Below are positions 1-64,000 of a DNA stretch of 64,000 nucleotides, one piece after another. The position numbers and the translations under genes were made by a program. Positions within the stretch are counted from its first letter, which is position 1. Every line of letters begins with the position of its first letter. The stretch is taken from the NCBI GenBank assembly GCA_020631235.1, contig JAHDHQ010000019.1:22013-86012 (forward strand), in the 5' to 3' direction. The DNA is from Saprospiraceae bacterium. Its GTDB lineage: Bacteria; Bacteroidota; Bacteroidia; Chitinophagales; Saprospiraceae. Under the pieces are notes generated by a model. The model ran no database searches. It had not been told where the DNA came from and saw nothing but the letters and a program-made list of their open reading frames with translations.

Positions 1-2
1 AA

Positions 3-623
3 AATGGGATCCTTTTTAAGGTTAATATTAGTCATGGACAAAAAACTGGATTTTTCATTGACCAAAGACCTAATCGAAAATTGGTAGAACAATTTAGTTT
101 TAATAAAAAAGTTTGTAATCTATTTTGCTACACGGGTGGGTTTAGTATGTATGCCAAACGAGGGGGAGCTTCTTCTATAGACTCAGTAGATATATCGCAA
201 ACGGCATTGGACATAGCCCATGAAAATGCTCAATTAAACAAACAAAAAGATGGTCATCACTTTCTGTCGGCAGATATAATGAAGGTATTAGATGACCCAA
301 CTTTTCCTATATATGATTTAATGATTGTAGACCCTCCTGCCTTTGCAAAGAGTGTTAGAAAAAAACACGCAGCGGTTAAAGCATACCAACGATTAAATGT
401 GCTAGCGTTGCGTAAGGTTGCACCAGGAGGAATTATGTTTACTTTTTCTTGTTCTCAGGTAGTCGATCCACTATTATTTGAAAACACCATACGCTCTGCA
501 GGTATTATTTCAGGCCGAAAAATCAGTGTGCTTAAAAAACTCAGCCAAGGCATGGATCATCCAGTAAACATTTTCCATCCAGAAGGAAGATATCTAAAAG
601 GTTTAATGTTAGCTGTAGAGTAG
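3..623 (+). CDS. class I SAM-dependent rRNA methyltransferase, RlmI/YccW-like (5' truncated by window edge)
   Basis: Frame 3 is open from the window start: NGILFKVNISHGQKTGFFIDQRPNRK... (GQKTGFFIDQR motif), then VCNLFCYTGGFSMYA and MIVDPPAFAKS; the ORF track start at 81 is internal. Confidence 0.88.
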   Translation, partial: NGILFKVNISHGQKTGFFIDQRPNRKLVEQFSFNKKVCNLFCYTGGFSMYAKRGGASSIDSVDISQTALDIAHENAQLNKQKDGHHFLSADIMKVLDDPTFPIYDLMIVDPPAFAKSVRKKHAAVKAYQRLNVLALRKVAPGGIMFTFSCSQVVDPLLFENTIRSAGIISGRKISVLKKLSQGMDHPVNIFHPEGRYLKGLMLAVE

Positions 624-720
624 CTAGATTTTTTATTTTTTACAGTCTGCTAGATGTTTTTTTTTACCTTTATGAGAGATCGTTTTAGCTGTATCTACTC
701 CTAAAACCAATACACCAAGA

Positions 721-2304
721 ATGAAGAAAACTTTTGTAGCCGCATTCTCAATTTTTTGGCTATTAATCATCTTAATCGAATACGGAAATAAACATTTTCT
801 GCATCGTTTAGCTTTCGAAAATTTTAAATTTCCGGGATTGGCAGTCCTAGTCATTAGCTTTATAAGCCTGGCTACTTTTGTATCGAGCAATTACAACAAG
901 AAAATCGGAATTGGAAAACAATGGAATGGTATATCTATGATCCTTTCTTTTTTCCTTTTTTTACTCTTTGTCATCTATCCTAATTTTGAATATGGAGGGT
1001 TACAAGCTTCGGCTTCTTATTTATTTATTGCCTTCTTTAAATGTCTGGGAGTATTTCTTAGCGTTGCCTTTATTTGGCTCTCAGGACTTTTTGCTGGACA
1101 GTGGATAAATAAAAAACTAGGTTTTCAGCTACATAAATACCATTCTTCCTACTTAGACCTGTGTACTGGTGTTTTGGTTCAATGTTGTTTATTATTGTTA
1201 ATCGCAGCGATTGGTTTACTTAATGCATTTGTCATAATACCTCTATTGTTGCTACCATTTATTATCAATTATACTTACTTGGGTCCTTTTTTTAAAAAAG
1301 CACTTTTAGCACCGGTCTTTACAAGAACGAAAGATTCGCCTATTGTGGTTAGCTTATTTCTACTCTTTGCTTTTTTTATGAGTATTAATTTCATTACCAA
1401 TATGGCCCCTTTCCCAAGTGGTTTTGATTCTCGTAATTATTATATAAATATAAGTAGACTATTGGGTCTTAATGGAGGCTTAATAGAAGGCTATCAACCG
1501 TATCCTTGGTCCTTATTTATTGCCCAAGGTTTTGCTGCTTTTAAAAGTTCGTACGTAGCGCTAATGCTTTCATTCAGTTCTATTGTGATTTGTTTATATG
1601 GCGTGTTTGAATGGTGTAAAAACTACTTAAATCTATCCACATTGCATTCGATGATGGTCATTTTAGCCTTTGCTATTATACCGGCAGTTGGGAATCATAT
1701 GTTTATCGAATTAAAAGTAGATTTCGGATTAATGATTTTTCAGATGGCTTCTGTGCTATTATTGTTTGACATTATCGCAAAATATAAGGACGAGAAAGCT
1801 GTCTCATTTAAAGATTTACTGCCGCTGATCATTGTATTAGGTGTTTATTCTGGATTTGCCACAAGTATCAAGGTAATCAACTTGTATTTAATATTTTCCA
1901 TAGTAATCATATGCTGGACCATTTATTTTAGGTTTTTAGGCTTCCTAAGTCTTTTTATGATTTTAATGGGACTTACCATTATCGGAGATTTTGATGCCAT
2001 CAGTGGTTTAAGTGAATACCACCTTAGCATGGACATCATTAAATACGTTTTGTTTTTTGGTGGAATTGCCTTGTTTGTTCTTTTGATGATAAGACAGCCT
2101 AAAAAGGGAATGTTTATGGTTAAATCTACAGCCATTTATGGTTTGATTATTTTGTGTATGATGGCTCCGTGGTTGGGTAAAAACTACATTGAAACAAAAT
2201 CATTAAGTCCTAATAAAGTACTTTTCGGGAAAGCTATTGGTCCTGGTATCAACATGAAGAAACTAGTCAATACATATAATCGATCTAAAAAGAAGAATAA
2301 ATAG
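721..2304 (+). CDS. polytopic membrane protein, likely N-terminal half of a GT-C-like glycosyltransferase
   Basis: 527 aa, many hydrophobic segments; followed 1 nt later by another membrane ORF. Confidence 0.6.
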   Translation: MKKTFVAAFSIFWLLIILIEYGNKHFLHRLAFENFKFPGLAVLVISFISLATFVSSNYNKKIGIGKQWNGISMILSFFLFLLFVIYPNFEYGGLQASASYLFIAFFKCLGVFLSVAFIWLSGLFAGQWINKKLGFQLHKYHSSYLDLCTGVLVQCCLLLLIAAIGLLNAFVIIPLLLLPFIINYTYLGPFFKKALLAPVFTRTKDSPIVVSLFLLFAFFMSINFITNMAPFPSGFDSRNYYINISRLLGLNGGLIEGYQPYPWSLFIAQGFAAFKSSYVALMLSFSSIVICLYGVFEWCKNYLNLSTLHSMMVILAFAIIPAVGNHMFIELKVDFGLMIFQMASVLLLFDIIAKYKDEKAVSFKDLLPLIIVLGVYSGFATSIKVINLYLIFSIVIICWTIYFRFLGFLSLFMILMGLTIIGDFDAISGLSEYHLSMDIIKYVLFFGGIALFVLLMIRQPKKGMFMVKSTAIYGLIILCMMAPWLGKNYIETKSLSPNKVLFGKAIGPGINMKKLVNTYNRSKKKNK

Positions 2305-2305
2305 C

Positions 2306-3706
2306 ATGAATACCAAAACACATATGCTACATCCCTTTAAGAAGTTTATATGGCTTATCTGTCTATGTAGCTTTCTTTTTCCCGTATTTTCTTCTGCTCA
2401 AGGCACTCTAAAAGATGGGAATGCAAAACGAGAAGAAATCCAACGATATTTTGGTTATGAGACCTTAATGTATAGATATCTGACTATCCCTTATGACTTA
2501 AGCATGAATACTAATGAGCGTGGGGATTTTGTAGACATTGGATTTTTATTTTTGATATTATTGCCTCTACTTTTCTTTATCAAATACCGAGAAAAGTGGT
2601 GGGTACTGATAGGCATGCCTATCCTACTCCTGTTTCTATTTGTCATTTCCACCTCTAATGGTTTTATTTTCCAGCACAGCACCAATCAATTGCTGGTCAA
2701 TAACAGTGGACAAACCCATTATGAAATAAATGGGGAAAGTGATGGCATAGCTATGATCATCATTAAGGCCATGTATAATGTTAATAATGCAATCTATAAA
2801 CCCTTCAATGCATTAGGCAATGCCGTTTCTGGAGAGCAAGATTATGTAACTTATCCTTTAGTGTTACTTATTTTTATTGGTATTTGTGCTTTGTTGTTTT
2901 TCAATTTCAGGAAAAATGGGAGTTGGTTTAAATTACTTGCGGCCTCGCTCTTTTTAGTCTATATATTCTTTTGGTATATATTATCATCTGGTATCATCTG
3001 GTATGGATTTTTTGGATGGTTGTTAGGTGTAGTGTGTATGGTATTATTATTGCCTGACAATACCAAGAGTACGATCAATAGGTGGACCTATATGGGCAGT
3101 TATACCATTATTGGTTTATGGATAATAGTGGCTTTTGTATCTCGAATGTCAAATATAAACCCTGGAGGTGGTGCAGCATCACTGGGTAAAAATATGGTTA
3201 ATCCAGTCTTTCTCCAACAAGTGGTAGGAAAGGCCAATGAGAAACAAATCTTAGACATGTTTTATCATGATCTGGGATCGGCCACTAAAAAAATAAATAG
3301 AGATAAAAACGCTCTAGTGTACAGAGTCGGAACGAGCTTTAGCTATTTTATCGACAACAATCATAAAAGAGTCTTCATGGATAACCAATTAGGTTTTTTC
3401 AGAAGATTGGAGAAAAGATATCCAGACAAACAAGAGCGTGCAGACGTTTTAAAAGCATCAAACTTTAAATATTTGATTATAGATTTAAATACCCCGACAT
3501 TGGACAATACCCCAGAACAAAGTCTTGTAGATAAATTTAATGGTCTAATAGAGTTTGTATATAAAAACCCAAAAGTGAAATTACTCGCAACTAATAGACA
3601 AGTAAAAGTACTAGGCCCAGATGGGAAGCCGACAAATAAGCTGGCTTTTAATATCTTTGGTAAAGTGGTCTCCAATGGAACTTTTGCCATCTATGAGATA
3701 TTGTAA
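2306..3706 (+). CDS. polytopic membrane protein, likely C-terminal partner of the preceding ORF
   Basis: 466 aa with signal-like N-terminus (FLFPVFSSAQG), several TM segments and a soluble C-terminal domain; starts 1 nt after the upstream stop. Confidence 0.55.
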   Translation: MNTKTHMLHPFKKFIWLICLCSFLFPVFSSAQGTLKDGNAKREEIQRYFGYETLMYRYLTIPYDLSMNTNERGDFVDIGFLFLILLPLLFFIKYREKWWVLIGMPILLLFLFVISTSNGFIFQHSTNQLLVNNSGQTHYEINGESDGIAMIIIKAMYNVNNAIYKPFNALGNAVSGEQDYVTYPLVLLIFIGICALLFFNFRKNGSWFKLLAASLFLVYIFFWYILSSGIIWYGFFGWLLGVVCMVLLLPDNTKSTINRWTYMGSYTIIGLWIIVAFVSRMSNINPGGGAASLGKNMVNPVFLQQVVGKANEKQILDMFYHDLGSATKKINRDKNALVYRVGTSFSYFIDNNHKRVFMDNQLGFFRRLEKRYPDKQERADVLKASNFKYLIIDLNTPTLDNTPEQSLVDKFNGLIEFVYKNPKVKLLATNRQVKVLGPDGKPTNKLAFNIFGKVVSNGTFAIYEIL

Positions 3707-3720
3707 TATTAATAAACCGA

Positions 3721-4404
3721 ATGCCAACTAATTTAAAAGATAAGGTCTACATCATCATTCCCGCAAAGAATGAGCAAAACCACATCTCTGAGGTAATTAA
3801 TAAGACCTTGAATGCTGGTTTTAGCAACATCATTGTGGTAAATGATGGAAGTACAGACGAAACTAAATTAGTGGCGGAAAAGTATCCCGCTGTCAAAGTT
3901 CTTTCCCACATTATCAACCTTGGTCCTGGAGCTTCTACATATACTGGTATTAAATATTCTATAAAGAAAGGTGCAAAATACATTGCTACCATTGATGCTG
4001 ATAATCAACATAATCCAGCTAATTTAAATAACCTACTCAACCATATCACGGAGCACGAACTGGATTTAGTGATTGGGAGTCGATTTATGAAGAAAAATAA
4101 AATTCCTTCCTCTAGAATATTCTATAATAAGATCGGAAACATCATCAGTTATTTTATTACAGGTGTGTATATGTCAGATAGCCAATCAGGCATAAAAATT
4201 ATGGATAAAAGTTTTGCTGAGAAACTCGCTATGAATTACAATGGTTTTGAGTTTTGTATAGAAATCATTAAACAAGCAAAAATCCATGATGCAAAAATGA
4301 AAGAGATACCTATCGATGTCCGATACACTAAAGCCTCCATGCAAAAAGGACAAAATTTAGTGACTGGTTTTTCTATGGTTGCACGACTGTTAAAACCATT
4401 TTAG
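3721..4404 (+). CDS. glycosyltransferase family 2 (polyprenyl-phosphate mannosyltransferase/DPM1-like)
   Basis: VYIIIPAKNEQNHISEVI, VVNDGSTDET, IATIDADNQHNP motifs. Confidence 0.88.
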   Translation: MPTNLKDKVYIIIPAKNEQNHISEVINKTLNAGFSNIIVVNDGSTDETKLVAEKYPAVKVLSHIINLGPGASTYTGIKYSIKKGAKYIATIDADNQHNPANLNNLLNHITEHELDLVIGSRFMKKNKIPSSRIFYNKIGNIISYFITGVYMSDSQSGIKIMDKSFAEKLAMNYNGFEFCIEIIKQAKIHDAKMKEIPIDVRYTKASMQKGQNLVTGFSMVARLLKPF

Positions 4405-5492
4405 TTATTCTGAGTCTTCGTTCTTAACAAATTAATGATTCTTTTTTTCAATGCAATGCTTTGGTTTATCCTTGCTGCTTTTAATGCTTTTAATGCTTCA
4501 GTGGACTGATTTTTATCTGGATCAACCCATTGCTTCTGCAAACTAGTTAACCACGCATTTTTCTCAAAGTCCAGCAAAGTAGCACAGCCTCCAGCTATTT
4601 CTTTATATGCTTCTATGTTACTTAAAAACAAAGGCAACTTATAGGCCATGGCTTCTATGACAGGCATTCCAAATCCTTCATAGTGAGAAGTACTCAAATA
4701 AGCATCTGCGTGTTTATACCATGTGTTCTTTTCTTCAGTCGAAACATATCCTGTTAGGATTATTTTATTCGACCCTATATTTTCTAACTGCTGATAAAAG
4801 GCTTTATTTTTCCATCCATCACCGCCCAATATTACCAAGGAGTAATCATCGTTTTCTTTTACAAATTGTTCAAAGACTTCCACTAAAAAAGAATAGTTTT
4901 TTCTAGGTTCTATGGTTCCAACTGCCAATAAATATGGGCCTAAAATCGGTTTTGTTTCAGAACCTTCACTAAATGGAAATGAAGCTATTTCAGGGTAAAG
5001 TGGATATATTTTTTCTTTTAATTCATGATCAAAATGCACAAGTTCATTTTTGGTGGTTGTGCTATTAACAATGATTAAATCCGTTTGTCGTAAAATTTTC
5101 CTAATAAACCATTGGTGCATTTTTACGCTTAACCATGGATGAAATTGGGGATAGTGAATAGGACTTAAATCGTGTATTACTGTTAAGCGCTTTGTTCTCC
5201 TATTTATACGTAAAGGACCAAAATGAGCTGGTTCGATGACCAAATCAAAGCCTTGTCTATTTACATAATTAGGTATGTGGATTAAACTTCTCAGCCTTTG
5301 GTGCAGAGGCCATTTTTTTAACTTAATTAATTTAGTTTTTGCTTTAATCTTTGAGGATTCAAAAGGTACGATGCATTCTAGATTTGCATCGCTAAACTCT
5401 TGTTGAAACCATTCTAAAAGCATGGTGTTATAATGGCTAATACCTGCATTCTGCAAGAGTAGAGAATCACCATAAAAACCAATTTTTTTCAT
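4401..5492 (-). CDS. glycosyltransferase family 4-like
   Basis: TVIHDLSPIHYP, LLAVGTIEPRKNYSFLVEVF, STSHYEGFGMPVIEAMA motifs. Confidence 0.9.
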   Translation of the reverse strand: MKKIGFYGDSLLLQNAGISHYNTMLLEWFQQEFSDANLECIVPFESSKIKAKTKLIKLKKWPLHQRLRSLIHIPNYVNRQGFDLVIEPAHFGPLRINRRTKRLTVIHDLSPIHYPQFHPWLSVKMHQWFIRKILRQTDLIIVNSTTTKNELVHFDHELKEKIYPLYPEIASFPFSEGSETKPILGPYLLAVGTIEPRKNYSFLVEVFEQFVKENDDYSLVILGGDGWKNKAFYQQLENIGSNKIILTGYVSTEEKNTWYKHADAYLSTSHYEGFGMPVIEAMAYKLPLFLSNIEAYKEIAGGCATLLDFEKNAWLTSLQKQWVDPDKNQSTEALKALKAARINQSIALKKRIINLLRTKTQNN

Positions 5493-6574
5493 CCGTTTAA
5501 TAAGTTGTTGTAGGCTCGAATATATTGGTCTACCGTATCTTGTAAATAAAACGTTTTTGGTTCACGATACTGCCAATCATCTTTCTCGGCTTGCTCGATA
5601 CATCTTGCTAAGTCCTCTGCAGTTTGTGATTGCATCTCAAGGTAATGACCACCTACTACTTCCTTTAAAGCGCCTCTTCCAGAGCTAATAATATTTGTGC
5701 CTAAGGCCACCGATTCGGCGGCCACAAAACAAAACCCTTCTGAATACGATGGAATGATAACAGCTTTTGCTTGGCGCACCTTCGTTTTTAACTCTTGAAA
5801 TTCCATTTGATCAATTAATCGAACATGATTTTTAATATCTAACGAATCGATTATTTGCTGAAGATGTTTTCTGCTTTGTTTATCATTGCTCACAATTAAA
5901 TCTAAAAGTACAGCCTTGCCCTTTTGCTTTAAGATAGCCAATGCTTCCAAGATTAAGTGTATGCCTTTAGATACGCCTACCCTCCCATAATAGAGATAAG
6001 CTTTAGATGTTTCCTTTTGGTCACTCACATGGTATTCATCATAATTTAATCCATTATAAATCATCTGAACCTTAGCTTCCTTTATTCCAGCGTCAATGAG
6101 TGCCTGCTGCGTAAATTTAGATACAGCTATGAAGCGGCTAAATCTAAAACTAAGTATCCATTGTTCGAATAAGTAATGTAATAGTTTACTAGGTGCAGAC
6201 ATGTTTGGCAGTTTAAACCACAGTTTTGTCCAAGCCTCATGAAAGGTAATTATGGATTTCTTCTTATTTACATGAGCTGCTATTATTGCCGGTACGGCAG
6301 CATTGTAGGACGTTGTATGTATGATATCTGCATGGCTAGCTAAACGGATACATTTAAACCAAGTAAAAAAAGTAAATAAATATCTATTACTATATCTAGT
6401 TCTGATAATTTCTATACCCTGGTAGCTTTGTTGCGATGGTAAGCCTTCAGCGCCACTGGTAAAGACATAAACTTTGTTTCCTTTGTCGACAAGAGCCGAA
6501 GCCAGTTTTAGAAAGAGTGTTTCTACCCCACCTATTTTAGGATAAAAATTTTCGAGTACAAAGAGAATGTTCAT
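5489..6574 (-). CDS. glycosyltransferase family 4
   Basis: MNILFVLENFYPKIGGVETLF; YYGRVGVSKGIHLILEAL; PSYSEGFCFVAAESVALGT; 4-nt overlap with the downstream GT gene. Confidence 0.9.
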   Translation of the reverse strand: MNILFVLENFYPKIGGVETLFLKLASALVDKGNKVYVFTSGAEGLPSQQSYQGIEIIRTRYSNRYLFTFFTWFKCIRLASHADIIHTTSYNAAVPAIIAAHVNKKKSIITFHEAWTKLWFKLPNMSAPSKLLHYLFEQWILSFRFSRFIAVSKFTQQALIDAGIKEAKVQMIYNGLNYDEYHVSDQKETSKAYLYYGRVGVSKGIHLILEALAILKQKGKAVLLDLIVSNDKQSRKHLQQIIDSLDIKNHVRLIDQMEFQELKTKVRQAKAVIIPSYSEGFCFVAAESVALGTNIISSGRGALKEVVGGHYLEMQSQTAEDLARCIEQAEKDDWQYREPKTFYLQDTVDQYIRAYNNLLNG

Positions 6575-6584
6575 TTAGATGGTT

Positions 6585-6920
6585 CTAATCTTGGTCATCA
6601 TTGTCTAAAGCTATCTTTCTAACCAACTCAGTTATTTGTGATTCGAGTTTTTCTACAACCGCAGAAAGATAAAATACTATAGAAAACATGAAACCTAATG
6701 CTACAAAGATAATAGCATTTACATTGCTTTTTATGCCTAAGATTCGAGCAACAGGAACGGAAATTTCATTGGGTAAAAATGCAAGTGCACTTAAAGCTGT
6801 CCAGAATAAAACCCAAAATATAGTACTTGTGTACAGTCGTTTTTTACGTCTGTATTGTATAATAACCCTAGTTGCGTAGGTTATTGAAATTAAGGGTACT
6901 ATCCACTGATATATTTCCAA
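6585..6920 (-). CDS. DUF2304 family small membrane protein
   Basis: 111 aa, TM segments plus C-terminal heptad-like region; next to glycosyltransferases, as is typical of this family. Confidence 0.7.
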   Translation of the reverse strand: MEIYQWIVPLISITYATRVIIQYRRKKRLYTSTIFWVLFWTALSALAFLPNEISVPVARILGIKSNVNAIIFVALGFMFSIVFYLSAVVEKLESQITELVRKIALDNDDQD

Positions 6921-7044
6921 TGTCCAGGTTTAGACTATGTAAAATCAAATTTTATTCCACTATTTCTTAATTCATTAAAAATTCTAGGTTTAGGCTCAAC
7001 TATTAAACATTTAGTATGTTATTTTTATAGAAATACTAACAATA

Positions 7045-7515
7045 ATGACTGCAGTAGGAATAATTTTAGCGAGTGTTGTGACCATGGAATTTGTAGCTTG
7101 GTTTGCTCACAAATATGTGATGCATGGTTTTTTGTGGGTATGGCACGAAGATCATCACAAGCCTCATCATGAAAAAGATGGATTCTTTGAAAAAAATGAT
7201 TTGTTCTTTTTAGTTTTTGCCATTCCAAGTATGCTTTGTTACATTTTCGGGACGCTATTTGCAGAGTACCGATTTATGCTATATATAGGTATAGGTATAT
7301 CTGTTTACGGATTGATATACTTTTTGATTCACGATGTATATATCCATCAAAGATTTAAATGGTTTAGACAATTAGACAGTAAATACTCTAGAGGAATATT
7401 AAGAGCTCATGGGGCCCACCACGCTGTCCAAACGAAAGAAGATTGTGAGTCTTTTGGTTTGTTAGTTGTTTCTATGAAATATTTCCAAAAGCGAAAAAGA
7501 AAACTTGCGAGCTAA
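7045..7515 (+). CDS. crtZ: beta-carotene hydroxylase / sterol desaturase-like fatty acid hydroxylase
   Basis: Histidine motifs HKYVMHG, HEDHHKPHH, RAHGAHH in a 156 aa membrane protein. Confidence 0.82.
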   Translation: MTAVGIILASVVTMEFVAWFAHKYVMHGFLWVWHEDHHKPHHEKDGFFEKNDLFFLVFAIPSMLCYIFGTLFAEYRFMLYIGIGISVYGLIYFLIHDVYIHQRFKWFRQLDSKYSRGILRAHGAHHAVQTKEDCESFGLLVVSMKYFQKRKRKLAS

Positions 7516-7537
7516 TAATGCGCATGAATGCATACTT

Positions 7538-7574
7538 AAAAAGGAGAAAATCAAGGCTTGATTTTCTCCTTTTT
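7538..7574. terminator. bidirectional intrinsic terminator between convergent crtZ and the T9SS gene
   Basis: Perfect 17-bp inverted repeat AAAAAGGAGAAAATCAA-ggc-TTGATTTTCTCCTTTTT, A/T runs on both sides. Confidence 0.88.
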
Positions 7575-7578
7575 ATAT

Positions 7579-9222
7579 TTATTGCACCATTAATTTAAAG
7601 CTTTGTCTTAAGCCGTACTCATCACTGACTTGGATAAAATAGATACCTTTTGCATTCGGCGCTTGAAAGCTATTTTCTCCTAATTTCATTTTACGCAATA
7701 GTTTACCATTACTATTGAATAGTTGTATGTTTTGCATCGATGATTTACAACTAATACGAACCTTTTCTGCTGGAGAAACGACATTGGACAAAAGCCTACA
7801 ATTGTCTGATACATAATCCTCGGAGTGAGTAGATACTGGCGTGTTATTAAAAGCTTTAATTTCCTCGCAAACCGAAATGGTTTCCGTAATGTCAGGGCAA
7901 GGCAATTCTGCTCCATAATGAGCAAAGGCTGCAAAAGTAAATTCCACTACCCCACCTGGAGGAAACGTAAAAGTTTCCAGACCTAATAATCCTCTTCGTT
8001 CGCTAAAAGGTAAATCCTCAGAACAACTAGACCATTCTTCCATTTCTGCAGGATTGCCCGGAAAACAGTATTTAGTTACATCTGACGAACCTATGTTTAA
8101 TCCTGTTCCCCCTAAAGTAATGGGGATATCATCTTGCCAGGTACCATTTAAATTTTGCAAATACCCTTCAAAAGTTGATGGCAAGGAAGAAATCGGACTA
8201 CCATCATGATAAGCTATAAAATAATCGGTCGCTAGTTCTTTTAATGCACCATCCTCAAAAACAGTCGGTTTATCTATAAAAGAATAAGCCATAATAGGGA
8301 TATCACTACCGAAAGTAGGAATCGGTAATCCATCACAGGAATCAGATTGATTGGTTCCATCTAAGGCATCCTGATTGTACGCATACATAAATTCGCAAGA
8401 TTCACTATAACCTAAGTAATCATCGGCATAGCATCCAAGATCAGGATCGACAAACATAGCTATCCTAAAGTTTCTTAATTCTTCAAATTTTGTTTGAACT
8501 AATTTATAATCGAAAAAAGCAGTATGGCCTATGCTGTTTTGTCCTTCATAAATGCGGGCTAAAACTTGAACTTCCGTTTCTGTGGTTGATATAAGCTGAC
8601 CTGGAGCATCACTTAAATGATATACATAATAAAAAGCATGATCCGCATCCTTTATATATGGATAATCTCCAGATTCAGGGTCATAAATGCCATCGCCATT
8701 TTGGTCAAAAAATGGAGCTAAGCCTGGAAGGTGGTTTGGCAATTCAACATTGAAGATTTCTTGGAAAAATGGATTTCCAACTGCTGGCCATGATAAAATA
8801 TTTGCAGGAATCTCATCATCAATGCTTCCGTCCGCAAAATCATCCAAAAAAGAACCTATCTCTTGTTGGCTTGCTTCAAAAAACCTGTTAAATACAGGAA
8901 CAAGGTCTTCATATGGAACACCTGTTTCTGGGTTTATAGGTCCTGTCAAACCATAATTTGTTGTTTGTTGCGAGTAGGTTTCTGCTGAAAGAAAAGCATT
9001 GCCGACTGGATCATATCCCGACAACCACAAAGAACTCGTAAATGTTGTGTTTGCTCCTTGTGCTTTAATGGTAAAACCTGCATCATTGAATGATGTTTGG
9101 AAGAGCTTATTACCATTATGAATGGGTACAGCAATTTGGCTGTTTTCCAGGACTGCATACTGGTCTTGGGCAAATAGGAATGTAGTCGATAGTAAAACGA
9201 AAAGTGGTATTAAAGTTTTCAT
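7579..9222 (-). CDS. secreted protein with T9SS C-terminal sorting domain
   Basis: Signal peptide MKTLIPLFVLLSTTFLFAQ; C-terminal NIQLFNSNGKLLRKMKLGENSFQAPNAKGIYFIQVSDEYGLRQSFKLMVQ. Confidence 0.8.
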   Translation of the reverse strand: MKTLIPLFVLLSTTFLFAQDQYAVLENSQIAVPIHNGNKLFQTSFNDAGFTIKAQGANTTFTSSLWLSGYDPVGNAFLSAETYSQQTTNYGLTGPINPETGVPYEDLVPVFNRFFEASQQEIGSFLDDFADGSIDDEIPANILSWPAVGNPFFQEIFNVELPNHLPGLAPFFDQNGDGIYDPESGDYPYIKDADHAFYYVYHLSDAPGQLISTTETEVQVLARIYEGQNSIGHTAFFDYKLVQTKFEELRNFRIAMFVDPDLGCYADDYLGYSESCEFMYAYNQDALDGTNQSDSCDGLPIPTFGSDIPIMAYSFIDKPTVFEDGALKELATDYFIAYHDGSPISSLPSTFEGYLQNLNGTWQDDIPITLGGTGLNIGSSDVTKYCFPGNPAEMEEWSSCSEDLPFSERRGLLGLETFTFPPGGVVEFTFAAFAHYGAELPCPDITETISVCEEIKAFNNTPVSTHSEDYVSDNCRLLSNVVSPAEKVRISCKSSMQNIQLFNSNGKLLRKMKLGENSFQAPNAKGIYFIQVSDEYGLRQSFKLMVQ

Positions 9223-9326
9223 ACTAAATGATTTTGTGCTTGTTATATTGATACGATGATTGTCGAAGAAAGAACTACTATTTTTTTATTGGAAGTATAC
9301 TCATTTTGTCGGCAAAAAGCACAAAA

Positions 9327-9354
9327 AAAGGGGTGCTACATAGTAGTCCCCTTT
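9327..9354 (-). terminator. intrinsic terminator downstream of sucD
   Basis: AAAGGGGTGCTAC ... GTAGTCCCCTTT hairpin; T-run (plus-strand A-run) on the minus-strand 3' side. Confidence 0.6.
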
Positions 9355-9377
9355 ATTATTTATTTGTTTTCTAGTAT

Positions 9378-10247
9378 TTAACTAAGCACTTTTTTCATAG
9401 TTTCTCCAATGGCAGCTGGTGATTCAACTACATGGATTCCGCACTCTCGCATAATTTTCATCTTTGCTTCAGCCGTGTCGTCTGCTCCACCGATGATAGC
9501 TCCTGCATGTCCCATCGTTCTTCCGGGAGGAGCTGTTTGACCAGCTATGAATCCTACCACTGGCTTTGTACCATTTTCTTTTATCCACCTCGCTGCATCA
9601 GCTTCCATATTACCTCCTATTTCCCCAATCATCACTATTCCATCCGTATCTGGATCTTCCATGAGTAACTGCACAGCTTCTTTTGTAGTAGTACCAGGAA
9701 TCGGATCACCACCAATACCAATGCAGGTTGACTGTCCCATTCCTGCTTTTGTAACTTGGTCAACGGCCTCATACGTCAAAGTACCTGATCGAGATACAAT
9801 CCCTATCTTGCCAGGGTTATGAATGAAACCAGGCATAATACCAAGTTTAGCTTCTCCAGGAGTGATAATACCAGGGCAATTAGGTCCTATAAGTCTTACA
9901 TCTCTATCTTCGATGTAAGATTTAACTTTAACCATATCTTGCACAGGAATACCTTCTGTAATACAAACTATCAGTTGTAAGCCTGCATCCGCAGCTTCCA
10001 TGATAGCATCTGCCGCAAATTTAGGAGGTACAAAGATGATCGATGTGTCTGCATCTGTCTTTTGAACTGCTTCAGATACAGAGTTAAACACAGGTTTTCC
10101 TAAGTGATCAGTTCCTCCCTTTCCTGGAGTTACTCCACCTACTATATTAGTACCGTATTCGATCATTTGCTCTGAGTGAAATGATCCTTCCTTACCGGTA
10201 AATCCTTGTACTATAATTTTTGAATGCTTGCCTACTAATACGCTCAT
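9378..10247 (-). CDS. sucD: succinyl-CoA synthetase alpha subunit
   Basis: [51 protein letters not shown]. Confidence 0.95.
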
Positions 10248-10561
10248 TATTTGTCTTTAATAATAAATAACTCTTCATCCGCTTCCATAAAATTATGATG
10301 TTCACGGGCATATTTTTCTTTGTTTTCTAATAGATCTTGGCGCTCTTTTAGTGCTTGTCTATATGCTTCCATGAATTCCGTTTTTTCACCTTCTAAGGAC
10401 TTAATGCTTTTACTTAACTTATATTGATTAATTAAGCTATGATGGTCAAAAAAACTAATCCATACAACAAAACAAAGTATGCTAATAGAATATTTATTAA
10501 TCTTTAAAAATCTCAGTTGGTCGAAATGAAAAAGGTTCTTTAAATTTTTCATATCGTACAT
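10247..10561 (-). CDS. septum formation initiator (FtsB/DivIC-like)
   Basis: Small protein with N-terminal TM segment, coiled coil and YAREHHNF...EELFIIK, typical of FtsB/DivIC. Confidence 0.75.
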
Positions 10562-10582
10562 TTTTTTGCAAAAGTAATAAAA

Positions 10583-11872
<1,290 letters not shown>

Positions 11873-12973
11873 CTATTTGGTTTCTTTTAATAAATTGACA
11901 AAATCGTCAAATAAGTATCTTGAATCGTGTGGGCCAGGTGCCGCTTCTGGATGATATTGAACACTAAAAGCTAAACCATTTTTTAGCTTTATGCCTTCTA
12001 TGGTATCATCGTTTAGATTTACGTGTGTGATATCTAAAACATCCAGTTTCGACTTTAGCGAGCTTGGATTAATTCCAAACCCATGATTTTGTGTTGTTAT
12101 TTCACATTTACCAGTTGCCATGTTTTTAACTGGATGATTTATGCCTCGATGACCATTATGCATTTTATATGTATCCACGCCTACCGATAATCCCAGCAAC
12201 TGGTGCCCTAGACAAATTCCGAAAACAGGCTTTTCCTCTTTGAGGATTTGCTTAATTGTCTCAATCGCATAATCCATTGATGCTGGATCTCCTGGTCCAT
12301 TAGATAAGAAATAGCCATCTGGATTATATTCTTTGATTTTTTCTAAGCTAGTTTTTGCAGGAAAAACTTTGCATTTACAACCACGATCTGTAAAACATTT
12401 CAAAATATTCTTCTTTATTCCAAAATCCAAAACCGCAATTTTGACACTTGCATCTTTCGGCCCTACTTCATAACTTTCTTTAGTAGTCACTTTGGAAGAT
12501 AACTCTAAACCTTCCATATTAGGAACATCAGCAAGTTTTGCTTTCAAAGTGTCAATATCTTCAATTTCAGAAGAAATGATGACGTTCATTGCCCCTTTAT
12601 CTCTTATCCGCTTTACTAAGGCTCTTGTATCTACCTGGTGGATGGCGACTAGATTATTTTTTTCAAAGTAATTTTGAATAGCATCATCTGCTAAAAGTCT
12701 AGAATATTTATTGGTGAAATTTTTGCAGATCAGTCCTTCAATTTGCACATTATCAGATTCATTATCATCAGCTAATGTCCCATAATTGCCAATGTGGGCA
12801 TTGGTGGTCAATAATATTTGTCCATAATATGAAGGATCAGTAAAAACCTCCTGATAACCTGTCATACCTGTATTAAAACATATCTCTCCTGTGGCTGTTC
12901 CGATTTTTCCAGCAGCCTTGCCATGAAAGACAGTGCCGTCATCCAAAACAAGAATGGCGTTTCTATTATCCAT
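11873..12973 (-). CDS. carA: carbamoyl-phosphate synthase small subunit
   Basis: LVLDDGTVFHGKAAG; GICLGHQLLGL class I glutamine amidotransferase motif. Confidence 0.96.
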   Translation of the reverse strand: MDNRNAILVLDDGTVFHGKAAGKIGTATGEICFNTGMTGYQEVFTDPSYYGQILLTTNAHIGNYGTLADDNESDNVQIEGLICKNFTNKYSRLLADDAIQNYFEKNNLVAIHQVDTRALVKRIRDKGAMNVIISSEIEDIDTLKAKLADVPNMEGLELSSKVTTKESYEVGPKDASVKIAVLDFGIKKNILKCFTDRGCKCKVFPAKTSLEKIKEYNPDGYFLSNGPGDPASMDYAIETIKQILKEEKPVFGICLGHQLLGLSVGVDTYKMHNGHRGINHPVKNMATGKCEITTQNHGFGINPSSLKSKLDVLDITHVNLNDDTIEGIKLKNGLAFSVQYHPEAAPGPHDSRYLFDDFVNLLKETK

Positions 12974-13062
12974 ATAAGAAGTTTACAGTTTTATTGTGTC
13001 ACCGAATAGCCGCAAATATAAATACATATTAACAAAAAAAAGGATGGATACACATGCAAAAA

Positions 13063-13090
13063 AAAAAGCGACAATTTTTTGTCGCTTTTT
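13063..13090 (-). terminator. intrinsic terminator at the end of the ribosomal operon
   Basis: AAAAAGCGACAA-TTTT-TTGTCGCTTTTT perfect hairpin with a long A-run on the plus strand (T-run on minus) just downstream of rplQ. Confidence 0.82.
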
Positions 13091-13094
13091 CATT

Positions 13095-13565
13095 TTATTC
13101 TTCCTCGCTTGAAGTAGCCGCTGGTGGCGGAACCGCAGCTTTTGATTTCTTTTTACCTCTTCTTGACCTACCTTTTTTAGATGATCCTGCTGATGCTAAC
13201 ATCAAATCATTAAAGTCGACAAACTCGATTAATGCCATTTCTGCAGCATCACCTTTTCTCGATCCTGTTTTGATGATTCTAGTGTATCCACCAGGTCTAG
13301 ATCCTATTTTGTCAGCAATAGGTCCAAATAATTCATTGATAGAATCCTTGTTTTGAAGTTTTCTGAAGACTTGTCTTCTTGAGTGTGTAGTATTATCTTT
13401 TGCTTTAGTTACTAAGGGTTCGATATAAACTCTTAGTGCTTTTGCTTTTGCCAATGTTGTGTTAATTCTTTTATGCTCAACAAGTGCATTGGCTAGGTTT
13501 TTAAGAAGGGCTACTCTATGTCCTTTTTTTCTACCTAAATGGTTAAATTTCTTTCCGTGTCTCAT
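13095..13565 (-). CDS. rplQ: 50S ribosomal protein L17 (Lys/Pro-rich C-terminal extension)
   Basis: [25 protein letters not shown]. Confidence 0.97.
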
Positions 13566-13702
13566 GACTCTATTTTGAGTGTATCACTGACTACATTTGG
13601 CATTTCTGACTTGAACCTTGATGTTGTAGCTGGTTAATACTATTATAAAAACTATCCGGTATAATTAATTTTAAATTTTACCGAGTCAGAACGATATACT
13701 AT

Positions 13703-14701
13703 TTACTCTTCGTCTAATTTATATTTTGAAAGATCCATACCAAATGTCAGACCTTTATTTTGCAATAACTCTTCGATTTCCACTAGTGATTTTTTACCAA
13801 AGTTTCTAAACTTCAATAATTCGTGCATATCATATTTTACTACCTCTCCAAGTGAATTAATTTTAGCAGCCTTCAAACAATTGTAAGCTCTAACAGAAAG
13901 ATCAAGGTCTTCCAAACTAGTTTTAAGTAGTTTTCTCATGTGTAAAATATGCTCATCCACGATGTTGTCCTCTCTAGTAGAAGCATCTTCGAATGTTATA
14001 TTTTCATCTGTGATCAACATTAAATGTTGGATCAATATTTTTGAAGCTTCTTTTACTGCGTCTTCAGGATGTATAGTTCCATCTGTTTGAATAAACAGAT
14101 TTAACTGTTCGTAATCCGTACGCTGACCAACCCTTGTACTCTCTACCTTATAAGATACTTTCTTAATAGGTGTGTAAATCGCATCAATAGGAATAACTCC
14201 TATGGGTGCTTCTTTAGGTTGTGTTTCTGCAGCAGGAACGTAGCCTCTTCCCTTAGAAACAGATAATTCTATTTCTAAATTTACTGTACTTTCCATATTG
14301 CATATAACAAGATCAGGATTCATCACTTTAAATACATTAGTATGAGCTTCGATATCAGCTGCCGCGAATGTATCTTTTCCAGTGATTGTCAAGTAAATTT
14401 TTTCTTCTGTTGAAGATTCTTCGGCATTGATTGGTTTTAATCTAACTTGTTTTAAGTTCAAGATGATATCTACCACATCTTCCACCACCCCTTTGATGGT
14501 TGAGAATTCGTGATCTACTCCAGCAATTCTTATTGCAGAGATAGCATAACCTTCCAAAGAAGACAAAAGAACTCTTCTTATAGAGTTTCCAATAGTTTGC
14601 CCAAATCCAGGCTCAAGTGGTTTAAATTCGAATGTTCCATCGAATTCAGTGGCTTTTTGAAGAAGGATTTTATTTGGCTTCTGAAAATTTAATAAGTTCA
14701 T
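13703..14701 (-). CDS. rpoA: RNA polymerase alpha subunit
   Basis: [26 protein letters not shown]-type N-terminus; alpha-[24 protein letters not shown]. Confidence 0.97.
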   Translation of the reverse strand: [332 protein letters not shown]

Positions 14702-14768
14702 ACTCTATTATGACTAAAGATGTTTGAAAATGAAAAGCAAATAGGTATCACAATGGATACCTTTAGGC

Positions 14769-15380
14769 TTACTTAGAATATAATTCTACAATCAATTGTT
14801 CATTGATCTTTTCTGGAATGCTTTCTCTTTCAGGATATTCTAGGAATTTTCCTTCCATTTTTTGAGAGTTCCATTCTAACCAAGACCACTTAGTTACTGC
14901 TGGACTTGATTTTACTGCATTTTGAATAATTTCTAAATGCGCTGATTTATTTCTAACGGCTACAACATCACCTGGTCTTAAAGACACTGAAGGAATATTT
15001 GTAAGAATTCCATTAAGCAAAACATGCTTATGTGTAACTAATTGTCTAGCTGCTCTTCTTGTAGGAGCTAAACCTAGTCTGTAGACTGTATTATCTAACC
15101 TTGATTCTAAAAATTGTAAAAGCACAGTACCTGTTACTCCTTTTTTAGAAGCTGCCTTTTTGAAAAGATTTCTAAATTGTCTTTCCAATAAGCCATATGT
15201 ATATTTAGCTTTTTGCTTTTCAGTTAATTGTAAAGCGTAGTCTGATTTTTGCTTTCTCCTCTTACCATTACCATGTTGACCTGGTGGGTATTTTCTTCTT
15301 TCGAAACTCTTATCAGGGCCATATATCGCCTCTCCGAATTTTCTTGCTTTTTTTGTAGTTGGACCCGTATATCTTGCCAT
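14769..15380 (-). CDS. rpsD: 30S ribosomal protein S4
   Basis: [44 protein letters not shown]. Confidence 0.97.
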
Positions 15381-15405
15381 TAGCTAAAGATGGTTTTAAA
15401 TGAAA

Positions 15406-15789
15406 TTATACTCTTCTCTTTTTTGGTGGACGACAGCCATTATGAGGTATTGGCGTGACATCTTTAATTCTTGTGATCTTGATACCAAGACCATCAATCG
15501 CTCTGATAGCAGCTTCTCTTCCTGAACCAGGACCTTTAACATACACCTCAGCATATCTCATCCCTGCATCGTAAGCTACTTGACCTGCATCAGCGGCAGC
15601 AACTTGTGCTGCATAAGGTGTGTTTTTCTTAGAACCTCTAAATCCAGCTTTACCTGCTGAAGCCCATGAAATCACCTGGCCTGCTTTGTTAGTCATCGAT
15701 ATGATGATATTGTTAAAGCTTGCTTTAATGTAAACTAAACCTTCCGGCTCAACATTTACTTTACGTTTTTTTACTTTTCCTTTCGCCAT
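15406..15789 (-). CDS. rpsK: 30S ribosomal protein S11
   Basis: [39 protein letters not shown]. Confidence 0.97.
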
Positions 15790-15804
15790 TGGTAGACCTA
15801 TTTA

Positions 15805-16182
15805 TTATTTAGTTGCTTTCTTCTTGTTAGCAACTGTTTTCTTCTTTCCTTTTCTAGTACGAGCGTTTGTTTGAGTCTTTTGTCCACGTACAGGCAATCC
15901 TTTTCTGTGCCTCAAGCCTCTATAACTAGCTATATCCATCAAACGCTTAATATTCATTTGAACTTCACTTCTTAATTCACCCTCTAAAGTGTAATCATTT
16001 TGAAGTGTTACTGCCAAACTCTTAATTTCTTCGTCTTCCCAATCTTTGACTTTCTTATTCTCATCAATATTGAGATCGTTAAGAATTTTAGATGCTCTTG
16101 ATTTCCCGATACCATAGATATAAGTTAAACCTATAACACCTCTCTTATTTTTTGGTAAATCTACTCCTGATAACCTTGCCAT
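15805..16182 (-). CDS. rpsM: 30S ribosomal protein S13
   Basis: [52 protein letters not shown]. Confidence 0.97.
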
Positions 16183-16185
16183 AGC

Positions 16186-16302
16186 TTAACCTTGTCTTTG
16201 TTTAAATCTAGGATTCTTCTTATTAATCACGAATAATTTTCCGTGGCGTCTTACGATCTTGCAATCTGCAGATCTTTTCTTAATAGATGCTTTTACTTTC
16301 AT
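16186..16302 (-). CDS. rpmJ: 50S ribosomal protein L36
   Basis: Read directly: [38 protein letters not shown] (38 aa, below the ORF-track cutoff), between infA and rpsM. Confidence 0.95.
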
Positions 16303-16308
16303 CTCAGT

Positions 16309-16527
16309 TTATTTATACCTATATGTTATACGTCCTCTTGTTAAATCATAAGGGGACATTTCTACCGCAACTTTATCACCAGGCAAAATACGAATGTAGT
16401 GCATTCTCATTTTTCCCGAAATGGTTGCTACAATCAAATGATCGTTTTCCAATCTCACTCTAAACATAGCGTTAGACAGTGCTTCATCGATGGTTCCGTC
16501 TAATTTTATTAATTCTTGTTTAGCCAT
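16309..16527 (-). CDS. infA: translation initiation factor IF-1
   Basis: [53 protein letters not shown]. Confidence 0.97.
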
Positions 16528-16551
16528 TATTTTAAATTGGAGTGCAAATAT

Positions 16552-17364
16552 CTAACTTTTTCTCGTAAAAGTCTTGATTTCACTGTTATTTTTCACTTCT
16601 TTTTCTACAATCGTATGGTCAGACAAAATGTCGACACCTCCATCTATCACTGCAACTGTATGTTCGAAATGTGCTGAAGGTTTCCCATCCTTTGTAACTA
16701 TAGTCCATCCATCTTTAGATTGACGTACATTTTTCTTACCCATATTCACCATTGGTTCTATAGCAATAACCAATCCTTTCTTCATTTTTGGTCCAAATCC
16801 ACGTCGTCCATAATTAGGCACCTCTGGCGATTCATGTAAATTTCTACCTATACCATGCCCTACTAACTCACGAACTATACTGTATTTTTTCTCTTTTTCT
16901 ATATACGATTGAATAGCATTGCTCACATCTCCTATTCTAGCTTCCGGCTTTACTTTCTCGATGCCTAAATATAGAGAATCATTAGTTGCATGCATTAAAT
17001 CAATCACTTCGTCTCCTACATTTGGAAACGCAAAAGTAAAGGCTGAATCTCCATAAAATCCATTCCAGAATACTCCACAATCGATACTCAAAATATCTGT
17101 ATCTGTAAATTCTTTTTCGGTGGGTATACCGTGTACTACCGCTTCATTAGCAGAAATACATAATGTAGAAGGAAAACCATTATAATCTTTGAACCCTGGC
17201 ACTGCTCCATCGTGATCTCTTATAAAAGCTTCAGCTTGTTCGTCAATATATTTTCCTGTAACGCCAGGTTTTAATATACTAGCTACATGAGCTAAAGTCT
17301 TACTAACGAGCAAACAGCTTTTCCGGATTAATTCTATTTCTTCTGGGGACTTGAGGTAAATCAT
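16552..17364 (-). CDS. map: type I methionyl aminopeptidase
   Basis: CISANEAVVHGIP, DCGVFWNGFYGDSAFTF, VGHGIGRNLHE, AIEPMV. Confidence 0.96.
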   Translation of the reverse strand: MIYLKSPEEIELIRKSCLLVSKTLAHVASILKPGVTGKYIDEQAEAFIRDHDGAVPGFKDYNGFPSTLCISANEAVVHGIPTEKEFTDTDILSIDCGVFWNGFYGDSAFTFAFPNVGDEVIDLMHATNDSLYLGIEKVKPEARIGDVSNAIQSYIEKEKKYSIVRELVGHGIGRNLHESPEVPNYGRRGFGPKMKKGLVIAIEPMVNMGKKNVRQSKDGWTIVTKDGKPSAHFEHTVAVIDGGVDILSDHTIVEKEVKNNSEIKTFTRKS

Positions 17365-17382
17365 CTAACTAGAGCAGTTATA

Positions 17383-18744
17383 TTACATTCCAGCTCCTAT
17401 CGGTTGAACACCACTCTTTCCTTTGATTTTTCCAGATTTCACAAGACCATCATATTTACGCATTAGTAAATAAGAATTTATTTGATCGAGTGTATCTAGA
17501 ACAACACCTACTAAAATCAACAGTGAAGTACCACCATAAAACAAAGCGAATCCATCATTAACACCTAAGTTTGCGCCAATCAATGCTGGAAAGATTGAAA
17601 TTAAACCTAAGAAAATGGATCCTGGGAAAGTAATTCGTGACGTAAGTGTATCTATAAAGTCTTGCGTTTGCTTTCCTGGCTTAATTCCCGGAATGAACGC
17701 ATTTTGTCTTTTAAGATATTCAGCATACTGCTGAGGATTTACTAATAATGCTGTATATACATAAGTAAAAACAACTACTAGTAAAAAGAATACAATATTG
17801 TATGGTACTGACTTCCAGTCTGCCAAACTTTGCAAAATTCCTGAGCTACCATCATTACCTAACCATTGTGCAATAGTTAATGGAAGAAACATGATTGCTT
17901 GAGCAAAGATGATTGGCATTACTCCAGCGGCATTTACCTTTAAAGGGATAAAATCTCTAGCTCCTTGTACTGGTATATTACCTGTAGATCTACCTACCAT
18001 TCGTTTTGCAAACTGAAGTGGTATTCTTCGTATACCTTGGATAATCAATATAGTAACTAATACAATACCAAAGAAAACCAATAATTCGATGATAAACATG
18101 AATAAGTTACTTTGGATTTTTGCTTGCAATTCGGCGACAAAAACTTTAGGTAGTGTTGCAATTATACCTACCATGATTAGTAACGAAATACCATTACCCA
18201 CACCACGATCTGTAATTTTTTCCCCTAACCACATCGCAAATATAGTACCTGTGGATAGTATGATAATACCTACTAAATAAAATACTGATTGAGGCATGCC
18301 TTCATAGATTGCTCCTGGCATTGTGCCTATATAAGTTAGGTATCCTCCACCTTGAACTAAAGTAATTAACACTGTTAAAATACGTGTGATTTGAGTAATT
18401 TTCTTTCTTCCAGACTCACCTTCTTTTTGCTGAAGTCTTTGGAAATAAGGGACTCCAAAACCTAATAACTGAATAATGATCGAAGCTGTGATGTAAGGCA
18501 TAATACCCAATGCAAAAATTGCAGCCTGCCCAAAAGCACCACCTGTGAAAGCATTAATTAATCCTAATAGATCAGCTGTGTTGCCGCTCCCCATGCTATT
18601 TTCAATAGCTTCTGGATTTACACCTGGAAGCACAATAAATGAACCTAATCTATATACTCCTAAAAGTAAAATAGTGAATAAAAGTCTTTGCCTAAGTTCC
18701 TTTATTTTCCAAATGTTTTCTAATGTCTCTATAAACTTCTTCAT
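17383..18744 (-). CDS. secY: preprotein translocase subunit SecY
   Basis: 453 aa polytopic protein, PYITASIIIQLL, ITDRGVGNGISLLIM. Confidence 0.97.
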   Translation of the reverse strand: MKKFIETLENIWKIKELRQRLLFTILLLGVYRLGSFIVLPGVNPEAIENSMGSGNTADLLGLINAFTGGAFGQAAIFALGIMPYITASIIIQLLGFGVPYFQRLQQKEGESGRKKITQITRILTVLITLVQGGGYLTYIGTMPGAIYEGMPQSVFYLVGIIILSTGTIFAMWLGEKITDRGVGNGISLLIMVGIIATLPKVFVAELQAKIQSNLFMFIIELLVFFGIVLVTILIIQGIRRIPLQFAKRMVGRSTGNIPVQGARDFIPLKVNAAGVMPIIFAQAIMFLPLTIAQWLGNDGSSGILQSLADWKSVPYNIVFFLLVVVFTYVYTALLVNPQQYAEYLKRQNAFIPGIKPGKQTQDFIDTLTSRITFPGSIFLGLISIFPALIGANLGVNDGFALFYGGTSLLILVGVVLDTLDQINSYLLMRKYDGLVKSGKIKGKSGVQPIGAGM

Positions 18745-18753
18745 TATAATATA

Positions 18754-19200
18754 TTATAGCAAGGTTACTGAACCTCCTTTAGCTTCAACAAGTTCTTTCC
18801 CTTTATTGGAAATTGCATTTACAGTTAGTGTTAATGCGCTATTTAACTCACCATTACCCAGCACTTTAACTTTATCAGTCTTCTTTATATAACCTAATTC
18901 ATAAAGCTTTGCCGTGCTTAGTTCTTTCACACCGTGTTTTTTGCTGATTGCTTCTAATTGCCCAACATTCATTGGCACAAATACAACCCTGTTAGGATTC
19001 TTAAAACCTCTCTTTGGCAAACGCATTTGTAGTGGCATCTGACCACCTTCAAAATTAAGCTTTCGACTATATCCAGATCTTGACTTAGCTCCTTTGTGAC
19101 CTCTTGTCGAAGTACCACCTCTTCCTGATCCTTGTCCTCTTGCTACTCTTTTTCTGGTTTTTACTGAACCAGCTGCTGGTCTTAAATTATTTAATTCCAT
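18754..19200 (-). CDS. rplO: 50S ribosomal protein L15
   Basis: MELNNLRPAAGSVKTRKRVARGQGSGRGGTSTRGHKGAKSRSGY. Confidence 0.97.
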   Translation of the reverse strand: MELNNLRPAAGSVKTRKRVARGQGSGRGGTSTRGHKGAKSRSGYSRKLNFEGGQMPLQMRLPKRGFKNPNRVVFVPMNVGQLEAISKKHGVKELSTAKLYELGYIKKTDKVKVLGNGELNSALTLTVNAISNKGKELVEAKGGSVTLL

Positions 19201-19217
19201 GATAATTTTGCTTAAAA

Positions 19218-19397
19218 TTAAAGTTCTTCAATTTTCAAAAGGTGACTTACCTTATTGATCATTCCTAATACCTGATCATTCACATCTTTTTCGATGGTAT
19301 GATGCATTCTGCGTAGACCTAAGGCTCTCACTGTATCTTTTTGAGATTTTGGTCTATCAATTACACTTCTGACTAAGGTTAATCGTGCTTTTTTCAT
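19218..19397 (-). CDS. rpmD: 50S ribosomal protein L30
   Basis: Read directly: MKKARLTLVRSVIDRPKSQKDTVRALGLRRMHHTIEKDVNDQVLGMINKVSHLLKIEEL (59 aa, below the ORF-track cutoff), between rplO and rpsE. Confidence 0.95.
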   Translation of the reverse strand: MKKARLTLVRSVIDRPKSQKDTVRALGLRRMHHTIEKDVNDQVLGMINKVSHLLKIEEL

Positions 19398-19415
19398 AAT
19401 AATGAACTTTATATT

Positions 19416-19937
19416 CTATCCTTCAAATAGTTTTCTCATAGTGATGCCTCTTTCTCTGGCCACCTGATCTGGGCTTCTCATGAGTTGTAGGGCATTTATA
19501 GTTGCTTTAACCACGTTGTGTGGGTTTGCAGATCCTTGCGATTTAGCTAATACATTTTGCACACCTGCTATTTCAAGTACAGCTCTCATAGCTCCACCTG
19601 CAATCACACCGGTACCATCAGAAGCTGGTTTCAAAAGCACTTTTCCTGCACCGTATTTTCCTTTTTGCTCGTGTGGTATTGTCCCGTTAAGAATAGGAAC
19701 TTTTACCATACTTTTCTTAGCATCATCAACAGCTTTTGCAATGGATTCGGATACATCTCTAGCTTTACCAAGACCGTGTCCTACTAAACCATTACCATCA
19801 CCGACTACTACAAGTGCAGAGAAGCTAAACGTTCTACCCCCTTTAGTTACTTTGGCAACTCGATTGAGCTTCACCAATTTTTCCTTAATATCAGAAACTT
19901 CAGCGGGATTAATCCTATTTTGATTCTTCTTGTTCAT
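19416..19937 (-). CDS. rpsE: 30S ribosomal protein S5
   Basis: [26 protein letters not shown]. Confidence 0.97.
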
Positions 19938-19949
19938 AATTCTTAACTA

Positions 19950-20288
19950 TTAAAATACTATACCAGCTTCTCTAGCTCCTTCAGCCAAAGACTTTATTCT
20001 ACCGTGATATACATAACCGTTTCTATCAAAAACTACTTTCTCTATATTTGCTGCTTTTGCTTTATCGGCTATAGCTTTCCCAACCATTGTTGCTTGTTCT
20101 ACTTTTGTACCATTCATACCACTAGAGCTTGCGCTTGCAATGGTTTGACCGTTCACATCATCAATTAGTTGAGCGTAAATACTTTTATTACTTTTAAATA
20201 CTGTTAATCTAGGTCGATCACTGTTTCCAGAAATAGACTTTCTGATACGGTATTTTATTTTACTCCTCTTAGTAAGTTTCTTACTCAT
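19950..20288 (-). CDS. rplR: 50S ribosomal protein L18
   Basis: [50 protein letters not shown]. Confidence 0.97.
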
Positions 20289-20308
20289 TTTCGAAGACTT
20301 TTTATCAA

Positions 20309-20863
20309 TTATTTAGCTGCTGTTTTACCAGCTTTTCTTCTTAAAATTTCACCTTTAAATTTAACACCTTTTCCTTTATAAGGTTCTGGCTTTCGGAAAG
20401 CTCTTATTTTGGCTGCTACTTGACCAATCAATTGTTTGTCATGGCTTTCTAAAGTTATTAATGGTGGTTGTCCTTTTTCCATAGCTGTTGTTAATTTCAC
20501 TTCAGCTGGAATGGCAAAATAGATAGGGTGAGAATATCCCAAAGCTAATTCCAATAAGTTACCTGTGCTGTTGCATCTATATCCAACTCCAATTAACTCA
20601 AGTTCTTTTTTATAACCTTCAGATACACCGATTACCATATTTTGAATCAATGTACGATACAAACCATGCATTGATTTATGTCTCTTTTGTTCGGTGGGTC
20701 TTGAAACGCTTAATACGCCATCCTCTATCTTAATACCCATGTCTGGATGCACTTGCTGAGTTAATTCACCTTTAGGTCCTTTAACTGTGACTAAGTTTCC
20801 TTGAGAAACGTCAATTGTAACTCCGCTTGTAACTTCTATGGGTGATAATCCTATCCTTGACAT
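20309..20863 (-). CDS. rplF: 50S ribosomal protein L6
   Basis: [37 protein letters not shown]. Confidence 0.97.
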
Positions 20864-20887
20864 TATATCTGCTTTTTAATATTTCAA

Positions 20888-21292
20888 TTAGTAAACGTAG
20901 CAAATTAATTCGCCACCTAAACGTTGTCTTTGAGCATCTTTACCGGTCATTAAGCCTTTAGATGTAGATACAACTGTAATGCCTAAACCATTAATTACTC
21001 TTGGTATATCCTTAGTGCCTGCATATTTTCTTAGTCCAGGCTTACTAATTCGCTGCATGTCTCTGATCACTGGTTTCCCAGTTTCTTGAAGATATTTCAA
21101 GGCTATCTTAATGATTCCTTGCTTTCCTTCTTCGTCAGCGAATTTATATTTCTTAATAAAACCTTGATCATAAAGGATCTCAGTTAATTGCTTTTTCATG
21201 TTTGAAGCAGGTATTTCTACTACTCGGTGATTCGCCAACGCGGCGTTTCGAATTCTAGTTAGATAATCTGCTATTGGATCTGTTACTGCCAT
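20888..21292 (-). CDS. rpsH: 30S ribosomal protein S8
   Basis: TDPIADYLTRIRNA; GLGITVVSTSKGLMT. Confidence 0.97.
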   Translation of the reverse strand: MAVTDPIADYLTRIRNAALANHRVVEIPASNMKKQLTEILYDQGFIKKYKFADEEGKQGIIKIALKYLQETGKPVIRDMQRISKPGLRKYAGTKDIPRVINGLGITVVSTSKGLMTGKDAQRQRLGGELICYVY

Positions 21293-21310
21293 TTCTACTT
21301 TATTAATTGA

Positions 21311-21580
21311 TTACCAACTTGCTTTTGTTACACCTGGAATTTTACCTTCAAGCGCCATTTTTCTAAAAGTAACTCTATTGATGCCAAATTTTCTCATATA
21401 CCCTTTAGGTCTTCCTGTTAGTAAGCATCTGTTGTGCAATCTTACTGGAGAAGAGTTTTTAGGTAACTTATCTAATTCGTCCCATCTACCTTCTTTTTTC
21501 AACTGAGCTCTAAGATCTGCATATTTAGCAACCATCTTTTGTCTCTTGGCTTCTCTTGCTATTAGTGATTTTCTAGCCAT
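21311..21580 (-). CDS. rpsN: 30S ribosomal protein S14
   Basis: [44 protein letters not shown]. Confidence 0.97.
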
Positions 21581-21585
21581 TGGTA

Positions 21586-22146
21586 TTAATTATTTCTTTG
21601 ATTTTTGAATGGAAGTCCTAACAGTTTTAGTAACTCTAATGCTTCAACGTCTGTCTTAGCTGTCGTTACAAAACTTATATCCAATCCAGTAATTGCGTTA
21701 ACTTTATCTAGGTTAATTTCAGGGAAAATGATTTGTTCTTTGATACCAATAGAGTAATTTCCTCTACCGTCAAAACTTTTATCATTAATTCCTCTAAAAT
21801 CTCTTACCCTTGGAAGGGCAACATTTACAAACCTATCTAAGAATTCGTACATCATATTGTGACGCAATGTTACCTTAGCACCAATCACTACATCTTCTCT
21901 TAACTTAAAGTTTGAGATTGATTGTCTTGCTTTAGTAGGCACAGCTTTTTGACCAGTTATCATAGTCAATTCTTCTAGTGCATGATCCACTAATTTCTTA
22001 TCTTGAGTAGCACCACCTACCCCTCTGTTTACAGCGATTTTGGTCAATTTCGGAACTTCCATTACGCTTTTGTATTGGAACTTCTCCATCATTTTTGGAA
22101 TGACCTCTTCCTGATAGTGTTTTTTTATCGTTGGAACGTAACTCAT
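21586..22146 (-). CDS. rplE: 50S ribosomal protein L5
   Basis: [45 protein letters not shown]. Confidence 0.97.
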
Positions 22147-22148
22147 AG

Positions 22149-22457
22149 TTATATTCTTTCTCCTGATTTTTTTGAATATCTTACCAACTTACCATCTTCG
22201 ACTCTTCGTCCAATTCTGGTAGCCTCTCCTGATTTAGGATCTACTAATGCAAGGTTAGATATATGAATTGGTGCTTCAATGTCATTTATCCCTCCTGGAT
22301 TATCATTAGTGGGTTTAGTGTGCTTCTTCTTTAAATTTATACCTTCTACAATAGCTCTGTATTTAGCAGGTAATACCTTTAAAACTTCACCGGTCTGTCC
22401 TTTACTTGATCCGGCTAATACAATCACTTTGTCCCCTTTCTTAACATGTATCTTCAT
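22149..22457 (-). CDS. rplX: 50S ribosomal protein L24
   Basis: [27 protein letters not shown]. Confidence 0.96.
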
Positions 22458-22460
22458 AAC

Positions 22461-22826
22461 TTAAAGTACTTCTGGTGCTAGTGAAATGATACGCATATAA
22501 TCTTTATCCCTTAACTCTCTCGCAACAGGGCCGAAAATACGAGTTCCTCTTGGTTCTTCAGCTTCGGTTAACAATACTACTGCATTATCATCAAATCTGA
22601 TATAAGAACCATCTTTTCTACGAATTTCTTTTTTAGTTCGTACAACAACTGCTTTTGAAACAGATCCTTTTTTCACTCCGCCTGGAGAAGTACTTTTTAC
22701 TGAACATACTATCGTATCTCCTATTGAAGCGTATCTTCTTCCAGAACCTCCAAGTACTCTAATACAAAGTACTTCTTTAGCTCCGCTGTTATCTGCTACT
22801 TTTAATCTACTTTCCTGTTGAATCAT
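22461..22826 (-). CDS. rplN: 50S ribosomal protein L14
   Basis: [27 protein letters not shown]. Confidence 0.97.
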
Positions 22827-22837
22827 CGGAATAAATT

Positions 22838-23095
22838 TTACTTAGCTCTTTCTAATATTTCAACCAAGTTCCACCGCTTTCTACGGCTCAATGGTCTTGA
22901 TTCTATAATTTTTACAGTATCCCCTTCATTGGCTTCATTTTTTTCATCATGAGCCAAAAACTTCTTTGACTTCTTCATGAATTTACCATAAATGGGATGC
23001 TTTATCCTTCTCTCTACTTTTACAGCAATGGTTTTTTCCATTTTATTGCTAGTAACCACACCAACACGCTGTTTTTTAAAAGATTGTGACTCCAT
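22838..23095 (-). CDS. rpsQ: 30S ribosomal protein S17
   Basis: [29 protein letters not shown]; the ORF-track start (23137) overlaps rpmC, so the internal ATG at 23095 is preferred. Confidence 0.93.
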
Positions 23096-23096
23096 G

Positions 23097-23357
23097 TTAT
23101 TTGTTTCTTCTTCTTTTTCTAATTCTAGATCTTTCACTAAGAGCCTCTGCTGGCATTTCTGCTAATTCTCTTCTTCTCACTTCTGTTCTCAACCTTGCGA
23201 CATCTCTTCTAACTTCTCTCAATGTCATAGGATTTTCTAAACCTTTTAATGCATGTTCAAACTTCATTTTTTTGAACTGTGCTAAAGTCTCTGTTAGTTC
23301 GTTTGTTAACTCTTCAGAGGTAAAATCCTGTAATTCTAAATATTTCTTACTAGCCAT
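23097..23357 (-). CDS. rpmC: 50S ribosomal protein L29
   Basis: L29-type helical protein between rplP and rps[24 protein letters not shown]. Confidence 0.95.
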
Positions 23358-23381
23358 TGTGCTAAAATTTCTTAGTTGTTA

Positions 23382-23801
23382 TTACTCTTGATAATCTCTT
23401 CTAGTAACTGTTTTGGTTGCCACTGGCATTTTCTGTGCTGCCAATCTCAATGCTTCATGTGCTACTTCTGATGGTACTCCATCAATTTCGAACATGATTG
23501 TTCCTGGTTTAACAACAGCTACGTAGTGATCTAAAGCTCCTTTACCTTTACCCATCCTTACCTCTAAAGGCTTTGATGTAATCGGTTTATCCGGAAAAAT
23601 TCTAATCCATACTTTTCCTTCTCTCTTCATATATCTAGTTAATGCAATCCTCGCCGCTTCAATCGTTCTATTTGTAATAAAACCAGCTTCCACTGACTTT
23701 AATCCAAATGATCCGAAAGCTACTGTGCTCCCTCTATGTGCAAGACCTTTATTCCGGCCTTTCTGCATTTTTCTATATTTCGTTCTTTTTGGCTGTAACA
23801 T
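23382..23801 (-). CDS. rplP: 50S ribosomal protein L16
   Basis: [36 protein letters not shown]. Confidence 0.97.
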
Positions 23802-23857
23802 GCTCTAGAATATTTACTTACAAAAAAAGTTTTGCAAAGTTAATTGATTTTTAATTC

Positions 23858-24616
23858 CTATCTTCTATTATCTCTTCCTCTTCCTCCACCTCGGTTGTCT
23901 CTTCCTCTTCCTCTTCCTCCACCTCGGTTATCTCTTCCTCCTCCTTTAGTTCCTTTAGATTTCAATCCAACATTTGGAGACAAATCTCTTTTACCAAGTA
24001 CTTCACCTTTACATATCCACACCTTAATACCTATTAAACCGTAAACTGTAAGTGCTTCTTTAAGTGCATAGTCGATGTCTGCTCTAAAAGTATGCAATGG
24101 AGTTCTTCCATCTTTATACTCCTCAGAACGTGCCATCTCCGCACCATTTAATCTTCCACTGATTCTTACTTTTATCCCTTCTGCTCCTGCTCTCATCGTC
24201 GACTGAATCGCCATCTTAATAGCTCTTCTATAATTCATTCGAGATTCGATTTGCTTAGCAACAGATTCTGCAACGATAGCTGCATTTAATTCTGGCTTTC
24301 TAATCTCGATAATATTAATCTGAATATCTTTTCCAGTCAGCTTCTTTAACTCTTCTCTAATTCTATCTACTTCTGACCCACCTTTCCCGATAATAATTCC
24401 AGGTCTTGAAGTGTGAACAGTTACTGTAATTCGCTTAAGTGTTCTTTCAATAACCACTTTTGCGATACCGCTTTTGTTTACTCTTGCATGAATGTAGTTT
24501 CTAATTTTCTCATCTTTCACTACATTATCAGCGAAACCCTTATTTACGAACCAGCTAGAATCCCAGCCTTTAATTATTCCTAAACGATTACCTATTGGAT
24601 TTGTCTTTTGACCCAT
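23858..24616 (-). CDS. rpsC: 30S ribosomal protein S3 with C-terminal RGG-rich tail
   Basis: [31 protein letters not shown]-type KH motif; tail [28 protein letters not shown]. Confidence 0.97.
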
Positions 24617-24626
24617 TCCTTATTAT

Positions 24627-25019
24627 TTAGTCTTCTGAATTAGATTCTTCAACTTCAACTGGCTCATCAATCAAAGTTCTGTTTTCAACAACCACTGTTA
24701 CGTGATTCATTCTTTTTCTGATTCTGTGAGCTCTACCATGTGGAGCTGGTCTGAATCTTTTTAGCATAGATCCTTCGTCTACAAATGCTGTTTTTACAAC
24801 TAAGTCATAGTCATCAGCACTATAAGCCATATCGAGTTTATTTTCCCAATTTGCTACGGCAGATAAAAGTAGTTTTTCCAACCATTCTCCTGCTTCTTTC
24901 TTTGTAAACTTAAGGATGTTCAATGCATCCTCTACTGATTTTCCACGAATCGTATCCACCACCAATCTCATTTTACGAGCTGACATCGGGACACTTTTCA
25001 ATTTTGCTACTGCTTCCAT
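24627..25019 (-). CDS. rplV: 50S ribosomal protein L22
   Basis: VPMSARKMRLVVDTIRGKSVEDALNIL; RFRPAPHGRAHRIRKRMNHVTVVV. Confidence 0.97.
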   Translation of the reverse strand: MEAVAKLKSVPMSARKMRLVVDTIRGKSVEDALNILKFTKKEAGEWLEKLLLSAVANWENKLDMAYSADDYDLVVKTAFVDEGSMLKRFRPAPHGRAHRIRKRMNHVTVVVENRTLIDEPVEVEESNSED

Positions 25020-25040
25020 GATAGTTTATCAGTTTATCTA

Positions 25041-25304
25041 TTATCTGTTACCACTATGACCTTTATAGGTTCTAGTTGGTGAAAATTCACCTAATTTATG
25101 TCCAACCATTGTTTCTGTCACGTACACAGGCACAAATGTTCTCCCATTATGAACAGCTATGGTTAATCCAACCATATCAGGTATCACCATTGATGATCTT
25201 GACCAAGTTTTGATGACCGATTTTTTCTGACTATCCTTTGCTGCATAAACCTTTTTTATCAGTTTGTGATAAACGTAAGGTCCTTTTTTTATTGATCTTG
25301 CCAT
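25041..25304 (-). CDS. rpsS: 30S ribosomal protein S19
   Basis: [32 protein letters not shown]. Confidence 0.97.
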
Positions 25305-25318
25305 AATTAAAAAACCGC

Positions 25319-26149
25319 CTATTTACTAGACTTTCGTTTTGATATAATCAATTTAGTTGAATACTTTTTATTATTTCTGGTCTTCTGACCTTTAGCCATT
25401 ACACCAGTTCTAGAACGTGGGTGACCACCAGAAGCTCTTCCTTCACCACCACCCATTGGGTGATCTACCGGGTTCATCGCAACACCTCTCACACGTGGTC
25501 TTCTTCCTTTCCATCTATTTCTTCCTGCTTTACCCATCACTTCTAAACCATGATCTGGATTACTAGTTGTACCAATGGTTGCTTTACAAACACCCAAAAT
25601 TTTTCTTACTTCACCTGAAGGCAATTTAATAACAACATACTTGCCTTCTCTACTCATAACTACCCCATAAGTTCCTGCACTTCTTGCCAAAGCTGCTCCT
25701 TTACCAGGTGTCATTTCAATAGCGTGAATCGAAGTTCCTAAAGGAATCTTGTTTAAAAACATGCTATGTCCAACTAAAGGCAAAGCCTTTTCTCCTGACA
25801 TTATACTATCGCCAACCGTAATTTTATCTGGTGCGATAATATATCTTTTCTCACCATCTTCATACTTCACTAAAGCGATATAACTAGATCTGTTAGGATC
25901 ATACTCAACCGTCATCACTTCAGCAGACATACCATCTTTATTACGCTTAAAATCAATGATACGGTATCTCCTTTTATGACCTCCTCCGACATTCCGAACA
26001 GTCATCTTTCCACTACTATTTCTTCCTCCTCTTTTTCTCAACCCTACAGTCAAAGACTTTTCAGGTTTAGATGCAGTAATCTCGCTAAAAGTATTCCCAA
26101 CGTGATGACGTGATCCAGGAGTAATAGGTTTATATTTTTTAACAGCCAT
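25319..26149 (-). CDS. rplB: 50S ribosomal protein L2
   Basis: [34 protein letters not shown]. Confidence 0.98.
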
Positions 26150-26168
26150 TGCTAGTTGTTTTTACTGG

Positions 26169-26465
26169 TTATATATCTCCGAAGAAATCGATCTCATCTC
26201 CTTCAGATAGTGTTACAATTGCTTTCTTAAAAGCACTTACTCTTCCTTTAACCAAGCCAGATTTTGTATTTCTGACTTTAGCTTTAGCAGGCATTATAAT
26301 GGTATTTACAGACATAACGCTTACGCTGTACATGTCTTGTACTGCCTTCTTAATTTCTACTTTGTTAGCCTTTTTATTGACTACGAAACTATATTGTCCT
26401 AATTTATCTGAAAGTCTTTCAGACTTTTCAGAAATAATGGGCTTTATTAAAATCTGTTTATCCAT
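26169..26465 (-). CDS. rplW: 50S ribosomal protein L23
   Basis: ILIKPIISEKSERLSDKLGQYSFVVNKKANKVEIKKAV. Confidence 0.95.
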   Translation of the reverse strand: MDKQILIKPIISEKSERLSDKLGQYSFVVNKKANKVEIKKAVQDMYSVSVMSVNTIIMPAKAKVRNTKSGLVKGRVSAFKKAIVTLSEGDEIDFFGDI

Positions 26466-26476
26466 AATCTCTATGT

Positions 26477-27103
26477 TTAAGCCATTGATTTTTTAAGTGT
26501 GTCAATAGCGCCGGCAGCAATTATCACCTGGTTTGCATGAAGAATATCATAAGTTGACACCTCATTTATATGTTTTACAGCTGCTTTGGGTACATTTCTA
26601 GAAGACAAGTATACATTTTGATCATAGTCATTTAAAATGTATAATGATTTGCTTGACCCTGCTTCAACACTATTTAAGAAACCAATATATTGCTTCGTTT
26701 GTGGTTTTTCGAAAGTGAAATCTTCCACTACCTTAAATCCACCATTTTTGATTTTCATCGCATACGCCGACTGTCTAGCCAACTTACTTACTTTTCTGTT
26801 TAACTTTACAGAGTAAGTTCTTGGACGAGGTCCAAACATTCTTCCTCCTCCACGATATAAAGGGTTCTTCATAGAACCTGCTCTCGCAGTACCTGTTCCC
26901 TTTTGCTTTTTAATCTTTTTAGTAGATCCAGCAATTTCACCTCTTTCTTTTGCCTTGTGCGTCCCTTGTCTTTGGTTTGCCAAGTATGATTTTACAGCTA
27001 GATATACAGCATGCTCATTCGGTTCTATGCCAAAAATATCGTCTGGCAAATCAATCGAGCTCCCTGTAGCCTTCCCGTTAATATTTAATATATCGATTTT
27101 CAT
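26477..27103 (-). CDS. rplD: 50S ribosomal protein L4
   Basis: MKIDILNINGKATG; KQKGTGTARAGSMKNPLYRGGGRMFGPRPR; internal start preferred over 27121, which would overlap rplC. Confidence 0.94.
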   Translation of the reverse strand: MKIDILNINGKATGSSIDLPDDIFGIEPNEHAVYLAVKSYLANQRQGTHKAKERGEIAGSTKKIKKQKGTGTARAGSMKNPLYRGGGRMFGPRPRTYSVKLNRKVSKLARQSAYAMKIKNGGFKVVEDFTFEKPQTKQYIGFLNSVEAGSSKSLYILNDYDQNVYLSSRNVPKAAVKHINEVSTYDILHANQVIIAAGAIDTLKKSMA

Positions 27104-27110
27104 GCTGAAT

Positions 27111-27731
27111 CTATTTTTCAATAATTACGTAAGAACCTTTATGGCCAGGAATTGCGCCTGAAATCAAAAGCAAATTCTTATCTGTAAATATTTTAACCAC
27201 TTTTAAATTTTTCATCTTGACTCTTCTACCTCCATCTCTACCACCCATTCTCATACCTTTAACTACTTTCGCAGGATAAGATGCTGCACCTATTGATCCT
27301 GGTGCTCTTGATCTATTGTGCTGACCATGAGTTGCGTCATTAACTCCTCGGAAACCATGTCTTTTAACAACACCCTGGAATCCTTTTCCTTTAGAAGTAC
27401 CTATGGCGTTAACAGAATCACCTTCCGCAAAAACATCCTCGATGGTGATTTCTTCACCCACATTCTTCCCAATAGAACAATCACGAAACTCAACCAGCTT
27501 GCTTTTCGGCGATACACCAGCCTTTTCAAAATGCTTTAGCAATGGCTTTGTTGTGTTTTTTTCTTTTTTCTCCCCATAACCAACCTGTATGGCATTGTAG
27601 CCATCAGAGTCCTCATCTTTAACTTGAGTGACAACGTTTGGTAGAGCTTCAACTACAGTACAAGCGATATTTGTACCATCTTCATTGAAGATGCTCGTCA
27701 TACCAATCTTTTTACCAATTAGTCCGTTCAT
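27111..27731 (-). CDS. rplC: 50S ribosomal protein L3
   Basis: [34 protein letters not shown]. Confidence 0.97.
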
Positions 27732-27824
27732 TACATCTTATATTTATCATACTTCTATATTAACCAGCACAATGAGTGCCAATTAAAAGTAAGTATCAAA
27801 TTTCAAAAAACTAATTCTTAATAA

Positions 27825-28133
27825 TTAGGTGAGTTTAACCTGAATATCTACACCACTCGGCAACTCTAACTTAGATAGAGCATCTACCGTTTTTTGAGTA
27901 GGCGTAAAAATTTCGATTAATCGTTTGTGCGTGCGCAATTGGAACTGCTCCCGAGACTTTTTGTTTACGTGCGGAGATTTCAGCACTGTATAAACTTCTT
28001 TGTCTGTGGGTAGCGGAATCGGTCCCGATATTACGGCGCCACTATTTCTCACCGTCTTCACGATCTTCTCCGTGCTTTTATCAACCAAATTGTGGTCGTA
28101 AGAACGTAGTTTAATCCTGATTTTTTGATTCAT
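27825..28133 (-). CDS. rpsJ: 30S ribosomal protein S10
   Basis: [52 protein letters not shown]. Confidence 0.97.
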
Positions 28134-28162
28134 AACCCAGTTATCAATTTCTTAATAGGGTG

Positions 28163-28193
28163 CAAAAGTACCCTTTTTATTATTAAATACAAA
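28163..28193 (-). promoter_or_regulatory. predicted Bacteroidetes-type promoter for the S10 operon
   Basis: Minus strand TTTG-N19-TACTTTTG, exact match to the TTTG/TAnnTTTG sigma-A consensus, in the fusA-rpsJ gap. Confidence 0.75.
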
Positions 28194-28203
28194 TATTATC
28201 TTA

Positions 28204-30339
28204 CTAAACATTTACTTCTCCACGAGCTTTCTCGATAACTTCTTTCGCAACTCCTTGTGGAGCTGGAGAAAAGTGAGAAAATTCCATGGTACTGCTAGCT
28301 CTTCCTGAAGTAATAGTTCTAAGTTCAGTTACATAACCAAACATATTAGCTAAAGGAACTTCAGCAGTAATTTGTACAGCTCCTCCACCCTTAGGCTCTT
28401 GACCTTTAGGCATTCCTCTTCTTCTATTTAAATCACCAATCACGGATCCTGTATATTCTTCTGGAGAAATAACCTCTAGTTTCATAATAGGCTCTAGTAA
28501 TACTGGCTTAGCTTTCGAGGCAGCTGCTTTAAAACCTTCCTTTGCACAAAGTTCAAAGGCAATAGGCTTAGAATCCACTGCGTGAGTAGATCCATCATAT
28601 AGTTCTACTTTCATGCTGTCAATATTGTATCCAGCAAGGACACCATTGTTCATCATGGAATTAAAACCTTTTACAATTGAAGGGAAAAATTCTTTTGGAA
28701 TAGATCCTCCAAATATTTTATTTACAAACTGTAATTTAACCTTACCATTTTTGAAATCATCGCTATCAAGAAATTCTTGATCCGCTGGTCCAAGTTTAAA
28801 AGCCATTTGTGCAAATAATCCTGATCCACCTGATTGCTTTTTCAATCTTTCAGTGTGATCTACTTCCATAGTAAGAGCCTCTTTATACGTTACCTGAGGC
28901 TCACCCTGGTTGCACTCCACTTTAAACTCTCTCTTTAATCTATCTACAATAATCTCTAAGTGAAGCTCTCCCATACCAGACACAATGGTTTGGTTTGTGT
29001 CTTCATTGTATCTTACTTGGAATGTTGGATCTTCTTCCGCTAATTTAGCCAAAGCCATACCCAATTTATCCATATCTTTCTGACTCTTAGGTTCGATCGC
29101 CACACCTATCACTGGGTCAGGGAACACCATAGACTCAAGTTCGATTGGAAATCCTTCTTGACTAAGTGTATCACCTGTACGAATGTCCTTAAACCCTACT
29201 CCTGCAGCAATATCTCCTGCTTCTACCCTTTCAATGGCATTTTGCTTATTGGAGTGCATTTGGAATAATCTAGAAATTCTTTCTTTCTTACCTGTTCTAT
29301 TATTGAGTATGTAAGATCCAGCAGGCAAAGCTCCAGAATATACTCTAAAGAATGCTAATCTACCTACATAAGGATCTGTTGCAATCTTAAATGCTAATGC
29401 TACAAAAGGCTCTGAAGAATCTGCTTTTACAGTAACTTCTTTTTCTGTATCCGGATTAGTTCCTGTTGTAGATCCTATATCAACTGGCGATGGCAAAAAC
29501 GCACATACTGCATCCAATACAGCTTGTACTCCTTTGTTTTTAAAGGCCGAACCGCACATCATCGGCACGAATTTATTATCTAATACTGCTCCACGAACAG
29601 CATTGATCATTTCTTGCTCAGTAATTGAATCAGGATCTTCAAAAAACTTCTCCATTAATGATTCATCATATTCTGCAATAGCTTCTAATAGAGTCTCTCT
29701 CCATTTCAGCACATCGTCTTTAAGGTCGTCAGGAATAGGGATTTCAGTAAAAGTCATCCCCATATCAGCTTCATTCCAAACGATGGCTTTATTGGTGATT
29801 AAATCAACCACACCTTTAAAGTTCTCTTCTGCTCCGATAGGTACTTGCAAAGGAATAGACTCAGATCCTAATTTTTCTTTTACATCTTTGACCACTTCGA
29901 AGAAGTTAGCACCCTGACGGTCCATTTTGTTTACAAAACCGATTCTAGGTACATTATAATTATCTGCTAATCGCCAATTTGTTTCTGATTGAGGCTCTAC
30001 ACCACTTACTGCGCAGAATAAGAAAACTAAACCATCTAATACTCTTAATGATCTATTTACTTCTACCGTAAAATCCACGTGACCTGGAGTATCAATGATA
30101 TTCATTGGATAGTCTTGGTCTTTCCACTTCCAATTTGTTTTAGTCGCTGCAGATGTAATAGTAATACCTCTCTCTTGCTCTTGCTCCATCCAATCCATGG
30201 TTGCTGCACCATCGTGAACTTCACCAATCTTGTGACTTAAACCAGTGTAATACAATACACGCTCTGTCGTGGTTGTTTTCCCTGCATCAATGTGAGCAGC
30301 GATTCCGATGTTTCTAGTAAACTTTAAATCTGTAGCCAT
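28204..30339 (-). CDS. fusA: elongation factor G
   Basis: [25 protein letters not shown]; full length 711 aa. Confidence 0.98.
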
Positions 30340-30371
30340 TTTTATGTCTGATTGTTATTATAGTAATGTTT

Positions 30372-30839
30372 TTAAGCTCTAAAGTGAGCGAATGCCCGGT
30401 TAGCCTCGGCCATTCTGTGTGTATCTTCTTTTTTCTTAACGCTTGCTCCTTCACCTTTGCTTGCTGCAATGATTTCAGCTGCTAGTTTTTCTGCCATACC
30501 TTTGCCAGAACGCAATCTTGCATATTTCACCATCCACTTCATTGCAATGGATAGTTTTCTACTTGCTCTAATTTCAGTAGGAATTTGAAAGGTAGCCCCT
30601 CCAACTCTTCTACTTCTCACCTCAACCTGAGGAGTCACATTTGAAACTGCTACTTTCCAAGCTTCCAAAGGGTTTTCTTCACCTTTAGTTTTCATTAGCT
30701 CCATAGCATCATAAAATATTTTGTAGGCCGTAGCTTTTTTTCCACTCCACATCATGTTATTAACAAATTGTGTTACCATGATATCGTTAAATACCGGATC
30801 TGGTTGTATGATGCGCTTTTTCGGCTTTCTTTTTCTCAT
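30372..30839 (-). CDS. rpsG: 30S ribosomal protein S7
   Basis: [38 protein letters not shown]. Confidence 0.97.
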
Positions 30840-30863
30840 GTTCGTAGTTTAAAATGTGAGATT

Positions 30864-31238
30864 TTATTTCTTAGGTCTTTTTGTTCCGTATTTAGATCTA
30901 CTTTGTAATCGATCAGTAACACCTGCAGTATCAAGAGCTCCTCTAACGATAGTATATCTTACCCCGGGCAAATCTTTTACTCTTCCACCTCTTAATAAAA
31001 CAATAGAGTGTTCTTGCAAGTTATGACCTTCACCAGGAATATAGGCGATCACTTCGATACCGTTTGTCAATCTAACCTTAGCTACTTTTCTTAATGCTGA
31101 GTTAGGCTTCTTTGGTGTAGTGGTATATACTCTAGTACATACTCCTCTTTTCTGAGGACTACCTTCTAAGGCTCTTGATTTACTCTTAGTGATAATCTTC
31201 TTTCTTCCTTTATTTACCAACTGGTTGATTGTAGGCAT
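30864..31238 (-). CDS. rpsL: 30S ribosomal protein S12
   Basis: [45 protein letters not shown]. Confidence 0.98.
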
Positions 31239-31287
31239 ATCTTTACATTATAATATAACAAAATTAACCCCTTTTAAAAAGAGACTG

Positions 31288-31318
31288 CAAAAGTAAGACT
31301 ATTTTTGGGTTTAGCAAG
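31288..31318 (-). promoter_or_regulatory. predicted Bacteroidetes-type promoter for the str (rpsL-rpsG-fusA) operon
   Basis: Minus strand CTTG-N19-TACTTTTG upstream of rpsL. Confidence 0.68.
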
Positions 31319-31336
31319 TGCAAAAGGTAAATATAT

Positions 31337-31789
31337 ATGGTAAATAATAAAATAAATATTAGAGCTGCTGAATATCAGGACATTCCAGCCATCTATGAGA
31401 TGGTCATTGGATTAGCTAAATATGAAAAAGAACCAGATGCAGTAACGGCTAGTATAGCCACTTATCAATCATCATTTAAACAAGACTGGTGGTCTTCAGA
31501 AGTAGCAACATTGGACCAAAAGATCATAGGCATGACTATTTTTTATAGATCATTTTCTACATGGAAAGGTAAGATGATGTATTTAGAGGATTTTTTTGTC
31601 GATCCTAATTACCGACAACTGGGTGTGGGCGAGCAATTATTTAAATCGTTTTTAGATAGGGCGAAAGAGGAGGAATGTGTCTTGGTCAAATGGCAAGTTT
31701 TAGATTGGAATGAGCCAGCGCTCAAATTTTACAAGAAAATGGAAGCTGAAATTCAAAAAGAATGGTGGAATGGCATAATTAGGTTTTAA
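31337..31789 (+). CDS. GNAT family N-acetyltransferase (diamine acetyltransferase-like)
   Basis: IRAAEYQDIPAIYEMVIGLAKYEK; YLEDFFVDPNYRQLGVGEQLF. Confidence 0.9.
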   Translation: MVNNKINIRAAEYQDIPAIYEMVIGLAKYEKEPDAVTASIATYQSSFKQDWWSSEVATLDQKIIGMTIFYRSFSTWKGKMMYLEDFFVDPNYRQLGVGEQLFKSFLDRAKEEECVLVKWQVLDWNEPALKFYKKMEAEIQKEWWNGIIRF

Positions 31790-31817
31790 TTAAATTATCT
31801 CGACATTGGACAAAAAC

Positions 31818-32804
31818 TTAAGCATCTCTATTTATAAGAAAATCGGCAAAATTTATTAAATCTACTTTTTGTGCATGATCCTCTACTTTTACGGCTTCTA
31901 AGTGTGACAATGCTAATGATTTATACTCATTCATTAATTCATTAGCATACACTTTTACCATGGATTCGTCAAAAAGATTGGTTACGGCATTTATTTTTTC
32001 ATTTTGTTCAATGTCGGATACTTTGTACAGACGGCTTAATTCTGCTGATAACTTGCTGGGAAGTAACTCCATTGCTTTTAGGTACAAATAGGTCTTTTTA
32101 TTTTGAAGAATATCACCTCCAATGCGTTTACCTACTTTCGCTTTTTCGCCATAAGTGTCTAATAAGTCATCTTGAATTTGAAAAGCAATGCCAATATTTT
32201 TCCCAAATTCATACAGATGATATTGATTGCGGCCAGAGGCTCCATTTGCCAGAGCTCCCAATTGCATAGACGCTCCAAGCAAGACAGATGTTTTCCACTC
32301 AACCATTTGGATATAATCCGAAATAGTCACTTTCTCCGCTTTTTCAAAATCAATATCCATTTGCTGTCCTTTACAAACTTCTTCTGCCATTCGGTTAAAA
32401 ATTTCAAGTGCTTCACTTGTAATAATCGGATCATCCGTTTGCAACAATTGGTATGCTTTTATTAGGGCCATGTCTCCTGATAAAATAGCCACATTTGTGT
32501 TGTATTTTTTGTGGACGGTAGCTTTACCTCTACGCCAATCGGCTTCATCCATAATATCATCATGCATCAAAGTGAAATTATGAAAGATTTCTACTGCCGA
32601 ACCAAAATTAGAAACTGTGGTGTTGTGCTCGCCAAATAAAGATGCGGCTGCATGAACGAGTACTGGTCGAACTCTTTTACCTCCAATGCCCAAAATGTAA
32701 TCAATAGGCTCGTATAAACTTGAAGGATGCTGAGGCCAACTTAATGTAAGCATATCCTTCTTTACTTGTTTAAATTCTTTGTCCAAAAATGATGATTTAA
32801 TCAC
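31818..32804 (-). CDS. polyprenyl (isoprenyl) diphosphate synthase
   Basis: LGIGGKRVRPVLV; LMHDDIMDEADWRRGK; FQIQDDLLDTYG. Confidence 0.93.
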   Translation of the reverse strand: MIKSSFLDKEFKQVKKDMLTLSWPQHPSSLYEPIDYILGIGGKRVRPVLVHAAASLFGEHNTTVSNFGSAVEIFHNFTLMHDDIMDEADWRRGKATVHKKYNTNVAILSGDMALIKAYQLLQTDDPIITSEALEIFNRMAEEVCKGQQMDIDFEKAEKVTISDYIQMVEWKTSVLLGASMQLGALANGASGRNQYHLYEFGKNIGIAFQIQDDLLDTYGEKAKVGKRIGGDILQNKKTYLYLKAMELLPSKLSAELSRLYKVSDIEQNEKINAVTNLFDESMVKVYANELMNEYKSLALSHLEAVKVEDHAQKVDLINFADFLINRDA

Positions 32805-32984
32805 AGCTACATATTAAGCCTCAAAGGTAATCAAGGCAAAAAGAATATTGGGTTCTTCTATTTAAATTTAGTCAGCTAAATTGCAATTTCTCTTAAATTT
32901 TCCATTATATACTATTAAAGCAATCCTATTTCATTATCTTCCGCCATTCAAAAATCAAATCTTTCTAATTTAAATTTATAGCGA

Positions 32985-34439
32985 ATGAAAAAAGTTTTAC
33001 TATTAAGTACATTTTTCTGTTTTGCCTTATTGGGATTTAATCTAAATGCACAAATGGCTGACGGAAGTTTTTCTCCTAATTTCGAAGCTCCGGATATCGA
33101 TGGAAACATGCATAATCTTTATGATGTTTTAAAGGAGGACAAAAAAGTTATTCTTGATTTCGGAACTACTTGGTGTGGACCATGTTGGTCTTACCACACA
33201 AGTGGAGTTTTAGAAGAACTATATGATACATATGGACCTGAAGGAACAGATGAGTTAAGAATTTTCATGTTGGAGTCAGATGATTCTACGACTGCTGAAG
33301 ATTTAGCAGGTACTGGATCAAACACTGCTGGAGACTGGATTACTGGAACACATTATCCGATTATAGATAATGCTGAGTCAATTGCTAGAGACTTTGAAGT
33401 GGCTTACTACCCGACTATGTACACTGTATGTGGAGATGGCAAAATATATGAGTCAGGACAAATATCGGCTCAAGCCCATGCTGATCTTTTCATGGCAATG
33501 GATTGTCAACGATTAGAAGAATCGGTTGGAGTTGCCTCAAGAGGTGATATTTCTATCTGTGATGGCGATGTTTCTGTCACCGTGGATATTTTAAATTCTG
33601 GCTCAGCAGATTTAACATCTGCCAGCATTGTATTAGATGGATGTTCTAACTGTCCAATGACTCAAGACTGGACTGGTTCATTAAGTTATTTAGAAGGTGG
33701 TTCTGTAGATTTTATTGGTGTTGAAGCTGAAGAAGGAACAACGACTTTAACGTATACTGCATATCCAGGTGGGAGCACAGATGCAACTGATATGGTGAAT
33801 CAGAATGTGACTGTAGGAGCTGTTACAGCATTACAAGACTGGAAAATGGTATATAGTGCAGATTGTTGGCCAGTAGAAACTACATGGACTGTAGCTGATG
33901 ACCAAGGCAATATTTTTGCTGCTGGGGGGCCATATGACCAATCATTAGCACAAACGACAATCGAAGAAGAATTTAGTTTGCCAACTACTGGATGTTTTAT
34001 ATTTACTGTATTTGACTCATATGGTGATGGATTTAACGGTACATCTGCTGGATGTCCTGTAAACGGATCTATGATTGTTACTACGGATGCTGGTAATATT
34101 ATTGACATTGATGGTACAACTATCTTTTCTGTTTTAGCTGGTAATGCAGATGTAGTGGAGATGGTAAACAATGATGATCTTGATCTTGCATCAACTATTA
34201 GCATTGCGCCAAACCCGGCTACTGATATGTTCCAAGTTACTGTGTCTGATGTGAGCGTTTCTCAAATGAGCATTAACGTAATTGACATTGTTGGAAAATC
34301 AGTTTACAGAGCAAATGTAGGTGCGGTGAATGGTACTTACTCTGAGCGATTAAATGTTACTGATTTTGCATCAGGAGTTTACTCTGTAGTTATTACTATG
34401 GATGATGAAACAATTGTGAAAAAAGTTATGGTTGACTAA
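32985..34439 (+). CDS. secreted thioredoxin/redoxin-domain protein with T9SS C-terminal sorting domain
   Basis: Signal peptide; LDFGTTWCGPCWSYH; C-terminal SIAPNPATDMFQVTVSD...GVYSVVITMDDETIVKKVMVD. Confidence 0.88.
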   Translation: MKKVLLLSTFFCFALLGFNLNAQMADGSFSPNFEAPDIDGNMHNLYDVLKEDKKVILDFGTTWCGPCWSYHTSGVLEELYDTYGPEGTDELRIFMLESDDSTTAEDLAGTGSNTAGDWITGTHYPIIDNAESIARDFEVAYYPTMYTVCGDGKIYESGQISAQAHADLFMAMDCQRLEESVGVASRGDISICDGDVSVTVDILNSGSADLTSASIVLDGCSNCPMTQDWTGSLSYLEGGSVDFIGVEAEEGTTTLTYTAYPGGSTDATDMVNQNVTVGAVTALQDWKMVYSADCWPVETTWTVADDQGNIFAAGGPYDQSLAQTTIEEEFSLPTTGCFIFTVFDSYGDGFNGTSAGCPVNGSMIVTTDAGNIIDIDGTTIFSVLAGNADVVEMVNNDDLDLASTISIAPNPATDMFQVTVSDVSVSQMSINVIDIVGKSVYRANVGAVNGTYSERLNVTDFASGVYSVVITMDDETIVKKVMVD

Positions 34440-34461
34440 TTAAATAGTCCCTTTAAATACA

Positions 34462-34502
34462 TAAAAAATGTCATGTCTGTGTTTCAGACATGACATTTTT
34501 TA
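34462..34502 (+). terminator. intrinsic terminator
   Basis: AAAAATGTCATGTCTG-TGTTT-CAGACATGACATTTTT near-perfect hairpin. Confidence 0.85.
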
Positions 34503-34536
34503 TTTTTACACGTCTTAATGAGGATTAAAAAAAATT

Positions 34537-35115
34537 ATGAATAAAATATTGCTCAGCTTTTGTTTTCTTTTTTCAATGTTAGTCCAAACATATGCGCAAT
34601 CTTCCTTGCGATGTCGAACTGGACACATTTACATTAAGTCCACGAATGCCATCATGAATTTAGAAGCGAATAATTACCAGGTTCAAAGCACGCTTAATAA
34701 AGAGCAAGGTGATATCACTTTTATAGGTTTAAGTAAAAGTTTTGAGTGGGAAAAAGGAGCATTAGATCAGATTTTCGCTAGTGATCAATTTGATATATCT
34801 CAGTATCCGAAGTTTACTTATGAAGGAACTATCACCAACATTGAACAAATAGATTTTAGTGCTGAGGGGAGTTACCACGCTGACATTGATGGTTATCTAA
34901 TGATAGGTGATGCTAAACGAAGAACCAAAGCCACAGCCATCTTGATTGTTGCTGCCGATCTGAGTGTCTCTGGAAAATCTGACATTAGCTTTAACATAGA
35001 GCAAGTGAATGTAGATAAAATAAATGCCCTATTAAAAAGCAAGACAGGAGCCGATATGGAGCGATTAAAAATATCTGAAAAAATAACTGTTAAAGCTAAT
35101 TTTAACTACCGCTAA
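34537..35115 (+). CDS. YceI family protein
   Basis: Signal peptide, SSLRCRTGHIYIKSTNAIMNLEANNYQVQSTLN...; YPKFTYEGTI; DGYLMIGDAKR. Confidence 0.7.
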   Translation: MNKILLSFCFLFSMLVQTYAQSSLRCRTGHIYIKSTNAIMNLEANNYQVQSTLNKEQGDITFIGLSKSFEWEKGALDQIFASDQFDISQYPKFTYEGTITNIEQIDFSAEGSYHADIDGYLMIGDAKRRTKATAILIVAADLSVSGKSDISFNIEQVNVDKINALLKSKTGADMERLKISEKITVKANFNYR

Positions 35116-35116
35116 C

Positions 35117-35536
35117 ATGAAAAAACTCATCAAGATATTATTAATTGTCATCATCCTTATTCTCATACCTATTATCATATTTCAGCTTGTCCCGCAAGCC
35201 TCTTTTGACCACAAAGAAGCTGACTATAGCCTTGACATTAATACCTTAGCCAGTGCTTTTAATGAGGATGAATCTGCAGCAAACAAGCTTTATCTAGGGA
35301 AAGTAATTGAGGTAAGTGGTGAAATTCTCGAAGTATTTAAAGATGAAGGTGACTCTTGGGTAGCACTATTAGGAGCCCAGGGAGCTAAAGACCCATTAGT
35401 GATGAGCACCTTTGACAATAATGTTTCAGATGAACATCAGATTGAAGTTGGTCAAACAATTACTGTCAAAGGTCAATGCACAGGTAAGTTAATGGAAGTT
35501 GTACTTAATAAGGCTAGCATCGTTTTGCTCAAATAA
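35117..35536 (+). CDS. OB-fold (tRNA_anti-like) periplasmic/membrane-anchored protein
   Basis: N-terminal TM segment, LYLGKVIEVSGEILEV...IEVGQTITVKGQCTG; coupled to the YceI gene. Confidence 0.7.
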   Translation: MKKLIKILLIVIILILIPIIIFQLVPQASFDHKEADYSLDINTLASAFNEDESAANKLYLGKVIEVSGEILEVFKDEGDSWVALLGAQGAKDPLVMSTFDNNVSDEHQIEVGQTITVKGQCTGKLMEVVLNKASIVLLK

Positions 35537-35539
35537 AAT

Positions 35540-35583
35540 AATTGGATAGAGCTGACCTAATAAAAAAGTCAGCTCCTCCAATT
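35540..35583. terminator. bidirectional terminator between convergent OB-fold and Crp genes
   Basis: AATTGG-ata-GAGCTGAC ... GTCAGCTC-ct-CCAATT extended hairpin. Confidence 0.7.
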
Positions 35584-35598
35584 GGAAAACCACAATGA

Positions 35599-36315
35599 TC
35601 AAGTTAACTTCATGATATCGCGTATCAATATTTTTGTAGGTTTTCTGGGACTAAAATGAATTATATTTTCGTCTTTTAGCTCACTCAATACTCTTGCTAC
35701 TGTTTGTCTAGAAGTATCTGTTATATTTGCTATTTCCTTATGGCTTAGTTTATGATTAACTAAAATTTCTTCGATTCCAATTTTTATCCCTCTTTTATCA
35801 GCCAAATCTTTTATAAAGCCCATTATTCTATTTTTGGCTTTAGTAAAAACAAAGTTTTGTCTGCGTTGCTGTAATGTTTTTAAGTTTTTCAGCATTTGAT
35901 TTAGAATTGCTTCCCTCAATGCTGGATTCGACACAAGCATTTGATTGTAGTAACTCAATGGAATAGAGAATAACTGACAATCTTCTAGTGCTACTGCAAA
36001 ATCAGTTCTTTTGTCTAAGCTAAAGACATTTTCACCAAACAGCTCACCTGGATACACGATATTCTTGATTAACTGTTTATCTTCTATGGTAGAGCATCCA
36101 ATTTTTATAGATCCTTTTTGCAAAAAATAGACTGCTTGGACCTTATCACCAACTTTGTAAGTTGGTAAGCCTTTAGGAATTTTAAAAAAGGTACAGTTCT
36201 CAGCTAGTTCGTTAAAAGCTTGCGTATTTAGACTACTTAGAATCTCGTACTCTTTAAGCATTATGTATTTTGATGAATGTAACATTTTGTGTGGTTTGAT
36301 AGTAAGACGAAGCAT
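35599..36315 (-). CDS. Crp/Fnr family transcriptional regulator
   Basis: cNMP-binding fold (FLQKGSIKIGCS, YPGELFGENVF) and HTH (LSHKEIANITDTSRQTVARVLSELKDENII); start may be internal. Confidence 0.9.
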   Translation of the reverse strand: MLRLTIKPHKMLHSSKYIMLKEYEILSSLNTQAFNELAENCTFFKIPKGLPTYKVGDKVQAVYFLQKGSIKIGCSTIEDKQLIKNIVYPGELFGENVFSLDKRTDFAVALEDCQLFSIPLSYYNQMLVSNPALREAILNQMLKNLKTLQQRRQNFVFTKAKNRIMGFIKDLADKRGIKIGIEEILVNHKLSHKEIANITDTSRQTVARVLSELKDENIIHFSPRKPTKILIRDIMKLT

Positions 36316-36479
36316 AAAACCAACACCCCTAGTTTTATGAAAATTTATTTTGGCTTTTTATTCCAAACTTGATATGAAATTGGCTTCAAATGACTAAATC
36401 CCCAACAAACAGTATGGTCGAAGTAGGGATAATTTGGTTTTGAGGAATCAAAATAAAATGAAAATTGTTTATGCTATAA

Positions 36480-36794
36480 ATGAATATTATGAAGATTCGA
36501 GGCCAAATAATAGACATACATAAGGGGACAAAAAACAATTTAAACATGCGCCGGAATCGCAATTTTCTGGACACAAAAAAAGAAACATCCCCTATTATGG
36601 GGCGACCTCTGGAGTATACTCAAAAAGAAATAAAGGAACACAGGCAAATGATTCAAGACAAACTTGACCAAACAACACGTCTAAATACAAAGTTGGGTTT
36701 ATTGTTTATTGTGTTCGTTATTCTTTTTAGTTATTGGGGGTATATTATTTTCCAGCAGATTGTTTCTAATTTATACCTATTTAAAATCCACTGA
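36480..36794 (+). CDS. small hypothetical protein with one TM segment
   Basis: 104 aa; start uncertain; 3' end overlaps the htrA 3' end. Confidence 0.4.
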   Translation: MNIMKIRGQIIDIHKGTKNNLNMRRNRNFLDTKKETSPIMGRPLEYTQKEIKEHRQMIQDKLDQTTRLNTKLGLLFIVFVILFSYWGYIIFQQIVSNLYLFKIH

Positions 36795-37913
36795 AGAACC
36801 AAGTTTTAAGGTTGTTTCTAAAGTACGGCCTTCTCGTTCGAATAGAACCTTCACCGAATCTCCGGCTTTAAAATTTTCGAGTACGGCTGTAACTTCTGCT
36901 GAAGATTTTATGCGTTTACCATTTATGGATTTAATGATATCACCGTAGTATACACGTCCATAATTATCTTGTTGTACTCCTTGCAATCCTGCTTTCTGGG
37001 CTGGACCATTTTCTATGATATTTCTAATCATGGCTCCATCTTCTTCAAAAGCTTGATCTGGCACTAGACCAACACCTAAAAATGGTCGTTTGACAATACC
37101 ATAATTAATGAGATCTGGAACTACCCAATTAACTTCATCCACTGGTATAGAAAAGCCAATACCTGCGTAAGCCCCAGAAGGACTATATATCGCTGTATTT
37201 ACGCCTATAAGCTGGCCAGAAGAATTTAGCAAAGGTCCTCCTGAGTTTCCTGGATTAATGGCTGCATCGGTTTGTATAACTCCGTCAATAGGGCTTCCAC
37301 TCTTAGACTTTATTTCTCTTCCTAATGCACTAATAATACCTGTTGTCAATGTCTGATCTAGTCCAAAAGGGTTTCCAATAGCAAGTACCGACTGCCCTAC
37401 TCTTAGATTAGCTGAGCGTCCAACAGGAATAGGCTTTAAGGAACCAGGAGGAAGATCAATTTTAAGCACAGCTAAATCTTTGTTGGGTGCTTCACCAATA
37501 ACTCTAGCTTCGTAAGAAGACTGGTCAGACAGTGTGACTGAGACTCTATCGCTTCCATCTATAACATGAAAATTAGTAACAATATGGCCTTGATCATCCC
37601 ATACAAATCCAGACCCTGAGCCTTCTGGGATTTCGTGGACATTAGTCGACCACCTTGAAGATTGCAGTGAAGAAGTGGTAATATATACAACTGAAGGGGC
37701 TGCATTTTCAAATAAGCCAATCACATTTCTTTCGTATTCTGTCAATGACTCTACAAAATTATTTGCTTTTTCTTGTTTATCCCAAGAAGTGGAATCGGTG
37801 TTTGCTTCTAAAACAAGCGAATCAGATGAAGAAGCATTAAAGCCATGAATTTTCGATCCGATGATGAAACCTCCTCCTAAAATTAGTACTCCGAGTATTA
37901 TGTTTTTAAACAT
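36777..37913 (-). CDS. HtrA/DegP-like trypsin-like serine protease with PDZ domain
   Basis: VTNFHVIDGSD, DLAVLKID, TDAAINPGNSGGPLLN; C-terminal PDZ. Confidence 0.95.
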   Translation of the reverse strand: MFKNIILGVLILGGGFIIGSKIHGFNASSSDSLVLEANTDSTSWDKQEKANNFVESLTEYERNVIGLFENAAPSVVYITTSSLQSSRWSTNVHEIPEGSGSGFVWDDQGHIVTNFHVIDGSDRVSVTLSDQSSYEARVIGEAPNKDLAVLKIDLPPGSLKPIPVGRSANLRVGQSVLAIGNPFGLDQTLTTGIISALGREIKSKSGSPIDGVIQTDAAINPGNSGGPLLNSSGQLIGVNTAIYSPSGAYAGIGFSIPVDEVNWVVPDLINYGIVKRPFLGVGLVPDQAFEEDGAMIRNIIENGPAQKAGLQGVQQDNYGRVYYGDIIKSINGKRIKSSAEVTAVLENFKAGDSVKVLFEREGRTLETTLKLGSSVDFK

Positions 37914-38021
37914 AGATTTCTGTTCTGGTTTGTTGACCTTTAAAGTATTTAATGTTGGTCAGTAATTATAACTAAACGAGATAATTTGCCTGCATCATAT
38001 ATTTGAATACCAGATTTATTA

Positions 38022-40529
38022 CTATCCTCCTTGTCCGCCGCCTCCTCCTTGGCCACCTTGGGATTCACCTTGCTTCATATCATCGTTTTTAATCTTAGAT
38101 TTACGCTCCTTAAAATCTACTTTCCCAAATTTATATTTATAATTGATTCCGATGGATCTAAAGGGAACTGTATAATCATTCTGTGTTGTAAATGTATATC
38201 CTTGCACGGTAGTCCATGGATTATTGCCATCAAAACCAGCATCAGAATTAAACGATTTTGAAGCATTGAAAGGATCGATGATACGAATCCCTAAACTCGA
38301 TTTTTTGAATTCTTTTCTAAAACCAATTCCGGTCATCCAGAAAGATGTAGATGAACCCTGTAAAGTTTGTGTTCGTGCTCTATAGAACCCAAAAAGATCA
38401 GCCTTTAAGCTTGCAGTTATAGCATAATCCCCACTCAAAAACATATCAAAAGGGACAGCTTTCTTAGTTCTTTCTATACCATCAATTACACCTTTTGCAT
38501 TATATGTGTAAAGGTTAAACCCACCTCTTGCAGTTATCTTATTTACATTTTTCGTCGCAAAAAGATTCAGACCAAAGGATTGATTTTGGTCCACATTGAT
38601 ATAATTTGTCACTGCTCTTAATTCGTCAACAAAAACAAATGCTTCGATGGGGTTTTGTATAAATTTATAAAACACACTAGAGAAAATACCGAAGCCTTTT
38701 ATGAAGGTATTATAGGATAATTCGATTTGGTCCACTAATTCTGGACAAAGTAGCGGGTTTCCTGTGGTCAATGTGTAAATATCTGCATTGTTTGTAAAAG
38801 GATTAAGATAAAAGAGTGATGGTCTTTGTATCCTTTGATTATAACTCAGCTTTAATGAAGAAAAGTTTTTTAAACTTTTCGAGATTGAAATGTTAGGAAA
38901 AAGGTTTTGGTAGTTGAGTGAACATTCTGCTTCTTCGATACCTGGTATTTCGTTATAAACTTCATCTAAGCCTAAAATGGACGTGTTTTCATACCTAAGG
39001 CCTGTTGTAAATTGGAATTTTTTAAGCACAAAAGAATACTGGGTATAGGCGGCTAAAACCTGCTGACCATATTTAAAATTTTCGTCAAAGGAGCTACCAA
39101 GTTCTCTGACTACTCCTTTGGCTCCTATTTCCAATTTTCTTCCTTTAGCGAAGGGGTGGGTGTAATCAGTCTGCAATGTATACTCCACATTAGAGCCTTG
39201 ATTTTCTGTATTTCGATTGTTAATGACTAAGGTGGAATCTCCGATCGAAATGCGTTCTTGGACATCAAAAAAAGTGTTTTGGATATTCCCTGACAATTGA
39301 GCGGCAACAACAAATTCTCTATCTTTTTGTTCTTCAAATTTCTTTGTGTAATCGAGAGCTACATCATAGCCTCCCTGAGTAAAACCTGAATTAGTCGCTC
39401 GAGATATAGACTGATTTGCTTCAAACACAGGATCTAGAAGACTGCTGATCACTGGCTGACCGACTATAGAATCGCTATTATTTCCGAAACCTCTTAAGGA
39501 GGCCGAAAGATTTAGTGCATTGTAAGCATTAAAATCATAAAACATATTAGCCGAACCATTTGCACCAACCCAATTAGCTCTTGAAGGTCCTTCGCTAATG
39601 TAAGTTCCTATGCCTTGATCACCATAGTCAACTGTACGTGTAGATTCGAAACTTCCATTATTTGGAAAAGAGTAGAACATATTTCCGCTTAGGCTACTTC
39701 CAAATCTACCTTTTCCTGCATTCAGATTACCAGATAATGAATTTTGTCGAGTACCTACCGATAAATCTACTGATCCAGCTACCCCTTCGATATTACTTTT
39801 CTTGGTGATAATATTAATGATGCCGGATGAACCTTCGCTATCATATTTTGCGCTAGGTGAGGTAATCACCTCCACACTTTTAATCTGATCAGCAGGAAAC
39901 ATTTTTAAGGCATCTGCTACATTATTAGAAAACATACCTGAAGGTTTCCCATTGATTAATATTCTTACACTTTGGGATCCTCTTAGCGAAACATTTCCGT
40001 CTAAATCCACCGAAAGAGTAGGTACTTTACGTAAAACATCAGTGGCGTCTCCACCGGTTACGCTTGCATCTTGTTCTGCATTGTAAACTATTTTATCGAC
40101 CTTCATTTCCACGAGTGAACGTTGGTCTTTAATCTCTACAGCGTCTAAAACGTAATTTGCCGGAGCGAGTAAAATTTGATCTATTACCGCGTCTGGCTTT
40201 TTTGGAGTGAGTTCGACTCCCTTCACAATTTTATCATCATACCCCAAGAACGACAGATATAAATCATATTTACCTTTCTTGAGTCCTTCGAACTTAAATT
40301 TCCCACTTTCGTCACTTAATGTTCCATCTATCTCTTTCGTCTTTTCCGATTTTTTTAGCACGATCGTAGCATAACCAACTGGATTTAAACTCACTGAATC
40401 CAAGATTGTGGCACTTATTTTACCTTTTATGGTATTTGTTTGGCCTCCAAAGCCACCTCCAGGAGGAAACTGAGCCCACAATACAGATTGGCTAACAAAG
40501 AGAAGTACTACGAGTTGGAGATATTTCAT
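38022..40529 (-). CDS. TonB-dependent receptor / outer membrane beta-barrel family protein
   Basis: CarboxypepD_reg-like N-terminus, plug (ADQIKSVEVITSPSAKYDSEGSSGIINIITKK), C-terminal barrel. Confidence 0.93.
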   Translation of the reverse strand: MKYLQLVVLLFVSQSVLWAQFPPGGGFGGQTNTIKGKISATILDSVSLNPVGYATIVLKKSEKTKEIDGTLSDESGKFKFEGLKKGKYDLYLSFLGYDDKIVKGVELTPKKPDAVIDQILLAPANYVLDAVEIKDQRSLVEMKVDKIVYNAEQDASVTGGDATDVLRKVPTLSVDLDGNVSLRGSQSVRILINGKPSGMFSNNVADALKMFPADQIKSVEVITSPSAKYDSEGSSGIINIITKKSNIEGVAGSVDLSVGTRQNSLSGNLNAGKGRFGSSLSGNMFYSFPNNGSFESTRTVDYGDQGIGTYISEGPSRANWVGANGSANMFYDFNAYNALNLSASLRGFGNNSDSIVGQPVISSLLDPVFEANQSISRATNSGFTQGGYDVALDYTKKFEEQKDREFVVAAQLSGNIQNTFFDVQERISIGDSTLVINNRNTENQGSNVEYTLQTDYTHPFAKGRKLEIGAKGVVRELGSSFDENFKYGQQVLAAYTQYSFVLKKFQFTTGLRYENTSILGLDEVYNEIPGIEEAECSLNYQNLFPNISISKSLKNFSSLKLSYNQRIQRPSLFYLNPFTNNADIYTLTTGNPLLCPELVDQIELSYNTFIKGFGIFSSVFYKFIQNPIEAFVFVDELRAVTNYINVDQNQSFGLNLFATKNVNKITARGGFNLYTYNAKGVIDGIERTKKAVPFDMFLSGDYAITASLKADLFGFYRARTQTLQGSSTSFWMTGIGFRKEFKKSSLGIRIIDPFNASKSFNSDAGFDGNNPWTTVQGYTFTTQNDYTVPFRSIGINYKYKFGKVDFKERKSKIKNDDMKQGESQGGQGGGGGQGG

Positions 40530-40781
40530 ATTTGCTTGATTATTTACGCAAAGGTACGCCCGTTAATTTGCCTTTGATGCCTTATTCGATGAATACTAGG
40601 TATTATTAGATAATCTTGAACCGAACTAATTTAAAATCCTGAAATGCTATGCGTATTAACTATAGTAGAGAAACATTGTTTTACACACTCCCTTTTGTTT
40701 TCTACTGATGCAGCAAAACGTGTGTTTTTGTCTTATGTCTAAAATGTATTATCTGACAATTGTTTTTAATTCCAGTACCTG

Positions 40782-41414
40782 CTAAGTCTCTTTAATTTTA
40801 TATTTCCGCATGTAATAGTATATGTAGATGCCGCCTAAAACACCTGGGGCAAACCAATTTATAAGCGAAGGAAAGTATTCCATATTTACTAGAAATGCAC
40901 TTACAGCGGCAATGTAGGCACCCGACATTTTTGCAATATGATCTCTGAGAAACTGCTTTTTTCTTTTACTTGGGTGTAAAAATAAGTGCCAATCTTGGAT
41001 ACCAAAAAAGATAGATAAGAGCCCAAATACACACAAAATAATATTAATGACACCTTGTATCAATATTGGGTAAAAGACCATCAAACATCCGGTTAAAAAT
41101 AATAGACTTGCCATGATTTTATCCATAAAAAGATTAATGTCGTCTTGATTATACTTTAGGCTTCTTTTTCCGGCAATGGTGAAGTACAAACTAAAAATAC
41201 CGATAGACAATAAAAACGGACTGCTGTGATCAGGAAGCAGTGTTATTACAATAGCCAAAGGAAGGCTTGTTACCATGGTGATATAAAACAGTAAACCTGC
41301 TTTTTTGTGTAGAGTCGATCCTTTTCTCGTAAACATGGCTATAGATCCAGAAGCTAAAGCTACAAAGGCAAGAGCCACATGGGAATACAGTAAAATGGCA
41401 AATAGTGTTTTCAT
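40782..41414 (-). CDS. DUF2306-like membrane protein
   Basis: LYSHVALAFVALASGSIAMFTRKGSTLHKKAGLLFYITM. Confidence 0.65.
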   Translation of the reverse strand: MKTLFAILLYSHVALAFVALASGSIAMFTRKGSTLHKKAGLLFYITMVTSLPLAIVITLLPDHSSPFLLSIGIFSLYFTIAGKRSLKYNQDDINLFMDKIMASLLFLTGCLMVFYPILIQGVINIILCVFGLLSIFFGIQDWHLFLHPSKRKKQFLRDHIAKMSGAYIAAVSAFLVNMEYFPSLINWFAPGVLGGIYIYYYMRKYKIKET

Positions 41415-41734
41415 TTATCATTGATTTTACCCAAAGAAAATGCTCTATTTTGTATATATCAACTTTGTGTGATTAGTAACAAAGGTTTGGGCTGGATGAC
41501 AAGAAAACGCTAGTCTTTATGGGTGTTTGGGACGAATGACAGGCTATAAGTTAGTTAGAATTAGTACTAATTACTGGAAAATGAGTTTAACGTATTGCCT
41601 GTGCATCGAAGCTTGTCGGGCAGGAGATTTAATATTGCCTAATTAGCAAAATATAGGCCATCAAAGACTAAATACTTTAGCCAACATTCATTAGAACAGC
41701 ATTTACAAGTATTTAAATCAATACTCGATTTTTG

Positions 41735-42697
41735 TTATAAGTTAACTTGATTAGGGTCGCCCATTTGTCCTGATCGATAAGCATTCATGCACCATTGTAT
41801 TTGTTCTTGATTATTCATGACAAATGGACCATAAGAGTAAACAACTTCATCTAAAGGTAATCCACCAAGAATGAGACATTCTCCACCACATTTGCTAAAT
41901 AAATTGATCAGTTCTTCTCCTCGTTCAAATAAAGCTATCTGATTAGATTTTAGTGTTTTTTTGCCTTCAAGTTCGAGCTCGCCATTTATCATATAAACGA
42001 AAGCATTGTGTGTAGCATCCACAGGGATGTCTATTCTTCCATTTGCATTTATGTTAAGGTGGTAATAGAATGCTGGGGATAACGTTTTTATGGAAGACTT
42101 TTGGCCGAAAAGATCACCTAAAATTACTTTTATATTGTAGTCTGGTGTTTGTATATCTACCATATCTTTTTCTCCATGAACACTGGTTGAGGGATTATCA
42201 AACTTATGTGCTGATGGAGTGTTTAACCAGATTTGAAAGCCGTGATATTTGCCGCCTTTTTCGTATAGTTTTTGGCCTGTTTCTTCCATATGGATAGCTC
42301 CTCTTCCTGAGCTAAACATCATAAACTCTCCTTTGCCAATTTGGAAATCATAGTTTAGGCTGTCTTTGTGATGTCCATTACCTTCCAGAAAATAGGTTGT
42401 AGGAGTCACTCCGGCATGAGGGTGTGCATCTACTCTGAGCGGATCAATGCCTGGATCCATATCCACGGGACCAAATTCATCCAGCAGCACAAACGGCGAA
42501 ACATAATCATTTTGGTCACCAGCAAAGGCTCTTAAAATAGGTAGGGTACCTACTTTTGTACGATCAGCATTTAAAATACGATACACCTTTCTATTAGTTT
42601 TTTTACTAATCATTCCGCTATCTTGCGCAACAAGTTGTTTGCTGGCTAAACTTGCTCCTATAATGGCTGAACCGGTAATAAATTGTCTACGTTTCAT
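41735..42697 (-). CDS. pirin family protein with Tat-like signal
   Basis: MKRRQFITGSAIIGAS; VSPFVLLDEFGP; DAHPHAGVTPTTYFLEG. Confidence 0.9.
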   Translation of the reverse strand: MKRRQFITGSAIIGASLASKQLVAQDSGMISKKTNRKVYRILNADRTKVGTLPILRAFAGDQNDYVSPFVLLDEFGPVDMDPGIDPLRVDAHPHAGVTPTTYFLEGNGHHKDSLNYDFQIGKGEFMMFSSGRGAIHMEETGQKLYEKGGKYHGFQIWLNTPSAHKFDNPSTSVHGEKDMVDIQTPDYNIKVILGDLFGQKSSIKTLSPAFYYHLNINANGRIDIPVDATHNAFVYMINGELELEGKKTLKSNQIALFERGEELINLFSKCGGECLILGGLPLDEVVYSYGPFVMNNQEQIQWCMNAYRSGQMGDPNQVNL

Positions 42698-42933
42698 AGC
42701 ATCAAATAATTTATGTTTACTTCCATTTAAAGCGGTGATTTACTTAACTACAACAATTTATTTCTTAATTGTTTTGCTCAAAATACCTATTTCTCTTGAA
42801 TGTGTCTAGCTGATTACTTTTAGTATTTCTTTATGGGTATTTTATATAGTTATATCTAACGAACTAATTTTTACCTTTTTGTGGGTTTGTTTTATGCGTT
42901 AATTCATCCCTTTGCAAATCTCAAACTTTGATT

Positions 42934-44196
42934 TTATTTTCGTTTAAAAGGTTTAATAATCAAGCGGAGAGACTGGTCATAAGTGATGTAATTCCACATC
43001 CAATTAATGAGGACAAATAATTTGTTTTTAAAGCCGATGAGGGAGCGAATGTGTACAAACAGCCATAGTATCCAGGCAAAAAATCCTTTGAACTTCATTT
43101 TAGGTAAATCGACTACAGCTTTATTTCTACCTATTGTTGCCATAGAACCTAAGTCGTTATATACAAAGTTGTTTTTAAGGTTTTTAGTCCAGGATTTTGC
43201 TAAATATTTTGCCTGCTGAATCGCAACTTGAGCTACTTGTGGATGGCCATGCGTGTAGGTATTATCACTAAGATAAGCTTGATCACCGAGCACATAAATG
43301 GAGGAATCTGTAAGGAGTTGTAAATGCCCATTCACTATTAATCGATTTCCTCTGGTATAACTTTCTTCACTGAGTCCTTGGACTTTATGGCAATGTACTC
43401 CAGCTGCCCAAATCACTTTAGAACAAGGAATAGTGGTGCCATCATTGATGACCACTTCATGACCATTGTATGCTTGTACTCTCTTATTTAAGATTACATT
43501 GACGCCTAGTTTTTTTAGGTATTTCAATGCCGTTTCTCCTGCTTCGGTAGACATACCTTTTAGCAATCCATCTCCAGCCTGAATTAAGTGTATATCTACT
43601 TCTTTATAGTCTATTTCTTTATATTCTTTGGGTAAAATATAGTGCTTCATTTCGGCTAATGCTCCTGCTAATTCTACGCCAGTAGGTCCTCCACCTACAA
43701 TAACCACATCGATGTACTTTTGTCGTGCATCATAATCTTCTTCCATTAGTGCTTTTTCAAAATCTTGCAGTATAGAGTTTCGCAGGTATAAAGATTCTGA
43801 GACGCTTTTTAGTGAGAATGCTTTTTCTTCTATTTCTTGATTTCCATAGAAATTCGTTTTAGTCCCCATGGCTAAAACTAATTTATCGTAATATATTTCG
43901 CCTTGATCGGTAAGAATCCGTTTTTCTTTTGTTTTTACTTCTTGTAATTCTGCTACCCGGATTACAATATTTTCGCAGTTTTGGAACGCCTTACGTAATG
44001 GAAAGCTGATGGAGGAAGGTTCTAAACCGGCCATAGCAACTTGGTAAAATAATGGCTGGAATTGGTGATAATTATTTTTATCTAGTAAAACTAATTGGAC
44101 TGGTTTATTTTGCAATTTTTTAGCTAGGGTAAATCCAGCAAAACCACCTCCAACGATAACTATTCTTTCGTGTTTAGAATCCGGTATATTTAGCAT
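42934..44196 (-). CDS. type II NADH dehydrogenase (NDH-2) / FAD-dependent oxidoreductase
   Basis: RIVIVGGGFAGFTLAKKL; VIVGGGPTGVELAGALAE; YVLGDQAYL. Confidence 0.93.
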   Translation of the reverse strand: MLNIPDSKHERIVIVGGGFAGFTLAKKLQNKPVQLVLLDKNNYHQFQPLFYQVAMAGLEPSSISFPLRKAFQNCENIVIRVAELQEVKTKEKRILTDQGEIYYDKLVLAMGTKTNFYGNQEIEEKAFSLKSVSESLYLRNSILQDFEKALMEEDYDARQKYIDVVIVGGGPTGVELAGALAEMKHYILPKEYKEIDYKEVDIHLIQAGDGLLKGMSTEAGETALKYLKKLGVNVILNKRVQAYNGHEVVINDGTTIPCSKVIWAAGVHCHKVQGLSEESYTRGNRLIVNGHLQLLTDSSIYVLGDQAYLSDNTYTHGHPQVAQVAIQQAKYLAKSWTKNLKNNFVYNDLGSMATIGRNKAVVDLPKMKFKGFFAWILWLFVHIRSLIGFKNKLFVLINWMWNYITYDQSLRLIIKPFKRK

Positions 44197-44315
44197 ATAT
44201 ATAAATGTAGCGTAAATCAGAAAAATAGCAAAAGTGTCTTTACAAATAACACATTTTTTATTATTCGGTTCTTATGGTTATTTAGTCTTTTTGTAGTTTT
44301 CCTCAAAATATCTTT

Positions 44316-44960
44316 ATGTTACATGACTTGGCGCTTTTCCCGTTGAATTTGACGGTGTTTCCTGGGGAAAATTTAAACTTACATATCTTCGAACCACGAT
44401 ATAAAGAACTCATCCTTGATTGCAAATCGGAGGGAATACATTTCGGCATTCCTCCTTTTCTAAAGGATAGAGGTATGACTATCGGCACTGAAGTAATCTT
44501 AGTGAAGATAGAAAAGGTATATGATAATGGCAGTATGGATATACGTACAAAAGGTACAAGGTTATTTAGAATTCATGACTTTTTAAAAACGTATAAAAAT
44601 AAGTCATATAGCGGCGGAAAGATCGAATATTTAGATGTAGTTTATGAAGGTGATCCGACATTGAACAAAAAAATAATCCTCCATTTAGAAGAGCTGTTTA
44701 CTCTATTTAAAATCAACAAGCCTTTGCCTGTCTTAGATGAATATTTTAATACTTACAAGGTAGCTCATCATGTGGGTTTTACTTTAGAGCAAGAAAAGGA
44801 GTTTCTGCATTTGCTCAATGAATTTGATCGTCAATCAATGGTTTTAGAACAGTTAGAACTGTTTTTGCCTAAAGCAAGAGAAATGGAAGCAGTCCGTGCA
44901 AAAATTCAGATGAACGGTCACTTTAGGAATATCATTCCTCCGAATTTGATGGATGATTAG
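44316..44960 (+). CDS. Lon substrate-binding (N-terminal) domain protein
   Basis: LALFPLNLTVFPGENLNLHIFEPRYKELI; no protease domain. Confidence 0.88.
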   Translation: MLHDLALFPLNLTVFPGENLNLHIFEPRYKELILDCKSEGIHFGIPPFLKDRGMTIGTEVILVKIEKVYDNGSMDIRTKGTRLFRIHDFLKTYKNKSYSGGKIEYLDVVYEGDPTLNKKIILHLEELFTLFKINKPLPVLDEYFNTYKVAHHVGFTLEQEKEFLHLLNEFDRQSMVLEQLELFLPKAREMEAVRAKIQMNGHFRNIIPPNLMDD

Positions 44961-46039
44961 AAAGCTACCTTAGCAGATACAATGTGTGATACCAGAATTT
45001 CTGAAGTGTTTCCGAAATTGGCCAAAGCATAATCAATTTTTACTTTTCCAAGATTAACACCTATACCGACATTGGGCATAAAACTCAAGTCTGTATTTTC
45101 TGTATTTGCAGCATTAATTGTTCTTTGAAAATTTCCCAATCCAAATCGTAAAAAAGCCAAATCATTATAGCCCAGTTCGACGCCAAGCGCTGGATCCAAG
45201 GCAAAATTATTAGTCGATAAAACACCGGCTTCCGTTCCGTCACTACTAAATCTAGCATCTAGTTCCACTAAATAAGAAAATTTATCGATGTCTCCATGGA
45301 ATGCTCCGGCTAAGCTTACTTTAGGTAAAGCAATTTCTGTAGAGGAAACTGGCACTACATTTCCTGTGGCCTGAAATACAGCTTTTTCAGCATCGGTAAG
45401 GCTGAAGCTCCACGCATTTAATGTAGTCGTTATATCTCTAAGCATTAAACCAAGCGTAAATCGTTCCTTTTTGTACAATGCTCCGACATCAAAACCGATG
45501 CCCCATGCCCTACCAAAGGACCCAATCCTTCTATAAATCACTTTTGCGGTGGCGCCTACACTTAATCCATCTGGCCCCATATTCATAGCATAACTGGCTA
45601 AGAGTGCATAATCTGCAGCAGAAAACTCAGTCACATTATCATAATTTATGGTGCCATCAGGACCTATCAAATTTATGGTGTTAGGAATATTGTCTATACC
45701 CATTCTTATAATAGAAACCGAACCATATGAAGGGTTTTGCCAGTCACCCATTTTAGCCCCAAAACCAATATAATCATAATTAGCAATGCCTCCGAACCAT
45801 GAGGCATGCATGGCAGCTGCTTCAAAATCACTATCCATTCCGGCCAAGCCTGCAGGGTTCCAATATCCTGCTGTCACATCGTGTGTAGAAGCCGTAACCG
45901 AACCAGACATTCCATGGGCTCTAGCACCTACGCCAATGTTTAAAAATTCATTGACAAATTTAGGACTGTTTTGCGCAGAGGAATGAGTGGAGCAAAAAAG
46001 GGCAAAAAGTATGAAGAGGCATATATTTCTGATCATCAT
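44957..46039 (-). CDS. PorV/PorQ family outer membrane protein (T9SS-associated)
   Basis: FLNIGVGARAHGMSGSVTASTHDVTAGYWNPAGLAG. Confidence 0.88.
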   Translation of the reverse strand: MMIRNICLFILFALFCSTHSSAQNSPKFVNEFLNIGVGARAHGMSGSVTASTHDVTAGYWNPAGLAGMDSDFEAAAMHASWFGGIANYDYIGFGAKMGDWQNPSYGSVSIIRMGIDNIPNTINLIGPDGTINYDNVTEFSAADYALLASYAMNMGPDGLSVGATAKVIYRRIGSFGRAWGIGFDVGALYKKERFTLGLMLRDITTTLNAWSFSLTDAEKAVFQATGNVVPVSSTEIALPKVSLAGAFHGDIDKFSYLVELDARFSSDGTEAGVLSTNNFALDPALGVELGYNDLAFLRFGLGNFQRTINAANTENTDLSFMPNVGIGVNLGKVKIDYALANFGNTSEILVSHIVSAKVAF

Positions 46040-46158
46040 AAAAGCTTATTGTACAAAGATAAGTATATTATCAAATATTATAATATGATTGAAGCTTAGC
46101 GTTAGTTTATTTGTAGATAAAACTTAGTTAGAACCAAAATATTGTTGCCAGATTCGAA

Positions 46159-47277
46159 TCAAATGTCAATATGGACAGATTCTTTTGAAACAACGCGATA
46201 AATGAGATCAAACCAAATGTCTTCCGTTTTCATTTTTGAAGTACCTAATCCCTTCGAATATTTATCAGCTTGAAGAAGATGGTTAAAGAATTGTTGGATT
46301 TCTTCATAGCTATAAGCATTAGCTGCGATTTTAAAGTCACGCGCAAATTTGGGGCTATACAAACCTACCTTTCTTGCAAATTCTACATCATTTAAGGACT
46401 GATAGGCTTTGGCTAATGCCACTTTTTGAAAATAGTTTGTGAGGCTTGCTAACTCTCTGACAAGTGGGTGTTCCTTTTCGTTTTCTGCAAAGTTCTTAAC
46501 GATGCTTAGTGCTTTATGTAGGTTTCTATTGGAAATAGCTGATTGTAATTCAAAGATATTGTAGTCTTTGCTCATACCTATTTGCTCATAGACTAAGTCT
46601 CCTTTAATCTCTCCTCCTTCCTCCACCATGAGGCACAGTTTATCCACTTCATTTACTATTTTACTTAAGTCTACACCTGTTTTACTAGCAATAATCATGG
46701 CTGATTTAGGGTGGATTTTTTTTCCTTTTGATCTAACATATTGTTCTATCCACCCTGGAACTTGATTATCATATAACTTTTTTGACTCGAAAAATAGGCT
46801 GTTTTTAGCTAATGTTTTAAACACCTTTTTTCGCTTATCTATGGACTTTTTATAGGATATGGCAAGGATGGTGTGAGTAGAAGGTTTTTCAAAATAGCTG
46901 AGCAATTTATCAAAGTCTCTCATGAATTGTGCTTCCTTGAGCAGTACAACTTTTCTTTCTGCCATCATGGGAAATTGTCTGGCATGATCGACTACCTGTT
47001 TAAATTCTACTTCTCTTCCATACAGTGCTACTTGGTTAAAAGCTTTTTCTGATTCTTGCAAGATCTCATTTTCGATGGCGTAAATGATTTGATCAATGTA
47101 ATGAGACTCTTCACCATATAGAAAATAAATGGGAGCTAGCTTGTTGTTTTTTATATCTGCAATTATCGATTGGTGATTCAAAGTAAGCTTGTGTTTTATG
47201 CAAAGGTACAGATTGGTGATGCATTTTTTATGATCTTGCATCACTTGATTATTTGTTTGGTTGTATGGACTTAGCAC
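46159..47277 (-). CDS. holA: DNA polymerase III subunit delta
   Basis: LAPIYFLYGEESHYIDQII; overall delta architecture; likely starts at an internal Met. Confidence 0.88.
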   Translation of the reverse strand: MLSPYNQTNNQVMQDHKKCITNLYLCIKHKLTLNHQSIIADIKNNKLAPIYFLYGEESHYIDQIIYAIENEILQESEKAFNQVALYGREVEFKQVVDHARQFPMMAERKVVLLKEAQFMRDFDKLLSYFEKPSTHTILAISYKKSIDKRKKVFKTLAKNSLFFESKKLYDNQVPGWIEQYVRSKGKKIHPKSAMIIASKTGVDLSKIVNEVDKLCLMVEEGGEIKGDLVYEQIGMSKDYNIFELQSAISNRNLHKALSIVKNFAENEKEHPLVRELASLTNYFQKVALAKAYQSLNDVEFARKVGLYSPKFARDFKIAANAYSYEEIQQFFNHLLQADKYSKGLGTSKMKTEDIWFDLIYRVVSKESVHIDI

Positions 47278-47308
47278 TCCGGACGAAATACTTTTTTTAT
47301 GGGTTGTC

Positions 47309-47582
47309 CCGATGTGGCGCGATGACCCCCGATGTACCCGATGAACCCCGATGAACCCCCGATGAACCCCCGATGAACCCCGATGAACCCCGATGAACCC
47401 CCGATGAACCGTGGGTTATCGTGGGTTATCGTGGGTTATCGGAGGTTATCGAAGATTTTGCCCAAATAAAAGTGAGCCAGTGCGGCCCCGATGAAACCCG
47501 ATGTCCCGTGGGTTATCGTGGGTTATCGTGGGTTATCGGAGGTTATCGAAGATTTTGCCTTAATAAAAGTGAGCCAGTGCGG
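47309..47582. repeat. hairpin-repeat locus A: (CGATGAACCC)n arm plus (GTGGGTTATC)n arm, second arm block duplicated
   Basis: About 10-bp units of CGATGAACCC(C) then GTGGGTTATC x3 + GGAGGTTATC; a 77-bp block occurs at 47409-47485 and 47506-47582, differing mainly at CAAA/TTAA. Confidence 0.93.
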
Positions 47583-47651
47583 GGGTTGCATCTGGCTCTA
47601 ACTCAATGGTTCAAATTTAATTCATTACGATTTTTTACTGTTTTGGACCTT

Positions 47652-47681
47652 GTTCTCTAGTACGGCCCCGTACTAGAGAAC
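47652..47681. repeat. perfect 14-bp inverted repeat downstream of the giant T9SS gene
   Basis: GTTCTCTAGTACGG-CC-CCGTACTAGAGAAC. Confidence 0.85.
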
Positions 47682-47713
47682 TGGTCCCAACAGTTCTTTA
47701 AAAACCGATTATT

Positions 47714-50700
47714 CTATTCGATGATGATCATCTTTTTTGTTGCTTTGTAATCTCCACTTTCTAATGTATAATACACTACGCCGTGCATGTTTAATTCATT
47801 TTGATTTATTGAAATAGTGTTTTCTCCTTGCGCGTACTCTCCTTGTATTTTTTTGAGTATTCTTCCTGTAACATCATGAAAGCTTATCGTTGCTTGGTCT
47901 TGACTAGGCAAAGAAAATCTAATCGTGGTCTGCTGCGCAAATGGATTTGGTTCGTTTTGAGCCAAGTTGTACATTTCTTGTTCAGCGGCTAAATTAACTT
48001 TAAAAATTTCAAGACTTTCTGTGTAGGCTTCTGCCTGAGTCAAAGTAGAGTTTATGCTAAGGTTATTTTCTCCATCTTGATATTCAGAGCCAGTAAATAT
48101 TAAGCTAAACAAGACTTCTTCTTCTGATGCTGTTATTGCTTGAAGTGTATTCCAACTTATTGTTGTGGTTTCTTTGTTTATCGCTCCAATAAACTCATCG
48201 GTCAATCCAATCGAACCAGGAACAACTGAGCTTAAATTTATCCCATCATGTACTAGTGTAAACTGAAAACCAGCTATCGCTTGGAAATTTTTAGCTGTAA
48301 TATCAAATACTATTTCCTCCTTTGTGTTGCCTTCTTTCTCAGTAATCAAAAAGTCTACAGATTTGTTTGATCGTGTATCGGCATCTTCATTGGCGTTTAA
48401 AATAACGCTGGCATTTACATCACCTATTTTAATCCCTATGAAATCCAAGAAATCTTCGTGTTGTTGTAGTTGCGCAATGCTTAAAATTTCATCAAAATTG
48501 TAAGGATTTGCCATGGATAAATTTTGATTTGCGTCGGCAAATCTCCAACTATCGTTATCAGGAAGTTCGTCATAAACTCCCAAGATGAGTTTTCTTAGTT
48601 CAGATAAATCAAAAGCCGTTATGGCTTGATCATTTGAAACATCAGCTGCGATCAATTTATATGGACTATCTAGACTAGAAACACCTAAGATATGTCTTTG
48701 TATAATCACGATATCTAGAGTACTTACACCATTTAGATAATCAATATCTTTCTCAGCTTCAATGGCATAAGAAACACCATTTAAATGATTATTAGTTAAA
48801 TACTGGCCATTATCATCAGTGCTTGCTGCCACTGGGTAGTCTGGTTGGTTTGAATTTACAGAAACGGATACATTTTCTATATCTTTCCCAAATTCAGTAG
48901 AGACTACACCACTAATTCTTGAACGATTAAACAATACATCATCACAATTATCATTGTTGTCTATCAAGTTGATATTGACCTTGCAAAAATCACTATTCCC
49001 GCATTCGTCCCATATGTATATTTCTACGGGAATTAAACCATCTGCCGAACTTTCCAAATCATCACAAGTCAATACTAATGATGTGCATTGTGTATTTTCA
49101 TCATAAGCTGGATTGCTATTATCAGGTATATCATCTGCTCCAAAGCTAAATCGCAAATCTTCTGCTACTGTACAATTATCAAAAGATCCTAAATCCATGT
49201 CACAAGCCCAAATCTCGAGTGCACCATTAGACATTAAAGCCGTACTAATATCCACACAATATGGAGTAGGTGCTTTTTTATCTTCTATAGTGAAGTAGCT
49301 AGTGCCACTGGTTACATTTCCACAACCATCACTTGCTTTCCAAACTACTCTGTGTTCATATTTAGAAGCTGGAAGATCTTCTGGTAATACTATTTCCATA
49401 GGCACACAAGAAGCGCTTGGTGGAATGTACAATTCATTGATAGGTGTGCCAAAGTTTTGATCGAATTGTGACACATAACTACTAAATTCATAATCAGTTG
49501 TCCAATCACTCCATAGATCTACAAACGCTTGCCATTTTATCCAATCACTCATACAGTCACCTGCAATATCACATCCAGTAGCAACCAATACTGCTTCTCC
49601 TTTTTTAGCTATACAATCATTATCAACAGCTATGCAAATAGTGTCTAATTTTAATTCAGGTCCTTCCTCATCAAAGAATTTCAATACTTGAGTGTGCTTA
49701 AAAGTACTATAACTTATATCATCATCTGTCCCAAATAAACCATCAGGACCTGCATCATCATCATATCTTTCTTCGATACAATAGTTTACTAAAGTCCAAT
49801 GATTTAGAACTTTAAAGCATGCTCCATCAGGATTTTCTGGACTGGTGCCTTCCTCGAAAAAGAAGGTATCACTTATTAAGTTTAATCCGATTAAATCACA
49901 AGTTTCGGCAGGCCAAGAAGGCTCTTCATGTTGGTAAGTTTCACATACAATTTCCTCATCATCAGGCCAATCTATAAAATTAGCACAATACGGTTGTTCT
50001 TCGTCAACACATCCTTTAAATACATATTCTGATGCTCCGGTCGCTTCATCAAATGTTTCTAAAGGTCCACCTGGCCAAGTTGGATCCCAGCAAGATTCCC
50101 ATTCAACCGTGATTAATTGTTCGCATTCCACTCCAAACCATTCTATCACTTCACCTGTGAGACTATCTCTTGAAAGTGCAACATCAAATGTTCTTCTAAT
50201 GACTCCTTCATTACATACTTCATCAAATCCACCTAAATAAGCATCATTTTTAATGGCAACATCTAACATTTCGCAATTACCAGCTGCAAAAGCAGCACCT
50301 GATTTACTCAAATCATCTGGATCCCAACCACAACAAATGGTAATATCTGGCGGACAAACGATATTAGGCACCTTGTCTTCTACCCTGATATTTATCCATG
50401 TATCGGTGTGATTATCATCTGCTGTATTAGGAATCATATCCGAACCACTGTCCCAAATTCTCAATATAACTTTATGAATTCCATAGGCTATAGCTAGCCC
50501 AGTGGTAGCATCCACGCCAGTGCTGTCTAAATCCATGCAACAAAAAGTCACATAATCTCCATTGTCATTATCATTATTATTATCATCAGTGTCGAAGTTA
50601 TTATTAAACGTTAGATTATTATTGTAGCCATTATTACCTTCATTAAAGCAAGTAGGGGCTCCAGCAACTCTTCTGACTTCAAACCTCACTGGCCCACAAT

Positions 50701-52888
50701 TTCCATCATGACTTCCATTATCTAATTCGTCGGCATAAATTTTAGCTACTCCATCTTCTTCGACAAATGGTGAGCCCGATAAACCTACTACTAAATTCTC
50801 TAGGACTATTGGTGTAGGTGGAACATCATCGATCACGTGGACAAGTACATCTACTGTACCTACATTACCACAACAATCTTGAGCATGATACTGGTAAATA
50901 TGATCTCCTTTCGGAGCACCAACTACTTTCCATGGAGCTTTACCGTCCTCATTAATCGAAGAAATTGTTCCTGGTCCAGTCACCCAATATTCCTCAACAT
51001 GAGAACAGTCATCTTGGATATGGTCAGGTGCATTTAATGGGAAATCCCCTAAACAGGTCCAAGGATCTATCCCTCCTGAAAACTCATGTACAAGCAAACT
51101 AGGTGGATCTTTATCTACACTTTTTATGACTTGTGTAAAAGTGATATAATCTTGCGAACACCAATCCAATAGTGTCCAAGTTCTAATCACTTTATGATTA
51201 GTCATACAAGATGGATCATCACCACAAACTGGAATAATTTGATCCGTATAACTTGCATAGATGCCACAAACATTATTAGAAATTGCTTGTGGATGCAAGC
51301 CTCCATCGCAACCTTTTGCCATATAATATGGATAAGCCACTTCATTTCCTTCATGGTTTTCTATTACATCAACATCACACCCTAAATCAGTTGTCGCTTC
51401 CAAATCAAAATATGCTGCAATGGCCTCTGGTGAAGTATCGTGTCCACAGGGCAAATGTACCGCTGTGTCTGGCCAAAATGTTTCAAACAATTGCATAGGT
51501 TCAAAAAGAATGACTTGAGTACAAGTATCTGTTAATGGTCCATGCGTTCCTTCTTGTAGAGCTACCCAAGTTCTGGTAAGTTCCACTGGACTGCATGCTA
51601 CATGATCAGGATCTAAATAATTATAGCTATCATGATATGTTAGCTCATATTCACTACATTCCAAAACTTCCGGAGCAGGCAGACACAGATCATTCCAAGA
51701 ATCACTAGTAAGTGCTTTGTCTAGTTCATAGCACTTAAATATACAAGGTGTAGTTAGTGCGCAAGGTCCTTCAAAATTCCAAGTATAAATACCCATTTGT
51801 CCAGTTCCCCACGTGCTGGTAACTAGATAGTATACGGTACCTTCATTTAAGTTTACAGTAAACGATGGTTCTGATTCGAAAACACCCGGTATATCATCAT
51901 CCCCAGCAATCAAGTTGTCACAAGAATTTAAGGGATCAAATGCTCCTTCATAAATACCTGCAATTCCATCTATATCATCATTATTCTCCATAGTGAAGGT
52001 AAACTCTCCATCACAAGGTGCTGTAAATTCTATAAGGTCATATAAGGTTCCCGGCATTGGAGCGCCTCCATCAAAAGCCCAGCAAATGGCATCTGGATCA
52101 AAACTAGGATCAGTATCATCCAAAGATGAGACAAGATTTGTTAAATCGCACATTGGCACCTCACAATTAATTTGCGGTGCTATTTTGTCTTCAATACATA
52201 TTTCACCCCAACAACTATTAGTAGAACATTGGTCATGCACTTCGAAATTCATGCATTGCCCTAAAAATGGGTTGAGATTATCACCAGGCCTTAATGTATC
52301 ATTTTCGGGAGTGATAATCATAGCATCAAAGAATGCGTTATAGTAATCAGCATTTGCTTGACCACAAATGAATGGTTCTCCTTCTAAAAATGTAGATGCA
52401 TCAAATGCTCCTTCGCATATTGCATTTAAACCCAGTGTGATTTTATCATTACACACCATAGCATCAGAAGTATGCACAAAAACCATAAACTCCTCACTTA
52501 AAGAAGCACAATCTGCATCATCGTCATTAATTGCTTCAATGACAAAACTGCTGCAGAGCATCGAGGTGTTTGTTGCTAACTCTATTATTTCTGCTCCATC
52601 ACTGTCTGAATCAGGAACTGACAAAATTAATGCTCCATCTTGATAAACATTAAAAGTCATATTTACTGGTACAGGAGCTACAAGCACATCAATATTTACT
52701 GGTTCACCATCACAAGCGAATTGTGAAATAGGTTGAGTAATAAAAACGGGAATATCACCTGTTAGCGCCTCCTTACTGTCATAATGGGCATTACTCAAGG
52801 ATGTTGCATCAGCGTTTTGAAAAAATAAGGCAACTAAGCAAATCGCACTTAGCACCTGAATCGTTCGGCTTTTAATAAGGGTAATCAT
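47714..52888 (-). CDS. giant secreted T9SS protein (HYR-like, Cys-rich; dockerin-like and T9SS C-terminal domains)
   Basis: 1724 aa; signal peptide; C-terminal region with DVSNDQAITAFDLSELRKLILG and NEPNPFAQQTTIRFSLPSQ...GVVYYTLESGDYKATKKMIIIE. Confidence 0.88.
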   Translation of the reverse strand: MITLIKSRTIQVLSAICLVALFFQNADATSLSNAHYDSKEALTGDIPVFITQPISQFACDGEPVNIDVLVAPVPVNMTFNVYQDGALILSVPDSDSDGAEIIELATNTSMLCSSFVIEAINDDDADCASLSEEFMVFVHTSDAMVCNDKITLGLNAICEGAFDASTFLEGEPFICGQANADYYNAFFDAMIITPENDTLRPGDNLNPFLGQCMNFEVHDQCSTNSCWGEICIEDKIAPQINCEVPMCDLTNLVSSLDDTDPSFDPDAICWAFDGGAPMPGTLYDLIEFTAPCDGEFTFTMENNDDIDGIAGIYEGAFDPLNSCDNLIAGDDDIPGVFESEPSFTVNLNEGTVYYLVTSTWGTGQMGIYTWNFEGPCALTTPCIFKCYELDKALTSDSWNDLCLPAPEVLECSEYELTYHDSYNYLDPDHVACSPVELTRTWVALQEGTHGPLTDTCTQVILFEPMQLFETFWPDTAVHLPCGHDTSPEAIAAYFDLEATTDLGCDVDVIENHEGNEVAYPYYMAKGCDGGLHPQAISNNVCGIYASYTDQIIPVCGDDPSCMTNHKVIRTWTLLDWCSQDYITFTQVIKSVDKDPPSLLVHEFSGGIDPWTCLGDFPLNAPDHIQDDCSHVEEYWVTGPGTISSINEDGKAPWKVVGAPKGDHIYQYHAQDCCGNVGTVDVLVHVIDDVPPTPIVLENLVVGLSGSPFVEEDGVAKIYADELDNGSHDGNCGPVRFEVRRVAGAPTCFNEGNNGYNNNLTFNNNFDTDDNNNDNDNGDYVTFCCMDLDSTGVDATTGLAIAYGIHKVILRIWDSGSDMIPNTADDNHTDTWINIRVEDKVPNIVCPPDITICCGWDPDDLSKSGAAFAAGNCEMLDVAIKNDAYLGGFDEVCNEGVIRRTFDVALSRDSLTGEVIEWFGVECEQLITVEWESCWDPTWPGGPLETFDEATGASEYVFKGCVDEEQPYCANFIDWPDDEEIVCETYQHEEPSWPAETCDLIGLNLISDTFFFEEGTSPENPDGACFKVLNHWTLVNYCIEERYDDDAGPDGLFGTDDDISYSTFKHTQVLKFFDEEGPELKLDTICIAVDNDCIAKKGEAVLVATGCDIAGDCMSDWIKWQAFVDLWSDWTTDYEFSSYVSQFDQNFGTPINELYIPPSASCVPMEIVLPEDLPASKYEHRVVWKASDGCGNVTSGTSYFTIEDKKAPTPYCVDISTALMSNGALEIWACDMDLGSFDNCTVAEDLRFSFGADDIPDNSNPAYDENTQCTSLVLTCDDLESSADGLIPVEIYIWDECGNSDFCKVNINLIDNNDNCDDVLFNRSRISGVVSTEFGKDIENVSVSVNSNQPDYPVAASTDDNGQYLTNNHLNGVSYAIEAEKDIDYLNGVSTLDIVIIQRHILGVSSLDSPYKLIAADVSNDQAITAFDLSELRKLILGVYDELPDNDSWRFADANQNLSMANPYNFDEILSIAQLQQHEDFLDFIGIKIGDVNASVILNANEDADTRSNKSVDFLITEKEGNTKEEIVFDITAKNFQAIAGFQFTLVHDGINLSSVVPGSIGLTDEFIGAINKETTTISWNTLQAITASEEEVLFSLIFTGSEYQDGENNLSINSTLTQAEAYTESLEIFKVNLAAEQEMYNLAQNEPNPFAQQTTIRFSLPSQDQATISFHDVTGRILKKIQGEYAQGENTISINQNELNMHGVVYYTLESGDYKATKKMIIIE

Positions 52889-53612
52889 ATGTTTGATTTA
52901 AGATTAAAAAGTATTCTGGTATAAAATTTTGTAGTAAGATTTTGTACGCAGGAATAGCCTTTATGATATGAATGGTACGGTTTAAGTTTAACCGTAGGGA
53001 TTGCTATCAAAACCAAAACATAGCAAACATCACATGAAGCCACAAGGGCATCAAGTTTAGTTTTGAAATCAGAAAAAACACGTAAGAATGGAGCAAAAGA
53101 TGCATTCGCTCGATAGCTGTTAGATGGTATATCCATCCCATCAGCCAAACCAGTGTGGGTACACCGGTGGTGTTTGTTCAGAGTGAGAAGGGTCATTCTC
53201 AAAATCGGTTTTGGTTAAAAAAAGTCCTTGGGGGGACGACACAAATGTAATTAAGGTTTTTATTGCTAGGTATAAAGCATTGAAAAATAACATATATAAC
53301 ACATATTGCATTTGGTTTAGTCGTATCATATTGATTATCAATGTTTTGAAATCTATATATGGTAGATATTTAAATAATTTATATTTATCTAATAACTTGA
53401 CCGTTTAGATTAATTTCAATGCAGCATTGCTTTTTAATGCCAAATCGCTTTGCTATTAGTTCGTTTTCCCGGATAAATAGCATGGAGAGAATGTGTGGTC
53501 TTATTAAATAATTATGATATAATAAACACGCTTATAAGTTATTTTGATGTAATTAACATTTGTGCGAGTCCATAATAGATTATTTGTTATTTTTATTTAA
53601 CATGATACACTA

Positions 53613-54293
53613 TTGAAGTCATTTTTGTACATATTATCACTATTTATCTTTCTTACTGCCTGTGAAGACAACCAGCAGACGCCGGTGCAACAAATTAATA
53701 AAGTCCTTGAAGAAGAGGTGGAAGACCCTGCCTTTGCGGAAACTGCTGAAGATGTGGTAAGTGACCGTACTTCATGGCAAAAGCCTGAGATCATTGTAGG
53801 CATGATGGGAGATTTAACTGGCAAAACTGTAGCTGATATTGGTGCAGGTACAGGTTACTTCTCTTTTCGGATGATTCATGATGCTGCCAAGGTTATTGCT
53901 ATTGATATAGATACAAGCATGATCCAACTTATTGAAGCATTCAAGTCTACCATGTCTTCAAGCTTGCAAGATAAATTAGAAACTCGGCTAGCTTTACCGG
54001 ATGATCCTTTACTTAAAAAAGGAGAGGCGGATATTTATTTAATTGTCAATACTGTAGCTTACTTAGATAGACGGGCTTATTTTACAAATCTACGTTCCTT
54101 GATGAAACCTGGAGATATTTTGATGATTGTGGATTACAAAGTTCGGCGATTGCCTATTGAAGCGCCACCTTATGACGAGCGGGTAATGATCCATTTATTA
54201 GAAGAGGATTTATTGGAGGCTGGTTTTAATGAGGTCTATGTGGATGACACTTCACTTGATTTTCAGTATGTGGTTGTGGGAGCTCTAGATTAA
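53613..54293 (+). CDS. class I SAM-dependent methyltransferase with lipoprotein-type signal peptide (TTG start)
   Basis: MKSFLYILSLFIFLTACEDNQ lipobox; VADIGAGTGYFSFRM motif I. Confidence 0.82.
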   Translation: MKSFLYILSLFIFLTACEDNQQTPVQQINKVLEEEVEDPAFAETAEDVVSDRTSWQKPEIIVGMMGDLTGKTVADIGAGTGYFSFRMIHDAAKVIAIDIDTSMIQLIEAFKSTMSSSLQDKLETRLALPDDPLLKKGEADIYLIVNTVAYLDRRAYFTNLRSLMKPGDILMIVDYKVRRLPIEAPPYDERVMIHLLEEDLLEAGFNEVYVDDTSLDFQYVVVGALD

Positions 54294-54356
54294 GCTAAGC
54301 ATTTAAAAGGATGTAACTTTTCTTAATGCTGGTTTATGTTCTCCTAATTAATATCT

Positions 54357-55616
<1,260 letters not shown>

Positions 55617-55833
55617 CTAAGATTGATTGTATTGATTATTTGCTGAAGTAAAGCTTGCATTTCAACAATAAAGAGCAAAGGTAGCTAGAAGCTTAATTTA
55701 ATTGACATTATATAAAGATTATTTATATATTTTTTAAAATTATGCTTGCGCATTATCGAATACGTGGTTTTATTGGTATATTAATCGTATTGGGTTTCAA
55801 TTTTTATTGGAAGTCATAAAAAAGGGTATACAT

Positions 55834-56526
55834 ATGAAAATCATTTTTGCTTTGCTGTGCGTAACAGCGTGCTTGCTTGCTTGTGGGCCGAACAAGGCTG
55901 ATGTATTAGCTAAATACCAGCAATTAGACACTTTTGTTGATCACCGGGATTATCAAAGTCTTTATTCTGAATTAGACCAAAAGTCTCAAGCATTTATCCA
56001 AGAATTAGTTAACGAAAAAGAAATCGATTATCAACAAAGTCGGAAATTAGGCAACCGCTATCGCCTACCACTTTTTTGTGCCATATATGCTTTTGAAATT
56101 TCAAGAGAAATGGATCAAGCAACTAATAAGGAATCTTTATTCTTGCATTATCTGAGTTTGAGTGACTTACCGATTTTAGGTAGCACAAACGAAAGCACCG
56201 TTCACATTAATAATGCATGGGTAGGTGATGAGTCATTTGTTTTAGCTAATCAAGTGATAGACGAACATATGACCATCAACCAAAAAGTAATATTCACTCA
56301 AGATTCCTTAAGAAATTTTAAACTTGACCTTTTGTCTCTATTAAAATTAAATGAAAGTCAGTTAAAATTGCAATATGACACTTTTCTTAAGGAATATGCT
56401 GGGAAGTTAGTTGATTCACAAAAAGGCTATGATATGTTGCCTTATTTTTTGGAGAATAGGGATACCCCGATGAAGCGGAGCTTATCGGAGGAGTTCCCCG
56501 ATGAAGCACCGATGAAGCACCGATGA
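55834..56526 (+). CDS. hypothetical lipoprotein; C-terminus encoded by repeat array B
   Basis: MKIIFALLCVTACLLACGPNK lipobox; last codons (TPMKRSLSEEFPDEAPMKHR*) lie within the repeat. Confidence 0.6.
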   Translation: MKIIFALLCVTACLLACGPNKADVLAKYQQLDTFVDHRDYQSLYSELDQKSQAFIQELVNEKEIDYQQSRKLGNRYRLPLFCAIYAFEISREMDQATNKESLFLHYLSLSDLPILGSTNESTVHINNAWVGDESFVLANQVIDEHMTINQKVIFTQDSLRNFKLDLLSLLKLNESQLKLQYDTFLKEYAGKLVDSQKGYDMLPYFLENRDTPMKRSLSEEFPDEAPMKHR

Positions 56527-56780
56527 AGCACCGATGAAGCACCGATGAAGCACCGATGAAGCCCCGATGAAGTCCCGATGAAGCCCCGATGAAGCCCCGA
56601 TGAAGTCCCGATGAAGCGGAGCTTATCGGAGGAGTTCCCTTGTGAATCGGATTATCGGAGGAGTTTCACGGTGAATCGCATTATCGGAGGAGTTTCACGG
56701 TGAATCGCATTATCGGAGGAGTTTCCTGGTGAGGTGCTGATGAATCGGATTATTGGAGGAATTTCCTGGTGAGGTGGAAC
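56465..56780. repeat. hairpin-repeat locus B: eleven 11-bp CCGATGAAGNN units bracketed by CCGATGAAGCGGAGCTTATCGGAGGAGTTCC, then 29-bp GGAGGAGTTTCACGGTGAATCGCATTATC units
   Basis: Direct reading; units begin at 56498 and then every 11 bp to 56608. Confidence 0.95.
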
Positions 56781-56784
56781 TTAA

Positions 56785-57204
56785 TTAGAGTTGTTGTGGT
56801 AGTAATTGGTTTTTCAGAATAAAGTTAGCGGCTTCTTGTCCCCAAAGTTGATAAGTTAAGGCAGAAGGGTGAACACCGTCGCTAAAAAATGGGTGTTGGT
56901 ATGTATCGTGAGGTACTTTATGTTTCCAATCCTTTCTAAGGAACGACCTAACATTTCTACCCAAGATCCTATGGTGCGTTTAATGGTTTTAGTAAATGCC
57001 GGAAACTCTTTAATGGGTGGCATATTTATAAATAGTATGGGTGATTTTGGGTGTATATTTTTTAATTGTGTGATGATTCCAGAGATATGTTTATTCCATT
57101 TTTTGGGCGATGTTAAAGTAAAGGCATCATTACCTCCTAGTCCGATAACAATTAGATCAATGGATTCTTCTTGTATTTTTTTTAGTAATCTCTTTTCGAC
57201 ATGT
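56785..57204 (-). pseudogene. SGNH/GDSL-hydrolase-like pseudogene (5'-truncated and frameshifted)
   Basis: Minus-strand translation: LHVEKRLLKKIQEESIDLIVIGLGGNDAFTLTSPKKWNKHISGIITQLKKYTPKSPILFINMPPIKEFPAFTKTIKRTIGSWVEMLGRSLERIGNIK // frameshift // DTYQHPFFSDGVHPSALTYQLWGQEAANFILKNQLLPQQL*; no start, upstream side is tandem repeat. Confidence 0.82.
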
Positions 57205-57241
57205 AGTATTTAGTATTTAGTACTTAGTATTTAGTATTTAG
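57204..57241. repeat. 7-bp tandem repeat (TAGTATT)n
   Basis: tagtatttagtatttagtacttagtatttagtatttaga at the truncated 5' end of the pseudogene. Confidence 0.88.
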
Positions 57242-57478
57242 ACTTTACCTCGATGAACCTAGCGGTTATCGAAGGTTATGTTTGGGTAATGTCAGCTTTG
57301 ATGGATTAGACCTCGTTGAACCTAGCGGTTATCGAAGGTTATGTTTGGGTAATGTCAGCTTTGATGGATTAGACCTCGTTGAACCTAGCGGTTATCGGAG
57401 GTTATTTTTGGGTAATGTCAGCTTTGATGGATTACCCGTGATGAACTTAGTGGTGGCCGAAGGTTATTTTTGGGATTG
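57241..57478. repeat. hairpin-repeat locus C: about 3.7 copies of a 63-bp unit containing CGATGAACC-TAGC-GGTTATCG
   Basis: Copies at 57241-57308 (variant), 57309-57371, 57372-57434, then a degenerate copy. Confidence 0.94.
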
Positions 57479-57489
57479 CCAAAAATAAA

Positions 57490-57521
57490 GAGCCCCGACT
57501 AAGCTATGCTTGTCGAGGCTC
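57490..57521 (-). terminator. intrinsic terminator of the giant adhesin gene
   Basis: GAGCCCCGAC[t]AAGC-tat-GCTTGTCGAGGCTC hairpin; minus-strand 3' side TTTATTTTT. Confidence 0.75.
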
Positions 57522-57587
57522 AATTCAATTTGAAATCTTTAAGTCGTGCGCGAAGGACTTTTCATCGCGGACTTCTTTTCTGACTTC

Positions 57588-60500
57588 TTACTTCACAACA
57601 TTTAATTTCTTGATGAATACTTGTTCGTCCACTCTAATTTGTAAGTAGTACGTACCAGCTGGTAGACTTGTTACATCTAAAATTAAGTGGTCATTATTCA
57701 TCGTTGTATCTGCGTTATCCAATGCAACCGATTGTCCTTTGCTATTGTAAATGTTTACATCTAAGGTAGCTGAAGCATCTGCTCCGTCTAATGTGATGTT
57801 TACAAATTCAGCGGCAGGGTTAGGATATACATTGATATCTATCATTTGCTCTACTTCAGACTTTTCTACTTTGATAGCAATCGTCTCACTGTGATTAAAG
57901 CTACCATCTGTATCTACATCTCTTAATCTGTAGTAGTATGTTCCAGCTACATCAAGATCAGTATCTTGAATTGTGTATGTAGCATTTGCAATTCCTTGAG
58001 CATTAATTTCAGCAGTAATATCATTCCAAGGCTGACCTTCGTATGATCTTTCCACAACATAATGCGCTGTATTAATTTCTGATAATGCTGACCAGTAAAG
58101 GTTAGCTAAATCCTCTTCTGCTTTGTACTCACCCCAGAAGCTATTTAATTCCGCTGCAACTGTAATTGTTACACCAGCATCAAACGACAGATCTTCTGTT
58201 CCTGGAGTTACTGTAAATGGTGCTGTACAATCGTCTAATGGATCAACATCACTATCAAAATCATCATTACCCATATTGAAATCAACAAATGCATAAGTTA
58301 TCTCATCAGTGTTTGGCGGAAGAGTAAATTTCAACTTATACTCTTTCGGAGCCATATCACAGAATAAGTACTTACCCTCTGCATCTGTCATCATAGAAGC
58401 TTCTACATTTCCAGTTTCTGTACAAACTAACTCAACAAATACATTTGCTAAACCATCTTCATCAGAATCTTGCATGTTTGGTGTATCGCTATCCAATTTA
58501 TCAACCCACACATAATCTCCAATCTTCACTGGCTCGAATAATCCTGCATCGATGTTAGGATTGTTATCACCTGCGTTAATAACTACTGGGTTAGATATTC
58601 CTGTATTTGGATCTACGTCACTATCCATATCCGGCATTGAACCACCCTGAGCATTTTGCTGAGTGAAGATATATGCACCTCCTGGAGATGTAAACTTCAC
58701 TTGGTAAGTACCTGGAGTCAAGTTAGTGAACTCATAGAATCCGTTACTATCTGTAGTTGTAGGTGCTCCGACCATGTTTCCAGCAGCATCTAGTAACATT
58801 ACTTGAATGTTAGCGATACCGTTCTCGTTAGCATCTTGTTTTCCGTCACCATTGGTATCGTACCATACATAATCTCCTAGTGAAGCAGTCTGGATAAATC
58901 CAAAGTCAACTGACTTATTAGAGTTATTATCTGCATCTCCATCAGAGATTGGTTCGTTACCGAATGTTAATGTAACACCCATACTTGCTACTTGGCCATT
59001 AGCCATTTCGTATCCGTTATCATCATTATTGATGTTATCATCTGGATCTGAATGTGCTGGTGTCGAAGTGACTGCATTTGCTAATGCGCCTCCTGTATTG
59101 AAGTTGCTATTATCCACTACAACGATGTAGTCTCCTTCAGCTAATCCTTCGAAACAGTACTCACCATTTGCATCCGTAGTTACACTTGAAACGAAAGTAT
59201 CTGGAATATCATCACCGTTTGTATCCGTGTATAAGTTTAATAAAACTCCACTGATTACTGATTCACCAGCGTCAAACATTCCATTATCGTTAGCATCCGA
59301 GAAAACAAGGTTTCCGACTGAAAGTGACATTGGGCTAATAGCCTCACCATCACCATCATCATCATCTGAATCATCATCTTCAACATTTCCATCACCATCA
59401 GTATCTACACCATCTGCTGGTGTACTATCGATATCCTCCTCGTTCATCTCTGTTACTTCTGCAAGGTTCAAGTAATCTCCTGTAGCATTAACAGTTACTA
59501 CCATTTGTAGTGTTTCTGTCTGTCCTACGTTTAATGTTCCAATGTTCCAGTTACCTGTTGCACTGTTGTATGTTCCTTGAGATTCAATTGTACTTACTAA
59601 TGTGTATCCTGAAGGTAACTGATCCGTAACCATAACGCCTGTTGCGATGCTTGGTCCAGAGTTTCCAACTAGTACAGTAAATGTGATATTCTCACCTACA
59701 CCTGGAGTTTCGTTGCTTACTGATTTCTCTAAGTAAACATCCGCTACTTGAACAGGAGTTACTTCTTCACCGTCACCATCATCATCATCGTTATCATCTA
59801 CAACATTTCCATCACCATCTGTATCTACACCATCACCTGGTGTACTATCGATATCTTGCTCATTCATCTCTGTCACCTCTGCAAGGTTCAAGTAATTTCC
59901 TGAAGCATTTACTGTTACTGTCATTGTCAAGTATTCCACTTGTCCAACGGCAAGGGTACCTACTGACCATTCGCTCGTTGTAGAGCTATAAGCTCCTTGA
60001 GTTGCTGAATCAGATACAAGTGTATAACCTGAAGGTAACTGGTCTGTTACAACCACACCTGTTGCAGTACTTGGTCCAGAGTTACCTACTTCTACAGTAA
60101 AGGTAATTTGGTCTCCCACATTTGGTGTAGCATTATCAACACTCTTCTCTACGTAAACATCAGCCACTGCACTTGGGAATACTTCAGCATTATCCTCATC
60201 ATCTTCACTTTGATCTCCATCATCATTATCTGGTTCAGAATCAGCATCCATTTCATTGTGCTCACTAACTTCTGCAATGTTCAAGTAGTCACCTGAAGCA
60301 TTTACTGTTGCCGTAATCATCAATGTTTCTGTTTGCCCATTAGCTAAAGTACCTAATGTCCATATTGAAGTACCGTTACTGTACGATCCTTGAGAAGCAG
60401 TATTCGATACATAAGTATAACCACTTGGCAATTGATCAGTAACTTCTACTCCTGTTGCTGGGTTAGGTCCATCGTTTCCAACTGTAATCGTAAAGATCAC

Positions 60501-63500
60501 GTCATCACCAATATTAGGTGTAGTGTTGTTAACTACCTTCTCTAACCATACATCCATTCCATTAAGTAGTCCGGCATCAACAGTAAGGTTGATATCACCT
60601 GACTCCAATGTATACTTTCCTGTCAATCCAGTTACTGGATCAGCATCACTATCTACCTGATCATTACCTGGTACATTGTCTTGATTAACAAACGTACAGC
60701 CATCTGGTGCTACGAACTCTACGATATACTCACCAGGAACTAAGTTGCTGAATAAGTATTCACCGTTTACATCAGTAGTTGTAGATTGTAACAAGTTACC
60801 AATCGTTCCACCTACACAATCGTATAATAATACCGTAGCGTTTGGCACACCTGCATCTCCACCATCATACTCATCTGGAGCACCACCTGGAATATCTTTC
60901 CATACTTGGTTACCTAAGCTTGCTGGAGCAAATAGACCGAAATCCACAGTCATATCTCCGTTTGCATCATCTGTCGCATCTTGATCACCACCTTGGAACG
61001 ACTCATTTACTGGCTCATCTCCTAATGATAAAGTAATAACTGGTGAGGTAATCATAGTACCAAAACCATTTGGCTGGTCACCATTGTCATCACCGTCTTC
61101 TTGGTTATCATTAATGTCTGTAGGTGTACTACTAGCACTGTAGAAGAATGGCACAACTGGGATCATAATCTCGTATTGACCAGGAGCCAAGTCACCAAAG
61201 AAATAATCTCCGTTTGCATCTGTAACTGTAGTAGCTAATATATTACCATCTAAATCTTTCAATTGTAACATTACGTTTGCAATACCATTATCACCTGGAT
61301 CCTGCATACCGTTGTTGTTCATATCTTCGAATACCGTCGATCCAATGCTCATACAAGAAGCTTTAGATATTGTTTGTGACTCAGTAGATACATTATCACA
61401 AGCATCTGTCACTGTCCATGTTCTTGTAGTAGAGTCACCGTCCACATCATCTGAAACAACTACTGTCAAATCAGAGGTTGCTGTACAGTTATCATCGAAA
61501 GTTGGTTCGCTGAATGGAGGCATCTCTTCATCACAAGCATATTCGATGTCATCGCCTACACCATTAATCGAAGGACTTTCGTTATCCGGTAATCTTGTGA
61601 TCGTTTGACTTACTGTCACATCGTTACCACAAGCATCAATGGCTGTCCACGTCTTAGTCATCACACCACCTTCACACTCATCGTATGAACCTGTTACTGA
61701 TTCAGTTACTGTAGGAGTACCACAATTATCTGTTGCAGTAGGATTACTAAATGCTGGTTCAACTTCATCACATTCGAAAGTAAGGTTATCACCTAATCCA
61801 ACAAATACTGGATCAATTTCATCTGCTTGTCTTCCGAATACTGAAGTACAATTATCAGCTGTACCACATCCATTATCTACCACATTGTATGTAAAGCTTA
61901 TTGATTGTCCACAATCAAGAGCTAATACATCACTTAATGTTGGTAGTTCGTTTAAGTTGTCACTTACGTTACAACCTCCTGTATATCCAAATGTTGCTGC
62001 CCATGCATTATAGGCATCAGCCATTTCTTCTTCCGTTGCACAAGCTAATACATTTGTATCAGTTGGGCAGTTAGCTTCTACTTCTTCACCTGCATCTCTT
62101 GTAAATGTGCTAGTACATTCATCTGAACTCTCACATGAAGTTCCTACACCACTGTTTACAATGTAAGTGAATGACATTGACTCACCACAAGCTAAATCAA
62201 GTGCATCTGTTAATGTCGGTAGTTCAGAGATATTTGATTGTACATCGCAACCTCCAGCGAATTCGAATCCTGCAGCCCATGCATTGTATGCTGCTGTAAT
62301 TTGTGCTTCAGTACTACATGCATCAAGCACTTCATTTGCTGGGCATGATGCTACTACATCTGATCCTACAGCAATTCCGAATGTGCTTGAACACTGGTCA
62401 GAATTTTCACAAGTTGTACCTGCACTTGAAGTTACTGTGTATGTAAAGTCAACTGACTCACCACATTCTAAATCAAGTACTGCACTTAAACTAGGGATAT
62501 TTGCGATATTATCAGTAACATCACAACCTCCGCTGTATGTAAATCCATCAACCCATGCATTATATGCCTCAGTAATCTCTGCATCTGTACTACATGCTGT
62601 CAGGTTAACATCCGTACTACACTCCGCTACAACTGAACTTCCTTGCGCTATTCCAAATGTACTTGTACATTCATCTGTGCTCTCACAAGAAGTACCTGCA
62701 CCGCTAGTAGCTACATAAGTAAAGCTTACTGACTCACCACATTCTAGTGCTAGGATATCTGCCAATGTCGGTGCATCTGCTATGTTATCACTAATGTTAC
62801 AACCACCAGTTGCTTCAAAACCTGCTATCCAATCATTGTATGCATTTGTTATGATAGCATCTGAACTACATTCTGTAACATCTACAGCATCTGGACAAGT
62901 TGCAACTACATTAGTTGCAATTCCTATGCTAAATGTAGCAGTACAATCATCTGAACTTTCACAAGCTGTACCTGCACCACTTGTCACTACATATGTAAAG
63001 TCAACTGACTCACCACATGATAATGCTAACACATCTGTTAATGATGGTGCATTTGCGATATTATCTGTTACTGTACAACCTCCAGTCGATCCGAATGCTG
63101 CAATCCAAGTATTGTATGCTGCTGTAATCTGCGCATCTGTGCTACATGCATTCAGGTTCGGATCCGTTGCACATTCTGCTACTACATCACTTCCTGCTGC
63201 TATACTAAATGTAGCATTACAATCATCTGTACTTGAACAAGCCGTTCCTGCTCCACTTACTACTACATAGTTAAAGCTTACTGATTCTCCGCATTCTAAG
63301 GCTAATACCTCAGCTAAGGTCGGTGCATCCGCTATGTTATCTGTAACACCACATCCACCAGTAGAACCAAAGTCACTAATCCATGCATTATATGCTGCAG
63401 TTATTTGCGCATCCGTGCTACATGCATCCATTACTGGATCTGCTGCACATTCTGCTACTACATTACTTCCTGTTCCGATGCTAAATGTTGCATCACAATC

Positions 63501-64000
63501 ATCTGTACTTTCACATGCGGTTCCTACTCCACTTGTCACTACATAATTAAAGCTTACTGACTCACCACACTCTAAAGCTAATACCTCAGCTAAGGTCGGA
63601 GCATCTGCTATGTTATCTGTAGTTGTACATCCTCCGGTAGATCCAAAGTCACTTATCCAAGTGTTATAAGCTGCAGTAATTTGCGCGTCTGTGCTACATG
63701 CATCCATTACTGGATCAACTGCACATTCTGCCACTACATTAGTTCCACCTGAAATGCTAAATGTAGCATCACAGTTATCGGTGCTTTCACAAGCTGTTCC
63801 TACTCCACTTACTACTACATAAGTAAAGCTTACTGACTCACCACACTCTAAAGCTAATACTTCAGCTAAGGTCGGTGCATCTGCTATGTTATCAGTAACA
63901 GTACATCCTCCAGTTGATCCGAAGTCTGATATCCATGCGTTGTAAGCTGCAGTGATCTCTGCATCCGTGCTACATGCATCCATTACTGGATCAGCTGCAC
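57588..64000 (-). CDS. giant T9SS adhesin-like protein (HYR-like Cys-rich repeats, SdrD_B-like and DUF11 repeats, T9SS C-terminal domain); 5' end beyond window
   Basis: Frame stays open to the window edge (…AADPVMDACSTD); ends INVYPNPAAEFVNITLDG...GTYYLQIRVDEQVFIKKLNVVK. Confidence 0.93.
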   Translation of the reverse strand, partial: AADPVMDACSTDAEITAAYNAWISDFGSTGGCTVTDNIADAPTLAEVLALECGESVSFTYVVVSGVGTACESTDNCDATFSISGGTNVVAECAVDPVMDACSTDAQITAAYNTWISDFGSTGGCTTTDNIADAPTLAEVLALECGESVSFNYVVTSGVGTACESTDDCDATFSIGTGSNVVAECAADPVMDACSTDAQITAAYNAWISDFGSTGGCGVTDNIADAPTLAEVLALECGESVSFNYVVVSGAGTACSSTDDCNATFSIAAGSDVVAECATDPNLNACSTDAQITAAYNTWIAAFGSTGGCTVTDNIANAPSLTDVLALSCGESVDFTYVVTSGAGTACESSDDCTATFSIGIATNVVATCPDAVDVTECSSDAIITNAYNDWIAGFEATGGCNISDNIADAPTLADILALECGESVSFTYVATSGAGTSCESTDECTSTFGIAQGSSVVAECSTDVNLTACSTDAEITEAYNAWVDGFTYSGGCDVTDNIANIPSLSAVLDLECGESVDFTYTVTSSAGTTCENSDQCSSTFGIAVGSDVVASCPANEVLDACSTEAQITAAYNAWAAGFEFAGGCDVQSNISELPTLTDALDLACGESMSFTYIVNSGVGTSCESSDECTSTFTRDAGEEVEANCPTDTNVLACATEEEMADAYNAWAATFGYTGGCNVSDNLNELPTLSDVLALDCGQSISFTYNVVDNGCGTADNCTSVFGRQADEIDPVFVGLGDNLTFECDEVEPAFSNPTATDNCGTPTVTESVTGSYDECEGGVMTKTWTAIDACGNDVTVSQTITRLPDNESPSINGVGDDIEYACDEEMPPFSEPTFDDNCTATSDLTVVVSDDVDGDSTTRTWTVTDACDNVSTESQTISKASCMSIGSTVFEDMNNNGMQDPGDNGIANVMLQLKDLDGNILATTVTDANGDYFFGDLAPGQYEIMIPVVPFFYSASSTPTDINDNQEDGDDNGDQPNGFGTMITSPVITLSLGDEPVNESFQGGDQDATDDANGDMTVDFGLFAPASLGNQVWKDIPGGAPDEYDGGDAGVPNATVLLYDCVGGTIGNLLQSTTTDVNGEYLFSNLVPGEYIVEFVAPDGCTFVNQDNVPGNDQVDSDADPVTGLTGKYTLESGDINLTVDAGLLNGMDVWLEKVVNNTTPNIGDDVIFTITVGNDGPNPATGVEVTDQLPSGYTYVSNTASQGSYSNGTSIWTLGTLANGQTETLMITATVNASGDYLNIAEVSEHNEMDADSEPDNDDGDQSEDDEDNAEVFPSAVADVYVEKSVDNATPNVGDQITFTVEVGNSGPSTATGVVVTDQLPSGYTLVSDSATQGAYSSTTSEWSVGTLAVGQVEYLTMTVTVNASGNYLNLAEVTEMNEQDIDSTPGDGVDTDGDGNVVDDNDDDDGDGEEVTPVQVADVYLEKSVSNETPGVGENITFTVLVGNSGPSIATGVMVTDQLPSGYTLVSTIESQGTYNSATGNWNIGTLNVGQTETLQMVVTVNATGDYLNLAEVTEMNEEDIDSTPADGVDTDGDGNVEDDDSDDDDGDGEAISPMSLSVGNLVFSDANDNGMFDAGESVISGVLLNLYTDTNGDDIPDTFVSSVTTDANGEYCFEGLAEGDYIVVVDNSNFNTGGALANAVTSTPAHSDPDDNINNDDNGYEMANGQVASMGVTLTFGNEPISDGDADNNSNKSVDFGFIQTASLGDYVWYDTNGDGKQDANENGIANIQVMLLDAAGNMVGAPTTTDSNGFYEFTNLTPGTYQVKFTSPGGAYIFTQQNAQGGSMPDMDSDVDPNTGISNPVVINAGDNNPNIDAGLFEPVKIGDYVWVDKLDSDTPNMQDSDEDGLANVFVELVCTETGNVEASMMTDAEGKYLFCDMAPKEYKLKFTLPPNTDEITYAFVDFNMGNDDFDSDVDPLDDCTAPFTVTPGTEDLSFDAGVTITVAAELNSFWGEYKAEEDLANLYWSALSEINTAHYVVERSYEGQPWNDITAEINAQGIANATYTIQDTDLDVAGTYYYRLRDVDTDGSFNHSETIAIKVEKSEVEQMIDINVYPNPAAEFVNITLDGADASATLDVNIYNSKGQSVALDNADTTMNNDHLILDVTSLPAGTYYLQIRVDEQVFIKKLNVVK
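59340..60560 (-). repeat. three tandem DUF11-like domain repeats with Asp-rich linkers
   Basis: (A/M)DVYxEKxVxNxTPNVGDxITFTVxVGNSGPSxATGVxVTDQLPSGYT...; linkers DGVDTDGDGNVVDDNDDDDGDGEEVTP. Confidence 0.85.
61810..64000 (-). repeat. eight tandem 276-bp (92-aa) six-cysteine repeats, array continuing past the window
   Basis: Same landmark (catccattactgg) at 63425, 63701, 63977: exact 276-bp spacing; consensus DACSTDAQITAAYNxWISDFGSTGGC... Confidence 0.93.

Follow-up and report, generated by a model that had tools for sequence, protein, structure and literature searches.

REP elements and BIMEs are repetitive extragenic palindromes that have been described as GTAG and CGTC superfamilies (PMC3733652). 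In Bacteroidetes, TnpA-Y1 subclass 2.6 has associated "atypical secondary structures" (PMC6006769). Within the window, the 64,000-nucleotide stretch of a Saprospiraceae genome analyzed here, an array of short repeats at 47309-47582 (locus A) is best classified as a palindrome of REP-like or terminator type, specific to its lineage, with arms that would have expanded separately. An Rfam search of the window matched no curated family at the gathering score, and a literature search in which the journals were mostly outside subscription returned no description of this hairpin family. Below, G000 denotes the window's own genome, and G001 and G002 denote the other two genomes of its genus.

Upstream of the array is a gene for a T9SS-sorted protein of 1,724 aa (47714..52888, minus strand; TIGR04183), and downstream of it in the direction of transcription is holA, encoding DNA polymerase III delta (46159..47277, minus strand; start codon uncertain; TIGR01128). 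Just past the stop of the T9SS gene is a perfect inverted repeat, GTTCTCTAGTAC..GTACTAGAGAAC (47652..47681, minus strand), which is conserved in G002 and is probably the terminator of that gene, separate from the array. Locus A is placed between this repeat and holA, and termination at locus A would be redundant, since a probable terminator precedes it. The array is centered on the element proper, CGATgAACC-GTG-GGTTATCG (47402..47421, plus strand), a bulged hairpin matched by covariance model R1 at 47398-47428 with 31.2 bits. The left-arm tandem (47309..47410, plus strand; sequence and TRF) has seven clean units of CGATGAACCC(C), with the form CGATGAACC(C)(C), which adjoin the core hairpin, and three degenerate units (CGATGTGGCG, CGATGACCCC, and CGATGTACC) at the outer edge; TRF reports CGATGAACCCC x8.8 at 47320-47410. 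The right-arm tandem (47411..47451, plus strand; TRF) comprises four TATCG units, namely GTGGGTTATCG, two of TGGGTTATCG, and GAGGTTATCG, and is reported by TRF as CGTGGGTTAT x4.2 at 47410-47451, repeated at 47507-47548.

Sequence and TRF thus agree with the preliminary description that a two-arm array is present here. It gave seven to eight left units; seven are clean, and counting the degenerate ones brings the CGATG units of the left arm to 10. The repeated unpaired G that it noted is found in the left arm, and every right-arm unit additionally has its own unpaired T (GGGTTATCG-T). A downstream duplication was also correctly recognized: a segment carrying the right arms and flank recurs with a 97-bp period over 47388..47582 (plus strand, 2.0 copies), the second copy having two left units only and an R1 match at 47485-47545. 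From its 93% matches (TRF), this duplication looks recent.

Locus A is not unique, with two sister arrays in the window and more elsewhere in the genome. What recurs is a ~22-nt bulged hairpin, CGAYgAA-tip-loop-tip'-TTRTCG, found in intergenic regions in tandem arrays or singly. The foot, CGAYgAA..TTRTCG, is common to unrelated loci, while the tips vary by locus and pair inside each hairpin; in the alignment and loci, the right flank mostly reads GRAG then A/G, and the left flank CT or CC. Array B (56466..56776, plus strand; TRF and R1) has the hairpin CCGATgAAGC-GGA-GCTTATCGG and 11-nt left-arm units at 56498-56617, followed by degenerate units. Array C (57247..57474, plus strand; TRF and R1) consists of a 63-bp unit x3.6 with the hairpin CTCGATgAACC-TAGC-GGTTATCGAAG. 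Elsewhere in G000, arrays occur at C41 with a 35-bp period, at C6 with a 33-bp period, and at C1 next to the tmRNA gene. Many hairpins are adjoined by heptanucleotide tracts, e.g., (TTAGTAY)n or (TTTAGAC)n, as are the palindromes around a RAYT gene described below (window 57204-57241; G000 C41, C42, C36, and C6:40.8 kb).

Pattern counts were well above background: G000 gave 28 matches (3 with the reversed control), and the window gave 7 (0.06 expected). In an alignment of 17 hairpins, standard pairs filled 95.4% of pair cells (82.9% in shuffles), covariation was 0.386 (0.149 in shuffles), and both sides had changed in 25 cells (8.8 in shuffles); shifting the pairing partner by 1 to 3 columns abolished the signal. 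The strict 5'-bulged form fits 31 family hairpins in the array loci examined, compared with two bulge-less matches that look like chance, a statistic that is partly circular because the locus-finding model itself contains the bulge. The bulge base is mostly G and sometimes A or T.

The hairpin family is restricted to one genus. R1, which was built from the 17 hairpins, all within the genus, so that distant variants could escape it, gave 29, 10, and 13 matches in G000, G001, and G002, respectively, and 0 to 2 weak matches in each of 88 other relatives. In a class sample of 198 genomes, only the window's own genome was matched at E<=0.001 (0/197 others). A loose pattern, CGATGAAN{3,25}TTATCG, run over 120 relatives yielded mostly chance matches outside the genus and was set aside in favor of the covariance model. 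A collection scan with the strict form likewise returned mostly coding or chance matches, e.g., a recurrent coding-looking one in Trichococcus, and, in addition, a tandem array in one Saprospiraceae MAG.

Comparison of congeners demonstrates that hairpin sites have been gained and lost. The holA gene of G002 is 89% identical to that of G000, and its intergenic site has a single hairpin, CGACgAACC-TCA-GGTTGTCG, and a few partial units. The G002 orthologue of array C is also a single hairpin. Array B is present in G000 and absent from G002, where the upstream open reading frame (ORF) stops short of the site. In the window, the 3' end of this ORF (55807-56526) runs into array B; since its G002 counterpart does not reach the site, the array has altered the C terminus. 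A purA/methyltransferase array and the C25 hairpins occur in G002 only, and the C6 antiporter array occurs in G000 only; the antiporter gene ends in a plain terminator, AAAAAAGGCAGCTC..GAGCTGCCTTTTTT, in G002 versus a six-unit hairpin array in G000. In seven orthologous hairpins of G000 and G002, with pairs entered by hand, 7 pairs were changed on both sides, 0 on one side only, 5 were broken, and 63 were unchanged. The same sites are filled, empty, single, or expanded in close relatives, which makes it possible to trace how small palindromes arise, expand arm by arm, and perhaps come to serve as terminators.

The anatomy of locus A suggests how such an array may form. Runs of the left arm alone occur with 11-nt units in array B (56498-56617) and with 8-nt CCACGATG units in G002 C46, evidence that each arm can expand on its own. 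Replication slippage at one bulged hairpin would have tandem duplicated each of its arms separately, a step read from the unit structure at locus A, and the 97-bp segmental duplication would have followed arm expansion. Since the arms of a single hairpin are already complementary, separate duplication would give a long bulged stem without selection, and we infer that the long stem of locus A is a consequence of arm duplication rather than a selected structure. That stem is real: against 200 dinucleotide shuffles, the plus and minus strands of the locus both folded better, with respective z values of -6.94 and -7.68 as RNA and of -6.34 and -7.71 as DNA, and 0/200 shuffles folded as well. The expectation that folding would surpass shuffled controls (z of -6.3 to -7.7 overall for RNA and single-stranded DNA) was therefore borne out. 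The preliminary description's single long stem is foldable, with a bulged G every ~10 pairs, and beats chance, but it has the look of a by-product and is not conserved in G002. Its link between the ~10-bp period and the helical turn is unnecessary, since one period is one arm length. As for the long stem, it is a local curiosity, and the recurring object is the single bulged hairpin; duplicating the arms of one hairpin can yield, as a by-product, an array that folds strikingly well.

We favor, with moderate confidence, the reading that locus A is one member of a set of genus-specific small palindromes that would act through RNA, as hairpins at 3' ends or as terminators, and that the array at 47309-47582 would have originated by arm-wise slippage. 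Most loci have the hairpins close to or at the 3' end of a neighboring gene; at the tmRNA gene, by contrast, it is the 5' end that the hairpin abuts. Some copies are terminator shaped, with a GC-rich stem and T tract and folding z values of -6.0 to -6.8. One is the family stem GAGCCTCGACAAGC-ATA-GCTTaGTCGGGGCTC followed by TTTAT (57490..57521, minus strand), after the T9SS gene at 57588; the others are its G002 orthologue, which ends CUCUUUUUUU, T7, and the hairpin at G000 C26:287707, which is flanked by A6 and T6. This shape was not seen in the C6 array or at locus A, the T tract is missing from most array copies, and a simple terminator scan did not flag the C6 array. The bulged arm is opposite to neighboring transcription at ~11 of 13 to 14 independent loci with clear direction (two-sided binomial P of 0.02 to 0.06; counted by hand and after the fact). 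The T9SS-sorted ORF beyond the window's terminator-shaped copy (57588-63983; 2,131 aa) has 276-bp repeats (62711-64000) and DUF11 / SdrD B-like domains.

It is possible, albeit unlikely, that the origin is purely mutational, with template switching at quasi-palindromes making or repairing the arms and slippage multiplying them, and with no function. Template switching can create stems and produce multi-base compensatory changes (PMC8794818), and the altered pairs of the orthologous hairpins, all two-sided or broken, are what such a process could leave. However, switching between arms should tend to erase the bulge, yet the bulge is kept. The sharing of one foot by unrelated loci also argues against this origin, and neither restriction to one genus nor terminator-shaped stems are predicted by it.

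It is quite improbable that a REP-associated tyrosine (HUH) transposase (RAYT) uses the hairpins as its DNA substrate and spreads them. E. coli REPs likewise carry a GATG../..TTATC imperfection. The hairpins share this resemblance, are small, dispersed, extragenic, imperfect palindromes in multiple copies, at times form inverted pairs (tmRNA locus), and have been gained and lost between congeners; moreover, G000 has one true RAYT (NF047646, 96.7 bits), which carries the motifs NHIH / WQ / YIHQNP of TnpA-Y1 subclass 2.6. However, this gene is flanked by different palindromes, CTCAGCTTGYAGCTGAG, with 20 copies in G000, and no family hairpin within 10 kb of it, or next to the two Y1 genes of G001, scored above noise with R1. 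G002 has 13 hairpin matches with no Y1_Tnp detected, and no GTAG/GTGG or CGTC tag was found at the foot in the hairpin alignment or loci. We rejected the RAYT link on adjacency and copy distribution; spread by a RAYT is not supported now, and past spread by an enzyme since lost might have taken place. The CTCAGCTTGYAGCTGAG palindromes form a second family, found around the RAYT (C24; L030, L197), at C6:40928-41256, and at C29, with 20, 5, and 0 copies in G000, G002, and G001, respectively (<=1 mismatch).

Rather than a RAYT, a putative genus-specific factor (a nuclease, an RNA-binding protein, or a non-RAYT transposase) might recognize the bulge and foot and spread or use the hairpins, which would then be mobile palindromes independent of RAYT that supply terminators; we consider this a distinctly doubtful reading. 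A GIY-YIG (URI) nuclease was considered as a partner and rejected: hairpins follow its gene at G001 C79 and at the tmRNA locus in both G000 and G002, but none follows it at G001 C26, G001 C54, or G002 C21, so the link is not general. Small genes of this type lie beside tmRNA or tRNA genes in the genus (L163, L168, L173, and L175), and the tRNA-side copies look decayed. A function for the periodically bulged long stem itself, as RNA or as a cruciform with helical phasing, is very improbable despite how strongly both strands fold, whether as RNA or as DNA, considering that the orthologous G002 site folds like shuffles (z = -0.62) and that the sister arrays expanded one arm only.

The favored palindrome with a 3'-end role has features in common with each of the described systems. 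Like intrinsic terminators, some copies are GC-rich stems with a T tract at 3' gene ends, and one array occupies the place of a congener's ordinary terminator; unlike them, the family has a bulged foot conserved across loci, tandem arrays, and mostly no T tract. With TnpA-Y1 subclass 2.6 (PMC6006769), it shares the host phylum and the presence in G000 of a protein with the subclass motifs, but the palindromes of that gene differ in sequence from the hairpin family. It also resembles REPs and BIMEs (PMC3733652), which are likewise imperfect intergenic palindromes of 20 to 40 nt in many copies, with tandem clusters and occasional inverted pairs, and for which roles in termination and mRNA stability have been proposed, as for this family. 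In comparison, the family lacks a GTAG/CGTC tag and a linked RAYT and has tens of copies only, its tips differ at nearly every locus, and its arms appear to expand separately.
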